DNA from: an uncultured Clostridia bacterium
Lineage (GTDB): Bacteria; Bacillota; Clostridia; Christensenellales; UBA1242
Length of the DNA: 64,000 nt
Assembly (NCBI GenBank): GCA_947624415.1
Contig: CANQKH010000001.1
Coordinates: forward strand, 97,604 to 161,603
Direction of reading: 5' to 3'
Shown here: in pieces, positions 1 to 64,000 of the stretch
Position numbering within the stretch: the first letter of the stretch is position 1
Layout: each line of letters starts with the position of its first letter
Made by a program: the position numbers and the translations under genes
The notes under the pieces: model-generated
The model's database searches: none
What the model was told of the DNA's origin: nothing
What the model saw: the letters and a program-made list of their open reading frames with translations, nothing else

Positions 1-1
1 T

Positions 2-1525
2 TGGAACGTTGGCATAAATACTGACGGCAAGAATTTCGACAGACTATTTTTAAGTTTCTTTTATAATTTTCTTCTTAATGACTATGTTTTAAAGGAAAAT
101 GTGAAAAATGAAGAGTTAGCTAAGGATCCTACATATATTGCCTTAAACAAACCTCAATATTCTGAGTTTACAATTTTTGAAAATTGTTTGGATGAAACAT
201 TATTAGAGAAAATTGAAACTTTTCTCGATAATGTTTGCAAGAATTATAAAGATATTCAAGAAGTATGCAAGCCAAGTTGGGGAGATGAAAATTTTGATAT
301 ATTTAAATATATATTTAAAGAGGAAATGGAATTGAAAGATAGGACGATATTTTCCGCATTAATCTTTTATTTGACACAGTCTGCATTTGACAAAGACAAA
401 TTGCAAGATTGGATGCACTTTGCGTGGAATATTACAGAAAATGCCAATATTGACAGTGTAAGTGTCTATGCTGGTGTATGTATATTATTTAAAGGCCTTG
501 CAAAATTTGCAAAGGAATATGCCGAGGAAACAAAAACAGACAAATTTGATATTTATGCCGTTCTTACACAAAAAAACATAATTACAAGTTCCACTCCTGC
601 AAAAATTGCAGTTACAGAAGAAATACTAAAAGCAAAGTTAATAACCCGAGATACTTCATGGCGGGACGCACTTTTAAAAGCAGAGGGACATCAATTTTTT
701 AAAGGTAGCATTGGGTTTTTGTTGCCCCCAAATGAGGATGTTGACAATATTGACCAAAACGAATTTTTGCACCGTTATTATATGGCGAATTGTTTCTTCG
801 ACCAAAATGGTATTGTGGCAAAATATAGAGAAGGGGGTCATAAATTTTTAAGGGCATTATTAAGTGGATATGGCAGAAGGGGAAACAGCGATGGTTTAGA
901 TATAACATATCACATAGCAGACAAAGATGAAAATGAACATTCTTTAAAAAAGATGTTGTCGTCAGACGCCGTGGTAAAAGAGGCAGTTTACGAGTGGTTC
1001 TCCCTTGAAAATGAGGAGGAAATAGCAAAAAGGCTTGATGAAGAAATTGCAACTTCTTCAAAGATTAGCGATCCACTTGCACGCAAACTTCATGAAGAAC
1101 TTTATAAAAAATGTGATTTGATAAACTGGATGCAGGAAACGGGTGCGATAAGATATAAAGAGGATTGCATATCAAAACCAAACAGCCAAATTTATCAAAT
1201 TTATGTAAAGGGATACAGAAATGAGATTATTGCCAGGATGGTGGATAAAGAGGGCTGGAAATGTAAAAATCGATGCACCATAAAAGAGGAAGAAAATAAA
1301 GACCCAAACAATGTAAAAATCAAAGAAATTCCTTACTTTTGGCCAAGCCGCGAAATAGAAGTAACGAAAGAATTGAATGGCCAGCAGATTGTATGTAAAT
1401 TTGATAAAGAAAACATCACTGTAGTAAACACCTCATGCTCTTATCCATACGCCCAAGAAGTGTTAAGCGAGGCTGACATCGACAAGTGTATAAATTGGAT
1501 TAATAAGCAAATTCAAAGTTTATAA
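2..1525 (+). CDS. 5'-truncated protein, possibly C-terminal part of a DUF262/GmrSD-like protein
   Basis: Frame of the 101..1525 ORF is open back to base 2 (WNVGINTDGKNFDRLFLSFFYNFLLNDYVLKEN...), and the listed start at 101 is a GTG inside it; segment LLKAEGHQFFKGSIGFLL is reminiscent of large DUF262 proteins (from memory). Confidence 0.45.
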   Translation, partial: WNVGINTDGKNFDRLFLSFFYNFLLNDYVLKENVKNEELAKDPTYIALNKPQYSEFTIFENCLDETLLEKIETFLDNVCKNYKDIQEVCKPSWGDENFDIFKYIFKEEMELKDRTIFSALIFYLTQSAFDKDKLQDWMHFAWNITENANIDSVSVYAGVCILFKGLAKFAKEYAEETKTDKFDIYAVLTQKNIITSSTPAKIAVTEEILKAKLITRDTSWRDALLKAEGHQFFKGSIGFLLPPNEDVDNIDQNEFLHRYYMANCFFDQNGIVAKYREGGHKFLRALLSGYGRRGNSDGLDITYHIADKDENEHSLKKMLSSDAVVKEAVYEWFSLENEEEIAKRLDEEIATSSKISDPLARKLHEELYKKCDLINWMQETGAIRYKEDCISKPNSQIYQIYVKGYRNEIIARMVDKEGWKCKNRCTIKEEENKDPNNVKIKEIPYFWPSREIEVTKELNGQQIVCKFDKENITVVNTSCSYPYAQEVLSEADIDKCINWINKQIQSL

Positions 1526-1557
1526 AATTTCATTTTAATTACAAATTAAAGATTATA

Positions 1558-1605
1558 AAAAAAGCGTCTTAGCGAATTTAAGTTTCACATTTAAGACGTT
1601 TTTTT
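1558..1605 (+). terminator. Rho-independent terminator
   Basis: CGTCTTA...TAAGACG stem followed by T7 run. Confidence 0.7.
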
Positions 1606-1757
1606 AATTATATTTTTAATTAAAAATTTTAATTTTTTTTGCAATTAATTTTTTTAATATTTTTATTATTTTAAAACTATTTCTTTAAAGCCTGCCATCG
1701 GCGAAAGAAATGGATTAATATTTATATATAAATATTTGATAATTTTAATATTTTTAT

Positions 1758-2729
1758 TTAATTTTGAATAAATAATTTTTCTTGTTTTAGAAGGGGATAA
1801 GATTTTAAATCTTCACTATCCAAATTTTCTTTTTTCATGTCAATTCCAGTTATTTGAGAATTGTTGTAAGTGGTGTAGTAATAGATGCCTTGGTCGGTGT
1901 TGCAACAAGAGGAATATATTGTGTATTCAAACCCTTTTTCAACTTTACAGCAACCTTTTTGCTGTTCAACGGAAGTTAGTATATGGAAAAATTGACTTAC
2001 ATTTTCTACTTCATTGTTTCCTGAAAGGGAATTTAATTTTGTAAATGATGCCTTTACAAATCTTGATGCAGATGAGAGGTCTCCTGGCAAACCGATACCA
2101 CCCATGCCACGACTATAAGGAACAAGATTAAGTCCTGGGCAAAATTTGTTGCAAGGTTCATCGCGTGTAACACTTATGAAGTTACTTAAATTTGTCATGT
2201 GAAAATCAAAAGTTGGATTGTTTGTGAGTATGCCCACTGGATTGTCATAAATTTTAAGACCATCTTTTAGTGGCTCAACCACAATGCAATCTTTTTTATC
2301 GGCAATAATCCAATGTAGAGGAGAATGAGGCAGTTCACTTGAAAAATTCTCATCACATATGTTTAAGTTTGCCACAACCTTTCTTGCCTGTTCTACATTT
2401 TTACACTTTGCCAAAATGTAAGGAATAAATTCAAAGGGTGCGACATTGTCCTTTCCGCGAATTTTCTTTGGGTAGAAAGCATTGGATGGAAAATTCAATC
2501 CAGCAATACTAAGTCCCACTTCATTTGTAGCATCATAATAAAGTGGGTAGTTATTTTGCACAAAAGCCATACCAATCATTGCATAATGCTTGTCGCATTT
2601 ATGAAGATGACGGAAGGCAAATGGAAAATTTCGAGGGGTTATAGTTACCCTTTCATTGTATGAAAATTCATAATCTAGGTTTCTTCCAAAATAAAAATCT
2701 TTACTTAAAAATGTTGCTGCTGTGCACAT
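1758..2729 (-). CDS. bsh: Choloylglycine hydrolase family (bile salt hydrolase-like)
   Basis: Start reset to MCTAATF (Cys2 nucleophile) preceded by AGGAG; FGRNLDYEFSYNE, NEVGLSIAGLNFP, LTNNPTFDFH, GLPGDLSSASRFVKASF all match Ntn-hydrolase BSH motifs; collinear with C. perfringens CBH as remembered. Confidence 0.92.
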   Translation of the reverse strand: MCTAATFLSKDFYFGRNLDYEFSYNERVTITPRNFPFAFRHLHKCDKHYAMIGMAFVQNNYPLYYDATNEVGLSIAGLNFPSNAFYPKKIRGKDNVAPFEFIPYILAKCKNVEQARKVVANLNICDENFSSELPHSPLHWIIADKKDCIVVEPLKDGLKIYDNPVGILTNNPTFDFHMTNLSNFISVTRDEPCNKFCPGLNLVPYSRGMGGIGLPGDLSSASRFVKASFTKLNSLSGNNEVENVSQFFHILTSVEQQKGCCKVEKGFEYTIYSSCCNTDQGIYYYTTYNNSQITGIDMKKENLDSEDLKSYPLLKQEKLFIQN

Positions 2730-2939
2730 AATTTTCTCCTTATACAAATTATAGCAAATCACCTTCAAAAATAAAAACAAATCGCCAGCAATTTTTTAAG
2801 TTGTGGGGAGAAATAATGATTTAAGATTTTTATGGGATTGTATTTTAAAATGTTAAAGGCATTCGGTCAAAGGAAAGATTATGGCAATTTAACAAAATTT
2901 ATATTCTTACATAAAATGTATTTTGTGAGGAGAAAAAAA

Positions 2940-3530
2940 ATGAATTGCAATAAATTTCAAAACAATAACAATCAGCAATGTCAAAATCTTTATCCTTCAC
3001 TTCTGGGGACTGAATGTGGTTGCACACAACCTGGTTTTGGCACGTCAAGTATAGTTGGACCAAGAGGTGCTACAGGTGCTACTGGTGCAACTGGTCCGAC
3101 AGGTGCTACTGGTGCAACGGGAGCAACAGGTGCCACAGGGAGTTCTGCTTTAAGGGCAATCGCCTTTTTTACTGCACCAAGCACAACAAATGCAGAGCCT
3201 ATACTCTTGCTTGAAAACTCATTTCCATCAGGCCAGACAGATATAACATTTGCAGGCGAGAATGGAGTTAATTTGACGGCTGGCACTTATATTATGAGGT
3301 TTGGTTCAACAGTTACAAGCACAAATGGGACACTGCCTACAATTTCTATTTCAGTTGATAATGTTGTTGAAAGTGGGACTATAAGGACAGGTGTTGCGTT
3401 TGGTTCAGCAAATTTGACGGGAGATGCCCTTATAACAATAAACACTAACTCACTTTTAACGTTCAATGTTACATCGGCCCCTGAATTGACTTATGATGAA
3501 AACTTTTTGATTATTTCAAAATTGGAATAA
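2940..3530 (+). CDS. Collagen-like-repeat surface/exosporium-type protein (BclA-like C-terminal domain)
   Basis: Start at MNCNKFQNN preceded by GAGGAGA; GPRGATGATGATGPTGATGATGATGATG; beta-rich C-terminal domain. Confidence 0.8.
   Translation: MNCNKFQNNNNQQCQNLYPSLLGTECGCTQPGFGTSSIVGPRGATGATGATGPTGATGATGATGATGSSALRAIAFFTAPSTTNAEPILLLENSFPSGQTDITFAGENGVNLTAGTYIMRFGSTVTSTNGTLPTISISVDNVVESGTIRTGVAFGSANLTGDALITINTNSLLTFNVTSAPELTYDENFLIISKLE
3057..3140 (+). repeat. Gly-Ala-Thr collagen-type triplet repeat (9-bp unit)
   Basis: Repeated ggtgctactggtgcaac units encoding (GAT)n. Confidence 0.85.
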
Positions 3531-3567
3531 AATTTGTAAGTCTTTAAAAATAAGATTTTGAAAATGC

Positions 3568-3606
3568 TAAAAAAAAGATTGAAGAAAATTCTTCAACCTT
3601 TTTTGT
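3568..3606 (+). terminator. Rho-independent terminator
   Basis: GGTTGAAGAA-type hairpin (ttgaagaaaattcttcaa) with flanking A and T runs; may act bidirectionally. Confidence 0.7.
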
Positions 3607-3830
3607 TTATTTAAAAGGAGGATTGCAAATATTTTTTAAAAAATCATATTAAAATGAGGATTTTTGCCACATTTTCTTGGTGGCGAAACACAATATTGAC
3701 ATTTTTTAAAATACAAGTGTTTGAAAGCATTATAACTGCTTATTCAAGAAAAGTCAAGATTTTATAATTCGTTGCCAACATGATTTATATATAATAATTA
3801 TAACATTTTAATTAAATATTGCTTAAATCC

Positions 3831-3861
3831 TTGACAAATTAGGGTTGTAAAATGATATACT
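3831..3861 (+). promoter_or_regulatory. Sigma70/A-type promoter of the SPFH-ESCRT-like-TIR operon
   Basis: TTGACA (3831-3836) followed by GATATA/TATACT (3854-3861), spacing 17-19 bp. Confidence 0.6.
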
Positions 3862-3903
3862 TATTACGTATAAAGTGTTTGGAATATATGCGAGGAGGTT
3901 TAG

Positions 3904-4821
3904 ATGTTTCAAAAAAAGAAAAGGCAGGTCATAAGGTTTGAACAAAATTTATGTAATGCCAGAGTGGATGACAATGATATTTTGTTTGTCCGAGTTACCG
4001 ATAAAATAACAGATAAAGATGCTTTACTTGAAGTCCCATTAACTCATATTGCATATGTGATTAAAGGTGGCGGTTATGGCAAGGTTTACAAAAGTGGAAC
4101 TTATCCCGTTTTTGAAGACAGCAAGGAAGTGAAAAATTGGCAGCAGGGAATTTCTGTTGATATAATCTATATGCCAAAAGACCCGAATGTTCCAATTAAG
4201 TGGGGGACAAACGAGAAAATTAAATATCGCGATGAAGCAAGCGGAAAGGTTGTTGGAGTTGCTGCTCACGGGGTGTTTGATGTTTCAATCTCAAACCCAG
4301 AGCAATTTTACAGAAAGGTTGTAGGTGCGAGAAGGGAGTTTAGTCTTAGAGAGTTTCAAGACAGATTTAGTGCAAACGTATTGAGTGAATTTACCGCTAT
4401 ATTCTTCCAAACTATTGAAGAACTCAAATTGACAAGCGACAAATTTGATGCCAACAAAAAAAGTATCCAAGAAAAAACGGGAAGGCTTCTAAACAGGAAA
4501 TTTGAGGATGAATGGGGAGTAAGTTTAAATAATTTTATTATTCAATACATAGGAATTTCTGATTTGGAACAGCCTGTGCGGGAACAAGAAAAACAAGAGG
4601 TAAAACAAGAGAAGGAAAAGCCTGCCCAAGCACGATTTTGTCCATACTGTGGTGCTGGCATAGATGAAGATGATATATTCTGCTCAAAGTGTGGCAAGAA
4701 AATAGCAAAAGAGAGTTTAACTTGCCCATCATGTGGGAAAAGAAATAACACCGATGCACAATTTTGTGTGTATTGCGGGAAAAAATTAAGCGAGGGGAAT
4801 CATGTGGAAGAAGAACAATGA
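3904..4821 (+). CDS. YdjI-like SPFH-domain protein with C-terminal double zinc ribbon
   Basis: WGTNEKIKYRDEASGKVVGVAAHGVFDVSISNPEQFYRKVVGARREF SPFH-like core; CPYCGAGIDEDDIFCSKCGKK and CPSCGKRNNTDAQFCVYCGKK ribbons; AGGAGG RBS. Confidence 0.8.
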   Translation: MFQKKKRQVIRFEQNLCNARVDDNDILFVRVTDKITDKDALLEVPLTHIAYVIKGGGYGKVYKSGTYPVFEDSKEVKNWQQGISVDIIYMPKDPNVPIKWGTNEKIKYRDEASGKVVGVAAHGVFDVSISNPEQFYRKVVGARREFSLREFQDRFSANVLSEFTAIFFQTIEELKLTSDKFDANKKSIQEKTGRLLNRKFEDEWGVSLNNFIIQYIGISDLEQPVREQEKQEVKQEKEKPAQARFCPYCGAGIDEDDIFCSKCGKKIAKESLTCPSCGKRNNTDAQFCVYCGKKLSEGNHVEEEQ

Positions 4822-5119
4822 TAAAATATTAAATGATAGAAATTTAATTGAAGAATGCGAAAAGGCAATCGACACATTAATCATTCTTGGTGAGGCTGAT
4901 GATGAATTAACGTCAAATCTAAAAATCATTAAGGAAAAGGTAAAATATCTTGTTCCAAGTAATGACGAAAAGATTTACGAATTTGACAAGAGGATTAAAA
5001 ATCTTATTGAAGATATGCGAATTGCACTGGTAAAGGCGGACAGGGAGTCAATGAAGAAACTTAGACTTATTCTTGCCGATTTGAGGATTGCCATAGTCGA
5101 TAGAAATTCAAGGATATAA
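4802..5119 (+). CDS. Small helical protein of the operon
   Basis: ORF overlapping the previous stop (translational coupling); predicted helical, no recognised family. Confidence 0.7.
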   Translation: MWKKNNDKILNDRNLIEECEKAIDTLIILGEADDELTSNLKIIKEKVKYLVPSNDEKIYEFDKRIKNLIEDMRIALVKADRESMKKLRLILADLRIAIVDRNSRI

Positions 5120-5129
5120 AGGTGAGTTT

Positions 5130-5720
5130 ATGTGGTTTTTTAAAAGTAAATATGAAAAATTATCTCGCGAAGAGGTGGTTGATGCAATTTGTAAACTTGA
5201 AACAGAAACAAAAAGCATTGAAGAAGGGCTAACCTCAAAGCAGGAAGAGATAGATGAACTTATGGAGAAGGGCAGGCAGGAAAAGAATAAAGAGGTCAAA
5301 CTGTTTTACGCAAAAAAAATAAATGCCCTAAAAACAGAAAGAGAACAAAGCGTGCAAAGAGCTTTGTATCTTATGTATAACATTCAACTTATGAATAAAT
5401 TAAAAACATCAATCGATGACAATCAATTCTTCAAGACTTCATCAAAGATACCGCTCAACAAAATGCTGGGCGACCAAAAAGCCCTTGCAAAGTTTTTGAA
5501 TAAGACGTTGGGGACAAGGACAAAGGCGGAAGATGTGCTTACTTCGGCAGATGAGGTTTTCAAAACGCTTGAAGAGTCATACGATAAAAATGAAAGCATA
5601 TATGGCATAAATGACAAAGACGATGCACTTCTATCCATGTTTGAGACAGAGGAACAATTAAACGAGGAAGAAGAAATGTTTACGACAAATGAGCAAAAGG
5701 CCAGCAGTGGCGAAAATTAA
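5130..5720 (+). CDS. ESCRT-III/PspA (Snf7)-like coiled-coil protein
   Basis: Basic/amphipathic helical hairpin KLETETKSIEEGLTSKQEEIDELMEKGRQEKNKEVKLFYAKKINALKTEREQSVQRALYLMYNIQLMNKL, acidic C-terminus. Confidence 0.55.
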   Translation: MWFFKSKYEKLSREEVVDAICKLETETKSIEEGLTSKQEEIDELMEKGRQEKNKEVKLFYAKKINALKTEREQSVQRALYLMYNIQLMNKLKTSIDDNQFFKTSSKIPLNKMLGDQKALAKFLNKTLGTRTKAEDVLTSADEVFKTLEESYDKNESIYGINDKDDALLSMFETEEQLNEEEEMFTTNEQKASSGEN

Positions 5721-5734
5721 AAGGAGAAAAGATT

Positions 5735-6292
5735 ATGTCAGCAAACAAAGAAATTGAAAAAAGAATGTTAATTAAAAGAACTATTTCAGCAATGGAAAAG
5801 CAAATTCAAAGGCTTGAAAATCAAAAAAGAACATACATAGAAGCAGGCAAACAGGCAAAACAAAAGGGACTTACTGCACAATATAACCTTGCTCTTTCGG
5901 GGCTTAGAATGACAATAAGCCAACAACGTCGTGTATATGAAATGAAACTCAATTTTGAAATAACATCGCAGATGAAGGATATGGCAAAAATGACAACAGA
6001 TTTCCTTTCTGGAATGAGTTCATTAAGCAAAGATATGATGAAACTCACAAAGGAATCGGAGTTTAATAAAGTTCAAAAGCAGTTTTCAGAGGCTATGGTT
6101 GGAATGGAAGTTCAAACTGAGAGAATGGAGGACTTTCTTGAAGAAACTCAATCTAGTTTTTCAAGTAATCTAACCAATGAAGAGGAAAGAAATGAACTTG
6201 ACGAGATGATGAATAACGAGGCCGCTATTGGCACAGGGGTTGACGGCGAGATTGAAAAGGAACTTGAAGAACTTAAGAAAAAAATGTTTTAA
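5735..6292 (+). CDS. ESCRT-III (CHMP-like) protein with C-terminal MIM1-like tail
   Basis: Long helical hairpin (basic N-terminus), QMKDMAKMTTDFLSGMSSLSKDMMKLTKESEFNKVQKQFSEAMVGMEVQTERMEDFLEE resembling CHMP helices; C-terminal DGEIEKELEELKKKMF resembles MIM1 (D/E)xxLxxRLxxL(K/R). Confidence 0.6.
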   Translation: MSANKEIEKRMLIKRTISAMEKQIQRLENQKRTYIEAGKQAKQKGLTAQYNLALSGLRMTISQQRRVYEMKLNFEITSQMKDMAKMTTDFLSGMSSLSKDMMKLTKESEFNKVQKQFSEAMVGMEVQTERMEDFLEETQSSFSSNLTNEEERNELDEMMNNEAAIGTGVDGEIEKELEELKKKMF

Positions 6293-6306
6293 TTTAGGGG
6301 AGAACT

Positions 6307-7491
6307 ATGCCTGATATTAGTTTTATAAATGAAATGTATGAAATTTATTATCGCAAAGCAAAGGAGTGTTTTGACAAAAAAGACTTAATGCTTGCAAAGC
6401 GATATTATTTTCTTGCAGCGGAACAAATGTTAAAGATGGCCCAAAACAGCGAAAATCAACTTCAAAAGGCAAGATTTAGCAGAGCCAAAAGTCTTATCGA
6501 TATGGCAGAAAGCATACAAGCAGGGAAGAGAACTGTCTCTGCAACGCCTGAGGAAGAAGAGGTCAGCGTTTCCCAAAATGAAAAAATATCTCTCGATGAG
6601 GCACTTTCAAGGCTTGCAAGACTTGAAGGATTGGGAAAAGTAAAAAGACAGGTTTGTGATTGGATTGACCAAATCAAGGTTTTTCAAATGAGAAAGGAAA
6701 GGGGAATGTCAGTTCCCGATATTTCTTATCACATGGTCTTCACCGGAAACCCTGGAACTGGGAAAACCACACTTGCAAGACTTATGGCACAAATATATTG
6801 TGCACTTGGAATTTTAAGTAATGGCAATTTGGTTGAAGTTGACAGAAGCGGACTTGTTGCCGGATATATTGGACAAACTGCGGTGAAAACCAAGGAGGCA
6901 CTTAAAAAGGCATATGGTGGAGTGCTGTTTATAGATGAGGCTTATTCCCTTGCCAATGGGAATGCCAATGACTTTGGACAGGAAGCAATTGAAACAATAT
7001 TAAAGGAAATGGAAGACAAACGTGATGACCTTGTTGTAATTGTTGCAGGATATGATGAGCCAATGGAGAAGTTTATTGCCTCAAACCCAGGTCTTAAATC
7101 ACGGTTTAAGAATTTCTTTCATTTTGAGGACTATAACGGTGAGCAATTATTCAATATCTTCCAAAAATTTTGTGATGAGAATGAATATAGTATAGAATCT
7201 TCGGCGGAAGATGTTTTGAGGAAGTATTTTGGGCATTTGTATGACCATAGAACGAAAAATTTTGGCAATGCAAGGGAAGTTCGAAATTTCTTTGAAAATA
7301 TAGTAACAATACAATCCAAACGTGTTGTAAATTTATCAGAACCAACAAATGAAGATTTGCAGATGATAAAATTTGAAGACCTTCCAAACAGTGTATTTGA
7401 AACATTGGAAAATGAAGAAAATGACCAAAATGACAATTACGATGAGGTAAAAACTGAAACAAAAGAGGATAACCCACCACCAAAAGATTAA
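6307..7491 (+). CDS. CbbX/SpoVK-type AAA+ ATPase with N-terminal MIT-like domain
   Basis: Walker A GNPGTGKTTLARL, Walker B GVLFIDEAYSL, SRF motif; N-terminal FINEMYEIYYRKAKECFDKKDLMLAKRYYFLAAEQMLKMAQNSENQLQKARFSRAKSLIDMAESIQ looks like a three-helix MIT domain. Confidence 0.85.
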   Translation: MPDISFINEMYEIYYRKAKECFDKKDLMLAKRYYFLAAEQMLKMAQNSENQLQKARFSRAKSLIDMAESIQAGKRTVSATPEEEEVSVSQNEKISLDEALSRLARLEGLGKVKRQVCDWIDQIKVFQMRKERGMSVPDISYHMVFTGNPGTGKTTLARLMAQIYCALGILSNGNLVEVDRSGLVAGYIGQTAVKTKEALKKAYGGVLFIDEAYSLANGNANDFGQEAIETILKEMEDKRDDLVVIVAGYDEPMEKFIASNPGLKSRFKNFFHFEDYNGEQLFNIFQKFCDENEYSIESSAEDVLRKYFGHLYDHRTKNFGNAREVRNFFENIVTIQSKRVVNLSEPTNEDLQMIKFEDLPNSVFETLENEENDQNDNYDEVKTETKEDNPPPKD

Positions 7492-7515
7492 AAATAAATT
7501 TAAGGATAAGTGATT

Positions 7516-10254
7516 ATGAATGAGGGCACAAGATATCTAAGATGTAAGAATTGCGAAGGAGAAATGGATGTTCGTGAGGCAAAAAATGGGGTGTTAACCT
7601 GCCCATATTGCCGCACGATTGTTGTTTTGCCCCGTGAAGATTCATCGCATGAAACTAAGGCCTATTTAAACAGCGGTAATCAAAATCTCGAACTTGGAAG
7701 ATTTGATGAGGCATATATAATGTTTGGCAAGGCGGTTGAAGAGAATGCTCAAGAGCCAGAGGGTTATTTTGGGATGGCACTTGCGAAAGCAAAAATTCAA
7801 TATTTAAAGGATTTGGTCAACAATAGACTTCAACCTATTTGCTTTGAAATTACAAGCAGTAAATTTACTGATGATAAAAATTATCAAAAAGCCATAGAAC
7901 TTTCCAATCCCGACCAAAAGCAAATTTACAGCGAAAAGGGAGAGGAAATAGACAATATAAAAAGCAAGTTTTTTGAACTTAAAAAAAATGGTGTTGAATA
8001 TGACACATTCATTTGCTGTAAGGTTACAAATGAGGATGGTGGAAACACTCAGGACAGCATGAACGCCCTAAAAATTTATCACGAACTTAAAGATGCAGGA
8101 TACAAACCTTTTTATTCGGAAGAGGTGTTAAAAAATTTCGTTGGTGATGATTATGAGGCAAACATTCTTTACGCTCTTTATTCTTGTGGAAGCATGATTG
8201 TTGTTTGCAGCAATGAGGAATATCTGCAAACAAAATGGGTTAAAAATGAGTATACCCGTTTTATAACTTTGCTTGAAGAGAAAGAAAAACAGCGTGGCAG
8301 TATTGCTTTTGTTTATAATGGCAAGCCTATTGAGGAATTTCCTGGCATTCAAGGCAAGGTGCAGGGGATAGATTTTTCAAAATTTAATGCTTTAAACCAA
8401 ATTGTGGCGTTTGTCGAAAAATTTGCAGGTTCAAACAGATTTCTTGATTTTCAACGTAAGGAATATGAAAAAAACAGCGTTCAAAAGAAAAGGACTATAA
8501 AAAGAGAAATACAAAAACGTAATTTAAGCGTTTCGGTAAGCGAGGCAGTTTCAATTTCCGATGAGGCAAAATTAAGAAATGCTCAAATTCTTTTGGAGAA
8601 GGGCGACTTTGACAATGTTTGTAATTTTTGCAATGAAATACTCATGAGCAATAAGTTTTATGGCAAGGCATATTGGACTTTATTTTTGGCACAAAACAAG
8701 TGTAAAAGCGATGAGGAGTTTATAAAATCAACAGCACCTGTAAATAATTTTGAAGATTTTGAAAAGGCAATATCTGCAAGTAGCGATAAAAACGACAGAG
8801 AAAAATATTATAATTGCCTCAAACAACGTGTTTTGGAGAATGGCAACAAGACCGATTTTGAAGAATATATTGCCCTACCTGAGGTTGAAGATAAAGACCT
8901 TTCGGCGGCAATAGACAAAGTTTATAATGTTTCAAAAGAAAATAGAGACAAAGAACTTTTTGATAAGGCAATTTCTGTTGAAAAACATACAAACAGATAC
9001 ATAAAAATGAATTATGGCTTTTTGAAAGGGTTGCCAATTGAGGAAAGAAAGCCATATTTTGAAAATATATTAAATGTAGACGAGGCAAATCCCGAAGCCT
9101 TGTATGAAAACTTTAATTTACAAAACAATCTTTTAAGCGATGAGGCAATATTCAACTTTTATAGTGATAAACAAAATCATGAAATAATAGAAAACACTCT
9201 TTTTACTTATGGCTTTAATAAGTTTGCCTGCGACGACCTTGACAGAATTGTGCAAAATGGGGGAGATTCCCAAAAGGGTTGTAATATATATGACCTTATT
9301 TTGAGTATGGTTCCAAAGGGAAAAAACAAAATATTTTCATTTTATTTGGGTCAGGCGATAGCCTTTCTCTTTGCGGGAGAAAAGAAAAATGGGCAATTTT
9401 TTGTAGATTTCGAGGCACTTGAAAAATATAATAATGCTTTGATTTCCACAGATAAGTATAATGCAAACTGCTATGTAAATAGGGTGCTTATTGAAAATAA
9501 GATAAAAAATCCGCTCGAACTTATGGATTGCAAATCTCTTTATGATTATGATGATTTCCGCCTTGCAGTCAACACATTTGCTGAGCGTTACCCAAATAAG
9601 ACAAATTTATTTATGCAATTTGACGATGAACTAAAAGAAATTAAAACCATGCTTTCCACTCCAAAAATAAAACAATACGTGCTTGACAATTATGTGCCAA
9701 AAATGGAATGGCTCAGCGGAAAGGCAAAAGCAGATATTGTAGAATTGCTTGATGGCAAAATGCAAAAGAGCGTGGGTAGTGTTCTGCAAAAAAATGAATG
9801 CAAAGAATTGAAGGAACTTTGCACTTTGCAAAAAGATGTTACAAATGATGAAGATTTTGTAATGGCGAGAGATATTGCAAACGTGCTTTCAAGTAAGAAC
9901 CTTATAAAAAAGGCAGATAAAAATGATTTAACTTCAAAGCCTGGGAAGGCAGAACTTACAAAGAATGAAGAAAAATCATCTGTTGACACTCCAGATGACA
10001 GACCTCAAAATGAAGAAAAAGATGACAAAACTGATGAGCCACAAGAGGAAATGGGACTGGCAGAGGAATTAAACTCACTAAGTGAACAACAGCCACAGGC
10101 GGCAAAGAGCAATTATGAAGCATACAGAAAAGAGGAACGCCAAAGAATAAGAAAATCATCAATAAAAACTATATTGTGGACACTCTATGCACTAGGAATA
10201 TTTTTTACAGTTGGAATACTTTTGATTTTTGCTCTCACGCGATTTGTGGGTTAA
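7516..10254 (+). CDS. Zinc-ribbon/TPR/TIR-domain protein with C-terminal transmembrane helix
   Basis: CKNCEGEMDVREAKNGVLTCPYC ribbon; TIR core YDTFICCKVTNEDGGNTQDSMNALKIYHELKDAGYKPFYSEEVLKNFVGDDYEANILYALYSCGSMIVVCSNEEYLQTKWVKNEYTRF; C-terminal KTILWTLYALGIFFTVGILLIFALTRFVG TM; ATG 7516 preferred over GTG 7510. Confidence 0.85.
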   Translation: MNEGTRYLRCKNCEGEMDVREAKNGVLTCPYCRTIVVLPREDSSHETKAYLNSGNQNLELGRFDEAYIMFGKAVEENAQEPEGYFGMALAKAKIQYLKDLVNNRLQPICFEITSSKFTDDKNYQKAIELSNPDQKQIYSEKGEEIDNIKSKFFELKKNGVEYDTFICCKVTNEDGGNTQDSMNALKIYHELKDAGYKPFYSEEVLKNFVGDDYEANILYALYSCGSMIVVCSNEEYLQTKWVKNEYTRFITLLEEKEKQRGSIAFVYNGKPIEEFPGIQGKVQGIDFSKFNALNQIVAFVEKFAGSNRFLDFQRKEYEKNSVQKKRTIKREIQKRNLSVSVSEAVSISDEAKLRNAQILLEKGDFDNVCNFCNEILMSNKFYGKAYWTLFLAQNKCKSDEEFIKSTAPVNNFEDFEKAISASSDKNDREKYYNCLKQRVLENGNKTDFEEYIALPEVEDKDLSAAIDKVYNVSKENRDKELFDKAISVEKHTNRYIKMNYGFLKGLPIEERKPYFENILNVDEANPEALYENFNLQNNLLSDEAIFNFYSDKQNHEIIENTLFTYGFNKFACDDLDRIVQNGGDSQKGCNIYDLILSMVPKGKNKIFSFYLGQAIAFLFAGEKKNGQFFVDFEALEKYNNALISTDKYNANCYVNRVLIENKIKNPLELMDCKSLYDYDDFRLAVNTFAERYPNKTNLFMQFDDELKEIKTMLSTPKIKQYVLDNYVPKMEWLSGKAKADIVELLDGKMQKSVGSVLQKNECKELKELCTLQKDVTNDEDFVMARDIANVLSSKNLIKKADKNDLTSKPGKAELTKNEEKSSVDTPDDRPQNEEKDDKTDEPQEEMGLAEELNSLSEQQPQAAKSNYEAYRKEERQRIRKSSIKTILWTLYALGIFFTVGILLIFALTRFVG

Positions 10255-10282
10255 AATTGTAAAGGATTGGTCTAAAAATAAA

Positions 10283-10316
10283 AAAAAGGTTGATATTTTG
10301 AATCAACCTTTTTTGT
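10283..10316 (+). terminator. Rho-independent terminator of the TIR operon
   Basis: AAGGTTGATattttgaATCAACCTT followed by T-run. Confidence 0.85.
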
Positions 10317-10335
10317 TGTAAAACCCCTAGATATC

Positions 10336-10360
10336 TGAACTGCACGCCAAAAGTTAGACA
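10336..10360. mobile_element. Solo terminal-inverted-repeat-like remnant of an IS3/IS150-type element
   Basis: tgaactgcacgccaaaagttagaca resembles IS150-group ends; no transposase ORF nearby. Confidence 0.4.
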
Positions 10361-10394
10361 ACTGAGGAGGTTCACCTCAAAGGGATCAAGTTTA

Positions 10395-10886
10395 TTATAT
10401 ATTTTGTTTAAATTTTATAAAATCTTGATAAGGATCTATGTGATAAAAGAAAAAGGTGCCGTCTTTTATCATGCTTTCAATTTCTGATTTTGTAAACCAT
10501 CTAACATCTTGGACTTCGCCGTCTTCAAATTTAACATCCTTAATATCTAAATCTTTTTTTAAATAATAGTAGTCAACAAAATCATCTTCTGTTTTTATTG
10601 TTTTAAATAGAGTAAGTTCGTCTTGATTTACGTCAATTCCTATTTCCTCTTTAATTTCGGTGCACATACCAATTTTGCTTGTCTCTCCAGATTTTGGATG
10701 TCCGCCTGTTGTCGCCCATGCACCACCTTTTTCTTTTGAACGTTGTTGTAAGAGAATTTCACCTTTTGAATTCTCAATAAAAACCATTACGGTTATGTAA
10801 TATCTACCAGCAGGGACAGGGGCGTTTTTTGCAATTTTTTCACCTGTCAAATTACGATTTTCATCATATAAATCTCTATATTCCAT
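10395..10886 (-). CDS. Nudix hydrolase
   Basis: GHPKSGETSKIGMCTEIKEEIGID Nudix box (variant), ILLQQRSKEKGGAWATTGG. Confidence 0.9.
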   Translation of the reverse strand: MEYRDLYDENRNLTGEKIAKNAPVPAGRYYITVMVFIENSKGEILLQQRSKEKGGAWATTGGHPKSGETSKIGMCTEIKEEIGIDVNQDELTLFKTIKTEDDFVDYYYLKKDLDIKDVKFEDGEVQDVRWFTKSEIESMIKDGTFFFYHIDPYQDFIKFKQNI

Positions 10887-11075
10887 TTAATTCCTCCATA
10901 TACTTGATTATATTATTTTTTTACTTATTTGTCAATTCATTATTGCTTCAAAATAATAAATAAACTATATCTCAACAAATTTTTATTATCTTTAACAGCA
11001 GGCGATTTTAATTTTACTGCTTAAACAAAACAGAAAAACAATTCGATTTTTGAAATAAGTATAAAGTAATATTTT

Positions 11076-13181
11076 TTAGAGCATATCTTCATATTTGTGT
11101 AGTATTTTCTCAGTAGCGGGTGGGACTAATTTTTTTATAAGTGTCCAGTCTTTTCTTTTTAATGCATTTCTAACAGTTTTCGCACTATAAGGAATGCCGT
11201 CCTCGTTTTCGAACCGAGGGATTTCGGTTGACTTTATACCATATTTTGGTAAATATTTTGCACTATCCTCATTCATTTTTTGAGTAAATTTATCAACAGG
11301 CTCACTTCCTAAGAATCTTTCTTTTATATTTAATGCTGGTTTAATTACAGTCCCTATAAAATCTATAAAACCCAAGGTGTTCCCACACACATCTGGATTA
11401 TCATCTCTTTCAAAATAACCCGGTAAAAAAAGGGTGCGAGGTATAATATCTGTTCTATCTTTTATAACTGTTACATTTGTCAAGTTTTTACATGATTCGA
11501 CAGCCATCTCATAAACATCATCTGGTGCAAACATTCCATCATTTAGCGCTAACATTGCAAAAACGTGGTCTGAGTGTTTAGAGGCATATTCCACTAATTT
11601 ATAATGTCCAAGAGTAAATGGATTGGCGTGCATTAATACAATTGAGCAATAATCTTTTTCGACTTTAAATTGTCGTAAATAGTCTTGATATAGTTTTATT
11701 TGGTTTTCTAATGAATTTATTTGATTTTTAAATTCATTTTCTAATTGAACCTTTATTTTTTGTGTAGAATTTCCTTTCATAATCAATTGATTCTTTATTT
11801 TTGAATATATAAATTTGGCCAATAATTCCATGCAAATATGATTGCAGTGCATAGGTTCATCAAGAAAATAATCGTGAATTGTCAATGAATTAAAAAATTG
11901 TTCAAGCGAAAAAATGTTAGAAACATTATAGAATTCTAACTGTTTTTGTTCTTCTTCAAGCAGAAGAAAGATTATTTTATCGTCATCAGTCAAATGAAGA
12001 GTTCTCAAAATACGCAAACTTTCATATATAGAGAGATTTCTTGCACCATAATTATACATTTCATAGTCTTGTTTGTTTTCATTTATCAACCGCTGCATTG
12101 AACTTGCTAGAGTATGTTGATCGTCGACGGTTGCACCATAAACAGTGCATGCTCCAAACATACAAATACAATGTTTGTAATACATTGTTTTATCGGTAGT
12201 AAAACGGATGCCATTAAATGCTCTACACAAAGGGTTTTTTGAGTCAACAAGTGAGCATACGCCATTTTTAAACTCAAGTCCTGATAATTCATTTCGTGAT
12301 TTAATAAAATCTTCTGAATACATAGTTCCAAATACTTTTTTTACTAATTTTTCTATTTCTGGATTATCCATGTGATTATAGTAATATCGATAATGATGGT
12401 CAAAGGATATTCGATATTGCTCTTGAAGTGAAAGGTTTGTAAATTTATCTGTATTAGGAAAAACAAAGTAAAAAGCCTGATTGCTTAACTTGGAATGAAC
12501 ATAAAAGTAAAGTTCTGCTTGGTTACATAATTCATAGAGTGTGGTAAAAGCGGCAACGTAATGATTCGATAAGCATTGAAATGAAGTTATGCCATGTTTT
12601 AGTTTTTCTAAATGTGAATTAGTATCTATTATAAGTGAATTTTCTTCTAATGTTGATTGTAAAAATGTTTGCAAAGAATCATCGATAATTTGTAATTTTG
12701 TGTCTTTTAAATAAGATTTAGTATATTCATAGATATTTTTTGCAAAATCGCCACAAAAAAATATTTTCGAATATTTTTTATATTTTAAATAATCTGAAAT
12801 AATAGTATTTTGACTATAAAGTGTATTCCAACGCTCAAGCGACATCGAAAACAAACTGGTGATTTTTTCGATAATCTCACATTCTCCGACAAGTTTATTA
12901 TCTTTTATAATAGGGAGTCTAGATAGTTGTTTTCCTATCGCAATGTTTGCGAATTCATTAATTTTTTCCATATCATTTATAACAGGATAAGAAGTATCAA
13001 TGAAGTTTTCTGATAAGACTGAGTTCTTATTGATAATGCCCCAATAATTATCATTTTTAGTGATAAAAAATATTAAAGAAGGATCTTGAAAAATTTCTTT
13101 GGTTAATTCAAAAATGTTGATTTGTGATAATTGAATAACCCTATTTTTTATTTGATTGTATTCATTTATTTTAAAGTTCAT
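11076..13181 (-). CDS. Multidomain protein: unknown N-terminus, SGNH-like middle, C-terminal citrate-lyase-ligase (CitC)-type nucleotidyltransferase
   Basis: C-terminal IVLMHANPFTLGHYKLVEYASKHSDHVFAML... FLGSEPVDKFTQKMNED...IPYSAKTVRNALKRKDWTLIKKLVPPATEKIL matches CitC family; start reset to MNFKINEYN after GGGAG. Confidence 0.8.
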   Translation of the reverse strand: MNFKINEYNQIKNRVIQLSQINIFELTKEIFQDPSLIFFITKNDNYWGIINKNSVLSENFIDTSYPVINDMEKINEFANIAIGKQLSRLPIIKDNKLVGECEIIEKITSLFSMSLERWNTLYSQNTIISDYLKYKKYSKIFFCGDFAKNIYEYTKSYLKDTKLQIIDDSLQTFLQSTLEENSLIIDTNSHLEKLKHGITSFQCLSNHYVAAFTTLYELCNQAELYFYVHSKLSNQAFYFVFPNTDKFTNLSLQEQYRISFDHHYRYYYNHMDNPEIEKLVKKVFGTMYSEDFIKSRNELSGLEFKNGVCSLVDSKNPLCRAFNGIRFTTDKTMYYKHCICMFGACTVYGATVDDQHTLASSMQRLINENKQDYEMYNYGARNLSIYESLRILRTLHLTDDDKIIFLLLEEEQKQLEFYNVSNIFSLEQFFNSLTIHDYFLDEPMHCNHICMELLAKFIYSKIKNQLIMKGNSTQKIKVQLENEFKNQINSLENQIKLYQDYLRQFKVEKDYCSIVLMHANPFTLGHYKLVEYASKHSDHVFAMLALNDGMFAPDDVYEMAVESCKNLTNVTVIKDRTDIIPRTLFLPGYFERDDNPDVCGNTLGFIDFIGTVIKPALNIKERFLGSEPVDKFTQKMNEDSAKYLPKYGIKSTEIPRFENEDGIPYSAKTVRNALKRKDWTLIKKLVPPATEKILHKYEDML

Positions 13182-13285
13182 TGTTTTTCTCCCAATAGTT
13201 ATAATATATCTTTTAAGACCAAAAAGCAAATAAATATTGACTTTTAAATCAAAAAGTGATATAAAAATAAAAGAAGGTATAATTT

Positions 13286-13789
13286 ATGAGCGAATCAAAT
13301 TTTAATTGTTATGGAGTCCTTTGGAATAAGGAATTTAAGTTTGCCGGTGAGTTTCTAAGGGATATAAACAAAAATTATTGTGTAAAAAAAATATTTGAAC
13401 TTGATATAAGTACATATGTTTATACATTTTTAAAAGATATTTATCCTCCTGAGTTGCCTGAAGTGTATGTTAAGTTTAAAGAGAATTGTTTAAATAAAAT
13501 AAATTGTAAGAAAGTTCTTGTGTTTACGTTTGACATACCAAATCCTTCATTTAAATTTAATTCTGAAGAAGGACAGATGTACTGCTTACAATCAAAAAAT
13601 TTAAAACGTAATCTGCGTTATAAGTATATACCTGTTATGAACAATTATGTGGAAGATAATTTATCACATTTTGCGGATAATCCATATGAAAGTAAACTTG
13701 TTAAAAGTGCAATCGAAAAACATAAAGAATTATTAAAAGATGTTACAAATGACTATTTAATTGAACCGGAGGATGAGATGGGTGAATAG
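13286..13789 (+). CDS. Hypothetical protein
   Basis: ORF in the 13.3-17.5 kb operon; no recognised motif. Confidence 0.65.
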   Translation: MSESNFNCYGVLWNKEFKFAGEFLRDINKNYCVKKIFELDISTYVYTFLKDIYPPELPEVYVKFKENCLNKINCKKVLVFTFDIPNPSFKFNSEEGQMYCLQSKNLKRNLRYKYIPVMNNYVEDNLSHFADNPYESKLVKSAIEKHKELLKDVTNDYLIEPEDEMGE

Positions 13790-14696
13790 TTTTATAGAGA
13801 TGAATGCTCAAAAATTTTTAGACAAAATAGAAGATAAATGTTTGATTGTATGCACCAATTCATCAATAAAAAATTTGAGTTTAGTAAAGGCCAATTTTAT
13901 TATATGTAATGCCTTTCAATTTGAAAAAAAGACGAAAGATATTATAAATTTTGCGTCTTCTATAGAATTTGATAGAGTGATTGGAGTTGGTGGCGGAACA
14001 GCTATAGATACAGCCAAATATATTGCTTACGTTTTAAATAAGCCAATAGATGCAATTATAACCATGTTATCTACAAATGTTTATGCGACAAATAAGGCTT
14101 GCTTGATAGAAGATGTTGAGAAGGTAACACTACAAGCAAAAACGCCAGATCACGTTGTGTTTGATGAGGACTTGATCAAAAAAGCAGGGATTTATAATAT
14201 GTGGGGATTATTTGATGTTCTTTCAATACACACTGCTTTGTGGGATTGGAAGATTGCAGATGCCTATGGTGTAGAAAAAATAAATAAATATTATAACAGA
14301 GCAAAACATTTACTTGAGTATACTATAAATTTCATTTTGAAAAATTATAAAATGCTAGATAAAAATTTAAAGGAAGAATATCACTTAATTGCAGAATCAG
14401 GCGAGATAACAAATCTTTATGGTTCAGGTAGGCCAGAAAGCGGTTCTGAACATATTTTTGCTAAGGAAATAGAAAAAAGAATATTAAATATACCTCATGG
14501 GCTAGCAGTAATAAATGGAATACACGAAATGTCAATTATTCAAAACAATGTTGACGAGAATATAGAGAAAATAATCGAATTAATAGAGTTAGACAAAATT
14601 AATAAGCAATATAACATTGACAAAAAAATGATAAAAGAAATAAAAGAAAATTTAAAACCAAGGAAAGACCGATTTACAGTAATAGATACTTTATAA
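13782..14696 (+). CDS. Glycerol-1-phosphate dehydrogenase/AraM-like (iron-containing alcohol dehydrogenase superfamily)
   Basis: VIGVGGGTAIDTAKYIAY, ITMLSTNVYATNKA, NIPHGLAVINGIHEM metal-site His region; likely GTG start at 13782 after GGAGG. Confidence 0.75.
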   Translation: MNSFIEMNAQKFLDKIEDKCLIVCTNSSIKNLSLVKANFIICNAFQFEKKTKDIINFASSIEFDRVIGVGGGTAIDTAKYIAYVLNKPIDAIITMLSTNVYATNKACLIEDVEKVTLQAKTPDHVVFDEDLIKKAGIYNMWGLFDVLSIHTALWDWKIADAYGVEKINKYYNRAKHLLEYTINFILKNYKMLDKNLKEEYHLIAESGEITNLYGSGRPESGSEHIFAKEIEKRILNIPHGLAVINGIHEMSIIQNNVDENIEKIIELIELDKINKQYNIDKKMIKEIKENLKPRKDRFTVIDTL

Positions 14697-15742
14697 TGGA
14701 GGTTGCTATTTTAATAATAAACGAATTTTTTAAAAGAAATATAGAAGCTGTTTCAAACGAAATGGAATATGTAAAGCAGACATTTAATGGGAAAATAGTT
14801 GCCAAGGGCTTTATGAAACAAAAGCCAATGCAAAAAAAAGATATACAAGATAACATTTTCATTTATAGCAAAAATATCTACGAGAAAGAACTAGACAAAA
14901 CACTTCAAGAGGAGAAGATAAAATCAATTTTTATATTTGAGGAAGAATCGAACGCAAATCGATTAAAAATAATTAATTCATATAATGCTAAAGTTTATGT
15001 TATGCTTTATAGAAAGCCAACAAGGGAATATATAGAGGAGCAGTTAAAAAAATATAAAAAATTGCAAAAGATTTTTATTGAAGTAGAGGAATTTAAAAAA
15101 ATATTACAAGATAGTGGTTTAGACGAGTGGAAAATTGTGTATTTACCCACCCCAGCAAAAATTCCCATGCATGAAAACATAAAAATTTATAACCCTGAAA
15201 AAGTTCAATTACTTTTTGCGAGTTGGAACAACCTTGACGGAGGCGACACAACTGAGGTGAGGGGATTAAACTATATTGTAGCAAAAATGAAACAAGATAT
15301 GAGGCTATATCTTAATGTTATTCTAAGAGACAATAAAACTGAAAAGTTTATTGAGTTTATTAATAAAAATTCTGTTCAGGACAGAGTAAGGTTTATATCA
15401 GTAAAAAATGAAAATGATTTAATTGAAGCTTATGACAGTTGCGATTTTGTTATATATTTTCTTCAAAGACAAATTATTAAAGATGTTCCAAATTCATTAG
15501 TAGATGGATTGAGTAGGGGCAAACCTGTGCTTATGACTGACGTTTTGGATTTATCAAAAGATGTTAGCAAATATAATATTGGTAAGGTATATCGTGTCGG
15601 TGAAGATGCGGATTTTTACTTTGATGAAAATATATATCAAAAGATGAGTATAAACGCATTTAACTATGCAAAAAAGCACACACAAGAAAATTTCAAGAAG
15701 ATATTATTAAGGGAGATTAATGATGAGGTGGGCAATATTTAG
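14696..15742 (+). CDS. Glycosyltransferase-like protein (GT4-type C-terminus)
   Basis: QLLFASWNNLDGGDTTEVRGLNYIVAKMK..., LVDGLSRGKPVLMTDVLDLSKDVSKYNIGKVY. Confidence 0.55.
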   Translation: MEVAILIINEFFKRNIEAVSNEMEYVKQTFNGKIVAKGFMKQKPMQKKDIQDNIFIYSKNIYEKELDKTLQEEKIKSIFIFEEESNANRLKIINSYNAKVYVMLYRKPTREYIEEQLKKYKKLQKIFIEVEEFKKILQDSGLDEWKIVYLPTPAKIPMHENIKIYNPEKVQLLFASWNNLDGGDTTEVRGLNYIVAKMKQDMRLYLNVILRDNKTEKFIEFINKNSVQDRVRFISVKNENDLIEAYDSCDFVIYFLQRQIIKDVPNSLVDGLSRGKPVLMTDVLDLSKDVSKYNIGKVYRVGEDADFYFDENIYQKMSINAFNYAKKHTQENFKKILLREINDEVGNI

Positions 15743-17513
15743 TCCTTGGGCAATTAATGACGATTCGATTGGGGGAACTGAAAGATTTATTAAAGATTTG
15801 ACGGGGATTCTTGATAAGCTTAAACAAAAAATAGATGTGTTTATGTTATCAGGAAAAACGCATAACAAAAATGGAATTAGGTTTATTTCTCTCAACGCTT
15901 TTGGTGATGATGTTGTTGGTGATGAATATATGCTTTCTAATCTTTTTGGTGATTTAAGTGATAAAAATACTTATACAAAAATAGCTAAATTTATAGAAGG
16001 TAAAGTTAATTATACAAATTACGATATTATGCAGTTTAATTCACCATTGTTTTTGAGATGTTTTCAAGATAAAAAAAGAATTTTAACGTTGCATTCAAAT
16101 TATAGAGAGGTTTTAGTTAGTGGGAAAGATAGAGATTTTTGGACCCAAGTAGAGCTAATGAATGAACAAAAGAAAAACAATATCATATATGTTGTTCCAT
16201 CCCAAAGTTATTTTAATTATTGGAAAAAATTAATAGGCGAAAAAGTTTGCAGTATACCTCATGCGATAAATTTTGTAAACTTTTATTGCGACAGTAAGAA
16301 AGAGATAATTGCAAAAAAATATGATATAAATATATCAAAAAAAATATTTTTATTGCCAAGTAGGCTTGAACCTATACAAAAGAGGCCGCAATATTTCTTG
16401 CAAGCATGCACAAAATTAAAGAACGAAGAAAAACAAAAAATGCAAATCGTATTTACCGGGATTGATATACAATATGAAAAATTTGTAAAAAAACTTAAAA
16501 CGACTGCAGAGAAAAATGATTTGAATGTAAAATTTATAAATTTTGATGATATAAAGGAGGGATATAAAGTTGCAGATTTTGTGGTGATTCCAAGCAGAAG
16601 CGAGTCGTTTGGCTATGCCGGATTAGAAGGGCTTGCGCTTGGCAAAATGACCATTTTATCTAAATTGCCAACATTTAAAGAGATAAGTGCAGGAAACACG
16701 AATGCGTTATTGTTCAAGAATAAAGATGAACTAAAAAATATTATAACAAAAGTTTTAAACGAAAAACCTATAGAGCATAAAATACCTGACCAGTGGCTAC
16801 AAAAATATGACATAAATAAATGGGGAAAAAAATATGTTGAACTAGCATTTAATTTAAATAAATTGCCTGAAATCGAAGATGTGATTTTTGATTTAGACGG
16901 GACATTATGGGATTCGTGTGCGGGAGTAGCGCAAGCATGGACAAAAGTTGCAGGGATGTTGGGCTATTCAATAAAATTTCTTACCGATGATATAAAGAAT
17001 TTCATGGGTTTAAGTGGCAGCGAAATAAAAAAAATATTAAAAAGAGATTTTAAAATTACAGATGAAAAATTCTTTCAAGAGTGTGTAAAAGAAGAGGTTA
17101 ATACTCTTTGCAAAGAAAACACTCAGCTTTATAAAAATGTTGAAGAAACATTAAGTATTCTTAAACAAAATAATAAAAGATTGTTTATTGTAAGCAATTG
17201 TCAAGAAGGTTATATAGAAAAATTTTTGCAAATCTATAATTTGAAAAAATATTTTAATGACTTCCTTTGCTCAGGAAATGTTTTTAAAAATAAAACTTGT
17301 GCTTTATCATTTTTAAAAGACAAATATCAAATTGAAAAATTTATTTATGTTGGCGATTTGGAAAAAGATTTTGATGCATGTTTTAATAATGGAGGTGATT
17401 TTGTTTTTGCTGCGTATGGGTTTGGTAAAGATAATAACTATTTAAATAAAATAGACAAAATTTTACAATTACCTAAGTTATTAATAAATATAACATCCAA
17501 TTTGGCTCGTTAA
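15720..17513 (+). CDS. GT4-family glycosyltransferase fused to HAD-superfamily phosphatase
   Basis: IGGTERFIKDL, SRLEPIQKRPQYFLQA, SRSESFGYAGLEGLALGKMTIL (GT4); VIFDLDGTLWDSCAGVAQAW...FIVSNCQEG...IYVGDLEKDFDAC (HAD). Confidence 0.85.
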   Translation: MMRWAIFSPWAINDDSIGGTERFIKDLTGILDKLKQKIDVFMLSGKTHNKNGIRFISLNAFGDDVVGDEYMLSNLFGDLSDKNTYTKIAKFIEGKVNYTNYDIMQFNSPLFLRCFQDKKRILTLHSNYREVLVSGKDRDFWTQVELMNEQKKNNIIYVVPSQSYFNYWKKLIGEKVCSIPHAINFVNFYCDSKKEIIAKKYDINISKKIFLLPSRLEPIQKRPQYFLQACTKLKNEEKQKMQIVFTGIDIQYEKFVKKLKTTAEKNDLNVKFINFDDIKEGYKVADFVVIPSRSESFGYAGLEGLALGKMTILSKLPTFKEISAGNTNALLFKNKDELKNIITKVLNEKPIEHKIPDQWLQKYDINKWGKKYVELAFNLNKLPEIEDVIFDLDGTLWDSCAGVAQAWTKVAGMLGYSIKFLTDDIKNFMGLSGSEIKKILKRDFKITDEKFFQECVKEEVNTLCKENTQLYKNVEETLSILKQNNKRLFIVSNCQEGYIEKFLQIYNLKKYFNDFLCSGNVFKNKTCALSFLKDKYQIEKFIYVGDLEKDFDACFNNGGDFVFAAYGFGKDNNYLNKIDKILQLPKLLINITSNLAR

Positions 17514-17686
17514 AGACAGATCATTAATATACAAACAAAAGTCAAGGGTGATAAAAAACATATTAGTATAAGAATAATTTAGTCTGCTTCAACATTCTCG
17601 CTATTTGTCATTTTTAAATAAAACGAATTATTGGGAAGAGCAGGGCTTAAGATGGACACTCTACACTTGCACAATTTACAAGTTTT

Positions 17687-18205
17687 TCAAACAAACCTTT
17701 TAGACGCCAGAATGTAAAAATGAGGATTGATTTTGTTGTCGGGTTTTAGTCTTTTGGTATATTCTATATTTTTAATCAAAAAAGGATTTAGCAATTTTTC
17801 TAATTGCTTTTCGCTCACATATAGATTGTTGTCTGTGTTTATTTTATTTTTATAGAAATACGAATCTTTGCTTAATAAAGTTAAGTATATTTCGCCTTTT
17901 TGTTTTAAAATCTTGGACATAAATGATAGTATTTTGTTGCATTGCCCAAAATTCAGCTCTGATAGCGAGTGATAGCAAAGAATATAATCAAAAGAGAGAT
18001 TTGTCCCTTCTTCTGATAAGTTTTCAATCTCCTTTAAATTCAAATGAGTGGTATTTAAATGCTTAAAAATTTCAACATATTTTGATGAGCCGCCCACAAT
18101 TAAGATACTTTTGGAATTTCCGCACCATCTTTTGCTTAGATATAAAATGTCGGCAGGGATGGAATTTTGATGATCTTCTTCATTAGTAAACCAATTAAGT
18201 TTCAT
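17687..18205 (-). CDS. Possible class I SAM-dependent methyltransferase
   Basis: SILIVGGSSKYVEIFKHLN...LSFDYILCYHSLSELNFGQCNKILSFMSKILKQKGEIYLTLLSK. Confidence 0.55.
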   Translation of the reverse strand: MKLNWFTNEEDHQNSIPADILYLSKRWCGNSKSILIVGGSSKYVEIFKHLNTTHLNLKEIENLSEEGTNLSFDYILCYHSLSELNFGQCNKILSFMSKILKQKGEIYLTLLSKDSYFYKNKINTDNNLYVSEKQLEKLLNPFLIKNIEYTKRLKPDNKINPHFYILASKRFV

Positions 18206-18221
18206 TTTTTTGCCTCTCAAA

Positions 18222-19709
18222 TTAAAATTTCTTAAATATTTTATCTTCAATCTGTTTTTTTACAATTAAATAGTTACACATATTTTCAAAATCAAGTTTT
18301 TCTTTACAAATTTTTCCTATCTGTTCATCGATTGGTCGCGAACCGTGGTAGTCGCTACCACAAGTGCATATCAATTTATTTTGTTGTGCGAAATCAAACA
18401 AATTCTTTATTTCCTTATTGTTGTAGAGAGAATAAAATGTTTCAATACCGTCTACATATTTCGTCAGGGAGGAACTTGATTGACTAAAATCTTCAAAAGA
18501 AATTCTTTTTTTATAATTGCCAAGAGGATGGGCTAAAACAAGAAATCCTTTAGCTTTGTGGATAAGTTTAGAAAGTCGCTTTAAGTCAATCAAGAATTTC
18601 CCATGGTCTAGTTTGTTTATGTAATTACTTAGCCCTTCTTCAACCGAAGCACAATAATGATATTTAACCAATAATTGGGCGATGTATTCTCTAGAAAAGT
18701 GATTATTATTAATTATATCGTTTATGTCTTCCTCCATGAAGGAAAAACTATAGAGTTCTTCTAATTGTTTAAGCCGATAATGCAACAATTTTATTCGGTT
18801 GTTTTTTTGAATTTGCATAATTTTTAAAAAGCGTTTATTGCCTGCTGTGAAGTTATAGCAAAGAATATGTTGTTTTTTTTCATTTGCAATACAATTAAAT
18901 TCAACTCCATTAATGAAATCAAAATTTTTTATTTTTACGTTGAATCCATCATGATCGCATATTGCCGAATATTTAATATTCATTAGTTTGCATTTTTCAT
19001 AAATTTCTTCACAAGAATATACACCATCTGAATAATTTGAGTGTATATGGAGGTCGATGTCGGTGGAATTATCAAATAGTGCGGGTATATCCTGAGGATT
19101 TATCGAATTACATTGATTAGCTATGCCCAAATTTTTAAATGTTTTAAAGCAGAAATTTTTTTTAAATAGATTAAAATCCTCTAAATGTATTCCATTTATA
19201 AATGCGAGTTTAATATTTTTCCCATATTTATCTTCAAGCATTGTAAAGTCATTTTCGTTTGCGTTTAATAATTTTGCCTCACCATTATCTTTCTTTAAAT
19301 AAAGAAAGACGAAATTCCTTTGTTCTTTAATGTGTTGTCTTAAATTCTCTTTTATATTGGTTAAAATAATATAAAATTCTTTTGGTTTAAGTTTCTTTTT
19401 ATGTTTTATTAAAAGGAGTAGCCCTGTATTATTGTAGTTGGACATGGCATAAGACTCGTAGGCAATTTTAGATCTTGAAAAATTCTTTTCAAATTCTTTT
19501 TCATTGGCATATCTTTTTTTTAAGTCAAGCTTTCTATACTCATTGTTGTAATGTAAATAATCTTTGATAACAAAACATCCTTCGACTTTGCAGTCATTTT
19601 GTGCGAGCAAATTCATAAGTGTTTTATAGTATGATTTGTTTTCAAAAAAATCAGGTTTTAATATAAAACTTCCAAGACGCATTTTACACTCCTTTGTATA
19701 TTTTGACAA
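18222..19709 (-). CDS. NDK-like N-terminal domain fused to PHP phosphoesterase
   Basis: N-terminus FILKPDFF...AFINGIHLEDF similar to NDK KPD and NxIHxSD motifs; DLHIHSNYSDGVYSCEEI, GVEFNC, LAHPLGN, CGSDYHG PHP motifs; likely real start MRLGSF within the ORF. Confidence 0.75.
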   Translation of the reverse strand: MSKYTKECKMRLGSFILKPDFFENKSYYKTLMNLLAQNDCKVEGCFVIKDYLHYNNEYRKLDLKKRYANEKEFEKNFSRSKIAYESYAMSNYNNTGLLLLIKHKKKLKPKEFYIILTNIKENLRQHIKEQRNFVFLYLKKDNGEAKLLNANENDFTMLEDKYGKNIKLAFINGIHLEDFNLFKKNFCFKTFKNLGIANQCNSINPQDIPALFDNSTDIDLHIHSNYSDGVYSCEEIYEKCKLMNIKYSAICDHDGFNVKIKNFDFINGVEFNCIANEKKQHILCYNFTAGNKRFLKIMQIQKNNRIKLLHYRLKQLEELYSFSFMEEDINDIINNNHFSREYIAQLLVKYHYCASVEEGLSNYINKLDHGKFLIDLKRLSKLIHKAKGFLVLAHPLGNYKKRISFEDFSQSSSSLTKYVDGIETFYSLYNNKEIKNLFDFAQQNKLICTCGSDYHGSRPIDEQIGKICKEKLDFENMCNYLIVKKQIEDKIFKKF

Positions 19710-20721
19710 TTTGTTTTGAAAAGTTTAACGATTGTTTATAAAGAGGTTTAGGCAAATATTTTTTAGCTATACCTTTCCCAACCTTAAATAATACTACAAA
19801 ATCATTAGTTAAAATATTATGAAATTTATTATGTTTGAGAAAATCATAGTAATTTTTTGGTTCATTTTTCAACATTTCGATTATTTTGTCTAAAAACTTA
19901 TGATTTCTTGTGTTTATCAGACTTAATTTATCATATAATTGGTAATTAAACTTTGTATAAGGGGACAAGCCTTTCGAAATAACATCATATAGATACCAAT
20001 CATATTCCACGGCAGATATGCCTAAAAATTTATTCTTAAATAATTGCATAAGTTCCTGAGTTGTAAATCCCGAGCCAATATTATCATCAATTAAGTATAA
20101 TTGGGCATCTAAAATTTGTGAGGAGTCAAACTTTCCTTTATCGTTATTTTTAAATCTGCTGTATAAAATGTGCTTATAATCATTACCCCAAACAGCTTTA
20201 AAGAATGGACCTATAAAAATAGAGCCCAGACCGGGGGTTATAAAATAAAAACTTGTTTTACCAAAACTCTTAACATATGAATAAATTTCCAACTTATTAT
20301 CTAGTTCAATATTTCTAAAATTTATAGGCAATTTGACTTTTGGCAATATATAGTGCTTAGTTTGAATATTCTTATTTTCTATAAGAGCAACAATATTATT
20401 AACATCTTCCTGCAAACACGCAAGTGCATTTTTTATCAACTCGCCTTCGGTGTTTATTGACAATAAAAAATAATATGATTGGGCGGAAAAATGTGAAGCA
20501 TAGTCGAGAATAACATAATTTATCTTTTTGTCTAAACATAAATGTGATAGAAGTTCTTCGCGCATATTAGAAATTTCATCTAGCGGCTTGGAATCATAAT
20601 AAAGCTTATTTCGAGACAAAAAAGAGCCACTTATTTTGGTGGTATACTTATTTAAAAACATTGGGATTTTATTTGTGTGTAATACTCCAAGACAATCAAT
20701 TTTTTTGCTTAATTTTTTCAT
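19684..20721 (-). CDS. Phosphoribosyltransferase-like protein
   Basis: AQLYLIDDNIGSGFTTQELMQLFK resembles the PRPP-binding loop; overlaps downstream gene (coupled). Confidence 0.5.
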   Translation of the reverse strand: MKKLSKKIDCLGVLHTNKIPMFLNKYTTKISGSFLSRNKLYYDSKPLDEISNMREELLSHLCLDKKINYVILDYASHFSAQSYYFLLSINTEGELIKNALACLQEDVNNIVALIENKNIQTKHYILPKVKLPINFRNIELDNKLEIYSYVKSFGKTSFYFITPGLGSIFIGPFFKAVWGNDYKHILYSRFKNNDKGKFDSSQILDAQLYLIDDNIGSGFTTQELMQLFKNKFLGISAVEYDWYLYDVISKGLSPYTKFNYQLYDKLSLINTRNHKFLDKIIEMLKNEPKNYYDFLKHNKFHNILTNDFVVLFKVGKGIAKKYLPKPLYKQSLNFSKQIVKIYKGV

Positions 20722-20774
20722 AAAATTATATTAGCACAAATTTTCGATTGCATCAACCATTATTTGTAATATAA

Positions 20775-20804
20775 TTGACAAATTTAATTAATAAATGATA
20801 TAAT
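20775..20804 (+). promoter_or_regulatory. Sigma70/A-type promoter of radical SAM operon
   Basis: TTGACA-N18-TATAAT. Confidence 0.7.
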
Positions 20805-20824
20805 TTGAAAAAAGGAGAGAAATT

Positions 20825-22171
20825 ATGAATATCGCCATTTCAAATAATAAATTTTATATTTATGATGATGCAAAACTTGAAAAAATAAATGAATTTAATA
20901 AAGACTTGGAAGGAGTGGTGGAAAATATTCCTAAGAAAGAGAGGCTTTTAAAGGCAAAAAGCATGATAATGATTAATGGTAAGGACAACACTATTATTGC
21001 AACTTATCCCATTATCAGGGCACAACACTTTTATCCCTTGAGCATATTAGACTTTGCATATGCTATAAAAAATGTTGTTTGCAAAAAAATCCCTTCATTA
21101 CCCATTTTATCTTTGGATTCCCATGATTATAACTTTTGTGATTTTAATTGCAAAGACTGTTTGGCGGTGGATACAAGAAATTGGGCAAAGAAGAATCTTG
21201 GCTTTACAAATATAAAGCCTGATGAATATGAAAAAGTCTTATTTAAAATTGCTGAATATTCTAAAAAAAGAGGGTGCGACTCGATAAGATTTGAAATGTC
21301 GGGAGAGGGAAACCCTGATATGTATCCATATCGTTCTAGAATTATGAAATATGCTAAGGAAGTTTGCAATATGCAACTGGTTTATATTAGCAGTGGAAGT
21401 TTACTAAATGACCAATTAATAGATGACCTGGCAAAATATGCCTCATATGTTCGAATTAGTTTGCCAGGTGTTACCGAGAAAGCGTATGACATTTATTCTA
21501 ATCAAAAATGTGTCCCATCAAAAAAATTCACCTTAGAAAAGGCTTTAAACAATATAAAAAAAATAATTGAGCGCAGAAGCTTTTATAAACGAGATGGCGA
21601 ATTAGTAGTGGGAGCAAGAACTTGTATGAGACCAGAAAGCGAGGGAGGGTATCTTGAAACTGCAAGAAGACTAAAAGATCTTGGTGCCGATAGTTTTCAA
21701 GTGGTTCAAATATTAGTTCCAGAAGGAAATAATTATAAGGATTATCCAATTTCGACAAACTGTAAAAAAGAATTAATTGAATTAAACAAAAACAGTATAG
21801 GGCTTATGCATATTCAAACGCCAGCAAAACTAGATTATGTATATTACGACAGAGGTATTGAAAAAGAAAGTAAACCCAGTGAATGTTTCAGTTCTATGGT
21901 TGCCCCAATTCTTTACGGGCCACACCTGATTGTCTGCACGCACTGGGAAAAAATCAAAGACCTTAAATTTCACTACGGAAAGATTGATGACGGCGTAAAT
22001 GAGATTGAAGATATAATGCAAGATGAACGAGCGACTAAATTAAGGAAAGAAATCCCTTATAGCTGTTCAAGTTGCTGCTCTATATTTGACAATCAAATTA
22101 TGACTTCAATCAAAGCTCAATTATTATTAGCCAAGAACCCCGAGGACATTGAATTTTTATTAACATATTAA
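20825..22171 (+). CDS. Radical SAM protein with C-terminal Cys-rich (SPASM-like) region
   Basis: FCDFNCKDC (CxxxCxxC); C-terminal CSSCCSIFDN. Confidence 0.85.
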   Translation: MNIAISNNKFYIYDDAKLEKINEFNKDLEGVVENIPKKERLLKAKSMIMINGKDNTIIATYPIIRAQHFYPLSILDFAYAIKNVVCKKIPSLPILSLDSHDYNFCDFNCKDCLAVDTRNWAKKNLGFTNIKPDEYEKVLFKIAEYSKKRGCDSIRFEMSGEGNPDMYPYRSRIMKYAKEVCNMQLVYISSGSLLNDQLIDDLAKYASYVRISLPGVTEKAYDIYSNQKCVPSKKFTLEKALNNIKKIIERRSFYKRDGELVVGARTCMRPESEGGYLETARRLKDLGADSFQVVQILVPEGNNYKDYPISTNCKKELIELNKNSIGLMHIQTPAKLDYVYYDRGIEKESKPSECFSSMVAPILYGPHLIVCTHWEKIKDLKFHYGKIDDGVNEIEDIMQDERATKLRKEIPYSCSSCCSIFDNQIMTSIKAQLLLAKNPEDIEFLLTY

Positions 22172-22179
22172 GGAGATTT

Positions 22180-23016
22180 ATGTTAACCATAGAAAACGGA
22201 TATAGAATTTCTATAATGCTTACGGAAGCGTGTAATTTAAAATGTAGCCATTGCTATATGAGTGCTAATGCAAAGGGCAAAACTTTGTCTAATGAAGAGA
22301 TAGATAATCTTATAGACAACCTCCCAATAAATTGTTTGCGAATTTCAATTACTGGTGGTGAGCCTTATATGTGTAGAGATAAACTTTATTATATATTAGA
22401 TAAAATTAAAAATAAATTTGGCAAAAAAATGCCAGAAGTAAGGGTTGAAACGAACGGAATGTTCTTTTATTATGATGATGCGACAATAATCAAGGAGGTT
22501 CAAAAATTAATAGGACTAGGTGTCTCCACTTTGAGATTGTCTGATGATGAATTCCATGTGCGGGGAGGACTTAATATAAAAAAATTAAGAAACATCGAAA
22601 AGGTTGTGCAAGAAAATCACTTAAATATTATTGTATCCACCTTATTTCAAGATAAAGCAGTGGCATTTGGTCGAGCAAAAGAATTAAATACAAATAAAAT
22701 TGAAAAGAAAAAGTGCTTAAACAGGAAGGAATCTTTGATAATTCCCTATTTCTATACTACTATTGATGGTGATGTTTCCACATGTGCCTGGAAGTGCGCC
22801 CCTTCACTTGGAAATTGTTTCAAAGATCGTTGGGATGATATAGTCAAAAATTTAAACACGCCACTTCAATCAGCAATATTAAATTCAAATATTGAAGAAG
22901 TTGCAAGGCTTGTATCAAATGGAGATGAAGACAGATTTAATTATTTAAAAAATATACTTGAGACTAAGGGGCAATGCATGGCTTGTAAAGAAATGTTTAA
23001 GGGAAAATATGAGTAA
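22180..23016 (+). CDS. Radical SAM protein
   Basis: TEACNLKCSHCYMSANAKGKTLS, ITGGEPYMC; C-terminal Cys cluster. Confidence 0.9.
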   Translation: MLTIENGYRISIMLTEACNLKCSHCYMSANAKGKTLSNEEIDNLIDNLPINCLRISITGGEPYMCRDKLYYILDKIKNKFGKKMPEVRVETNGMFFYYDDATIIKEVQKLIGLGVSTLRLSDDEFHVRGGLNIKKLRNIEKVVQENHLNIIVSTLFQDKAVAFGRAKELNTNKIEKKKCLNRKESLIIPYFYTTIDGDVSTCAWKCAPSLGNCFKDRWDDIVKNLNTPLQSAILNSNIEEVARLVSNGDEDRFNYLKNILETKGQCMACKEMFKGKYE

Positions 23017-24832
23017 TTCAAAAGAAATAATATTTAAAAATCCTAATTTGGTTGCGGTGCAAGATAAGCAAGAAATTGTTTTTAATACTGACAACCAATT
23101 TTTGTATTTGTATCCGCTAAATATAATTGACTATGTAAACTCGTTTAGGAATAAAAAACCAATCAAACTTGTTGTGAAAAATTTCAAAACAGAAGATTGT
23201 TACAAAATTTTAAATTTTGTAGACAATATCATGTCTAAAGATGAGGGAATTAATCGTTGCGTAGAATTAGAGATAAAGGATGAAGTCCAAGACTGGAATT
23301 TAGTCGAAAAAATTTTAGATTATTTATTTCAAAACAATATAGAAATAGTTTTAAATTTTAAATCTTATATACAACTAAAAGACTATATTAAAATATTTAA
23401 ATTTGTAAACTGTTTTAAATTTTCTATTTATGATTGTTGTGAGTTTGAGAAAATTTTAAAAGAATTCAAAAACATTAAAAAGGATGAAAGGCAATTTCTT
23501 TTTGCAAAAATATATTTGAAAGAGAATCAAATTAATAGATATCATTCTCTTGTTAAAAAATTAAAAGGGTTGAAATTTGATTACGTTTTGTTTTCAAAGG
23601 AATTGATGCCAAAAGAAGGTAATAATATAAAAATTTCACCTATGGTTAAATATAATCTATTTAAAATAAAACATAAATTTGAAGATGAAAGGTTTAAAAT
23701 AAAAATTGTTAAGGATTTAACTACATTATACTATCCGCTTTTTACACTAGATGAAAGGAACACAAAAAAATGTTATGCAAGCAAAGTGTGTAACTATTTA
23801 ATTAATGGCAGGTTATATCCCTGTGCGACCCAACAAATTTTGAAAGATAATGTTTTGTTGGAAGATGAAGACTCCAAAAATTATATAGGTTCTAAATGCT
23901 CCGACTGTGCGAGTATTTTCGAAAATGATTATTTAGAGCAAATATTAAAACTAGATTTTGACCAATTAAAATTTGTTGAGCCAACCATTCCCCAAATCAA
24001 TCCTTTGGCAATAGGGACATTTAAATATGTGGGAGATTATAAACAAATCAAGAATAGTTTTATTATGGGGCAAAATCTTATTGATTGTAACCTGGCGTAT
24101 AATAATGGGAAAACGTTAAGGAAAATTGCAAGATATATTTCATCGCAGAGGAAAGGTGCCATACTTTATTGTAAATTATACAAAACAATTTCAAAAGTAG
24201 AAGATATAGAGATGCAGGTTGACGAATATTTAAAAATATTAAAGGCAAAATCTCTCGACATAGTTTCCATTCATAGTTTGGATATTTTAAAGAATATAGA
24301 ACTTATTGATGTATATAAAGAATTGCAGCGTCTACAGAGAGTGCAAAAGATAAAATATTTAGGGCTTTGTAATATTAACAAAAATCAATTAGAAGAGGTG
24401 ATAAATGCTGGAATTAAAATCTTAACATTTGAAGGCGTTTATAATTTATATTGCAAATATTATGAGACTTGCGGTGTTTTTGAAATATGTAGTAAAAATG
24501 ATATAAAATTCATTGCTTATCAGCCTTTAATAATGGGAAAATTTGATTTTATGAAAAATGACGCTCTCAATGAGTTATCTATAAAATATAATAAAACTAT
24601 TTTTCAAATTTTATTAAATTATTATATACTGCATAAAAACATTATTGTTCTGGTCAAGTCCTCAAATCTTCTACATATTATCGAAAATTCAAATTACGAT
24701 TTTTATATAAAAGATGAAGACTATGCAAAATTGGACAAACTAAATATAGATAAAAAGTTCAATGTAAGTTTTGAAGGGGGCAAAAATAAAATTTATTTTT
24801 TGTCCTATGAGTTACTGAAAGATAATGATTAA
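23009..24832 (+). CDS. Degenerate radical-SAM/SPASM-like domain fused to aldo/keto reductase
   Basis: LYPLNIIDYVNSFRN parallels the 20825 protein; CNYLINGRLYPCATQQ...CSDCASIFEN SPASM-like; C-terminal PLAIGTFKYVGDYKQIKN...YLGLCNINKNQLEEVINAGI...FIAYQPLIMGKF...ILVKSSN AKR; overlaps previous stop by 8 nt. Confidence 0.7.
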   Translation: MSNSKEIIFKNPNLVAVQDKQEIVFNTDNQFLYLYPLNIIDYVNSFRNKKPIKLVVKNFKTEDCYKILNFVDNIMSKDEGINRCVELEIKDEVQDWNLVEKILDYLFQNNIEIVLNFKSYIQLKDYIKIFKFVNCFKFSIYDCCEFEKILKEFKNIKKDERQFLFAKIYLKENQINRYHSLVKKLKGLKFDYVLFSKELMPKEGNNIKISPMVKYNLFKIKHKFEDERFKIKIVKDLTTLYYPLFTLDERNTKKCYASKVCNYLINGRLYPCATQQILKDNVLLEDEDSKNYIGSKCSDCASIFENDYLEQILKLDFDQLKFVEPTIPQINPLAIGTFKYVGDYKQIKNSFIMGQNLIDCNLAYNNGKTLRKIARYISSQRKGAILYCKLYKTISKVEDIEMQVDEYLKILKAKSLDIVSIHSLDILKNIELIDVYKELQRLQRVQKIKYLGLCNINKNQLEEVINAGIKILTFEGVYNLYCKYYETCGVFEICSKNDIKFIAYQPLIMGKFDFMKNDALNELSIKYNKTIFQILLNYYILHKNIIVLVKSSNLLHIIENSNYDFYIKDEDYAKLDKLNIDKKFNVSFEGGKNKIYFLSYELLKDND

Positions 24833-24867
24833 ACGTATTTATCTTGTAAAAAAAATATTTTTGTGTA

Positions 24868-24896
24868 TTGACAAATTAGTTTTTTTATTATATTAT
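24868..24896 (+). promoter_or_regulatory. Sigma70/A-type promoter with very short leader
   Basis: TTGACA-N17-TATTAT, ATG at 24907 only 10 nt after the -10. Confidence 0.6.
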
Positions 24897-24906
24897 AATA
24901 TTAGTT

Positions 24907-25395
24907 ATGATTATAGCAGGTTTCCCTTGTATTGGAAAAACGACAATGGCTAAAAATTTTGATAATGTAATGGACTTATCTTCAACAAAGTTTCATTATA
25001 TTATAGATGATGAATCAATTAACGAGCAAACAAAAGGCAATGAGAGCAATCTCGTTGTTAATCCGCTATGGCCTCAAAATTATATTGATAAACTTCTTAA
25101 AATCCGCGATAGTTATTATATAGTTTTCATTCTTGCCAGAGATTACATTTTGGAAGAATTGAACAGATTAAAAATTGACTATATTATTGCCGTTCCCGAA
25201 GATGGGTTAATGGAAGAATACATTTTGAGAGCAAGGGCAAGAGGCAACAATGCTGATTTCATTAGAGGCTTTGAGTTAAGATATGATAAATGGAGAAATA
25301 TGATGATTTCTCAACCGGTAAAAAAGATATATCTAAAAAAGGGAGAATTTATAGAAACTACATTAAAAAGATTAAATTATTGGGAGGAAAAATGA
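24907..25395 (+). CDS. P-loop nucleotide/nucleoside kinase-like protein
   Basis: MIIAGFPCIGKTTMAKN Walker A; short kinase-size ORF. Confidence 0.65.
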   Translation: MIIAGFPCIGKTTMAKNFDNVMDLSSTKFHYIIDDESINEQTKGNESNLVVNPLWPQNYIDKLLKIRDSYYIVFILARDYILEELNRLKIDYIIAVPEDGLMEEYILRARARGNNADFIRGFELRYDKWRNMMISQPVKKIYLKKGEFIETTLKRLNYWEEK

Positions 25396-25946
25396 GACAA
25401 AAATTTATAGACAAAGTATATATGAGAGAGGTTCTTGACAAAGAATGGTATCTTGAAAAAGATGAAAAACTTAATGGTTATATCGCCTTAAAGTATGTTA
25501 AGGAGATTTCAAAACCTTTAACTGCATTTAGTAATGGCAAGAAGTATGTAGGGCTGGATAATGGATACTCAATCCTGGAATATGTTCCTCTTGATAGGAA
25601 GTATAATTGCAGAGTTTTCTTTGATATATTAAACAGACCGCTTTGCTTTTACTTTGATATAAACAATGGCTCGGGAATTGAAAATGACATTCCTTGGTAT
25701 GATGATTTATATCTTGATGTAACCATGGAATGTCCAACTATTACAGAAATTGGCTATTATGTTCGCCTTGATGATGAAATGGAATTTAAAATGGCAAAGA
25801 AAGAGGGCAAAATTGACGAGGAAACATACAATGCCGGATATAAAGTTGCTATGGATTTAATGCAGGAACTTAGAGAACAAAAAAATGATATTGTAAATAG
25901 ATGTCAATTTGATTTGTTTAGAATAAAAACTTTATTGAATTTATAG
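25392..25946 (+). CDS. Hypothetical protein
   Basis: ATG 25392 after GGGAGG, overlapping previous stop; hydrophilic ORF. Confidence 0.65.
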   Translation: MRQKFIDKVYMREVLDKEWYLEKDEKLNGYIALKYVKEISKPLTAFSNGKKYVGLDNGYSILEYVPLDRKYNCRVFFDILNRPLCFYFDINNGSGIENDIPWYDDLYLDVTMECPTITEIGYYVRLDDEMEFKMAKKEGKIDEETYNAGYKVAMDLMQELREQKNDIVNRCQFDLFRIKTLLNL

Positions 25947-25954
25947 GAGTAATT

Positions 25955-26578
25955 GTGAAAAAATTTGGAATCTTTGTTATTAAGCCAGACGCACTAAACG
26001 AGCAAGACTTACGAATTATAAAAGAGGGGTTGACCAGCCGTGGTTTTTCATGCGATTTATGCTTCCGTCTCAAAAATTATTGCGATGTTATGCAAAAATA
26101 CAGAGAGACAGATATTAAATTTAAAAACAAGGAGAATGCCGAGGCGGAAATTAAAGGTTGCGGAGTTGCATTAAGTGCGTATAGGCAACTTTTTGGGAGC
26201 TCGGAAGGAATAGTCATGCTAATTCCACTGAGAAAAGAATCTTTCAAAGAGTTTTACGATCGGGCAGATGTCGCAAAAAGAGAGATTCGCCAACAGATCG
26301 AAGAGAAAAGGGGATATTGCTATGCCTATGTAGATTATTTGACAAATCCTCACTTAACAAAAATGACTCTAGGCGAATATAGTATTCTTAAGAATAAAGA
26401 CAAAACTAATATCAACAAAGCTTATATTAATGGAATACATCTAGAAGATTATGAATGTCTTGAAAATAATTTCTGCTTGAACTTTATGGTGGAGAATGGC
26501 ATAATATCAAAGGGCAATAAAATTGATTTAGACTCACTATTAGATGGTTTTCAAGATGAAGATGAAAGAATTTATTAA
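25955..26578 (+). CDS. Nucleoside-diphosphate-kinase-like protein
   Basis: FVIKPDALNEQDLRIIKEGLTSRGF; AYINGIHLEDYE ~ NDK NxIHxSDxxE; homologous to N-terminus of 18222..19709 protein. Confidence 0.55.
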   Translation: MKKFGIFVIKPDALNEQDLRIIKEGLTSRGFSCDLCFRLKNYCDVMQKYRETDIKFKNKENAEAEIKGCGVALSAYRQLFGSSEGIVMLIPLRKESFKEFYDRADVAKREIRQQIEEKRGYCYAYVDYLTNPHLTKMTLGEYSILKNKDKTNINKAYINGIHLEDYECLENNFCLNFMVENGIISKGNKIDLDSLLDGFQDEDERIY

Positions 26579-27725
26579 AATAATAGAAGACGAGATTAGT
26601 GCTTTTGAAACTGAACCGATATCGTTGGAATTTAAAAATTTGGCAACTATAAAATATGTTTTGGTCAAGTTGTCAAATATTTGTTCGCGAGATGATCGGT
26701 TCTTTTTGTTTAAGGAAAATATTGCTTTAAGACGCAAAATTTACAACAAACATCTCTTTTTAAATAAAAAAAGGATATTTGTTTCTTGCAAATCCTATTG
26801 TCTTCTAGTTCAAAAAATATTAAAGGAACTGGGTGTTGAGACGACTTTATTTTCGGCGGGGCAAGATGAATTTAAGCATTTTGCACTTTTATACATATAT
26901 GAAAATAAAAAATACTACATTGACCCCTTGCATGATCTTGTAAATTTTAAAATAGGTGCAAAAACTCAATATTTTTGCAGTGAATACACCAAAATTGCTG
27001 ATCTGACCGTGTTGGATGGCGAGAAACAGCAAATTTTAGATAGATTGATAAAATACGATGATTGTTATAATAAATTTTTAGAAAATTTTGATGCACAGCA
27101 AGGTATAGGCGAGATAGACAAAAGTATTAAAAGTATAATGTTTAATTCAAGTCTCATTTCAGTTGCTGATTCTATAATATTTTTAAATAAACTCATAGAT
27201 GATATCTCTTTTCAAAATAAAGAAAAAATTAAAATTTCATTTTGCCGCACCTTAAAGAATATACAACTGCAAGATAAAATCAAAATAATGAAGGGGACGA
27301 ATGGTGTGTGCATTCAATATATGGATGAAATAATCTATTATTTTCCTTTACAAAAAATTTTTATTAAAAGATCTTTTGCTATTAAAGACATTTACATTAA
27401 ACCAAAATATAAATTGAGTTTATATAAATATCTTAGAGATAACAATGTTAATCGTCAAATTTTAGACAACATATTTTTTCAAAAATTATTCATACAATTA
27501 GAAAAAAAGTTTAATTTGAATGATAAGGACATAAGCATAATTGACGGTGAAGTTTGTGTTAAGAAATTAAATTTAAAATTTTTCATTTACAAACGCAAAT
27601 ACCTTTGCGTAATGGAGAATAATGGGGATTTTTATTACAAAATCACATTAAATGGTAAATTTGTAAAAAAATATGTTAAAGTTAAACATTTTACTAAAAG
27701 GGCATTAAAAGAATTATCCAAATGA
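26544..27725 (+). CDS. Transglutaminase-like/cysteine peptidase-fold protein with unknown C-terminus
   Basis: VSCKSYCLLVQKILKELGVETTLF...KHFALLYIYENKKYYIDPLHD gives Cys-His-Asp order. Confidence 0.55.
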   Translation: MVFKMKMKEFIKIIEDEISAFETEPISLEFKNLATIKYVLVKLSNICSRDDRFFLFKENIALRRKIYNKHLFLNKKRIFVSCKSYCLLVQKILKELGVETTLFSAGQDEFKHFALLYIYENKKYYIDPLHDLVNFKIGAKTQYFCSEYTKIADLTVLDGEKQQILDRLIKYDDCYNKFLENFDAQQGIGEIDKSIKSIMFNSSLISVADSIIFLNKLIDDISFQNKEKIKISFCRTLKNIQLQDKIKIMKGTNGVCIQYMDEIIYYFPLQKIFIKRSFAIKDIYIKPKYKLSLYKYLRDNNVNRQILDNIFFQKLFIQLEKKFNLNDKDISIIDGEVCVKKLNLKFFIYKRKYLCVMENNGDFYYKITLNGKFVKKYVKVKHFTKRALKELSK

Positions 27726-27850
27726 AATTACTTTTAGATATGATTGCTAAAATAGCGATGTGAAACATTTTTAACATGTGTTTCCTATTAATTTTACAAG
27801 ATTGTTTGGGTTTTGGGTTGAAATATGATATAGTTATTTAAGGGGTTTAT

Positions 27851-28348
27851 ATGAAAATATTTTATGTCCATCATGCAAATAGAAAAATTGATGGCGAGCC
27901 GACTCAAGACGATTCGTTAACAAAAATTGGAGAAAAAGATGCTAAAAACATAGCAAAAACTTTTGAAAAACTAAAAGACAAATATGATATAAAAGCAATA
28001 TACACTTCGAGATTTTTTAGATGCAAGAAAACATCTCAAATCATTAATAAAAAACTAAACGTCCCAGTTTACGAGGATTGTCGGCTTGATGAATTTAAAA
28101 GCGTTGTCAAAGAAACATGGGCAGAATGTCAAAAAAGGATAATTTCATTGTTAAAAGAGATTGTTTATAAATATAATGAAAACGATACTGTATTATGTGT
28201 TACAAGTGGGGTTAATTTAACGGCTTTTGTAGTAGTTGCGTATAATTTGCAACCAGACGAGTTTTTACCATTCCCGATTGTAACCTCATGTTCACCGATA
28301 GGGTTTGAAATTTCCAAAAACGATTTTAATAGGTTTTGCAAGGTTTAG
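27851..28348 (+). CDS. Histidine phosphatase (phosphoglycerate mutase-like) family, variant RHG motif
   Basis: IFYVHHANRKIDGEPTQDDSLTKIGEKDAKNIA...IYTSRFFRCKKTSQII. Confidence 0.75.
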   Translation: MKIFYVHHANRKIDGEPTQDDSLTKIGEKDAKNIAKTFEKLKDKYDIKAIYTSRFFRCKKTSQIINKKLNVPVYEDCRLDEFKSVVKETWAECQKRIISLLKEIVYKYNENDTVLCVTSGVNLTAFVVVAYNLQPDEFLPFPIVTSCSPIGFEISKNDFNRFCKV

Positions 28349-28425
28349 GGATGTATAATAATTGAGGAGAAAGAGAACGTTTGAGCAAGAAAATCTTGTT
28401 TAGGGTTTATTTTTAAGGAGGGGTT

Positions 28426-28662
28426 ATGTCAAAAATTATAAATTTCACAAAAGGGGCTTCTGGCATATCGTCAAGAAGTGGAAAACCGGTTGAGGTTGAA
28501 TGTATTTATGACGTTCAGGTTTTGCCAGACGGATCTAAAATGGTTGTTATAAAAACTTATAATAAGGCGAGTAAAAATGCAGGAATTTCTCAAGCAATCC
28601 ATTTTACAAAGGATTCTGCTTTGAAATTAATTGAAATTTTTAAAAAAGAATTTAACTTATAA
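28426..28662 (+). CDS. Hypothetical protein
   Basis: AAGGAGGGG RBS, 78 aa ORF. Confidence 0.6.
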   Translation: MSKIINFTKGASGISSRSGKPVEVECIYDVQVLPDGSKMVVIKTYNKASKNAGISQAIHFTKDSALKLIEIFKKEFNL

Positions 28663-28711
28663 AATTTTTAAGGCTAAGATCAAGGCAAATTGTTATTTTC
28701 AAGGAGTTATT

Positions 28712-29206
28712 GTGAAATTCGAGATTAAAAAGTTTGAACAAAAGCATAAAGATCAAGTTTATAAATTTATAGAAAAAGAATGGGGAGCGTTAAACATTGT
28801 ATCCCGTGGCAAGATGTTTTACGTAGAGAATTTGAATGGTTTTGTTGCCGTAAATAATGAAAAGGTGATGGGCTTTGTTCTTTACAATATTGAAAATAAT
28901 GAATGTGAGATAATTGTCATTTACAGTGATATTGAAAACAAGGGTATTGGTTCGGCATTAATAAATTCAATGAAAAACTTTGCTAAAGAAAACAAATGCA
29001 AAAGACTATTTCTTATTACAACAAACGACAATATTCGAGGATTTGAATTTTATCAAAAGAAAGGATTTACAATTGCAAAAATTCATATCGGTGCCATTAA
29101 AAATTCAAGAAAAATGAAACCACAAATTCCTTTAATTGCCGACAATGGTATTCCTATTAGAGATGAAATAGAATTGGAGATAAAGTTAAACAGCCCAATT
29201 TTATAA
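28712..29206 (+). CDS. GNAT-family N-acetyltransferase
   Basis: CEIIVIYSDIENKGIGSALINSMKNFAKENKCKRLFLITTNDNIRGFEFYQKKGF; GTG start after AAGGAG. Confidence 0.85.
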   Translation: MKFEIKKFEQKHKDQVYKFIEKEWGALNIVSRGKMFYVENLNGFVAVNNEKVMGFVLYNIENNECEIIVIYSDIENKGIGSALINSMKNFAKENKCKRLFLITTNDNIRGFEFYQKKGFTIAKIHIGAIKNSRKMKPQIPLIADNGIPIRDEIELEIKLNSPIL

Positions 29207-29293
29207 AATCATTTATGTTTATTTGGCATCGCCACTATTTGCATGAAACAACAATTAGGGGACTTTCGACGTCAAATATTGGCATGCTTTTGT

Positions 29294-29321
29294 TTGACAA
29301 AATTCATACATTTGATATAAT
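29294..29321 (+). promoter_or_regulatory. Consensus sigma70/A promoter
   Basis: TTGACA-N16-TATAAT. Confidence 0.75.
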
Positions 29322-29338
29322 ATTAGTTGGGAGTTAAT

Positions 29339-30055
29339 ATGAGATACGTTTTAATTACTGGTGCCGGAGACGGCGTTGGAAAAGCAACGGCAAAATTGTT
29401 AAAGAATGAAAAACTTTTGCTTGTTGACCGCGATGAAAAGAATTTAAAGAAAACTGCACAAAACTTGAATGCAGAATATTTTGTCTGCGACATAACAGAC
29501 ATAAATCAAATAAATGAATTAAAGATTTATGTCGAGAAAAACTTTGCCAAACTTGACACAATAATAAGTTGTGCAGGAGTTTGGACAAAAGGTGAAATTT
29601 CACAATTAAATGACAAGCATTTTGCCGAAATAAACAGACTTGAAAGAATCAAAGATTTGCTTGATACAAACACCTTTGGGACAATTGCAATTATAACAAC
29701 TTTTGCTCCTATTTTAATCAAAAACAAAAAGGGTCAAATAATAAATGTAAATTCTCAAAGTGGTGTCGAGACAGAGGAATTTTGTCCTGTTTACAATGCT
29801 TCAAAGCATGGCGGATATTATTATCGCAAAGCAATTCAAAGAGATTTGGCAAAACATAATGTAAAAATAACAGATGTTTGTCCAGGTCTTATCAAGACAA
29901 ACTTTTATATTCGTGCAAATGATGAACTGCCACAGGAAATAATGAAATTAGGTCTTTCGCCTGAAGAGGTGGCAAAGACAATCAAATATGTTTTTGATAT
30001 GCCACATGAAATAACTATTCCAAGTATTGAAGTCAGACATATTAGCAATTATTGA
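29339..30055 (+). CDS. Short-chain dehydrogenase/reductase
   Basis: YVLITGAGDGVGKATAKLL, IISCAGVW, YNASKHG, PGLIKTNFY. Confidence 0.92.
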   Translation: MRYVLITGAGDGVGKATAKLLKNEKLLLVDRDEKNLKKTAQNLNAEYFVCDITDINQINELKIYVEKNFAKLDTIISCAGVWTKGEISQLNDKHFAEINRLERIKDLLDTNTFGTIAIITTFAPILIKNKKGQIINVNSQSGVETEEFCPVYNASKHGGYYYRKAIQRDLAKHNVKITDVCPGLIKTNFYIRANDELPQEIMKLGLSPEEVAKTIKYVFDMPHEITIPSIEVRHISNY

Positions 30056-30097
30056 TAAAGAAAACCATCGTTTAAACACTCTCATTTGTAAAAAAAA

Positions 30098-30132
30098 GAT
30101 TAACGCACCAAATATGTTTGGTGCGTTTTTGT
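30098..30132 (+). terminator. Rho-independent terminator
   Basis: AACGCACCAAA-tat-GTTTGGTGCGTTTTT. Confidence 0.9.
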
Positions 30133-30284
30133 CTATATGTCATAAAAAGGAAAAATTCATTGTTAGTTAGTGCCATGCTTAAATAATGTATTAAAATATT
30201 TTTAATTTTTAAACATTTGTGTTATAAATATATAAATGCAAGAAAAACTTTTCAATAAAAATACAATTTTGGGGGAATTTAAAA

Positions 30285-31133
30285 ATGGCAAAAGGTATAA
30301 AAATTTTAAGAAGAACAAATGAGCAAACGCAAGAAGAATTCAAAGATGATGTGTGCATGGAGTTTAATGAGTTTTTGGAAGATTTTATAATCGAAGGTGG
30401 TGCTTATTACTCTTTGTATCAAACAATCATCGACAGGGCGATGCCAGAATGGGTGTGGTCAGAACCCCAGATAAGATTTAGAGTAGTAAGGTTTGCTGGC
30501 AGGGAAATAAATAAAATTATTGACATAGCGAAGAAGGCAGAGGAAGCACCAGTAGTAGATACTAGATACTACAGAGATTTATACAGAAAATATGAGGGTT
30601 CCGATAAATCATTAACAATATTACAGCAAATAACGAATGAATTTTTATCGGTATTCAATGAGATGACTCGTTTAATTGATTTTACATATGATAAGGTGTT
30701 TCAGCAAAAGATTGACTCAAGCACAAAGAATTATGTAAGGCCAATAGGGCAAACAAAAGAAGAGTTTAAAGACAATGCACGCGCTGAATATAAAGAGTTT
30801 GTAGCCGAGTTTTTTGCCAAACATGGTGCATATTTGGATATGTATAAAGCAATGCTTGATTATTCTGCGAGTTGTGGGCAAGCGGCAAATAATCAATTTT
30901 TAAAAAGGGTCAATTTGTTTTATAATAAAATAAATAATGAAGTTGAAGAAATAATAGAGGAAAAAAATGAGGTGCCATGGCCAAACCTTGCTTATTACAG
31001 GGCATTATATAAGAAGTATGAAGAATCGGACAAGTCGCCAAATACAATGGAGCAAATGACAAATGAATTTTTATCTGCTATTAACGAACTTATTAGCAAA
31101 TTAGAAAAAAAGTGCAAATCGTTAAAACGATGA
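30285..31133 (+). CDS. Hypothetical protein with internal tandem duplication
   Basis: Two copies of [QT]xEEFKD...EF...GAY..[LM]Y...YYR.LY.KYE.SDKS...QxTNEFLS..NE. Confidence 0.75.
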   Translation: MAKGIKILRRTNEQTQEEFKDDVCMEFNEFLEDFIIEGGAYYSLYQTIIDRAMPEWVWSEPQIRFRVVRFAGREINKIIDIAKKAEEAPVVDTRYYRDLYRKYEGSDKSLTILQQITNEFLSVFNEMTRLIDFTYDKVFQQKIDSSTKNYVRPIGQTKEEFKDNARAEYKEFVAEFFAKHGAYLDMYKAMLDYSASCGQAANNQFLKRVNLFYNKINNEVEEIIEEKNEVPWPNLAYYRALYKKYEESDKSPNTMEQMTNEFLSAINELISKLEKKCKSLKR

Positions 31134-31156
31134 TGTGCTTGTTTTTTAAAAAATGG

Positions 31157-31185
31157 TTGAAAATGTCTTTATAATATGATATAAT
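31157..31185 (+). promoter_or_regulatory. Sigma70/A-type promoter
   Basis: TTGAAA-N17-TATAAT. Confidence 0.6.
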
Positions 31186-31219
31186 AAAAATAGTTAAAAG
31201 CAGTTAAAATGGAGTTGTA

Positions 31220-32365
31220 ATGAATATAGAAATTAATCAAAAATTAAAAGAATCTATTTTAAAAACCCTTCCACCCAATTATTCTAATTTGGAGAAAGCG
31301 GTATATATTTATCAACAACTTTGTCTAAAAACCGAATATGCAATGGATTATTATTTGGAGGAAGAAAAGGTTAAAGATAATTATAGAGATGTTTCAAACT
31401 TGTCAAAAGTTGACGGCGAAGGCAATAAAGATGTAGTTTGTTTTACATTTAATGCCATTTATTTAAAGTTGCTTGTGGATGCAGGGGTTATAGATGAGCA
31501 ACAAATGGAGGCAAACGACGTTGGAAAAAGCGATAAATTGTCTAGTATTCATCAAGAGGTTGTGTTTGATATAGATGGACATGAATATAGTTGCGATTCA
31601 ACATATGGGGTGCTAGACAATAATGATTTAGCATTATTAAAGTATTCTTGTAATAAAATGAGCGGGTTTTTATGTTATTATGATGAAGAAGGACAACAAC
31701 TTTTGGAAGAAGCAATTAAAAAAGTCCAGGCAAAAAGCCTAAGTTTGAGTGATTTGTCAAAAAGATATAATGAAATAAAAGAGAAAGAGGGCGAAGTAAA
31801 GAACAAACCATTATCGGAAAGAGTTGATATGTTTTTACGTTGTGTTCAACAAGGTGATTTAGATTACTCCATGAAATCATTTACGCATTTATTAAAACTC
31901 AAACAAATATTATTCACGGGACAGGAATTGGGCAAAGAAAGTGTAACAGAGAATATTGATTTAGTATTTACAAAGGATGTTAAAGACAATGAAGAATATA
32001 AAGCATTTTTATTCTTTAATGATTTGGGTTATGTAAATGACTTAGGATATGAAAATTTTGATAAACTTCGTGTTTTTGAAATATCTTTAAAAGATCAACA
32101 AGTTAAAGAAGTTTCCGTTGAAGATGTCAGGGAACGTTGTAAACGGGGAGAATTAAGGACACGCGATAACAAACACGACATTCAAAGTTATATGAAATTA
32201 ATACAGAGAGGAAGACTTAAATTAGACACGATATTTGAAGGCGAACCAAAGTATGACCGAAATCAAAAACCTATAAATGTTGCATATTATGTTCGGACTC
32301 ACATTTTGACTGGTGAGAAAGAAAAATTAAGTCAAGATCAAATTAATTCAATGGAGATGGAGTAA
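31220..32365 (+). CDS. Transglutaminase-like domain protein
   Basis: VVCFTFNAIYLKLLVDAGV...IHQEVVFDIDGHEYSCDSTYG gives Cys-His-Asp order. Confidence 0.55.
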   Translation: MNIEINQKLKESILKTLPPNYSNLEKAVYIYQQLCLKTEYAMDYYLEEEKVKDNYRDVSNLSKVDGEGNKDVVCFTFNAIYLKLLVDAGVIDEQQMEANDVGKSDKLSSIHQEVVFDIDGHEYSCDSTYGVLDNNDLALLKYSCNKMSGFLCYYDEEGQQLLEEAIKKVQAKSLSLSDLSKRYNEIKEKEGEVKNKPLSERVDMFLRCVQQGDLDYSMKSFTHLLKLKQILFTGQELGKESVTENIDLVFTKDVKDNEEYKAFLFFNDLGYVNDLGYENFDKLRVFEISLKDQQVKEVSVEDVRERCKRGELRTRDNKHDIQSYMKLIQRGRLKLDTIFEGEPKYDRNQKPINVAYYVRTHILTGEKEKLSQDQINSMEME

Positions 32366-32366
32366 A

Positions 32367-32600
32367 TTGATGACATTAAAAGAAATAAGGCAAAAAGTCC
32401 TTGAAAAATTAAAGTATTATAAAAGTATTAATGATGATGACAATTTAGAAAAATTCATGTTGATATATGATATTTTGTGCCAAGATGATGCCCTTATAAA
32501 ACTAGATTATCAGGTCGCCATAAATATTTTAAATGATATTTATATGGATAATGAAGTTGCAAAAAAAGTTTATGCGGAAATAGTAAATCAAACTAAATAA
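32367..32600 (+). CDS. Small hypothetical protein
   Basis: Coupled ORF directly downstream of 31220 gene. Confidence 0.55.
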   Translation: MMTLKEIRQKVLEKLKYYKSINDDDNLEKFMLIYDILCQDDALIKLDYQVAINILNDIYMDNEVAKKVYAEIVNQTK

Positions 32601-32645
32601 GAGTTGCATAAAAATAACATTGTTAAATTCAAAAAAAAATAATTT

Positions 32646-32673
32646 TAAGTTCGGTTTTATACCGGGCTTTTTT
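32646..32673 (+). terminator. Rho-independent terminator
   Basis: AGTTCGGT-TTTAT-ACCGGGCT TTTTT. Confidence 0.75.
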
Positions 32674-32734
32674 GCTCTATTTATGGGGGGAATAAATAGT
32701 TTGTCAAGTTTTTCTTGAAAGTGGGAGTAAAAAG

Positions 32735-32763
32735 TTGCAATAAAAAGTCGTGTGTGTTATAAT
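32735..32763 (+). promoter_or_regulatory. Promoter upstream of hsdM leader
   Basis: TTGCAA-N17-TATAAT. Confidence 0.6.
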
Positions 32764-32792
32764 ATTTCAAATGTTGCTATGGAGAAAATAAT

Positions 32793-32878
32793 AAATGTCC
32801 GTATTCCCTTATTAATAAAAAAATAAAAATTTGTCATAAAAAAAGACAAGTTCAAATAAGCATAGGCGGACATTTTTT
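32793..32878 (+). ncRNA. Candidate structured leader / sRNA with terminal T-run upstream of hsdM
   Basis: Nested pairing AAATGTCCG/CGGACATTT (9 bp), CTTATT/AATAAG, TTGTC/GACAA, then TTTTTT. Confidence 0.45.
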
Positions 32879-32965
32879 AAATGTGCAAAAACTTTTAAAA
32901 GTAATTTCTTAAAAAGGGCAATTTATATAAAAACCTTTTTGACAATAAAAAAATGAGGTGCGACT

Positions 32966-35557
32966 ATGGGGAAACTCACAATTTCAAAATTGGAAAATCA
33001 TTTGCTTAAAGCGGCAGATATCCTGCGAAACAAAATGGATGCCAGCCAATTCAAAGAGTATATTTTTGGTATGCTTTTTTTGAAAAGGTTGTCAGACATA
33101 TTTGAAGACGAACAGGCAAGGCGAAAAAAAGAATTAAAGGCTAAGGGGTATTCTAATGAAGACATAGCCAAAGATATAGAAGATCCTGAAACTTATGGAG
33201 GGACTTTTTTTGTCCCAAAGCGGGCAAGGTGGGTTCTTGACGAAAAGGATTATATTGTTTCAGACCGCGATGGCGAGGATGTTTTTAAGGGGATATTGTA
33301 TTTAAAAAACAATATTGCACCAAAACTCAATGCGGCATTAAAGGCGATAGCTGATGCAAATGCATCATTAAAAAATGTTTTTGATGCCATTGATTTTACA
33401 AAGAAGGTGAATGGAAAGCAAATTGTGTCAAATGAAAATTTGCAAGATTTTATTGTTCACTTTAATAAATACAAGTTGACAAATGACAATTTTGATTTTC
33501 CAGATTTGCTGGGTTCTGCATATGAGTATATGATAAAGAATTTTGCAGATAGTGCTGGCAAGAAAGGCGGGGAATTCTACACCCCAGCCCCCGTCGTTCA
33601 ATTAATGGTTAGAATTATAAAGCCACAAAGTGGAATGACGGTTTATGATCCAACTTGCGGAAGTGGTGGTATGCTCATACAAAGCAAACAATATGTTGAA
33701 GAACTGGGACAAGATGCAAGCAGACTTGTTATTTATGGACAGGACAATGAGCCAAGCGTATGGTCGATATGCAAAATGAATATGATTATGCATGGTATTC
33801 CAAATGCACAAATAGCCTTTGAGGATACACTTGTCAATCCTGCGTTTACGTCAGGCAATGGCGTGATGCAATTTGACCGAGTTATAGCAAATCCTCCTTT
33901 TTCCAAAAATTATAAACGCAATGACAAGATGCAACATCAAGAGCGTTTTGTTTATGGATGGGCTCCAGAAACTGGCAAAAAAGCGGACTTAATGTTTGTT
34001 CAACATATGATTGCAAGTTTAAAAGATGACGGCATTATGGTAACCGTTATGCCACATGGAGTTTTGTTTAGAGGTGGAAAAGAGGGTATAATTCGTAAAG
34101 CAATATTGGAAGACCCAAATGACATAGTGCAGGCAATAATAAGCCTTCCTCCAGATCTTTTTTATGGGACAGGAATTCCTGCTTGCCTAGTAGTAATTAA
34201 TAAAAATAAAGTTGCAACAAATCCAACACTTGCCGGCAAGATTTTGATTATAAATGCAGATGCTGAATATGGGGAAGGTAAGAACCAAAATTATCTTCGT
34301 CCTGAGGATATAGAAAAAATACTTTATGTTTTTGACCATTGCAAAGAAGAGCCAAAATATTCAAGAATTGTGCCAATCGAAGAAATTCTCAACAAAGATA
34401 CAAATGATGGTAATTTGAACATACGTAGATATGTTGATAATACTTCAAGCCAAGAGCCACAAAATGTCAAGGCTCATCTTACCGGTGGAATTCCAAAGGA
34501 TGAAGTATCTGCTCTTAATCAGTTAATTGCAAAATATGGGATTAAAGAAAGCGATTTATTTGATAATTATACAGATGAGTTTTATTTGTTTAAGCCGGAA
34601 TGTGATACAAAGGCAAAAATTAAAGAAGTCATTCTTGCAAACAGTGGTGTAAAAGAGGCAAACGATAGAATGAATCAAGCCACATTGCTATTTTGGGAAG
34701 ATGCCCAAAATTCCATTTCTGAAATTGGTGAAAATTTGAAGATACAGGAATTTAAACGCAAATATACAAAAAGCATAGAAGAAATTCTTGTTCCTGAAGG
34801 GATACTTGACAAATATCAAGCGGTTGGAGTGTTTGCCAATTGGTGGGATCACGAATATACAATAAGGGAAACGACAGAGATTGAGACCAATGGAGAGGTT
34901 GAAACAAAGGAAACGGTAAAAGAAGTTATAAAAATTAAAAATGTTTTCAAGACTATAAGTGCAGAAGGGTTTGTTGCAGCACTTGTAAGCGATGAAAAAA
35001 TTGGAAAAGAATATTTTTTGAATGAACAAGCAGCACTAGAAAAATTAGAACAAGATATTTCGTTAGTTCAAGATGATTTGCAAGATTATATATCATCACT
35101 AGACATTGTTTTAGATACAGAGGATGACGAGATGAAGGAAATCACATCAAAAGAGGCGAAGAAATACTACAATGGCTTAAAATCTGCTACAAATGACAAA
35201 GAAGAGAAAGACGAATATGATGCTATAATAAAAAATATAATCGCTTTTGAAAAATCAATCAAAGTTTTAAACAAACAATATAAAACAGAAGAAGATGCCT
35301 TAAAAGTGAAGATAAATGACATACGAGAACACCTTACTCAAGAACAATGCAAAGTCATGATTATGGACATATTAAAAGATTCACTTTTTGTTAAACTAGA
35401 AAAATATCTTAAATCGGAGATGGACAAAACTATAAAAGCAGTCCAACATCTTTATGACAAGTATTTTGCGTCAACAAGCCAATTACTAAAAGAACGCGAA
35501 GAGGCAGAAAGCAAACTTAACGAATTTTTGAAGGAGCTTAGATATATAAATGAGTGA
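32966..35557 (+). CDS. hsdM: Type I restriction-modification DNA methyltransferase subunit M
   Basis: [47 protein letters not shown]. Confidence 0.95.
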
Positions 35558-36755
35558 TTGGAAAAACAAAACGCTTTCGCAATTGGCTACAATTCAAAAG
35601 GGCAAACAAATTAATAGAAAGTTGTTGTCAAAAGATGGGGACTATTATGTGCTGAATGGAGGGCAAAGTGCTTCTGGGTATTTTGATGAATGGAATACCG
35701 AGGGGGACACCATTTCTATAAGCGAGGGCGGAAATTCTTGTGGATATGTTGCATATAACAGAGAAAAATTTTGGAGTGGTGGGCATAATTATACCCTTAA
35801 ATTTTTATCTCCTGAAATCGATCTTTCATATTTATATCATTATTTGAAGTATAAAGAATGGGAAATAATGCGTTTGCGTGTGGGTTCTGGCTTGCCAAAC
35901 ATACAAAAAAAAGATTTGTCAAAGGTTGCAATATCTTACGCGGAAGACAAAAAAGAACAAGAAAAGATTGCCCAAATTTTATCAACCATTGACAGAGTTA
36001 TAGAGAAGACAAAAGCAGTTATAGATAAGTATCGTGCAATAAGAGAGGGACTGTTGCAGACGCTTTTAACTAATGGTGTTGATGAGCAGGGCAACATTCG
36101 TTCACCCAAAACACACAAATATAAGCCATCGCCCCTTGGAGATATTCCCGAGGAATGGGATTGCCTCACAATGGAGTTGTTGACGCAGAAAATAGCAGAT
36201 AGAGACCACACAACACCCGAATATGTTGTAAATGATGGCGTATTAATTGTTTCACCTGTAGATTTTGATGAGAATGATGATATAGATTTTTCGCATTGTG
36301 CGATGATTAGCAAAGAAGCACATGAAAAAAATAAAAAAAGAACAGATGTTCGTTATGATGATTTGGTTTTTACTCGAATTGGTGCAGGTTTAGGTAAGGT
36401 TTGTTACGTCTCTGAAGATATGCCAGAATTTAGTATTTTGCATAGTGCCTGCCAAATTAGAACAAAAAAAATATTAAAATCTAAATATTTGTGTTATTTT
36501 ATAAAATCAAAAACCTTCCAAAATCAAATCTATAAAGAGATACAAAGTATTGGAGTTCCAGATTTGGGGTTGGATAAGATTGCGAGGTTTTACGTTAAGT
36601 TTCCTGTTGATTTGAAGGAACAATTAAGAATAATTGAAAAATTAGACGCAATTAATAAGGTGCTTTTAGAAAATTGTAGTTTGTTAACAAAATATAAAAG
36701 ACAAAAACAAGGTCTTATGCAAGACTTGTTGTCCAACACAGTTTCGGTTGTATAA
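35550..36755 (+). CDS. hsdS: Type I restriction-modification specificity subunit S
   Basis: Two TRDs with conserved spacer ([51 protein letters not shown]). Confidence 0.93.
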
Positions 36756-36764
36756 GGAGAGATT

Positions 36765-39700
36765 ATGGCAGAAAAATATGATAATATGAGCGAAAGGTTG
36801 TATACAGAAAAGCCATTGTTAGACCAATTGGCGGAGCAAGGCTGGACAATTATCGACCTTGACAAAACATCGAGAAATATTCCCGAGGCAAGTAAAAGGG
36901 ATAGTCTTGCTGACGTCATCATGCACTGGGAGTTTGCCGAGGCAATAAGGCGTTTAAATCCTTGGTTAAAAGAGGAGCAAATCGAGCCTTTAATTAGTGA
37001 ATTTACAAATTATGGAATGAAAACAAGCACGATTGAAATTAATCGCCTTATTCAAAAGCGTTTAGTTGATGGTATGACGGCGGATAATCTTGAAACGGGG
37101 GCTGTTAATGAAAACGTGCGATTATTTGATTTTTCAAATCTTGAAAAAGACAAATTTGATATATCAAGAAGCAAAAATTCTTACATAGCTGTGTGCCAGT
37201 TAAAGGTCAAAATTAGGGGGCTTGAGCAACATATAATTCCTGACATTGTGTTATATGTTAATGGTTTGCCATTAGTGGTTATTGAATGCAAGGCGGCGGA
37301 TATTGTAGACCCAATAGGTGAGGCGGTTGAACAATTATTGCGTTATCAGGATCGCCGTGGCTCAACGTTTGCAGAGGGCGTTCCAGAATTGTTTTATTTT
37401 AATCAGTTTGTGGTCGCCACATCATTCCAACAAGCAAAATATTCCACAATTACAGGAAATTCCAATCATTTTATTGAGTGGAAAGACCCTTATCCATATG
37501 CCCTTGGAGAAATAAAGAGGGATGGGACATTGCCATCAAGCCAAGAGATTCTTGTAAAGGGAATGTTATCTCCAAATCATCTGCTTGATATTATGCAAAA
37601 CTTTACAGTTTACAAAGATGATGAAGGTGGCAAGACAATAAAAGTAGTTTGCCGTTATCAGCAGTTTCGAGGTGTCCACAAGATAATCAATCGTATGCGA
37701 ACGGGGGAAACGCAGGCTAAAAAAGGGGGCACAGTTTGGCACACACAGGGAAGTGGAAAATCACTTACAATGATGTTTGTAATAAAAAAGATGAATCATC
37801 TTGACGATTTTCTGGACTACAAAATAGTGCTAATAATTGACCGTAAAGATTTGCAGAAACAATTACTTGATACAAGCAATTGCATTTCTCAAAAGGTAAA
37901 TGTTGCGACAAGTATAGCATCATTAAAGCCATTAATTCAAGACCGAGCGGCAAATATTGTTGTTGCAATGGTGCATAAATTTGGCAATAAAAAATCAAAT
38001 ATGGAGATATTTCCAACTCTAAATAGTTCAAAGAAGATTCTTATAATGATAGATGAGGCACACCGCACACAATATTCGGCACTTGCGGCAAATATGTGGA
38101 ACAGTATGCCAAATTCAGTAAAGGTTGCATTTACAGGGACTCCTATAGACAGAACAACAGAGACATTTGGGGGATATATTGATTGCTACACAATGAAGCA
38201 AGCCATTGAAGATGGTGTTATTGTTGAGATAAAATATGAAGGAAGGGCGACAGAAAGCAATATAGAAGATATATATGCAATGGACGATAAGTTTTTAGAC
38301 GTGTTTGCATTTGCAAGTGAAGAGCAGAAGAGGGGTATTTTAGGCAAATTTACATTGCGTGGTTATTTGGAATCATGGAAAGTTATTGAGAAAAAAGCAA
38401 AAAATATGTTGGAGCATTATATTTCCACAGTATTTCCAAATGGTTTTAAGGCACAGGTTGTCGCCTGTTCGCAGGAGGCGGCATATAGATACAAGGTTGT
38501 GCTTGATAAACTTTTAAAGGAGAAAATAGAGGAATTAGAAAAGTCAAACCCAGACCATGTAGACCTTGAAGTGTTGAAAAGGTTAAAGGTTGCCTGTATA
38601 ATATCGACACAAGGCAATTCAAAGCCATATTTGAAACAATATGGATTAGAAAATCAGCATGAAAGCCAAATTGCGAGTTTTAAATTAGGGTATTATGGCG
38701 AAGATGAAGATAAAAGAGGAAACAGGGTTAGTGGAGAGGTAGGAATAATAGTTGTTGCAGAAATGTTGCTAACAGGCTTTGATGCTCCTATTGAACAAGT
38801 TATGTATCTTGACCATATAATTCGCGACCATAATCTTTTACAAGCAATTGCCAGGGTGAATCGAATGGCAAAGGGCAAGGAGTGCGGTTATGTTATTGAT
38901 TATGTGGGAATTTTCAACCATTTAAAAGATGCACTTGCAAGGTATAGCGAAAAGGATATTGAAGAGACGACTGAAGCACTGCGAAGTGTAAATCAAGATT
39001 ATGATATGCTCCGCACTTCCCACGATAATTTAATACGCTTTGTAAATGAGGAGGTTAAAGTTAAATCTTTGGCTGAAAAAACAGAGATATGCGATGAACT
39101 TACAGATGATGACAGGTTGTGGCAAAATTTCAATAAGTTTTATAACTCTTATTCAAAATATTTAGATAGAGTCTATCCTCACCCATCAGCACTGCCTTTC
39201 CTTCAAGATTTTAATGTTGCAAGTTTTATAAAGCAATGTGTTGCAAACAGGAGAAGGGATTATTCGTTTTCAATTGCCGAGTGCGGACAAAAAATACGCA
39301 ATATTATTGAGGAATATCTTGTTGTAAATGGGATTAAAACAAAGATAGACCCTATTTCAATTAACGACCAATCATTTGATGGCACATTGGAGAATAAAAG
39401 TCCACGCGTTCAAGCGGAGGAATTGAAGTATGCGATTCAAGAATATATAAACAATAACACACCTCTTGACCCAGAATATTATGAGAGGTTGGGGATAAAA
39501 TTACAAAAAATATTAGAAATGTATAAAGAAAATTGGGATGCCCAGGTCAAGGCACTAAAGGAATATAAGGAAGAGATAAAAACTGGCAGATGCAATGAAA
39601 TGACTTACGGGCTTGACCCTGAAAAGGAAATGCCATTTTTCGCATTAATTCGTTCAAAGATATATGAGGGAAAGAGTTTTGAGGCTCTTTCTACACAAGA

Positions 39701-39929
39701 ATTTGACGATTTGCGAAGTTTGACTGAGGATATTTTGTCAAATATTCAAACTGAAACGCAGATTGTCAACTTTTGGGAGGATGAGTTTTCAATAACGCGA
39801 CTAAGAACTGCAATACGCAGAAAACTTATGGATTGCTATACAGATTTACGAAAAGAAAGGGTGCGAGCATCGGCAATAACACAAGAGATAATTGAACTTG
39901 CCAGCCATCATTATGGAGGAAGAGCATGA
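36765..39929 (+). CDS. hsdR: Type I restriction endonuclease subunit R
   Basis: VVIECKAAD nuclease motif, HTQGSGKSLTMMF, IDEAHRTQYS, AFTGTPID. Confidence 0.96.
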   Translation: MAEKYDNMSERLYTEKPLLDQLAEQGWTIIDLDKTSRNIPEASKRDSLADVIMHWEFAEAIRRLNPWLKEEQIEPLISEFTNYGMKTSTIEINRLIQKRLVDGMTADNLETGAVNENVRLFDFSNLEKDKFDISRSKNSYIAVCQLKVKIRGLEQHIIPDIVLYVNGLPLVVIECKAADIVDPIGEAVEQLLRYQDRRGSTFAEGVPELFYFNQFVVATSFQQAKYSTITGNSNHFIEWKDPYPYALGEIKRDGTLPSSQEILVKGMLSPNHLLDIMQNFTVYKDDEGGKTIKVVCRYQQFRGVHKIINRMRTGETQAKKGGTVWHTQGSGKSLTMMFVIKKMNHLDDFLDYKIVLIIDRKDLQKQLLDTSNCISQKVNVATSIASLKPLIQDRAANIVVAMVHKFGNKKSNMEIFPTLNSSKKILIMIDEAHRTQYSALAANMWNSMPNSVKVAFTGTPIDRTTETFGGYIDCYTMKQAIEDGVIVEIKYEGRATESNIEDIYAMDDKFLDVFAFASEEQKRGILGKFTLRGYLESWKVIEKKAKNMLEHYISTVFPNGFKAQVVACSQEAAYRYKVVLDKLLKEKIEELEKSNPDHVDLEVLKRLKVACIISTQGNSKPYLKQYGLENQHESQIASFKLGYYGEDEDKRGNRVSGEVGIIVVAEMLLTGFDAPIEQVMYLDHIIRDHNLLQAIARVNRMAKGKECGYVIDYVGIFNHLKDALARYSEKDIEETTEALRSVNQDYDMLRTSHDNLIRFVNEEVKVKSLAEKTEICDELTDDDRLWQNFNKFYNSYSKYLDRVYPHPSALPFLQDFNVASFIKQCVANRRRDYSFSIAECGQKIRNIIEEYLVVNGIKTKIDPISINDQSFDGTLENKSPRVQAEELKYAIQEYINNNTPLDPEYYERLGIKLQKILEMYKENWDAQVKALKEYKEEIKTGRCNEMTYGLDPEKEMPFFALIRSKIYEGKSFEALSTQEFDDLRSLTEDILSNIQTETQIVNFWEDEFSITRLRTAIRRKLMDCYTDLRKERVRASAITQEIIELASHHYGGRA

Positions 39930-40594
39930 TTACCCCACAAAAGATAATACGCAGCAAGCGAAAAACCATTGCACTTGTTGTTAACAACAGGGCAGAGTTT
40001 ATAGTTCGAGCCCCATTTGGCGTAAGCGAAAAAGTCATATATGATTTTATAAGCCGTAAAGAGCATTGGATTGAAAGCAAACAGAAAGAGGTTAGGGCAT
40101 ATTTTGAAAAATATCCAAAATGTTTATTTGAAGTTGGTGAAAGCCATTTATATTTAGGCAAAAATTACATTCTTGACTTTTCAAATGTTGGCGATGTCTT
40201 TTTAGAGGGAAACAAGATGATTTTGCCAAAGTCTAACATGAAACAGGCAAAGGATATTTTGATAAAGTGGTATATGCGTCAAGGACAAAAACTTATAAAG
40301 GAACGTGCAGACTTTTACGCAAATAAAATGGGTGCAACCTATACATCATTATCACTTTCCAATGCAAAATCACGATGGGGGAGTTGCAGCCCTAAACAGA
40401 ATATAAGAATAAACTGGCGAGTTATTATGTGCCCTCAGTTTGTAATAGATTACGTTATTGTTCATGAGTTAAGCCACCTTCAATTTAAAAATCACGGAAA
40501 GGAATTTTGGACAAGAGTAGAGACGATAATGCCAGACTATAAAGAAGCACAGAGGTGGCTACGAGCCAACAGCGCGCTTGCAAGCCTTTATTGA
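39926..40594 (+). CDS. YgjP-like (DUF45) metallopeptidase
   Basis: SNAKSRWGSCSPKQNIRINWRVIMCPQFVIDYVIVHELSHLQFKNHGKEFW. Confidence 0.9.
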   Translation: MITPQKIIRSKRKTIALVVNNRAEFIVRAPFGVSEKVIYDFISRKEHWIESKQKEVRAYFEKYPKCLFEVGESHLYLGKNYILDFSNVGDVFLEGNKMILPKSNMKQAKDILIKWYMRQGQKLIKERADFYANKMGATYTSLSLSNAKSRWGSCSPKQNIRINWRVIMCPQFVIDYVIVHELSHLQFKNHGKEFWTRVETIMPDYKEAQRWLRANSALASLY

Positions 40595-40673
40595 TAATTT
40601 TGAAAAATTTAAAGAAAAAAATGCAAAAAAAACAATAAAAAATCGTAAAAAAACTAAAAATTAAGGAGAAAAG

Positions 40674-41234
40674 ATGTTAAATTTTGAAAAAGTAACATAT
40701 AAAAATTGCGATTTGGCAAAACGATTACAGGCGACAATATTTCCAAACGAGAAGTCGCCCGAGCAGATTGACCGAGGCATAAAAACAAATAATCCGGCAA
40801 ATTTTATTGTTTATGAAGGGGAAATTCCAGTTGGGATTGTTGGTTATTACAAAGAGGCTCACCTTCCAGATCATGTTTTGATAAATTGGTATGGTGTATT
40901 GCCAGAATTTAGAAGAAGGGGTTATGGAACAAAAATTTTAAATTGGCTTATAAATCTATGCAAAGACAGAAATGAGAATTTTTTGACCACCTACACAGAA
41001 AAGGGTGAAAATAATGCTGCCATTGCAGTTTATAAGAATACAGGCTTTGGAGTTCGCGATTACAAAAACAAGGTAGATGAGAACAAATTGAAACAGTTGG
41101 GTGCAGAAAACAATTATGTTATATGCTGCATGAAGTTGAAAGAAGTGGGCGACATAGATTTTGAAAACCTTAATTTGCATATTGCTGACAACCTTGAACA
41201 ACTTATCGAAATTGCCAAAAATTGTGAAACTTAA
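40674..41234 (+). CDS. GNAT-family N-acetyltransferase
   Basis: WYGVLPEFRRRGYGTKILNWLINLCKDR. Confidence 0.85.
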   Translation: MLNFEKVTYKNCDLAKRLQATIFPNEKSPEQIDRGIKTNNPANFIVYEGEIPVGIVGYYKEAHLPDHVLINWYGVLPEFRRRGYGTKILNWLINLCKDRNENFLTTYTEKGENNAAIAVYKNTGFGVRDYKNKVDENKLKQLGAENNYVICCMKLKEVGDIDFENLNLHIADNLEQLIEIAKNCET

Positions 41235-41362
41235 GAAAATGTTGTTATTTTTTATGAAAAAACACGTTTTTTAATTAAATTTTTATTAAAAAATCCAAAT
41301 TGAATTGTCAAAAGTTTGATTTAGGTTTTATTTTTTGTTAAAATATTTATGGGAGAATACTT

Positions 41363-42163
41363 ATGAACGGATTTTATGTTGGAGACATTATAGGCAATTC
41401 ATATACACATGAAAACGAGAAATATAATAAGAAAATAAAGGATTTTAAACTTTTCACACAACGAAGTAAGTTTTCTGATGATACAATTTTGTCCTTTGCG
41501 ACAATAGACTGGCTTATTCATTCAAACCATACAAGTGAAGAAATGATAAATTCAATAAAGTCATTTTATTCTCAATATCCTGACCGCCAACCAACAATTT
41601 ATGGACAGGGGTTTGCAAATTGGGCGAGGGAAGGATGCAAGGAATTTCGACAAAGCCATGGCAATGGTGGGGCAATGCGTTGCAGCCCTATTGCCTGGTA
41701 TGCTCATTCCCTTAAAGAGATTGACAATTTGATTGACGCAGGCATAAGCCCAACGCATAATACTCAAAGTGGGAGACTTGGTGCAAAAATTGTATGCTAC
41801 AGTATATGGCTTTTAAAAAATAAAGCAAATAAATTGTGTTTGAAGGAAATTCTTCAAAAGATATTTAGTATTGATTTAAATATAGATATAGATATATATA
41901 GAAAGGGTTATTCTTATACAGATGATGCGGTGGAAACAGTAAGACCTGCCCTTGTATCCTTTTTAAATTCAAGAAGTTACGTTGATGCGATAAGAAATGC
42001 AGTATCATTTGGTGGAGACACCGACACAATAACAACGATTTGTTCATCAATAAGTGAGGCATATTATAAAAAAATACCTCAAAAAATATTGGAAAAAGCC
42101 CAAAGTTATCTTCCCCAGCAATTCAAAGATTTATTGGAGGAGTTTAGTGAATTCATAAATTAA
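41363..42163 (+). CDS. ADP-ribosylglycohydrolase family protein
   Basis: GDIIGNSYTHEN, SDDTILSFATIDWL, GNGGAMRCSPIAWY, SFGGDTDTITTICSSISEAYY. Confidence 0.9.
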   Translation: MNGFYVGDIIGNSYTHENEKYNKKIKDFKLFTQRSKFSDDTILSFATIDWLIHSNHTSEEMINSIKSFYSQYPDRQPTIYGQGFANWAREGCKEFRQSHGNGGAMRCSPIAWYAHSLKEIDNLIDAGISPTHNTQSGRLGAKIVCYSIWLLKNKANKLCLKEILQKIFSIDLNIDIDIYRKGYSYTDDAVETVRPALVSFLNSRSYVDAIRNAVSFGGDTDTITTICSSISEAYYKKIPQKILEKAQSYLPQQFKDLLEEFSEFIN

Positions 42164-42294
42164 ATAATTGTAATGGATTTTGAAAAACTTAAAAATTCAT
42201 ATTCTGGCAAGCGAATTCTTATAAAATTGCTTAAAAATTTCGATATAAGTTGAAATTGATGGGAAAATATTATATTCTAAATGGGGAGTGGCCA

Positions 42295-43233
42295 ATGACA
42301 ACAAAATTATATCAACAAGCCAAAAATTTTCTTGATGATTTTACTCTGGATTTTGACAAATTAAAAATCGATTTAGAAGAACTTATGCGAGTTAATTTTT
42401 CTTTGCATAATTGTAATAAAAAAATGAACATAATTTTTGAGGAAAGCAAACTTTTTGGAAAATCTGGGGGCGTGTCAAAAAGGGAAATATCTTTTAATAA
42501 AACACGTATTGAAATGTTGCAAGAATTAAAAATTGATGACACAGCAGTAAATCACTTGCAGCAAGTTGAACAATTTTATAATTCTTATAATGAAAATGCA
42601 AAACATTCAATTTATCAGCAAAATTTATATGAATTTATCAAAAAATATAAGGAAATTGGTGCTGAATGGGCATTTTCGCATATGGGCAGTTATAAGACGA
42701 TAAAATATGAGATATTAGGCACAATTTTTCATGAATGTGAGCATATTTTTCAAGAAGAATATTCTTCTTTTTTAAAGAGTAAAAAATTCCCAAGTGATTC
42801 AAAAAGTATAATTTTGATTTTTACGATTTTATTCAACACTCTTTATGAGAAACTTCGCAAAATAGATGTAAAAATCAATTATGTGCGAGAGAATCACACT
42901 TTTCCTATAGAATTTGATGCGAGATATGAAAGCATTATCCAACTTGCAACAATAAAGGAAAAATATTTTCCAAATGATGAGTATTTTGGGAAATATTTGG
43001 TTCTTAGCAATATAATTCCAGACAGTTTTAATTCGACTCAAGGTGCGAAGCAAATTTTTGACAATTATGAGCAAATATATAATCTCTATGCCCAAAACTT
43101 GGGATTAGAATATCAAGACGTGCATGAGTATGTTGTAAAAAATCGACAATTAATAATAGATTTATTAACTCAAAGATATAATCAAATGCAGAAGATATGT
43201 GAAAACGAAAGTGAATTTCTTGCACAAAGATAA
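42295..43233 (+). CDS. Hypothetical zincin-like protein
   Basis: GTIFHECEHIFQEEY contains HExxH; ATG after GGGGAG. Confidence 0.5.
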   Translation: MTTKLYQQAKNFLDDFTLDFDKLKIDLEELMRVNFSLHNCNKKMNIIFEESKLFGKSGGVSKREISFNKTRIEMLQELKIDDTAVNHLQQVEQFYNSYNENAKHSIYQQNLYEFIKKYKEIGAEWAFSHMGSYKTIKYEILGTIFHECEHIFQEEYSSFLKSKKFPSDSKSIILIFTILFNTLYEKLRKIDVKINYVRENHTFPIEFDARYESIIQLATIKEKYFPNDEYFGKYLVLSNIIPDSFNSTQGAKQIFDNYEQIYNLYAQNLGLEYQDVHEYVVKNRQLIIDLLTQRYNQMQKICENESEFLAQR

Positions 43234-43250
43234 TATTTTGAGGAGGGGAA

Positions 43251-43658
43251 ATGAAGGAAAAAATTTCTTGTATGGCAATTGTTTTGTCAAGAAGAGAAAG
43301 AGAAGTGCTTTTACTTAATAGTGAAGGTGAATGGGTGTTTCCAAAAGGGCATAATGAAGAGGGGGAAAGTTATGTCAAAACGGCGATAAGAGAACTTTAT
43401 GAAGAGGCGAAAGTTAGCGTAAGAGAAGGGGATTGCGTAGGTGAGATAGATGAATTTTCCTTTTATTTCGATAAAGAAGATGCATTAAAAATAATAAAAG
43501 TGTTTGGATTTATAATTGAGGAGAAACAAGAAATACAATATAATAAAGACGAGTGCTTTATAGATGGGAGATGGATAAAAATTGAGAACGTTTGTTCAAT
43601 GTTAAAACATGATGATGCAAGGCAGGCCTTTAAAAAATTTTTGGCAAAAGTAAAATAA
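43251..43658 (+). CDS. Nudix hydrolase
   Basis: WVFPKGHNEEGESYVKTAIRELYEEAKVSV. Confidence 0.9.
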   Translation: MKEKISCMAIVLSRREREVLLLNSEGEWVFPKGHNEEGESYVKTAIRELYEEAKVSVREGDCVGEIDEFSFYFDKEDALKIIKVFGFIIEEKQEIQYNKDECFIDGRWIKIENVCSMLKHDDARQAFKKFLAKVK

Positions 43659-43725
43659 AAGAAACATTTTAATGTCTTATTGACAGCGTTATCAAATAAA
43701 GATATAATAATATAGAGGTGTTAAA

Positions 43726-44811
43726 ATGAAATCAAAAGCAAAGAAATTTATCGCTATTTTAGGTGAGGAAGATTTGGGTGATGGAACTTCTTCTTTTTAC
43801 ATTGTTGATGAAGGTTTTTACAAAAAAAATGGATATGTAAGTAGCGATGCAGAATATATGCCTGAGGTTTATGATTCAATAGAACAATTAGGAAGGGGAT
43901 GCACTCTTGCTGCTGAAAATTTTTTCACTGTTGAGGGGGTAATGAGAGGAGGCGAGGATGGACTTCGCAAGTTTTTAAAACCCCTAAATTGGATTGTTGT
44001 GGAAAGCGACTATTTAAAAGGTGCGCAAATTCAAGAATTTAAAAATACAAGCAAACATCTTGACCAAGAAATTAAAAAACTCAATTCACCAAACATTGTG
44101 TTCATTAATGACTTAAAAGATAAATATTTGGAAAATATAATTGTCAAACTGAATAATAAAAGTTCAAGCATATTCACCAACAATGATATAAAAGGTTGTT
44201 TGAGTTGGCTTGAAAAACAATTAAATAAAGATAAAGTTATTGCGATAGATAAAGACGATTTATATTATTGCTATACCTTTGACAATATGGAAAGTTATTT
44301 ACAAAATGTTAATAAGGCAAAAGCCTTTAAAAAGGCTTTAATGCCAAATGAAGATTTGCCAGAAAATGCTCCAAACTCAGTAAAGATTGCTCATGAATTA
44401 AAGATACCTTATTTAATTAGCGAATCTGAACAAGAACTCGACAATTGGGAAAATACTGCAAAACAAATTAGAATGGATGTTATGAGGGGACAAGGAATTA
44501 TATTTGCTTTTGATAATAATTGGTTTGAAAAGGAATTTACATCACGTTTATTAAAATTAAAGAAGGGTGATTTTTTAACTTATATAAAAAGAAATGCAGA
44601 GAAATTAAATATCCCATATTATATTTGTAAAAGCGAAGAAGATATTGACAGAATGAAAGCCCAAATAATGAAGCAAGGCGAACCTATGAAAAAAGTAGTT
44701 CAAATTGGAAATGCCTTTTTTGTGATTAAAGACGAAAAGGAACTTGAAAAATTAAGAATTTATACTATTTTAGATGAAGTAGAACCTTCAAATGAAGATG
44801 AAAAAAATTAA
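43726..44811 (+). CDS. Hypothetical protein
   Basis: Long ORF, no recognised motif. Confidence 0.7.
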   Translation: MKSKAKKFIAILGEEDLGDGTSSFYIVDEGFYKKNGYVSSDAEYMPEVYDSIEQLGRGCTLAAENFFTVEGVMRGGEDGLRKFLKPLNWIVVESDYLKGAQIQEFKNTSKHLDQEIKKLNSPNIVFINDLKDKYLENIIVKLNNKSSSIFTNNDIKGCLSWLEKQLNKDKVIAIDKDDLYYCYTFDNMESYLQNVNKAKAFKKALMPNEDLPENAPNSVKIAHELKIPYLISESEQELDNWENTAKQIRMDVMRGQGIIFAFDNNWFEKEFTSRLLKLKKGDFLTYIKRNAEKLNIPYYICKSEEDIDRMKAQIMKQGEPMKKVVQIGNAFFVIKDEKELEKLRIYTILDEVEPSNEDEKN

Positions 44812-44821
44812 TAATTTAATT

Positions 44822-44848
44822 TTGCCACGACAAGCTGTGGCTTTTTTA
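44822..44848 (+). terminator. Rho-independent terminator
   Basis: GCCAC-gacaagct-GTGGC TTTTTT. Confidence 0.65.
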
Positions 44849-44983
44849 TTCATACAGTATTAATGGCAAGTTTTCATAGACGCTTTCTTTATTATATTCT
44901 TTATTATAATTATAAACAACTTTTTTATTTTATATAAAATAAAAACTATTAACAATTTTTTTTAAAAATTTATATATTTGATA

Positions 44984-45012
44984 TTGACTTTGTATTGTAG
45001 ATTTGATATTAT
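44984..45012 (+). promoter_or_regulatory. Promoter of M60 peptidase gene
   Basis: TTGACT-N17-TATTAT. Confidence 0.55.
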
Positions 45013-45034
45013 ACAGAGTGAAAAGAGAAGCCGT

Positions 45035-48000
45035 ATGAAAAAGAAAAGATTAATAAAAGTTATTTTTTGCTTGCTTTTTGCATTTGCATTTGGAGTTACA
45101 GGAATAGGACTTCAAACACTAAATGTTTTTGGGGCAAGCGAGACTTCTAATAGAGACACAAATTTTGACCCTATAACTCCTGGCATTCAAGACCTAGGAG
45201 TTGTTCGCCCTGAGGATATTGATGAAGGGTTATCTGTCAAAACACTTGATGATATTCGTGGCAGAAGAGTTACAGTCCGCCAGCCAATTATGGAAGTGTT
45301 AAACTACAATGTTCCACGTCCAAATCCAGAAGAAATTAAGTTGGTGGATGACACCTATGAATTTTTAGATTTAACGACCAAGACAAAGATACATAATCTT
45401 GCCGAAGTTACATTTGATGGAAAACTTGGCGATCTTACAAATCCAAAATATCCTATGGTTGGCTTAAAAAATAGTCCAAAGGATAAAGACGAGCAATTGT
45501 ATTTTTCATCATTTAAAAAGTATGCTCTTCTGCGACAGGCATATTATTTCAATTTGCACGCACAAGAGATTGTTGACAGCGGTCAATTACGCAAACATCC
45601 AGCGGCGGATTACATATATGGCGAGATTCCTCAAACGGCAAAGGCTGTGGAAATGAGGATAGTTACCGATCCAATTTATCGTTCTCCAATGACTACTGGA
45701 CTATATCTTGTTCCTGGCGAGGTTGCGACAATAAAGATTAAGGGCTTAAAAGAGGGCAGCAAACTCAATTTATACACTCACCATCAAGACACGCTGGGTT
45801 ATAAAGGTTATGATGAGCAGAACAATGATAGATTTTCTTCGATGGAGCAATATTTTCAATTTTGGGATGAAAAAATAGTTGCAAGGGCGACCGCAGCCCA
45901 AGCAGAAGGGAAAAAACCAAACTTTGAACAAGACCACTATGGGCTTCAAGGACAATGGAAATGGCAAAACCAAAAAGTTCCTTGCATGAGCACAAAATTT
46001 GAATTTGTGGGCAATGGCGAAGATGAAATGATTGTAAATATAGGAAGTATGTATGGAGGCCCATTATATTTTCAGCCAACAGATACTCCAGTTGAAATGA
46101 TAATAAAGGGTGCAGTTTTAACGCCACACTTCGTTCTTGGAGTTACAAAAATAGAAGACTTTGAAAAGTATTACAAAAAAGCACCAGGCCTTATCGCGAC
46201 ATTAGATTGTGAAAATGGTCAACTTATAGGGCCTGCACAAGATATGAGAAATTGCGATGACATGGAAAAACTTGCCTATTTCTGGCACAGCGTATTCGCA
46301 ATAGATATTTCACTTAACGGAAGACAATATAACTATAATATGACAATGTGCTACGACATACACGTTCCTGCAGGCGAGGCGGTTGCTCTTAACTCAAACT
46401 TTTGTGCTCAACCAACATATTGGTTTGACACTTGTATGAATTATAAAGAACTAACAACGCAGGGCAACTGGGGAACATTCCATGAACTTGGACACACTCA
46501 GGCTGCGACTTATGGTGTAAATTGGGGGTTTGCAGAAGGTGATGGCGAGGTGTGGAACAACACACTTATATTGATAATTTATTCCCTCTTGTGCAATATG
46601 GATACACGCTTCACATATGTAGAGCATGGCGAGTTTGTTCATCCATATACAGCAATAGAACGTTCTTTAAAGGTTACAAAAACTTACACAGACAAAGATA
46701 ATTCAAGCATTGTTCATGAAATTAATGACTATGGGCAGATAAACAATGGAAATGGTGTACACTTTGACCAGTTGTCAATGTATTCGACATTACTCCATTC
46801 GTTTGGGCCTGAAAAATTTATTGATATGTTCTATACATACAAATTAAATCAAAAATATTGTGAAAACAAGCGTGCCGATTTTGTATATCGTATTGGACTT
46901 GTAGATCGTGTAAATATAACAAAATGGGTTAATGAAAATTACTTTGCAAATATTAGAGATAATTATTTTACTGCTGACCAATTGGCATTTTTAAACAATT
47001 TGCCTGATTTCTATCCTATTGCATACAGGTGGGCAAATGGTATTGATGGAAATGAAACGGCAAGAAAGTATGAAGTTGACGGCAAATACAAAACAATTTT
47101 TGATTTGTCAGGTGATAATATAATTTCCTATAAAAAGTTTGATATTGAAGGTATAACAACTCCAAAATATGGGACTGCATACTATGACAAAGACACAAAG
47201 AAGGTTACATATTATCCACCTAGAAATGTTACTGAATTTGATTCTTTTGACATTATAGTAACTACATTTGGGGGAAGAAAAGTCAGCCTTAATGTCAATC
47301 TTAAATTATTGTATCGTGGCACATACACTGAGGTTTGGGATTTGGGACCAAAAACAAACCCACTTGTATCTTCAAACAGACCATCTGTAGAGATGGCAAG
47401 ACAATATGCACAAAACCATCCAGCAACAGGTTTTGAAACAAGTGCAATTGCTGGGAAAAATGATTTTAAGCATGAAAATATTGAATATTTCCTTATGAAA
47501 TTTAAGTATAAAGCCACAGTTGACGGTGAACACACCTTTTATTTAAGGGCGGACGATGCATCATGTGTGCAATTCTTTGATGAAGGTGAAACTCAAAATC
47601 CACGTGGCACAATGTTTACAACGGGGGACAAACAGGAATTTAGCGAGAGTGATGCAACAAGAAAATTTACTGTTGAACTAACCAAAGACCAAATGCTTGA
47701 CGTCGTTGCAGAACTAGTAAACTGGGGCGGACTTGGACATTTGCACATTGGGGTCAAAATGCCAACGCAGGATGGTGAAGAGAGTAAAATTGTTGAAATT
47801 CCAATTCAAAATATAATAAACGCAGGTGTTAGCGAGGAAGATTTAAAAATTGCTGATAGTTTTAAAGGGTGGCAACCTCAATTTGTAGATAGTATAAAGG
47901 ATGCCACAATGGACAATGTTACTGAAAGAGATGGTTGGCAGGTTTTGGAATCTCCTGAGCATCAAGACAATTACAGTGAAACAAATTTAATCGATAGTGA

Positions 48001-51000
48001 TGAGGAGACGTTCTATCATTCACATTATACAGGTTCAAGCAAACCAGAATTACCTCACATATTTGTTTTTGATATGAAAGAGGAGCAAAAGATAAATTAT
48101 TTTGAAATATATAGACGTTCGCAAAGAACTGAAAAAATATTAAGTTTTGATTTGTATGGCATGAAAAATTGTGAATATAATGAAGCGACAATGGGTGGTG
48201 AAAACTTTGAAGCGTGGACAAAACTAAGCGAATGCAAGGTTGACCAACCAGATTCTCAACGTTATAGAGTTACTTTTGATGAAGACACATATCGTTATTT
48301 AAAACTTGTAATAAAAGAGAATAGTGGGAACACGGTAATAAAGGAAATTTATGCTGGTCTTTCTTCAAAACTTAATCAAACGATTAAGCCAAGCCATTAT
48401 CAAACGGAAAACGGCAATAAAAATTTCCAAGAGAATCCAGCCAATGGAAAATTAAGCACAAATGTTCAAGGTGCAACTTTTGAATTTGAGTTTTTGGGTA
48501 GCAGTTTTGAAATTTATTCAGACACCGGGAAAGACTATGGTGCGGCAAATATTTACATTGATGGAAGCACTGAGGTTGCCGGGGTTATCAACTTAAATGA
48601 TGAACAAACCACATTTAATAAATGTGTTTACAGAAGTGGGACAATAAAAACTGCAAAACATAAAGTAAAAATTGAAACCACGTCTGCACCATTTAATATT
48701 AGTTTTATAAATGTTGTGTATGGGACACCTGTTGATGAAGGTGAATATCCAGCGCTTCAAAAGGAAAATGGTGAAGAAGATTTTGGTGATGAAGACATTG
48801 ACAGACAATTTACTCGTGAGTGGAAGACATATATAAAGGATTATCAAGAACTTACAAGCATTAAATTCCTTAAAGACATTCCAGATGGATATGAAGATAC
48901 ATATATTCGCATAGATACATACATTAGAATTTATCGTAATGAACAAGATTATAAGAAGTTGGCGGTTGTATATCCAGGGAAAATTCTTGCACCAACAGAG
49001 AGCGGGTCATTGTTTGCGGGTTGCAAGGACCTTGTAGAAATTGATTTTACAAACTTTGACACTTCATTTGTTCGTGGTGCAACAAGTATGTTTAATGGTT
49101 GCAATTCTATAAAAGACATTGATCTATCATTAATTAAAACTGGCGACCTTCAAAGTTTGGGGACAATGTTTGCAAACTGCACATCTCTTGAAAACGTTGA
49201 CTTGACAGGACTAAAATTGCAAGAAAACGTAAATGTTTATCGTATGTTTGATAATTGTTACAAACTTGAAACATTAAAATTCCCTGCACAGTTCAGCGGA
49301 AGTGTTAAATTCCAATTCCCTTACGTTTATGAAGATACAACAACGCATGAATATTTTACAGAAATCACATTGGATTCAACAACGGCAGGACATACATTTA
49401 AGGTTCATAATCATCATGTTTTTGATGGTGCAAATTCTCATCACGAAAGGATAGAGCCAAAATGTATTGAAGAGGGGTCTATAGAATATTATGTTTGCGA
49501 CATTTGTTCATTCAAGTTTGACAGTGAAGAGAGGACGAAATTGATTGCAGATGACCAAATAATAATTCCGGCAACTGACCACGACCCAGATTATGATGGG
49601 GAGAAAACAAAACATCCAACTTGCACTGAAGGTGGCGGAAGGGTCCTTGTATGCACAAAATGTGGGATTGTGCTTGGAGCGGAAGGCGGATTGCCACCAT
49701 CTGGTCATTATTATGAGTTAGATTTAACAAAAGAGGGTGGAAAAGGATACAGATTTGAAGCCAATGAAGATGGAACTGCAACACTATATATTCATTTGCA
49801 CTGCATGAATTATGACTGGAACACAATGGATTTTGAAACAAACACGGCAGATCCATGCGGACATGACGAAGAATTATCTATAGTTTTACAGCCAACAATA
49901 GTAGATGCGACTTGTGAAAATGCTCAATTATTTAAGTTTAATTTTGTAATGACAAGCGAGTTGGTTTTATCCTTCCTAAATCCAAAAGAGAAAGAGATCA
50001 AAGACCTCCTTTTAGTTTACAGCAATATTGTTATAAATGAAACTTTGACAGGAAGCGATGCTCTTGGACATGACTATATTGGAACTTGGGGTGAGTGGAT
50101 AAAGGAAAATGATAATTATTCTTGCAATATTGAATTTGTTTGTCAGAGAGAGGGATGCGAACATCGTTATTCAACAAAAGTTGTTGCAAATGAAAATAAA
50201 ACTCCAGCAACTTGTGAAACTGATGGAAATGTAGTTTATACAGTATCTTACAATCCACCAGTTGGCAATGATGAATATGACATGAGAAGTTATTCCAACG
50301 AAAAAACTGATATAATTCCAAGATTAAAACATAATTATAAGCCAACACAAGAAACTCCACTTGAATGGTTTAGCGATGGCGAAAAAATCAATTATAATAA
50401 AGCAATATTGCATTTAGAATGCACAAAATGCCCAGATAAAAAGAATGTTGAACTTCTGTCTAAACAGACAACAACAGGTGCAAATATGTGCGGTCAAAAT
50501 GCAACTTCTATAACATTTACAATAAATACAAGTAGCTATGATATTCTTGAAGAAATAAGGTTGCAGATTGGGGACAATACTTTTGATGAAGATGCAGTTA
50601 AAGGCCTTGACAACTTAACTTATGAAGAAGCAAACAGCAAGTTATATCACCTGTGGAAACTTGAACAATGTGAGTGGAATGTTCTTCCAGATAAAACAAG
50701 AGCGACTCTCGTTGCCACATTGGAATGTGAGCGTTGCCATAAATCAATAAGTGTTGAATTTGACAGTGAGCGTAGTAGCATTGATGCAACGTGTGAAGAG
50801 GCAGAGCAAATAACCTTCGTAGTTGGCACAAAGAATGATGAAGCTGTTTACAGAGCCGCTATGGCAGGTGAACATGAGGGTGTCCAACTTGACGAGAAAG
50901 ACCAGTTTATAATTCTTTCAGCACAAGAGAATATTGTTACAGGTGAAGATGCTTTGGGTCATGATTTTAGGGGAGAATGTAAGAGTTTTGACGAAGCATC

Positions 51001-51883
51001 CCATATAGTAAAATGTATAAGATGCGAAACTTACAGCCAGCCTTATGAACATGAGTTTGTTGCAAATTGGACATGGGGCGAATATAACGATGGAAATCCA
51101 ACTTTGGCAGTATCATTAAGATGTGATGATTGTCAACATCATATTAATATAACACAATTTAATATAATAAAGGATAATGAACGTAGTTTTGAAGCATCTT
51201 GCACAAAAGAGGGTTCGGCAGAATATTATGCAAACTTTGAGTATGATGGAAAAACCTACACTTCACAAACTCAACATTATTATCTTGAAATGATTGGCCA
51301 CCAATATATTGCAATATGGCATTGGGGAGAATTTAATAATGGAACACCTGATATTGATGTTATATTAAAGTGTGAAAGATGTCAAAACAACTTGGAGGAT
51401 GAGAATTTCCATCCTATTGCAGTTGAAAATACAAGCCGTAGCATTCAACCAAATTGCACACAAGATGGTGTAGTAGTATTTAGTGCTTCACTTGAATATA
51501 ATGGCGAAATTTACAATACAACAGAAGAAAAAGAATACGCAGTGGTAAAAACGGGGCATAAATATCATGTAGTTGCGGTAAATTGGGCAAAGAAATATGC
51601 TGATACAACAGTTGAAGCAGAGTGTAGTGAATGCAATGAAAAGTTAGAGGATGTAACCATTTCTTATGAAAAGAATGGAGATGCATATTCGATTGTTGTT
51701 AAATATGGCGATCAAGAACTCAAATTTGCTGAGGGAGTAGAGCCAATCCATGTTTATCCTTCTTCAACAACATTAATAATTTGCATTTCAGCCGTTGCGG
51801 GTGTCGTGGTGTTTACTGTTACATTGATAATTGTAGCAATGCTTGTATCCAAGAAAAAACGCCGCAAATTCGAGAAAAATTAA
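45035..51883 (+). CDS. Giant secreted/membrane-anchored M60-like (mucinase/enhancin) peptidase with PA14, F5/8C, BspA/DUF285-like and Cys-repeat domains
   Basis: Signal peptide KKKRLIKVIFCLLFAFAFG; gluzincin NWGTFHELGHTQAATYGVNWGFAEGDGEVWNN; PA14-like DGEHTFYLRADDASCVQFFDEG; discoidin-like region; SMFNGCNSIKDIDL DUF285; C-terminal TM and KKKRRKFEKN. Confidence 0.88.
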   Translation: MKKKRLIKVIFCLLFAFAFGVTGIGLQTLNVFGASETSNRDTNFDPITPGIQDLGVVRPEDIDEGLSVKTLDDIRGRRVTVRQPIMEVLNYNVPRPNPEEIKLVDDTYEFLDLTTKTKIHNLAEVTFDGKLGDLTNPKYPMVGLKNSPKDKDEQLYFSSFKKYALLRQAYYFNLHAQEIVDSGQLRKHPAADYIYGEIPQTAKAVEMRIVTDPIYRSPMTTGLYLVPGEVATIKIKGLKEGSKLNLYTHHQDTLGYKGYDEQNNDRFSSMEQYFQFWDEKIVARATAAQAEGKKPNFEQDHYGLQGQWKWQNQKVPCMSTKFEFVGNGEDEMIVNIGSMYGGPLYFQPTDTPVEMIIKGAVLTPHFVLGVTKIEDFEKYYKKAPGLIATLDCENGQLIGPAQDMRNCDDMEKLAYFWHSVFAIDISLNGRQYNYNMTMCYDIHVPAGEAVALNSNFCAQPTYWFDTCMNYKELTTQGNWGTFHELGHTQAATYGVNWGFAEGDGEVWNNTLILIIYSLLCNMDTRFTYVEHGEFVHPYTAIERSLKVTKTYTDKDNSSIVHEINDYGQINNGNGVHFDQLSMYSTLLHSFGPEKFIDMFYTYKLNQKYCENKRADFVYRIGLVDRVNITKWVNENYFANIRDNYFTADQLAFLNNLPDFYPIAYRWANGIDGNETARKYEVDGKYKTIFDLSGDNIISYKKFDIEGITTPKYGTAYYDKDTKKVTYYPPRNVTEFDSFDIIVTTFGGRKVSLNVNLKLLYRGTYTEVWDLGPKTNPLVSSNRPSVEMARQYAQNHPATGFETSAIAGKNDFKHENIEYFLMKFKYKATVDGEHTFYLRADDASCVQFFDEGETQNPRGTMFTTGDKQEFSESDATRKFTVELTKDQMLDVVAELVNWGGLGHLHIGVKMPTQDGEESKIVEIPIQNIINAGVSEEDLKIADSFKGWQPQFVDSIKDATMDNVTERDGWQVLESPEHQDNYSETNLIDSDEETFYHSHYTGSSKPELPHIFVFDMKEEQKINYFEIYRRSQRTEKILSFDLYGMKNCEYNEATMGGENFEAWTKLSECKVDQPDSQRYRVTFDEDTYRYLKLVIKENSGNTVIKEIYAGLSSKLNQTIKPSHYQTENGNKNFQENPANGKLSTNVQGATFEFEFLGSSFEIYSDTGKDYGAANIYIDGSTEVAGVINLNDEQTTFNKCVYRSGTIKTAKHKVKIETTSAPFNISFINVVYGTPVDEGEYPALQKENGEEDFGDEDIDRQFTREWKTYIKDYQELTSIKFLKDIPDGYEDTYIRIDTYIRIYRNEQDYKKLAVVYPGKILAPTESGSLFAGCKDLVEIDFTNFDTSFVRGATSMFNGCNSIKDIDLSLIKTGDLQSLGTMFANCTSLENVDLTGLKLQENVNVYRMFDNCYKLETLKFPAQFSGSVKFQFPYVYEDTTTHEYFTEITLDSTTAGHTFKVHNHHVFDGANSHHERIEPKCIEEGSIEYYVCDICSFKFDSEERTKLIADDQIIIPATDHDPDYDGEKTKHPTCTEGGGRVLVCTKCGIVLGAEGGLPPSGHYYELDLTKEGGKGYRFEANEDGTATLYIHLHCMNYDWNTMDFETNTADPCGHDEELSIVLQPTIVDATCENAQLFKFNFVMTSELVLSFLNPKEKEIKDLLLVYSNIVINETLTGSDALGHDYIGTWGEWIKENDNYSCNIEFVCQREGCEHRYSTKVVANENKTPATCETDGNVVYTVSYNPPVGNDEYDMRSYSNEKTDIIPRLKHNYKPTQETPLEWFSDGEKINYNKAILHLECTKCPDKKNVELLSKQTTTGANMCGQNATSITFTINTSSYDILEEIRLQIGDNTFDEDAVKGLDNLTYEEANSKLYHLWKLEQCEWNVLPDKTRATLVATLECERCHKSISVEFDSERSSIDATCEEAEQITFVVGTKNDEAVYRAAMAGEHEGVQLDEKDQFIILSAQENIVTGEDALGHDFRGECKSFDEASHIVKCIRCETYSQPYEHEFVANWTWGEYNDGNPTLAVSLRCDDCQHHINITQFNIIKDNERSFEASCTKEGSAEYYANFEYDGKTYTSQTQHYYLEMIGHQYIAIWHWGEFNNGTPDIDVILKCERCQNNLEDENFHPIAVENTSRSIQPNCTQDGVVVFSASLEYNGEIYNTTEEKEYAVVKTGHKYHVVAVNWAKKYADTTVEAECSECNEKLEDVTISYEKNGDAYSIVVKYGDQELKFAEGVEPIHVYPSSTTLIICISAVAGVVVFTVTLIIVAMLVSKKKRRKFEKN

Positions 51884-51921
51884 TGAATAAAAAGATTTTT
51901 AATCATTTTATTTGAAATACA

Positions 51922-51952
51922 AAAAATCCGTCATTATTGACGGATTTTTTAT
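51922..51952 (+). terminator. Terminator between convergent genes
   Basis: AAATCCGTCA-tta-TTGACGGATTTTTT. Confidence 0.85.
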
Positions 51953-51998
51953 ACGTTTAAATAAAATTTTGATTGCCTAGATTCTTTTAGGCATTGAA

Positions 51999-52568
51999 TT
52001 AAAGGTCTTCTTTAACGTCTGAAGGAGCAAATTCTGCTTGTTCAAAACGCTCTCTCAATTTTGCATCTTGGAAAACACCTTCTTTATCGCATGGTGCATA
52101 AGTTTCATAAAATTCATTTTCTGCAATTCCATAAATGTCATTAACATCAGTAACATTTAGGTAAGAACCTGCTCTTAAATTTTGTGGAATTAATGCGCCA
52201 TTTTCTCCCCATGGAACATAGATTGTTATATCTTCATGAATTTGCATAGCGACGATTGGGGAAGCAATAGGTCTATATATGCCATCTTTGTCTGGGCCTG
52301 CTTTAACATCATATCTCTTTTGGAATTTTTCGCCTGAGATTTTGTATTGTTCGCCACTTGGATTTGTAACAACCCAATCCCCAGCGCTAACAACTTCTGG
52401 ATGTTGAGGGTCAACTTCTGGATGGCCATCACGGAGAATAGTTGCTATTTTTTCTCCGGCCACACCTGGTCTTGCCTTAACTCCTGCATATTTTTTATAG
52501 ACACCGATTTGTTCGTTATCCACCATTAATTTGCTAGTAACGTATTTTTGAACATTTTTTACTTCCAT
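51999..52568 (-). CDS. Hypothetical protein (possible PGDYG-like)
   Basis: ARPGVAGE...AGDWVVTNPSGEQYKISGEKFQKRY. Confidence 0.65.
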   Translation of the reverse strand: MEVKNVQKYVTSKLMVDNEQIGVYKKYAGVKARPGVAGEKIATILRDGHPEVDPQHPEVVSAGDWVVTNPSGEQYKISGEKFQKRYDVKAGPDKDGIYRPIASPIVAMQIHEDITIYVPWGENGALIPQNLRAGSYLNVTDVNDIYGIAENEFYETYAPCDKEGVFQDAKLRERFEQAEFAPSDVKEDL

Positions 52569-52672
52569 AAATTCCTCCTTTTTATGTTAATTATATTATA
52601 TCATAAGTATATGGGGTATTGTCAATAGTGTTTTTTGTTTTTTTTGAATTTTTAATGCAAAATTTATGGCAA

Positions 52673-53143
52673 TTAGCAATCTTTAAATTCAATGTGGTGT
52701 TCAATTATGTCAAATTTTTCATCCATTTTAACAAATCCCGAAGCGGTCTTATTATTTAATATTTGAGGAAGCCAGAGGATGTCGTCAGCAAACATTTGCT
52801 CATATGGGATTTTGTCGATATCAAACCATACTGGACGCATTTCATCTGATTGGGAAAGAGTCCCTTGATAATCATTTGCAATAAAAACAATCATTTTTTC
52901 AAGGGTGAATTCTCCTTTATAGAAAAGTTCAAAGTCAATATTTGCCACCTGTCTGTAGTCCTTTGGCAAGACATTAATTTCCTCTTTAGTTTCTCTTAAA
53001 AGACACTGGGTCAAACTTTCATCAGGTTGTTGTTTGCCGCCGACACCATTATACAAGCCTTTTCCTTGACCGCGCAATTTTTCTGCCAATAGGATTTTGT
53101 TATCTTTTATTATGAAAAGTAAGGTTGTTGTAATTTTATTCAT
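52673..53143 (-). CDS. Nudix hydrolase (MutT/8-oxo-dGTP diphosphatase-like)
   Basis: KGLYNGVGGKQQPDESLTQCLLRETKEEINV. Confidence 0.92.
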   Translation of the reverse strand: MNKITTTLLFIIKDNKILLAEKLRGQGKGLYNGVGGKQQPDESLTQCLLRETKEEINVLPKDYRQVANIDFELFYKGEFTLEKMIVFIANDYQGTLSQSDEMRPVWFDIDKIPYEQMFADDILWLPQILNNKTASGFVKMDEKFDIIEHHIEFKDC

Positions 53144-53259
53144 ATAAATTCTCCTTGTTATATTTTACAATATTAAAACTGCATTGTCAAAGAATTCAAC
53201 AAAATTTTACTTTACATAAATTGCACGGGGAGGTATAATATAGACAAAGGAGAAAAACT

Positions 53260-53754
53260 ATGTTTTCTGGTTTAAAAGAAACAATTTTAAAATTAAATTC
53301 AGATATATCAAATGTAGCAAATCAAGAAAGGGCAAAACAATTACGCAAAAAACTCCTCAAATGGGGAGGTATTTTGCTTGGAGTTGGATTGCTTGGCGTT
53401 TTCACTTGTTTTATATTGTTTGCTGTTTTTGGAATAACTATGGTAGCAAATTTTAATGGAGGCTTTCCTGTATTAATTTTTATTCCATTCTTTTTGATTA
53501 TACCTTTTGCGCTCGTTGTTGCTTGTGGTGCGGTGTTGTTAAAATTGGGATTAAGCATATTGATTGCAGGGGCAACAACAAAATTTATTGATAATTCATT
53601 AAATCAAAGATGCAGTTGCGGGAATATGATTTCAAGCAAAGATAAGTTTTGCCCAAAATGTGGAAAACCTGTCAAAAAATTTTGCCCAAAATGTAATTAT
53701 GAAAATGAATCAGAAAGCCAATTTTGTTCAAACTGCGGTGAAAAGTTAAATTAA
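53260..53754 (+). CDS. Membrane protein with C-terminal zinc ribbons
   Basis: Two hydrophobic segments; CSCGNMISSKDKFCPKCGKPVKKFCPKCNYENESESQFCSNCGEK. Confidence 0.8.
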   Translation: MFSGLKETILKLNSDISNVANQERAKQLRKKLLKWGGILLGVGLLGVFTCFILFAVFGITMVANFNGGFPVLIFIPFFLIIPFALVVACGAVLLKLGLSILIAGATTKFIDNSLNQRCSCGNMISSKDKFCPKCGKPVKKFCPKCNYENESESQFCSNCGEKLN

Positions 53755-53761
53755 GCCATAT

Positions 53762-54082
53762 CTATTTACGAAGATAGGAGATACAGTAGGGCTTTTCTTT
53801 TATTGAATTTAAGGTTATTCCATTTGAAACACATAACCCGTTATGATTAAACAGGCAGTTTGCTCGACATTTAATTTCCAAAGTTTTTGAGTCTCTTTGT
53901 GGTGCATAAGTTGGTTTTTCACTAAACAGAACTTTAGTTACGTCTTGAACGTCTTTTTTTAGTTCATCACGCACATACTTTGTGCAGACCACTTCGTCGT
54001 CAACAAGAATGGCATCTGCTTTGCAGGTAAACCTGTCGTTATATTTGCATAAACCTTTTCTACATCGAATATCCATATTCAC
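53762..54082 (-). CDS. Small Cys-rich protein with duplicated DUF1540-like motif
   Basis: CRKGLCKYNDRFTCKADAILVDDEVVCTKYVR and CRANCLFNHNGLCVSNGITLNSIKEKPYCISYLR. Confidence 0.65.
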   Translation of the reverse strand: MNMDIRCRKGLCKYNDRFTCKADAILVDDEVVCTKYVRDELKKDVQDVTKVLFSEKPTYAPQRDSKTLEIKCRANCLFNHNGLCVSNGITLNSIKEKPYCISYLRK

Positions 54083-54139
54083 CTCGTAATAATTTTATTG
54101 ACAAAATAGCAAAAAATAAACATAAACGACCTATAGATA

Positions 54140-54168
54140 TTGACATTTAATGTTTTTTATTGTAAAAT
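54140..54168 (+). promoter_or_regulatory. Promoter of rplI
   Basis: TTGACA-N17-TAAAAT. Confidence 0.6.
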
Positions 54169-54186
54169 AATATAGAAGGAGATTAG

Positions 54187-54627
54187 ATGAAAGTATTATT
54201 ATTGACAGATGTTCGCGGAACGGGCAGAAAGGGAGAGATAAAAGAAGTTGCCGATGGCTATGCAAACAATTTTCTCATAAAAACTGGAAAAGCACGAAAG
54301 GCGGACAATGAGGCGATAAGTGAAAATAAAAACAAAAAGGAAGCCAATGATTATCATAAAGAGATGGAAAAACAGGCAGCACAAGAATTAGCAAAAAAGT
54401 TGGCAAATAAAACAGTAACATTAAAAATAAAATGTGGTGAGAAGGGCAAAACATTTGGTTCAGTTTCATCAAAGGAAGTTGCTGATGCTCTTGCACAAGA
54501 AGGTTATGACATAGATAAACGAAAAATTGAATTAACCCCACAAAAAAATGTTGGAGTTGTTATCGTTAATATAAAACTTCATCCCGAAGTTTCTGTAAAA
54601 ATAAAAGTAAATATAATACCTGCATAA
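54187..54627 (+). CDS. rplI: 50S ribosomal protein L9
   Basis: [36 protein letters not shown]. Confidence 0.95.
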
Positions 54628-54639
54628 AAGGAGAAAATT

Positions 54640-55683
54640 ATGGCTAAATATGTATCAAAACCCTTAAAGGTTGACACAAGTGATATGTCAGTTGAAGATC
54701 AATTAAAATTTTATATTAAAGCAGGCAAATCTGTTATGTTGCACGGGCCAAGCGGCGTTGGTAAAAGTAGACGTGTTCAAGAAATAGACCCATATTGTGT
54801 TTTAATCCAACTCCGTGATGGAATTTTGCCTGAAGAAGTAATAGGCAAAACGTTTTTCGATGGAGAAGATGTTCATTGGATTGAACCTATTTGGTATTCA
54901 AAAATGAAGAAAATTTGTGCGGCTGAACCTAATAAAAATCATGTTTTATTTATTGATGAGTTGACAAATGTTAAGCCTCAAGAACAGAGCCTTGTATACG
55001 ATATAGTTATGGAACATTCTATATTTGGAAATCAAGGCAAACTTCCAGAGAATTGTGTAATTATTGCGGCAGGCAATTCACCTGAAGAATCTGAAGCCGC
55101 CTATACTATGCCAGAGCCATTGTTTAGAAGATTTTCAGGGCATATAACTCTTGAGCCAAATGTTCGTAGTTTTTGTGAATGGGGAAGCGAGATGCAGAAT
55201 GGCAGGCCTAAAGTTCATCCTCTTGTAAGAGCATTTGTAAGTGAGTTTGCAGAAGATGTATTTTATTCAAAATATGACAATGAAGGGGTAAATGAATATG
55301 CTCTTGACCCTCGTGGTTGGGAACAAGTTTCAAATATAATTTACAATAATGATGAGGTTCTTCAATTTGAATTGCTTGCAAACAAAATGGGGCAAGAAAA
55401 TGCCAAGTCATTTATGAATTTTGCAAGAAGGATGTTCATTACTCCAGAAGATATTGTGCGAGGGTGTTATTCGCAGTCAGATATTCCTTACAACAAAGAT
55501 TCCCAACACGCTCTTGTTTGCACTTTACGAAATGTTTCTCCTGACGACAGAGAGGCGGCTGAAAATTTTGTATCAAAAAATTTTGGTGTAGTTGAAAAAG
55601 AGATACTAGAGTCTCTTTGGAGAGAGGATGACCAAAAATCAAAAAATAGAACTTTTGCTGAAGATAAAATACTTGAAGATTAA
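54640..55683 (+). CDS. MoxR/AAA_5-type ATPase
   Basis: MLHGPSGVGKSRR, VLFIDELTNV, RRFSGHITLE. Confidence 0.85.
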   Translation: MAKYVSKPLKVDTSDMSVEDQLKFYIKAGKSVMLHGPSGVGKSRRVQEIDPYCVLIQLRDGILPEEVIGKTFFDGEDVHWIEPIWYSKMKKICAAEPNKNHVLFIDELTNVKPQEQSLVYDIVMEHSIFGNQGKLPENCVIIAAGNSPEESEAAYTMPEPLFRRFSGHITLEPNVRSFCEWGSEMQNGRPKVHPLVRAFVSEFAEDVFYSKYDNEGVNEYALDPRGWEQVSNIIYNNDEVLQFELLANKMGQENAKSFMNFARRMFITPEDIVRGCYSQSDIPYNKDSQHALVCTLRNVSPDDREAAENFVSKNFGVVEKEILESLWREDDQKSKNRTFAEDKILED

Positions 55684-55857
55684 AATAAAACACTTCATTT
55701 TGGGGTTAAATCCATTTTGGGGTGTTTTTTTGTAAAGTAATTTCATCGACATATAAAGTATAATTTTTTTATTAATTTAAGATAATTAATTTTGTTGCCC
55801 TTTTTATTTGTTTAGAAAAGGGGGCTTGTGATATACTATTTTATGGAGGAATGTTTT

Positions 55858-58095
55858 ATGGAAGAGTGTTGGCAAGGTTTTAAAGGCGAAAAATGGAAAG
55901 AAGAAATAAACGTATCTAATTTTATCGACTGTAACTATAAAGAATATATAGGCGATGACACCTTTTTGGTGGGGAAAAGTGAAAAAACGGCAAAAGTGTG
56001 GAAAAAGTGTGAAAATTTATTGAAAAAAGAAAGAAAAGTTCACCTTTTAGACGTTGACCTTGAACATTTATCGGGCATCAACAATTTTCCTGCCGGTTAT
56101 ATCGACAAGGAAAATGAGGTTATTTTTGGACTGCAAACTGACAAGCCTTTAAAGAGAATTGTAAATCCTTTTGGTGGAATAAGAATGGTTGATAATGCCC
56201 TTAAAGCATACAATAAAAAACTTGACGATAAAACTGAAAACTTTTTTAAAAGTATGATGCGTAAGACTCACAATGATGGTGTTTTTGACTGCTATACACC
56301 TGAAATTAGAAGAGCAAGGAGTGCAGGGCTTATTACAGGATTGCCAGATGCCTATGGAAGAGGAAGAATTATTGGTGATTACAGGAGAGTTGCTCTTTAT
56401 GGCATTGATAGACTTATAGAGGAAAAGAAGAAGGACCTTTTTGGAAAAAAGATGCTAAAAATTGACAGCGAAGAGGCTATAAGAAGACGCGAAGAGGTAA
56501 GTGAGCAGATTCGGGCACTTGAAAAAATGAAAAGCATGGCAAATGGTTATGGATTTGACATTTCTCGGCCTGCCCAAAATGCTGTTGAGGCTTTTCAATG
56601 GACATATTTTGGTTATCTTGCTGCGGTTAAGGAAAATAATGGTGCGGCAATGAGCCTTGGAAGAACTTCCACATTTTTAGATATTTATATAGAAAGAGAT
56701 ATGCAGCGAGGAATTTTAACTGAAGATGAAGCACAAGAATTGGTTGACCAATTTGTTATCAAATTAAGACTTGTTCGCCATCTTAGGACACCTGACTATG
56801 ATGAGATATTTGGTGGAGACCCTACATGGGTAACCGAGTCAATTGGTGGTATGCGAGATAAAAAACATAGTTTTGTAACAAAAAATTCTTTTAGATTTCT
56901 TCATACTTTAATCAATCTTGAGCCTTCACCTGAGCCAAATTTGACGGTTTTATGGTCGGTGAATCTTCCAGAAAATTTTAAAAGATTTTGTGCAAAGATT
57001 TCAATTTTGACTGACGCCATTCAATATGAAAGCGATGATGTGATGCGTCCAGTTTATGGTCATGATTATGCTATTGCTTGCTGCGTTTCTGCAATGAAAG
57101 TTGGAAAGCAGATGCAATTTTTTGGAGCGAGATGCAATCTTGCGAAAGCACTTTTATATTCTCTTAATAGTGGCAGAGATGAAAAAAGTGGGGTTGAAGT
57201 TGTAGAGGGTGTAAAGCCTTGCAATGATAAAGTGCTAGACTTTGAAAAGGTTAAAGAGGAATATTACAAAGTATTGTCAAAGGTTGCAAAAACCTATGTT
57301 GACGCATTAAACATAATTCACTTCATGCATGATAAATATGCTTACGAAGCAGGGCAAATGGCACTACATGACACATTTATTGAAAGATTTATGGCTTTCG
57401 GTGTTGCTGGGTTGTCAGTTGTTGCCGATTCTCTGTCTGCCATAAAATATGCAAAAGTTATGCCAATAAGAAATGAGGAAGGAATTGCTGTTGACTTTAA
57501 AACTGAAGGTGATTTCCCTAAATATGGCAATGATGATGACAGGGTTGATATGCTTGCTGTTGACGTGGTAAGATATTTTTTGAGCCAGTTGAAAAAACAC
57601 AAGGTTTATAGAGGGGCAAAACATACATTATCTGTTTTAACAATAACGTCAAATGTCATGTATGGGAAAAAGACGGGTGCGACACCTGACGGAAGAAAAG
57701 AGGGCGAAGCATTTGCTCCTGGTGCAAATCCAATGCATGGTCGGGACATAAGAGGGGCACTTGCCAGCCTTAACTCTGTTGCAAAATTACCATATGTTGA
57801 TTGCTGTCAAGATGGTGTGTCAAACACGTTTTCGATTGTGCCAAATTCACTTGGAAAAAATATGGCAAACAGAATAAGCAACTTAGTAAATATGCTTGAT
57901 GGTTACTTCGTTCAGGGAGCACAGCATCTTAATGTAAATGTTTTGGATAGGGAAAAACTCATTGATGCAATGAATAATCCTGAAAAATATCCTACATTAA
58001 CTGTCCGTGTGTCTGGGTATGCCGTGAATTTTAACAGACTTTCTCGCGCACATCAGGAAGAGGTTATTGCAAGGACATTCCACGAAAAAATATAA
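55858..58095 (+). CDS. pflB: Formate C-acetyltransferase (pyruvate formate-lyase)
   Basis: ACCVSAM active-site cysteines, RVSGYAVNF glycyl radical motif; start at MEECWQGF after GGAGGA. Confidence 0.95.
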
Positions 58096-58218
58096 AAATC
58101 TTGTAAAAAATCATCAAAAAAACATAAAAAATCGATAATTATTGAAAAAATAAAAATAAGCGAAGCAAGTTTATTAATTTTGCTTTAAAAATTTTAACAA
58201 AAAGAGGAAATTCTTTTA

Positions 58219-58965
58219 ATGAGTGAAGTAATTGGAAGAATAAGCAGTGAGGAAAGCCTGGGGCTGGTTGATGGTCCAGGAATAAGATACGTTGTGTTTA
58301 TGCAGGGGTGTTATTTAAGGTGTAAATATTGCCATAATCCCGAGACATGGGAAATTAAAGGCGAAAGCAATCCCACCACTCCAAATAGATTAATAAAAAG
58401 AATAGAAAGATATAAGACATATTTTGGCAAATGTGGAGGTGTTACATTTTCTGGTGGCGAGCCACTTCTTCAGCCACAATTTCTTTATCAGTGCCTTAAA
58501 ATTTGCAAAAGAAAAAATATTAATACTGCACTTGATACTTCTGGTGTGGGAATTGACAGTTATGATTACAGAAAAATATTACAGTTATGCGATCTTGTAA
58601 TTTTAGACATAAAAGCAGTTAATGCAGATGACTATAATACACTTACGGGCAAGCCAATCACAAGTTTTGAAAAATTTCTTGCCTTAACCCAAAAGGTTGG
58701 AGTTAAATTGTGGCTTAGACAGGTTATAGTCCCAAATTATAATGACAATGAAAATAACCTTGAAAATTTAAAAAATTACATAAAAAACTTAAAAAATGTT
58801 GAAAAAATCGAACTTTTGCCATATAAAAATTCTGGTGAGCATAAATATAAGACTTTGGGCTTGCCTTATAGATTGCAAGGCGTGCCAGATATGGATGAAA
58901 ATGTATGCAAAGATTTACAGGACAAACTTTTAAATATGTTGGGAAGAAAAAATGAAATGTTATGA
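58219..58965 (+). CDS. pflA: Pyruvate formate-lyase activating enzyme
   Basis: LVDGPGIRYVVFMQGCYLRCKYCHNPETW; TFSGGEPLLQ. Confidence 0.95.
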   Translation: MSEVIGRISSEESLGLVDGPGIRYVVFMQGCYLRCKYCHNPETWEIKGESNPTTPNRLIKRIERYKTYFGKCGGVTFSGGEPLLQPQFLYQCLKICKRKNINTALDTSGVGIDSYDYRKILQLCDLVILDIKAVNADDYNTLTGKPITSFEKFLALTQKVGVKLWLRQVIVPNYNDNENNLENLKNYIKNLKNVEKIELLPYKNSGEHKYKTLGLPYRLQGVPDMDENVCKDLQDKLLNMLGRKNEML

Positions 58966-59791
58966 TTGCCCAAGGGAATGCGGCGTTGACAGAACAACAG
59001 AAAGAGGATTCTGTGGGGCAAATGATAAAATTGCTATTGCAAAAATTATTAAAAATTTTATGTGGGAAGAACCTTGCATAAGTGGAAGTAAGGGTGCTCT
59101 TGCTATATTTTTTTCTGGATGTAATTTAAGGTGTGATTTTTGCCAAAATTATAAAATTTCGCATGGGTGCAGTGGTGAATTCTATACACCAGAAGAGTTT
59201 AGAAAATTAATAAACAATTTTGATTTAAGCAAATTTTCCTCTATTGATTTAATTACTCCCACACATTATTCATCATTTTTGTGTGAAGCACTTAAAGATT
59301 TTAAAAGTCCAATCCCCATTGTATGGAATTCTTCTGCATATGAAAAAACAGATGTTATTGACAAAATTTCTCAATTTGTTGATGTTTTTTTGCCTGATTT
59401 TAAATATTTTGATAATAATTTATCAAAAAAACTATCATTTGCTGAAAATTATTTTGAAAAGGCGTCAAGTGCGATTTTGCAAATGATAAAAAATAAGCCA
59501 CAAAATATTTTTATTGACGGTGTGCTATCTAAGGGGGTTTTAATAAGACATCTTGTCTTGCCAGGACAGGTTAAGGACAGCATGAAGGTGCTTGATTTTA
59601 TTTCAAAAAATGTTGCAAGACCATTTATAAGTTTAATGGGACAATTTACACCCCTTGGCAAATATTTTTCTAGAAAATTAAAACCTTTAGAATATAAAGT
59701 AGTGTTAAACTATGCTTTGAAATTGGGGCTTGAGAATGGGTATTTTCAAGAACTTGAAAGCGCAAGCAATTCTTTTATACCTAAATTTTAA
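58952..59791 (+). CDS. PflX-like radical SAM protein
   Basis: CYDCPRECGVDRTTERGFCGA; FFSGCNLRCDFCQNYKISH. Confidence 0.88.
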   Translation: MKCYDCPRECGVDRTTERGFCGANDKIAIAKIIKNFMWEEPCISGSKGALAIFFSGCNLRCDFCQNYKISHGCSGEFYTPEEFRKLINNFDLSKFSSIDLITPTHYSSFLCEALKDFKSPIPIVWNSSAYEKTDVIDKISQFVDVFLPDFKYFDNNLSKKLSFAENYFEKASSAILQMIKNKPQNIFIDGVLSKGVLIRHLVLPGQVKDSMKVLDFISKNVARPFISLMGQFTPLGKYFSRKLKPLEYKVVLNYALKLGLENGYFQELESASNSFIPKF

Positions 59792-59849
59792 ATTATAACT
59801 TAAAATTGTTTGACTTTTTTTATTAATTGTCTTAAACTATTTTCGAGGA

Positions 59850-60194
59850 GTGGAAATGGCAAAAAGTAAAACTAAAAAATCTGTTATGGATAATATAGCT
59901 AATTATAGAATTCGAAGAATGATTTTATCAAGACTTTTTGGTATTGGCCTTTGTTTAATGTGTATTGTATGCCTTGTTGCATATTATAAAGAACTTTTTA
60001 ATACTTGGCTATTGATGATATTTTTATCTTTTTGTATGGGAACAATATTCTCATTAAATAGTTTTATTCAAGATATCAAAGTTGGAAATCCTTGGCAAAG
60101 AATAAATGGAATAATAGCTATTATGTTTTATGTTATGGTTGGATTTTTGATTGTTTATGGTTTTATAAGTGGCGAACTTTCATTGCAATTTTAA
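59850..60194 (+). CDS. Small membrane protein
   Basis: Three to four hydrophobic segments; start likely MAKSKTKKS. Confidence 0.65.
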   Translation: MEMAKSKTKKSVMDNIANYRIRRMILSRLFGIGLCLMCIVCLVAYYKELFNTWLLMIFLSFCMGTIFSLNSFIQDIKVGNPWQRINGIIAIMFYVMVGFLIVYGFISGELSLQF

Positions 60195-60217
60195 ATTCGA
60201 TGTTATTCCTTGCGTGC

Positions 60218-60250
60218 AAAAAACTCTTATTTTCTTATAAGAGTTTTTTT
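60218..60250 (+). terminator. Terminator between convergent genes
   Basis: AAAACTCTTAT-tttctt-ATAAGAGTTTTTTT. Confidence 0.85.
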
Positions 60251-60260
60251 AATGCTTTGA

Positions 60261-61184
60261 CTATAATAGGTTTTCAAAATATAATTTATTATCCAAACAT
60301 TTTAGTGGAATTTCAAGCACACTATATGCACCTGAAATAAGTTTGTCTATAGATTTTGAGTATGCATATATAATCTTTGCTGTGAAGAGGGGATTGTTAT
60401 CCATTTTGACAGAAAATTCAAGTGCAGAGTGTTCATCTCCTGAGAATACCAAACCTTTATGATACATTTTCCTCTTCAATGCATCAATTTTACTTTGCGA
60501 GCATACTTCTACAATTACTTTTTGATTTTTAAAATAATTTTCCGTTTGCCTTATATCATTTTCAATATCTGTCAAACTTCTTGTGCCGTCCACACAAATA
60601 TAACAATGTCTCTCATGTAGTTGGTTTGGGTCTATTTTTAAGTTTGAATTGTTTTTTAGTTGACGGACAACATCTTTTCGTGGGATTGTGAATTGAATTG
60701 CATCTTTAATTCCCTGAATATTTCTTAGGGTTTCGCTGTGCCCTTGACTTACTCCTTTTCCCCAAAAAGTGATTGGGTTTCTGTCGAAAATTGCAAAGGA
60801 AAGGGCTCGTAAAAGACTAAAAAGCCCCGGGTCCCAACCACAAGAATATATGGCGACATTACCACTTTCCTTTGCCACGGTTTCCAAGTTTTGCCTATGT
60901 TGCTTAATTTTTGCGTGAGTGTCAAATGTATCTATTATATTAAAATATTTGCACATATAGGGACTTTGCCAGATAAGGTCTTCTTGCGAGCCTCCACACA
61001 TAATCATAACATCAATTTTTGAAGCAAAGGCACTTGCCTTGTCAAAAAGGTAAGTTTTAGTTCCCAGTTCGCTTTTTATATTATTTCTTCGAGAAAAAAT
61101 GCCCACTATCTTTTCGTTATTTTCATAAAGGACTTTTTCGACAGCCCTTCCAAGATTTCCATAGCCACAAATTCCATAATTCAT
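60261..61184 (-). CDS. ddh: meso-Diaminopimelate D-dehydrogenase
   Basis: GICGYGNLGRAVE, CGGSQEDLIWQSPYM, NIIDTFDTHAKI, CGWDPGLFSLLRAL, FWGKGVSQGHSE. Confidence 0.93.
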   Translation of the reverse strand: MNYGICGYGNLGRAVEKVLYENNEKIVGIFSRRNNIKSELGTKTYLFDKASAFASKIDVMIMCGGSQEDLIWQSPYMCKYFNIIDTFDTHAKIKQHRQNLETVAKESGNVAIYSCGWDPGLFSLLRALSFAIFDRNPITFWGKGVSQGHSETLRNIQGIKDAIQFTIPRKDVVRQLKNNSNLKIDPNQLHERHCYICVDGTRSLTDIENDIRQTENYFKNQKVIVEVCSQSKIDALKRKMYHKGLVFSGDEHSALEFSVKMDNNPLFTAKIIYAYSKSIDKLISGAYSVLEIPLKCLDNKLYFENLL

Positions 61185-61329
61185 ATTTTTACCTCCTATA
61201 AAACATTATTTTATATGAAAAAATTAATAAAAAGTGAATCTTTACATTTTTTTGAGTTTGACAAAAATATGTTTATTGTGGTAATATAAGAAAAATTAAA
61301 GAATGCCTTTCACAGGAAATCAAAACAAA

Positions 61330-61881
61330 ATGGAGGAGATTATGATTGAAATTATTTACTTTGTTCATGGGACAACTACTGATAATTCATTAAAATTGTC
61401 AACAGGGTGGCTTGACGGAGAATTAAGTGATAAGGGTATAATGCAGGGGGTTGAACTTGCGCAGAAAATAAAAAATCAACATTTTGATATAGTTTTTTGT
61501 TCAGATTTAATAAGAGCTGTGGAAAGTGCAAAACTAAATTTTTATAATAGGGATATTGAGATAATTAGAGATACAAGGTTAAGAGAATGTAATTATGGGG
61601 ATCTTAATGGCAAGAGTTCATCATTGGTTGACTACTCTCAACATATATATGACAATTTCCCAGAAGGTGAAAGCCTAAAAGATGTCGAAAGTAGAATAAA
61701 GGATTTTGTAAAGTTTTTAAAAGAGAACTTTGAGGGGAAAAAGATTGCTATTGTTGCTCATAGAGCCCCACAACTTGCTTTAGAAGTTGTGTTAAATGGA
61801 AAGACATGGGAAAAGGCAATTGATGAAGATTGGAGAAAAACTAAAAGTTGGAAACCAGGTTGGACGTATATTATAAAATAG
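61330..61881 (+). CDS. Histidine phosphatase family protein, variant RHG motif
   Basis: IIYFVHGTTTDNSLKLSTGWLDGELSDKGIMQGVELAQKI...VFCSDLIRAVESAKL. Confidence 0.8.
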   Translation: MEEIMIEIIYFVHGTTTDNSLKLSTGWLDGELSDKGIMQGVELAQKIKNQHFDIVFCSDLIRAVESAKLNFYNRDIEIIRDTRLRECNYGDLNGKSSSLVDYSQHIYDNFPEGESLKDVESRIKDFVKFLKENFEGKKIAIVAHRAPQLALEVVLNGKTWEKAIDEDWRKTKSWKPGWTYIIK

Positions 61882-62035
61882 AAGGCACAAGAAAATTCTT
61901 GTGTTTTTTAATATCAAGTATTTATATAATTATGTAAGTATAACAATTGTCCTTTATAATAGGTGTAATGGCAGTTATTGTAATAAACAATATAAAAACA
62001 AAGAAATTACACATAATATAGAAAAGGAGATAATT

Positions 62036-62821
62036 ATGGCATATTCATATAAAGGAGCATTGACGTTTGGGCTTGTCTATATTCCAATATTTTTAAGTAA
62101 TGCAATAAAAAATAATGATATTGGGTTTAATATGATTGAGAGAAACACTATGTCGAGAGTCAAGTATAAAAAGACCTGTGTAGATTGCAAAAATAAAGAG
62201 GTGAAAAATGAAGATATTGTAAAGGGATATCAATATGAAAAGGGTAAATATGTAATCTTTACCAATAAGGATTTTGAGAAAATAAAGACACCAAAGGACA
62301 AGAATATTGTAATCGAGCAATTTGTTAATTTAAATGAAGTTGACCCAATATATTTTGACAAGTCATATTATGTAAATCCCATGGGAGCAGACAGGGCATT
62401 TAGTGTTTTATTACAAGCAATGCAAAAGAACAATAAAGCCGGGGTGGCAAAAACGGTGTTAGGGACAAAGGAAACTTTGCTACTAATACGCGCTTATGAA
62501 GGCAGGATGGTGGCAAACACTTTATTTTTCTATGAGGAAGTGTTAAAAATGCCAGAAGTCAAGGAGGCAAAAACATTAAAAAAGGAAGTTGACCTAGCGA
62601 CAACTTTAATTTTACAGATGACAAAACCATTTAAGCCAGAAAAGTTTAAAGATGAATATACGGCGAGAGTTAGAAAGGCTATAAAAGAAAAGATTGCAGG
62701 CAATGAAATAATTTCATCAAACACATTAGAAGAGCCTACAAAAATTATAAACATAATGGAGGCATTACAAAAAAGTTTACAACCAGAACATGAGAAAAAA
62801 CGAAAAAAGGTGGCTAAATAA
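62036..62821 (+). CDS. ku: Ku protein (bacterial NHEJ)
   Basis: MAYSYKGALTFGLVYIPIFLSNAIKNNDIGFNMI...CVDCKNKEVKNEDIVKGYQYEKGKYVIFTNKDF; ATG 62036 after AAAGGAG. Confidence 0.93.
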   Translation: MAYSYKGALTFGLVYIPIFLSNAIKNNDIGFNMIERNTMSRVKYKKTCVDCKNKEVKNEDIVKGYQYEKGKYVIFTNKDFEKIKTPKDKNIVIEQFVNLNEVDPIYFDKSYYVNPMGADRAFSVLLQAMQKNNKAGVAKTVLGTKETLLLIRAYEGRMVANTLFFYEEVLKMPEVKEAKTLKKEVDLATTLILQMTKPFKPEKFKDEYTARVRKAIKEKIAGNEIISSNTLEEPTKIINIMEALQKSLQPEHEKKRKKVAK

Positions 62822-64000
62822 ATGAAAAAACTTGAAAAATATAATGAAAAAAGAGATTTTTCAAAAACAAATGAGCCTAAAGGGGAAATTTCATCGACAA
62901 GAAAGAGAAAATTGCGTTTTGTAGTTCAGCATCATAAAGCGACAACAAATCACTATGATTTTAGATTAGAACATGATGGTGTGCTTTTGAGTTGGGCAGT
63001 TCCAAAGGGGCTTTCACAAAATCCTAAGGATAAAAGACTTGCTGTAATGGTTGAAAATCACCCCATTGACTATATAGATTTTGAGGGAATTATACCAAAG
63101 GGTAACTATGGGGCAGGTAGCGTTGAGATATTTGACAAAGGCAATTATATTCCAAAATATGATTTGGAATATGGTTTAAAAAAGGGGCATTTGCAATTTG
63201 AATTAAAGGGCAAAAAACTAAAGGGAGAATATTCACTTGTAAAAATGGATGACAAAAATTGGCTTATTATAAAAAGTGAAGACAAGTTTGCAAATGAAAG
63301 TGTGGAAGAAGAAAATACTTCTTTGCCCTTTAAATCTTGCGATGTAATGCTTGCAACATTATCAAGGGATTTACCAACAGACAAAAATTGGGCTTACGAA
63401 ATCAAATACGATGGATACCGGATTTTGGCATTTGTTGAAAATCAAAAAGTTAAATGTAAAACAAGAAATGGAAATGATTATACCCTTAAATTAAGCAAGA
63501 TTGTCAACAGCCTTGAAAAAATAAATGAAAAATCATTTGTATTAGATGGAGAGATTGTGTCATTTGATGAGGAGGGCAGAAGTGATTTTGGATTACTTCA
63601 ACGTGCCATAAAGGAGGGCAATGATATTTATTATGTTGTATTTGATATTCTGGCATTAAATGGCAAAGATTTGCGTAATGAAAATTTTTTAAAGAGGAAA
63701 GAGATTCTTGAAAGAGTTTTGGCAAAGGCTCCGGCAAATATAATATTCTCTCAACATATTGTAAATAAGGGAAAACAATGTTTTGCTTTTGCTAAGAAGC
63801 AGAGGTTGGAAGGTGTTGTTGCCAAGAAAACAAATTCAAAATATATTGGATGCAGGAGCGAGGATTGGCTTAAAATAAAATGTTATAAAAGACAGGAATT
63901 TGTAATAGGTGGTTTTGAGACAAATGAAAAAAATGTTTATTTAAGTGCAATATATGTTGGATATTATGAAGATAAAAGGCTTGTATTTGTGGGCAAGGTT
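62822..64000 (+). CDS. ligD: ATP-dependent DNA ligase D (PE + ligase domains), truncated by right edge
   Basis: Translated by eye from ATG at 62822; absent from ORF track because it has no stop in the window. FVVQHHKATTNHYDFRLEHDGVLLSWAVPKG (3'-phosphoesterase), WAYEIKYDGYR (ligase KxDG), LDGEIV, EGVVAKK. Confidence 0.9.
   Translation, partial: MKKLEKYNEKRDFSKTNEPKGEISSTRKRKLRFVVQHHKATTNHYDFRLEHDGVLLSWAVPKGLSQNPKDKRLAVMVENHPIDYIDFEGIIPKGNYGAGSVEIFDKGNYIPKYDLEYGLKKGHLQFELKGKKLKGEYSLVKMDDKNWLIIKSEDKFANESVEEENTSLPFKSCDVMLATLSRDLPTDKNWAYEIKYDGYRILAFVENQKVKCKTRNGNDYTLKLSKIVNSLEKINEKSFVLDGEIVSFDEEGRSDFGLLQRAIKEGNDIYYVVFDILALNGKDLRNENFLKRKEILERVLAKAPANIIFSQHIVNKGKQCFAFAKKQRLEGVVAKKTNSKYIGCRSEDWLKIKCYKRQEFVIGGFETNEKNVYLSAIYVGYYEDKRLVFVGKV

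What the first reader, a model, noticed from the sequence alone, without database searches (positions are those of the whole stretch)
3831..10316. Candidate bacterial ESCRT-III/Vps4-like membrane module coupled to a TIR effector
One promoter-to-terminator unit encodes: SPFH + zinc-ribbon protein (YdjI-like), a small helical protein, two helical-hairpin proteins resembling PspA/ESCRT-III, an AAA+ ATPase with an N-terminal MIT-like domain, and a membrane-anchored zinc-ribbon/TPR/TIR protein. Known precedents: PspA and Vipp1 belong to the ESCRT-III superfamily; B. subtilis YdjI acts with the PspA homologue YdjF; TIR domains can be NAD-consuming immune effectors. Inference: the AAA+ ATPase remodels ESCRT-like polymers at the membrane and the TIR protein reports or executes on membrane damage, making this a possible stress or anti-phage system. 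I cannot tell whether it has been described.
Basis: partly seen in the sequence, partly recalled or inferred. Interest (0 to 1): 0.93.

Follow-up and report, generated by a model that had tools for sequence, protein, structure and literature searches.

The report
Bacterial ESCRT-III operon with TIR protein
A gut Clostridia bacterium carries a six-gene cassette resembling the eukaryotic/archaeal ESCRT membrane-remodelling machine (a filament-type protein whose tail probably docks a motor through an 'MIT' domain), wired to a TIR-domain protein of the kind used in immunity; related cassettes in other gut Clostridia swap the motor and the attached immune-type enzymes, a combination previously thought absent from bacteria.

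Summary
In detail: six tightly packed + strand ORFs (3904-10254) encode SPFH/zinc-ribbon (A), small helical (B), two helical-hairpin proteins (C, D), MIT-like+AAA+ (E) and zinc-ribbon/TPR/TIR/TM (F). The set is conserved: A-B-C-D-E in 63 of 70 loci, TIR-like F in 57 of those. D belongs to the ESCRT-III (Snf7) superfamily: orthologues pass Pfam's Snf7 cut-off, the model's best PDB hits are CHMP1B, CdvB and CHMP2A-CHMP3, and its tail ends in a conserved MIM1-like helix. E's N-terminus matches the MIT domain. C is weaker. Distant loci attach RuvB-, TnsA-, FtsK-, SNF2-, protease- or TIR-NB-ARC-type proteins; BrxL lies beside seven. These genomes lack PspA. Most likely: an ESCRT-III platform on the inner membrane, remodelled by an MIT-docked AAA+ motor, with exchangeable immune-type outputs (envelope-damage or anti-phage response). 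Function is untested. In the largest clade the TIR is degenerate and the site fixed, so housekeeping membrane repair is the main rival.

The parts
3832..3837 (+). candidate -35 (TTGACA) of the operon promoter; -10 candidate TATACT 19 bp downstream
   Evidence: sequence; not listed by the scan, so only plausible
3904..4821 (+). A: SPFH/Band-7 protein with C-terminal double zinc ribbon (305 aa), YdjI-like
   Evidence: Pfam Band_7_1 2.5e-15, DZR 1.1e-10; orthologue in 64 of 70 loci
4802..5119 (+). B: small helical protein (105 aa), conserved partner of A
   Evidence: no Pfam family above cut-off; orthologue in 64 of 70 loci; a TM-like stretch precedes the helical part in several relatives
5130..5720 (+). 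C: helical-hairpin protein (196 aa), candidate second ESCRT-III-like subunit
   Evidence: AF2 pLDDT 67, helices 13-50, 54-104, 116-150, 164-192; Foldseek top hit Asgard ESCRT-IIIB 9ftl, prob 0.97, mixed with bMERB domains; no sequence-profile support
5735..6292 (+). D: ESCRT-III (Snf7)-like protein (185 aa)
   Evidence: Pfam Snf7 0.0013 here; orthologues over the curated cut-off; AF2 model with ESCRT-III topology; top PDB folds CHMP1B, CdvB, CHMP2A-CHMP3
6242..6286 (+). C-terminal MIM1-like helix of D (residues 170-184, DGEIEKELEELKKKM)
   Evidence: pattern PhixxxPhixxPhi[KR] in the last 30 residues of 64/70 D proteins against 49/833 other ORFs and 2.6% of shuffled tails; conserved after a variable linker
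6307..6531 (+). MIT-like N-terminal domain of E (residues 1-75)
   Evidence: Pfam MIT in 8 of 28 family members, best 2.3e-7; PDB 2mpk (chitin synthase 1), an MIT-domain structure by own knowledge, 0.005
6307..7491 (+). E: MIT-like + CbbX/SpoVK-type AAA+ ATPase (394 aa); Walker A GNPGTGKT, Walker B VLFIDEA
   Evidence: TIGR02881 2.6e-86, AAA_lid_6 2.7e-17
7510..10254 (+). F: zinc ribbon - TPR-like - TIR - helical region - single C-terminal TM (914 aa; ATG start at 7516)
   Evidence: TIR_2 9e-10; TM at residue 891, KR-rich before it, so N-terminus in the cytoplasm
8000..8416 (+). TIR domain of F with FYSEE motif (candidate catalytic Glu region)
   Evidence: profile and alignment
10282..10314 (.). 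bidirectional terminator-like stem-loop

Best explanation
The unit is a bacterial ESCRT-III/MIT-AAA+ system. Shown here: A (SPFH), D (ESCRT-III superfamily protein with a MIM1-like tail), E (MIT-like domain on an AAA+ motor) and F (membrane-anchored TIR protein) form a conserved operon together with C (probable second ESCRT-III-like subunit) and B. Inferred mechanism: A, with B, recruits or nucleates C/D filaments on the inner face of the cytoplasmic membrane, as YdjI does for PspA. The D tail docks the MIT domain of E, and the AAA+ ring pulls subunits out to remodel or disassemble the filament. In the window the ring is CbbX-type; in relatives it is Vps4/Cdc48-type, or both are fused. F, tail-anchored with its TIR domain in the cytoplasm, reads the state of the platform and gives an output (NAD+ cleavage or a nucleotide signal if the TIR is active). 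The most likely purpose is a response to envelope damage, including that caused by phage. Related loci put other enzymes on the same platform.
For: Operon conserved in 70 loci, five-gene core in 63. Snf7 (PF03357) exceeds Pfam's curated cut-off in D orthologues of G107 (33.3 bits, 3.5e-8), G239 (28.0) and G145 (27.9); in G000 the only Snf7 match is D. In the fold search with D, 9 of the 10 best PDB hits are ESCRT-III chains. MIT is the top Pfam family for E's N-terminus. MIM1-like tail in 64/70 against 5.9% background. Every one of 27 order genomes with the MIT domain also has D (compare). Context of immune-type proteins in relatives: TIR-NB-ARC, SNF2 helicases resembling DrmD/DpdE/BrxH, RuvB-TnsA-like, D-FtsK and D-RuvB fusions, zinc-ribbon HtrA-like proteases, BrxL. 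No PspA in 41 genomes. SPFH-PspA precedent: PMC8581546.
Against: No functional data. AF2 models are of moderate confidence (pLDDT 67-70) and no Foldseek hit has E<0.001. MIT is below Pfam's curated cut-off in genome-wide searches, and MIT resembles TPR. C has no sequence support. The Vps4_C hit is not diagnostic, since p97 D2 scores as well, and the tree nests the Vps4-type AAA in neither Vps4 nor Cdc48. In about 28 loci of the largest clade the operon lies at one conserved site and the TIR is degenerate, unlike a mobile defence cassette. The window flanks are not a defence island. TIR activity is not shown.
Confidence: 0.6

Rival explanations
1. Housekeeping membrane maintenance: the operon replaces the missing PspA response, repairing or stabilising the cytoplasmic membrane. 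F is a scaffold or sensor, its TIR domain serving protein contacts, and the immune-type neighbours are incidental.
For: No PspA (PF04012) in any of 41 genomes; fixed genomic site beside two ABC exporters in about 28 loci; degenerate TIR in that clade; YdjI/PspA precedent; no match on plasmids, phages or viral contigs.
Against: Absent from most genomes of the same genus and order (present in 15 of 37 and 39 of 396), including near-complete ones; outside the large clade the flanks vary; partner enzymes in relatives are repeatedly nucleases, helicases, proteases, TIR-NB-ARC and BrxL.
Confidence: 0.27
2. A surface or vesicle machine: the ESCRT-III-like filaments bud or shape membrane to display or release F-type proteins, whose C-terminal parts lie outside the cell in many relatives.
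For: Many F homologues continue about 200-700 residues beyond their last TM segment; BspA-type LRR_5 in one partner protein and weakly in the L017/L033 F.
Against: The window F ends 4 residues after its TM and has nothing outside; F types differ between loci; several F proteins have no TM.
Confidence: 0.06
3. C and D are generic coiled-coil hairpins and the E N-terminus is a TPR-like bundle; resemblance to ESCRT-III and MIT is convergent.
For: Moderate model confidence; Foldseek E-values above 0.05; TPR_8 is a minor Pfam hit of the same region; C shows no sequence relation.
Against: Near full-length Snf7 matches over the curated cut-off in three D orthologues, while only 2 of 20 genomes without the system give partial, sub-cut-off matches; MIT is the top family (2.3e-7); tail motif and MIT domain co-occur.
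Confidence: 0.07

Closest known systems
ESCRT-III/Vps4 (eukaryotes) and Cdv (archaea)
   Same: ESCRT-III superfamily protein(s) next to an MIT-AAA+ ATPase gene; MIM-like C-terminal tail; in relatives the AAA is Vps4/Cdc48-type
   Different: Bacterial; window motor is CbbX-type; SPFH and TIR partners; the AAA is not nested in Vps4. [quoted passage not shown]
B. subtilis PspA-YdjGHI (phage shock)
   Same: SPFH + zinc-finger protein with an ESCRT-III superfamily protein in one operon (PMC8581546)
   Different: D is Snf7-like, not PspA (no PF04012 match); an AAA+ motor and a TIR protein are added; no YdjG/H
PspA/Snf7 neighbourhoods with AAA+ or Band-7 (Ravi et al. 2024, PMC11237479)
   Same: The idea of ATP-dependent ESCRT-like remodelling in bacteria and links to AAA+ and Band-7
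   Different: That paper reports transferred bacterial vps4 without snf7, and PspA or TM-Snf7 with other AAA+ proteins; in the passages read, no MIT/MIM pairing, TIR domain, or CbbX/RuvB/FtsK swaps
Human MIT-ESCRT-III interactome (spastin, katanin, calpain-7; PMC9477494)
   Same: MIT domains dock different enzymes on ESCRT-III tails
   Different: Here in bacteria, with CbbX-, RuvB- and Vps4-type motors; binding not tested
TIR-based immune systems (Thoeris and TIR-STAND proteins)
   Same: TIR output domain; one relative has TIR-NB-ARC-WD
   Different: No ThsA; TIR degenerate in the largest clade; no PADLOC match to F

Membership tests
ESCRT-III (Snf7) superfamily, protein D | Sequence profile match to Snf7 (PF03357) | tested here: met
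   Window D 0.0013, below cut-off; orthologues over the curated cut-off: 33.3, 28.0 and 27.9 bits against 27.3
ESCRT-III (Snf7) superfamily, protein D | Helical topology: long alpha1-alpha2 hairpin, alpha3/4, alpha5, C-terminal tail | tested here: met
   AF2 helices 3-44, 47-105, 109-146, 149-163, 173-184; best PDB hits CHMP1B, CdvB, CHMP2A-CHMP3, but E>0.05
ESCRT-III (Snf7) superfamily, protein D | C-terminal MIT-interacting motif | tested here: met
   Pattern in 64/70 against 5.9% background; binding untested
ESCRT-III (Snf7) superfamily, protein D | Membrane-binding polymer | not testable with these tools
   needs EM or liposome assay
ESCRT-III superfamily, protein C | Sequence or fold match | tested here: inconclusive
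   No profile match; top fold hit Asgard ESCRT-IIIB, prob 0.97, mixed with bMERB
Vps4-type MIT-AAA ATPase, window protein E | MIT domain at the N-terminus | tested here: met
   Family-level match: 8/28 members match MIT, best 2.3e-7; the window copy itself and genome-wide searches stay below cut-off
Vps4-type MIT-AAA ATPase, window protein E | Classic AAA of the Vps4/Cdc48 type | tested here: not met
   CbbX/SpoVK type with AAA_lid_6; so the window E is not filed as Vps4
Vps4-type MIT-AAA ATPase, E of relatives | Classic AAA and specific grouping with Vps4 | tested here: inconclusive
   Vps4 is the best single-domain PDB match (220 bits against about 205 for Cdc48/p97 D2), but Vps4_C also hits p97 and the tree does not nest it (several references recalled from memory)
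PspA/phage-shock system | PspA_IM30 protein (PF04012) | tested here: not met
   no match in own genome or 40 relatives
Thoeris or other catalogued defence system | Matches to catalogued defence proteins in the operon | tested here: not met
   PADLOC: only weak generic AAA matches (IetA, TRIP13) to E; none to F
TIR NADase effector, protein F | TIR fold with catalytic Glu | tested here: inconclusive
   TIR_2 9e-10 and FYSEE motif in the window; degenerate in the largest clade; no close PDB match

The most novel reading that the evidence does not exclude
Gut Clostridia use ESCRT-III filaments as an immune platform: MIT domains or direct fusion to the ESCRT-III domain plug interchangeable AAA+ motors (CbbX, Vps4-type, RuvB, FtsK) and effectors (TIR, TIR-NB-ARC, TnsA-like nuclease with SNF2 helicase, HtrA-like protease, BrxL) into one membrane-attached machine, a bacterial counterpart of the eukaryotic MIT-ESCRT-III code used for defence.
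Probability: 0.42. Interest if true: 0.95.

Novelty: new variant of a known kind. Interest (0 to 1): 0.85.

Why it matters
ESCRT systems with both an ESCRT-III protein and an MIT-AAA motor are stated to be confined to archaea and eukaryotes (PMC10936438). A bacterial system of that design, with a MIM-like tail and swappable motors, bears on how old the MIT-ESCRT-III code is, offers a simple six-gene system for studying ATP-driven ESCRT remodelling, and would connect membrane repair with TIR and other immune-type effectors. The tail-MIT prediction is directly testable with one domain and one peptide.

Tried and rejected
(1) 'Vps4-like' for the window motor: rejected; it is CbbX/SpoVK-type. (2) Vps4_C (PF09336) as proof of Vps4 kinship in relatives: rejected after the control, since p97 D2 scores 25.5 bits on the same model. 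(3) Homology of C and D by profile comparison: none (hhalign probability 0.1). (4) PDB sequence search with D and C profiles: no relatives. (5) Defence-database match of the operon proteins: only generic AAA. (6) Mobile-element origin: no match on plasmids, phages or viral contigs. (7) Catalytic Glu of the TIR by PDB alignment: no usable hit. (9) Literature: no paper in the held open library describes this combination; that library lacks most subscription papers and preprints, so prior description cannot be excluded.
Full report
What is there. The window lies in a 1.45-Mb MAG. The closest relatives are MAGs titled Clostridia or Clostridiales, many from rabbit ('Lapin') and ruminant gut; the named relatives Candidatus Caccovivens and Coproplasma are Clostridia. 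Six + strand ORFs at 3904-10254 are packed with gaps of 24 bp or less and followed by a bidirectional terminator-like stem-loop. A is an SPFH/Band-7 protein with a double zinc ribbon; B and C have no family; D has a weak Snf7 match; E is an AAA+ protein; F is a TIR protein.

Conservation. One scan of species-representative genomes with the D profile found 69 loci. With the window, 63 of 70 loci have A-B-C-D-E and 57 of those also a TIR-like F, all on the same strand. Six of the seven incomplete loci lie on short contigs or at contig ends; L099 is a distant variant. The D profile is present in 39 of 396 genomes of the order (20 of 142 genera, about nine families), and across 398 genomes of the phylum only in the window genome plus one partial chance-like match. 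It is absent from plasmid records, and the searched parts are absent from viral contigs and phage records. So the TIR gene is conserved with the rest, and the distribution is patchy.

D is an ESCRT-III superfamily protein. The window D scores 18.8 bits on Pfam Snf7 (cut-off 27.3), and in the whole genome the only Snf7 match is D. Orthologues pass the cut-off: G107 33.3 bits (3.5e-8), G239 28.0 and G145 27.9. Of 20 genomes without the system, two give only partial sub-cut-off matches. The AF2 model (27 sequences, pLDDT 70, pTM 0.52) has helices 3-44, 47-105, 109-146, 149-163 and 173-184. Its best PDB hits among 350,542 chains are CHMP1B, archaeal CdvB and CHMP2A-CHMP3 (TM 0.53/0.66), although no E-value is below 0.05. 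After a variable linker (mean column entropy 2.35 bits) comes a conserved tail (1.40 bits) with the pattern PhixxxPhixxPhi[KR], as in MIM1 elements. It is present in 64/70 D proteins against 49/833 other ORFs and 2.6% of shuffled tails. The MIM1 consensus is recalled from general knowledge; the principle that ESCRT-III tails recruit MIT proteins is in PMC9477494.

C. Its model (pLDDT 67) has the same order of helices, and the top fold hit is the Asgard ESCRT-IIIB filament (prob 0.97), followed by a mixture of bMERB and ESCRT-III/Vipp1/PspA structures. No sequence profile supports it. I treat C as a probable second subunit, not as shown.

E. The N-terminal 75-80 residues form a family whose top Pfam match is MIT (8 of 28 members, best 2.3e-7; the window copy itself is not among the matches shown); in the PDB, apart from a designed repeat protein, the best hit is chitin synthase 1 (2mpk, 0.005), which by my own knowledge is an MIT-domain structure. 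The window motor domain is CbbX/SpoVK-type (2.6e-86). The same MIT family carries a classic AAA of Vps4/Cdc48 type in 52 loci and both domains fused in 13. Yeast Vps4 is the best single-domain PDB match of such an AAA (220 bits against about 205 for Cdc48/p97 D2). However, Vps4_C is not diagnostic (p97 D2 scores 25.5 bits), and an ML tree places the group between the Vps4/spastin/katanin and the Cdc48/PAN/FtsH references, nested in neither (spastin, katanin, FtsH and PAN references were recalled from memory; Vps4 and p97 were checked against PDB output). In samples of the order, all 27 genomes with the MIT domain also carry D.

F. In the window it is zinc ribbon, TPR-like, TIR (9e-10), a long helical region and one TM at the very C-terminus with basic residues before it, hence cytoplasmic TIR. 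In many relatives further residues follow the TM region, probably outside the cell. The TIR keeps its YDxFIC and FYSEE/FFSEV motifs in the window clade and the Coproplasma-type loci, but is degenerate in the largest clade.

Modularity in distant loci. The core SPFH + D + MIT-AAA persists while parts are swapped. The D domain is fused to FtsK/SpoIIIE (L113, L115) or RuvB (L116, L120). Weakly MIT-like regions precede RuvB-type AAA domains that end in a TnsA-like endonuclease in L122 and L099 (in L117 only the RuvB part was detected; MIT E-values 0.008-0.015 in L117 and L122; in L099 the similarity is by eye). Their neighbours are SNF2-type helicases resembling DrmD/DpdE/BrxH. L115 has a TIR-NB-ARC-WD protein. 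A zinc-ribbon HtrA-like protease is found in 18 loci and BrxL (PDB 8emc, 3e-50 for L049) in seven. This resembles the eukaryotic logic in which MIT domains attach different enzymes to ESCRT-III, and the repeated use of immune-type enzymes is the main reason to favour a defence or damage response.

Evidence the other way. In about 28 loci of the largest clade the operon sits between the same neighbours, including two ABC exporters (identified by eye), and there the TIR is degenerate. None of 41 genomes has PspA. Both facts suit a resident membrane-maintenance role, at least in that clade. The window flanks (bile-salt-hydrolase-like, collagen-like, NUDIX, citrate lyase ligase-like genes) are not a defence island.

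Mechanism. Shown: operon, conservation, D family, MIT-like domain, tail motif, motor types, TIR presence, absence of PspA. Inferred: membrane recruitment by A (after YdjI/PspA, PMC8581546), filament formation by C/D, docking of E on the D tail, ATP-driven remodelling, output through F. Purpose (phage or other envelope damage) is inferred from context only.

Known or new. [quoted passage not shown] PMC11237479 reports bacterial PspA/Snf7 with AAA+ or Band-7 partners, and transferred vps4 without snf7. I found no description of this combination in the open library, which is incomplete. I classify it as a new variant of a known kind (ESCRT), with a fair chance that the modular immune-platform reading is right.

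Noticed in passing
L113:4359-6278, L115:7719-9254, L116:5966-7633, L120:1301-4186: ESCRT-III-like D domain fused to FtsK/SpoIIIE ATPase (L113, L115) or to RuvB-type AAA (L116, L120; L120 also TnsA-like).
   Followed up: partly
L099:10608-12797, L122:10691-12886, L117:3791-6325: RuvB-type AAA proteins with a weakly MIT-like N-terminus and, in L099 and L122, a TnsA-like endonuclease end; each followed by or near an SNF2-type helicase gene.
   Followed up: partly
L049:17450-18862, L051, L093, L094, L095, L096, L124: BrxL (BREX Lon-like) gene in or beside the ESCRT-III operon in seven loci; L049 matches PDB 8emc at 3e-50.
   Followed up: yes
L033, L034, L035, L037, L040, L041, L043, L049, L051, L080, L086, L092-L095, L113, L116, L121: Zinc-ribbon + HtrA/trypsin-like serine protease gene within or near the operon in 18 loci.
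   Followed up: partly
L115:11390-14713: TIR-NB-ARC-APAF1_C-WD (NLR-like) protein beside D-FtsK, D and MIT-AAA genes.
   Followed up: partly
L046-L091: The largest clade has the operon at one conserved chromosomal site (two ABC exporters downstream, a conserved 128-aa gene upstream) and a degenerate TIR: possible domestication of a defence module or the reverse.
   Followed up: partly
L046, L048, L050, L053, L054 and others, ORF of about 117-120 aa between B and C: Extra small gene matching the N-terminal (TPR-like) part of F, present in more than half of the large clade.
   Followed up: no
own genome and 40 relatives: No PspA_IM30 (PF04012) match at all.
   Followed up: yes
window 2943-3530: Collagen-like Gly-X-Y repeat protein (BclA-like layout) just upstream of the operon; an orthologue lies upstream in L031 too.
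   Followed up: no
window 101-1525: 474-aa protein without any Pfam match.
   Followed up: no
window 11076-13229: 717-aa protein with a citrate lyase ligase C-terminal domain and a long N-terminal part without a Pfam match, near an iron-alcohol-dehydrogenase-like gene and glycosyltransferase-like genes.
   Followed up: no
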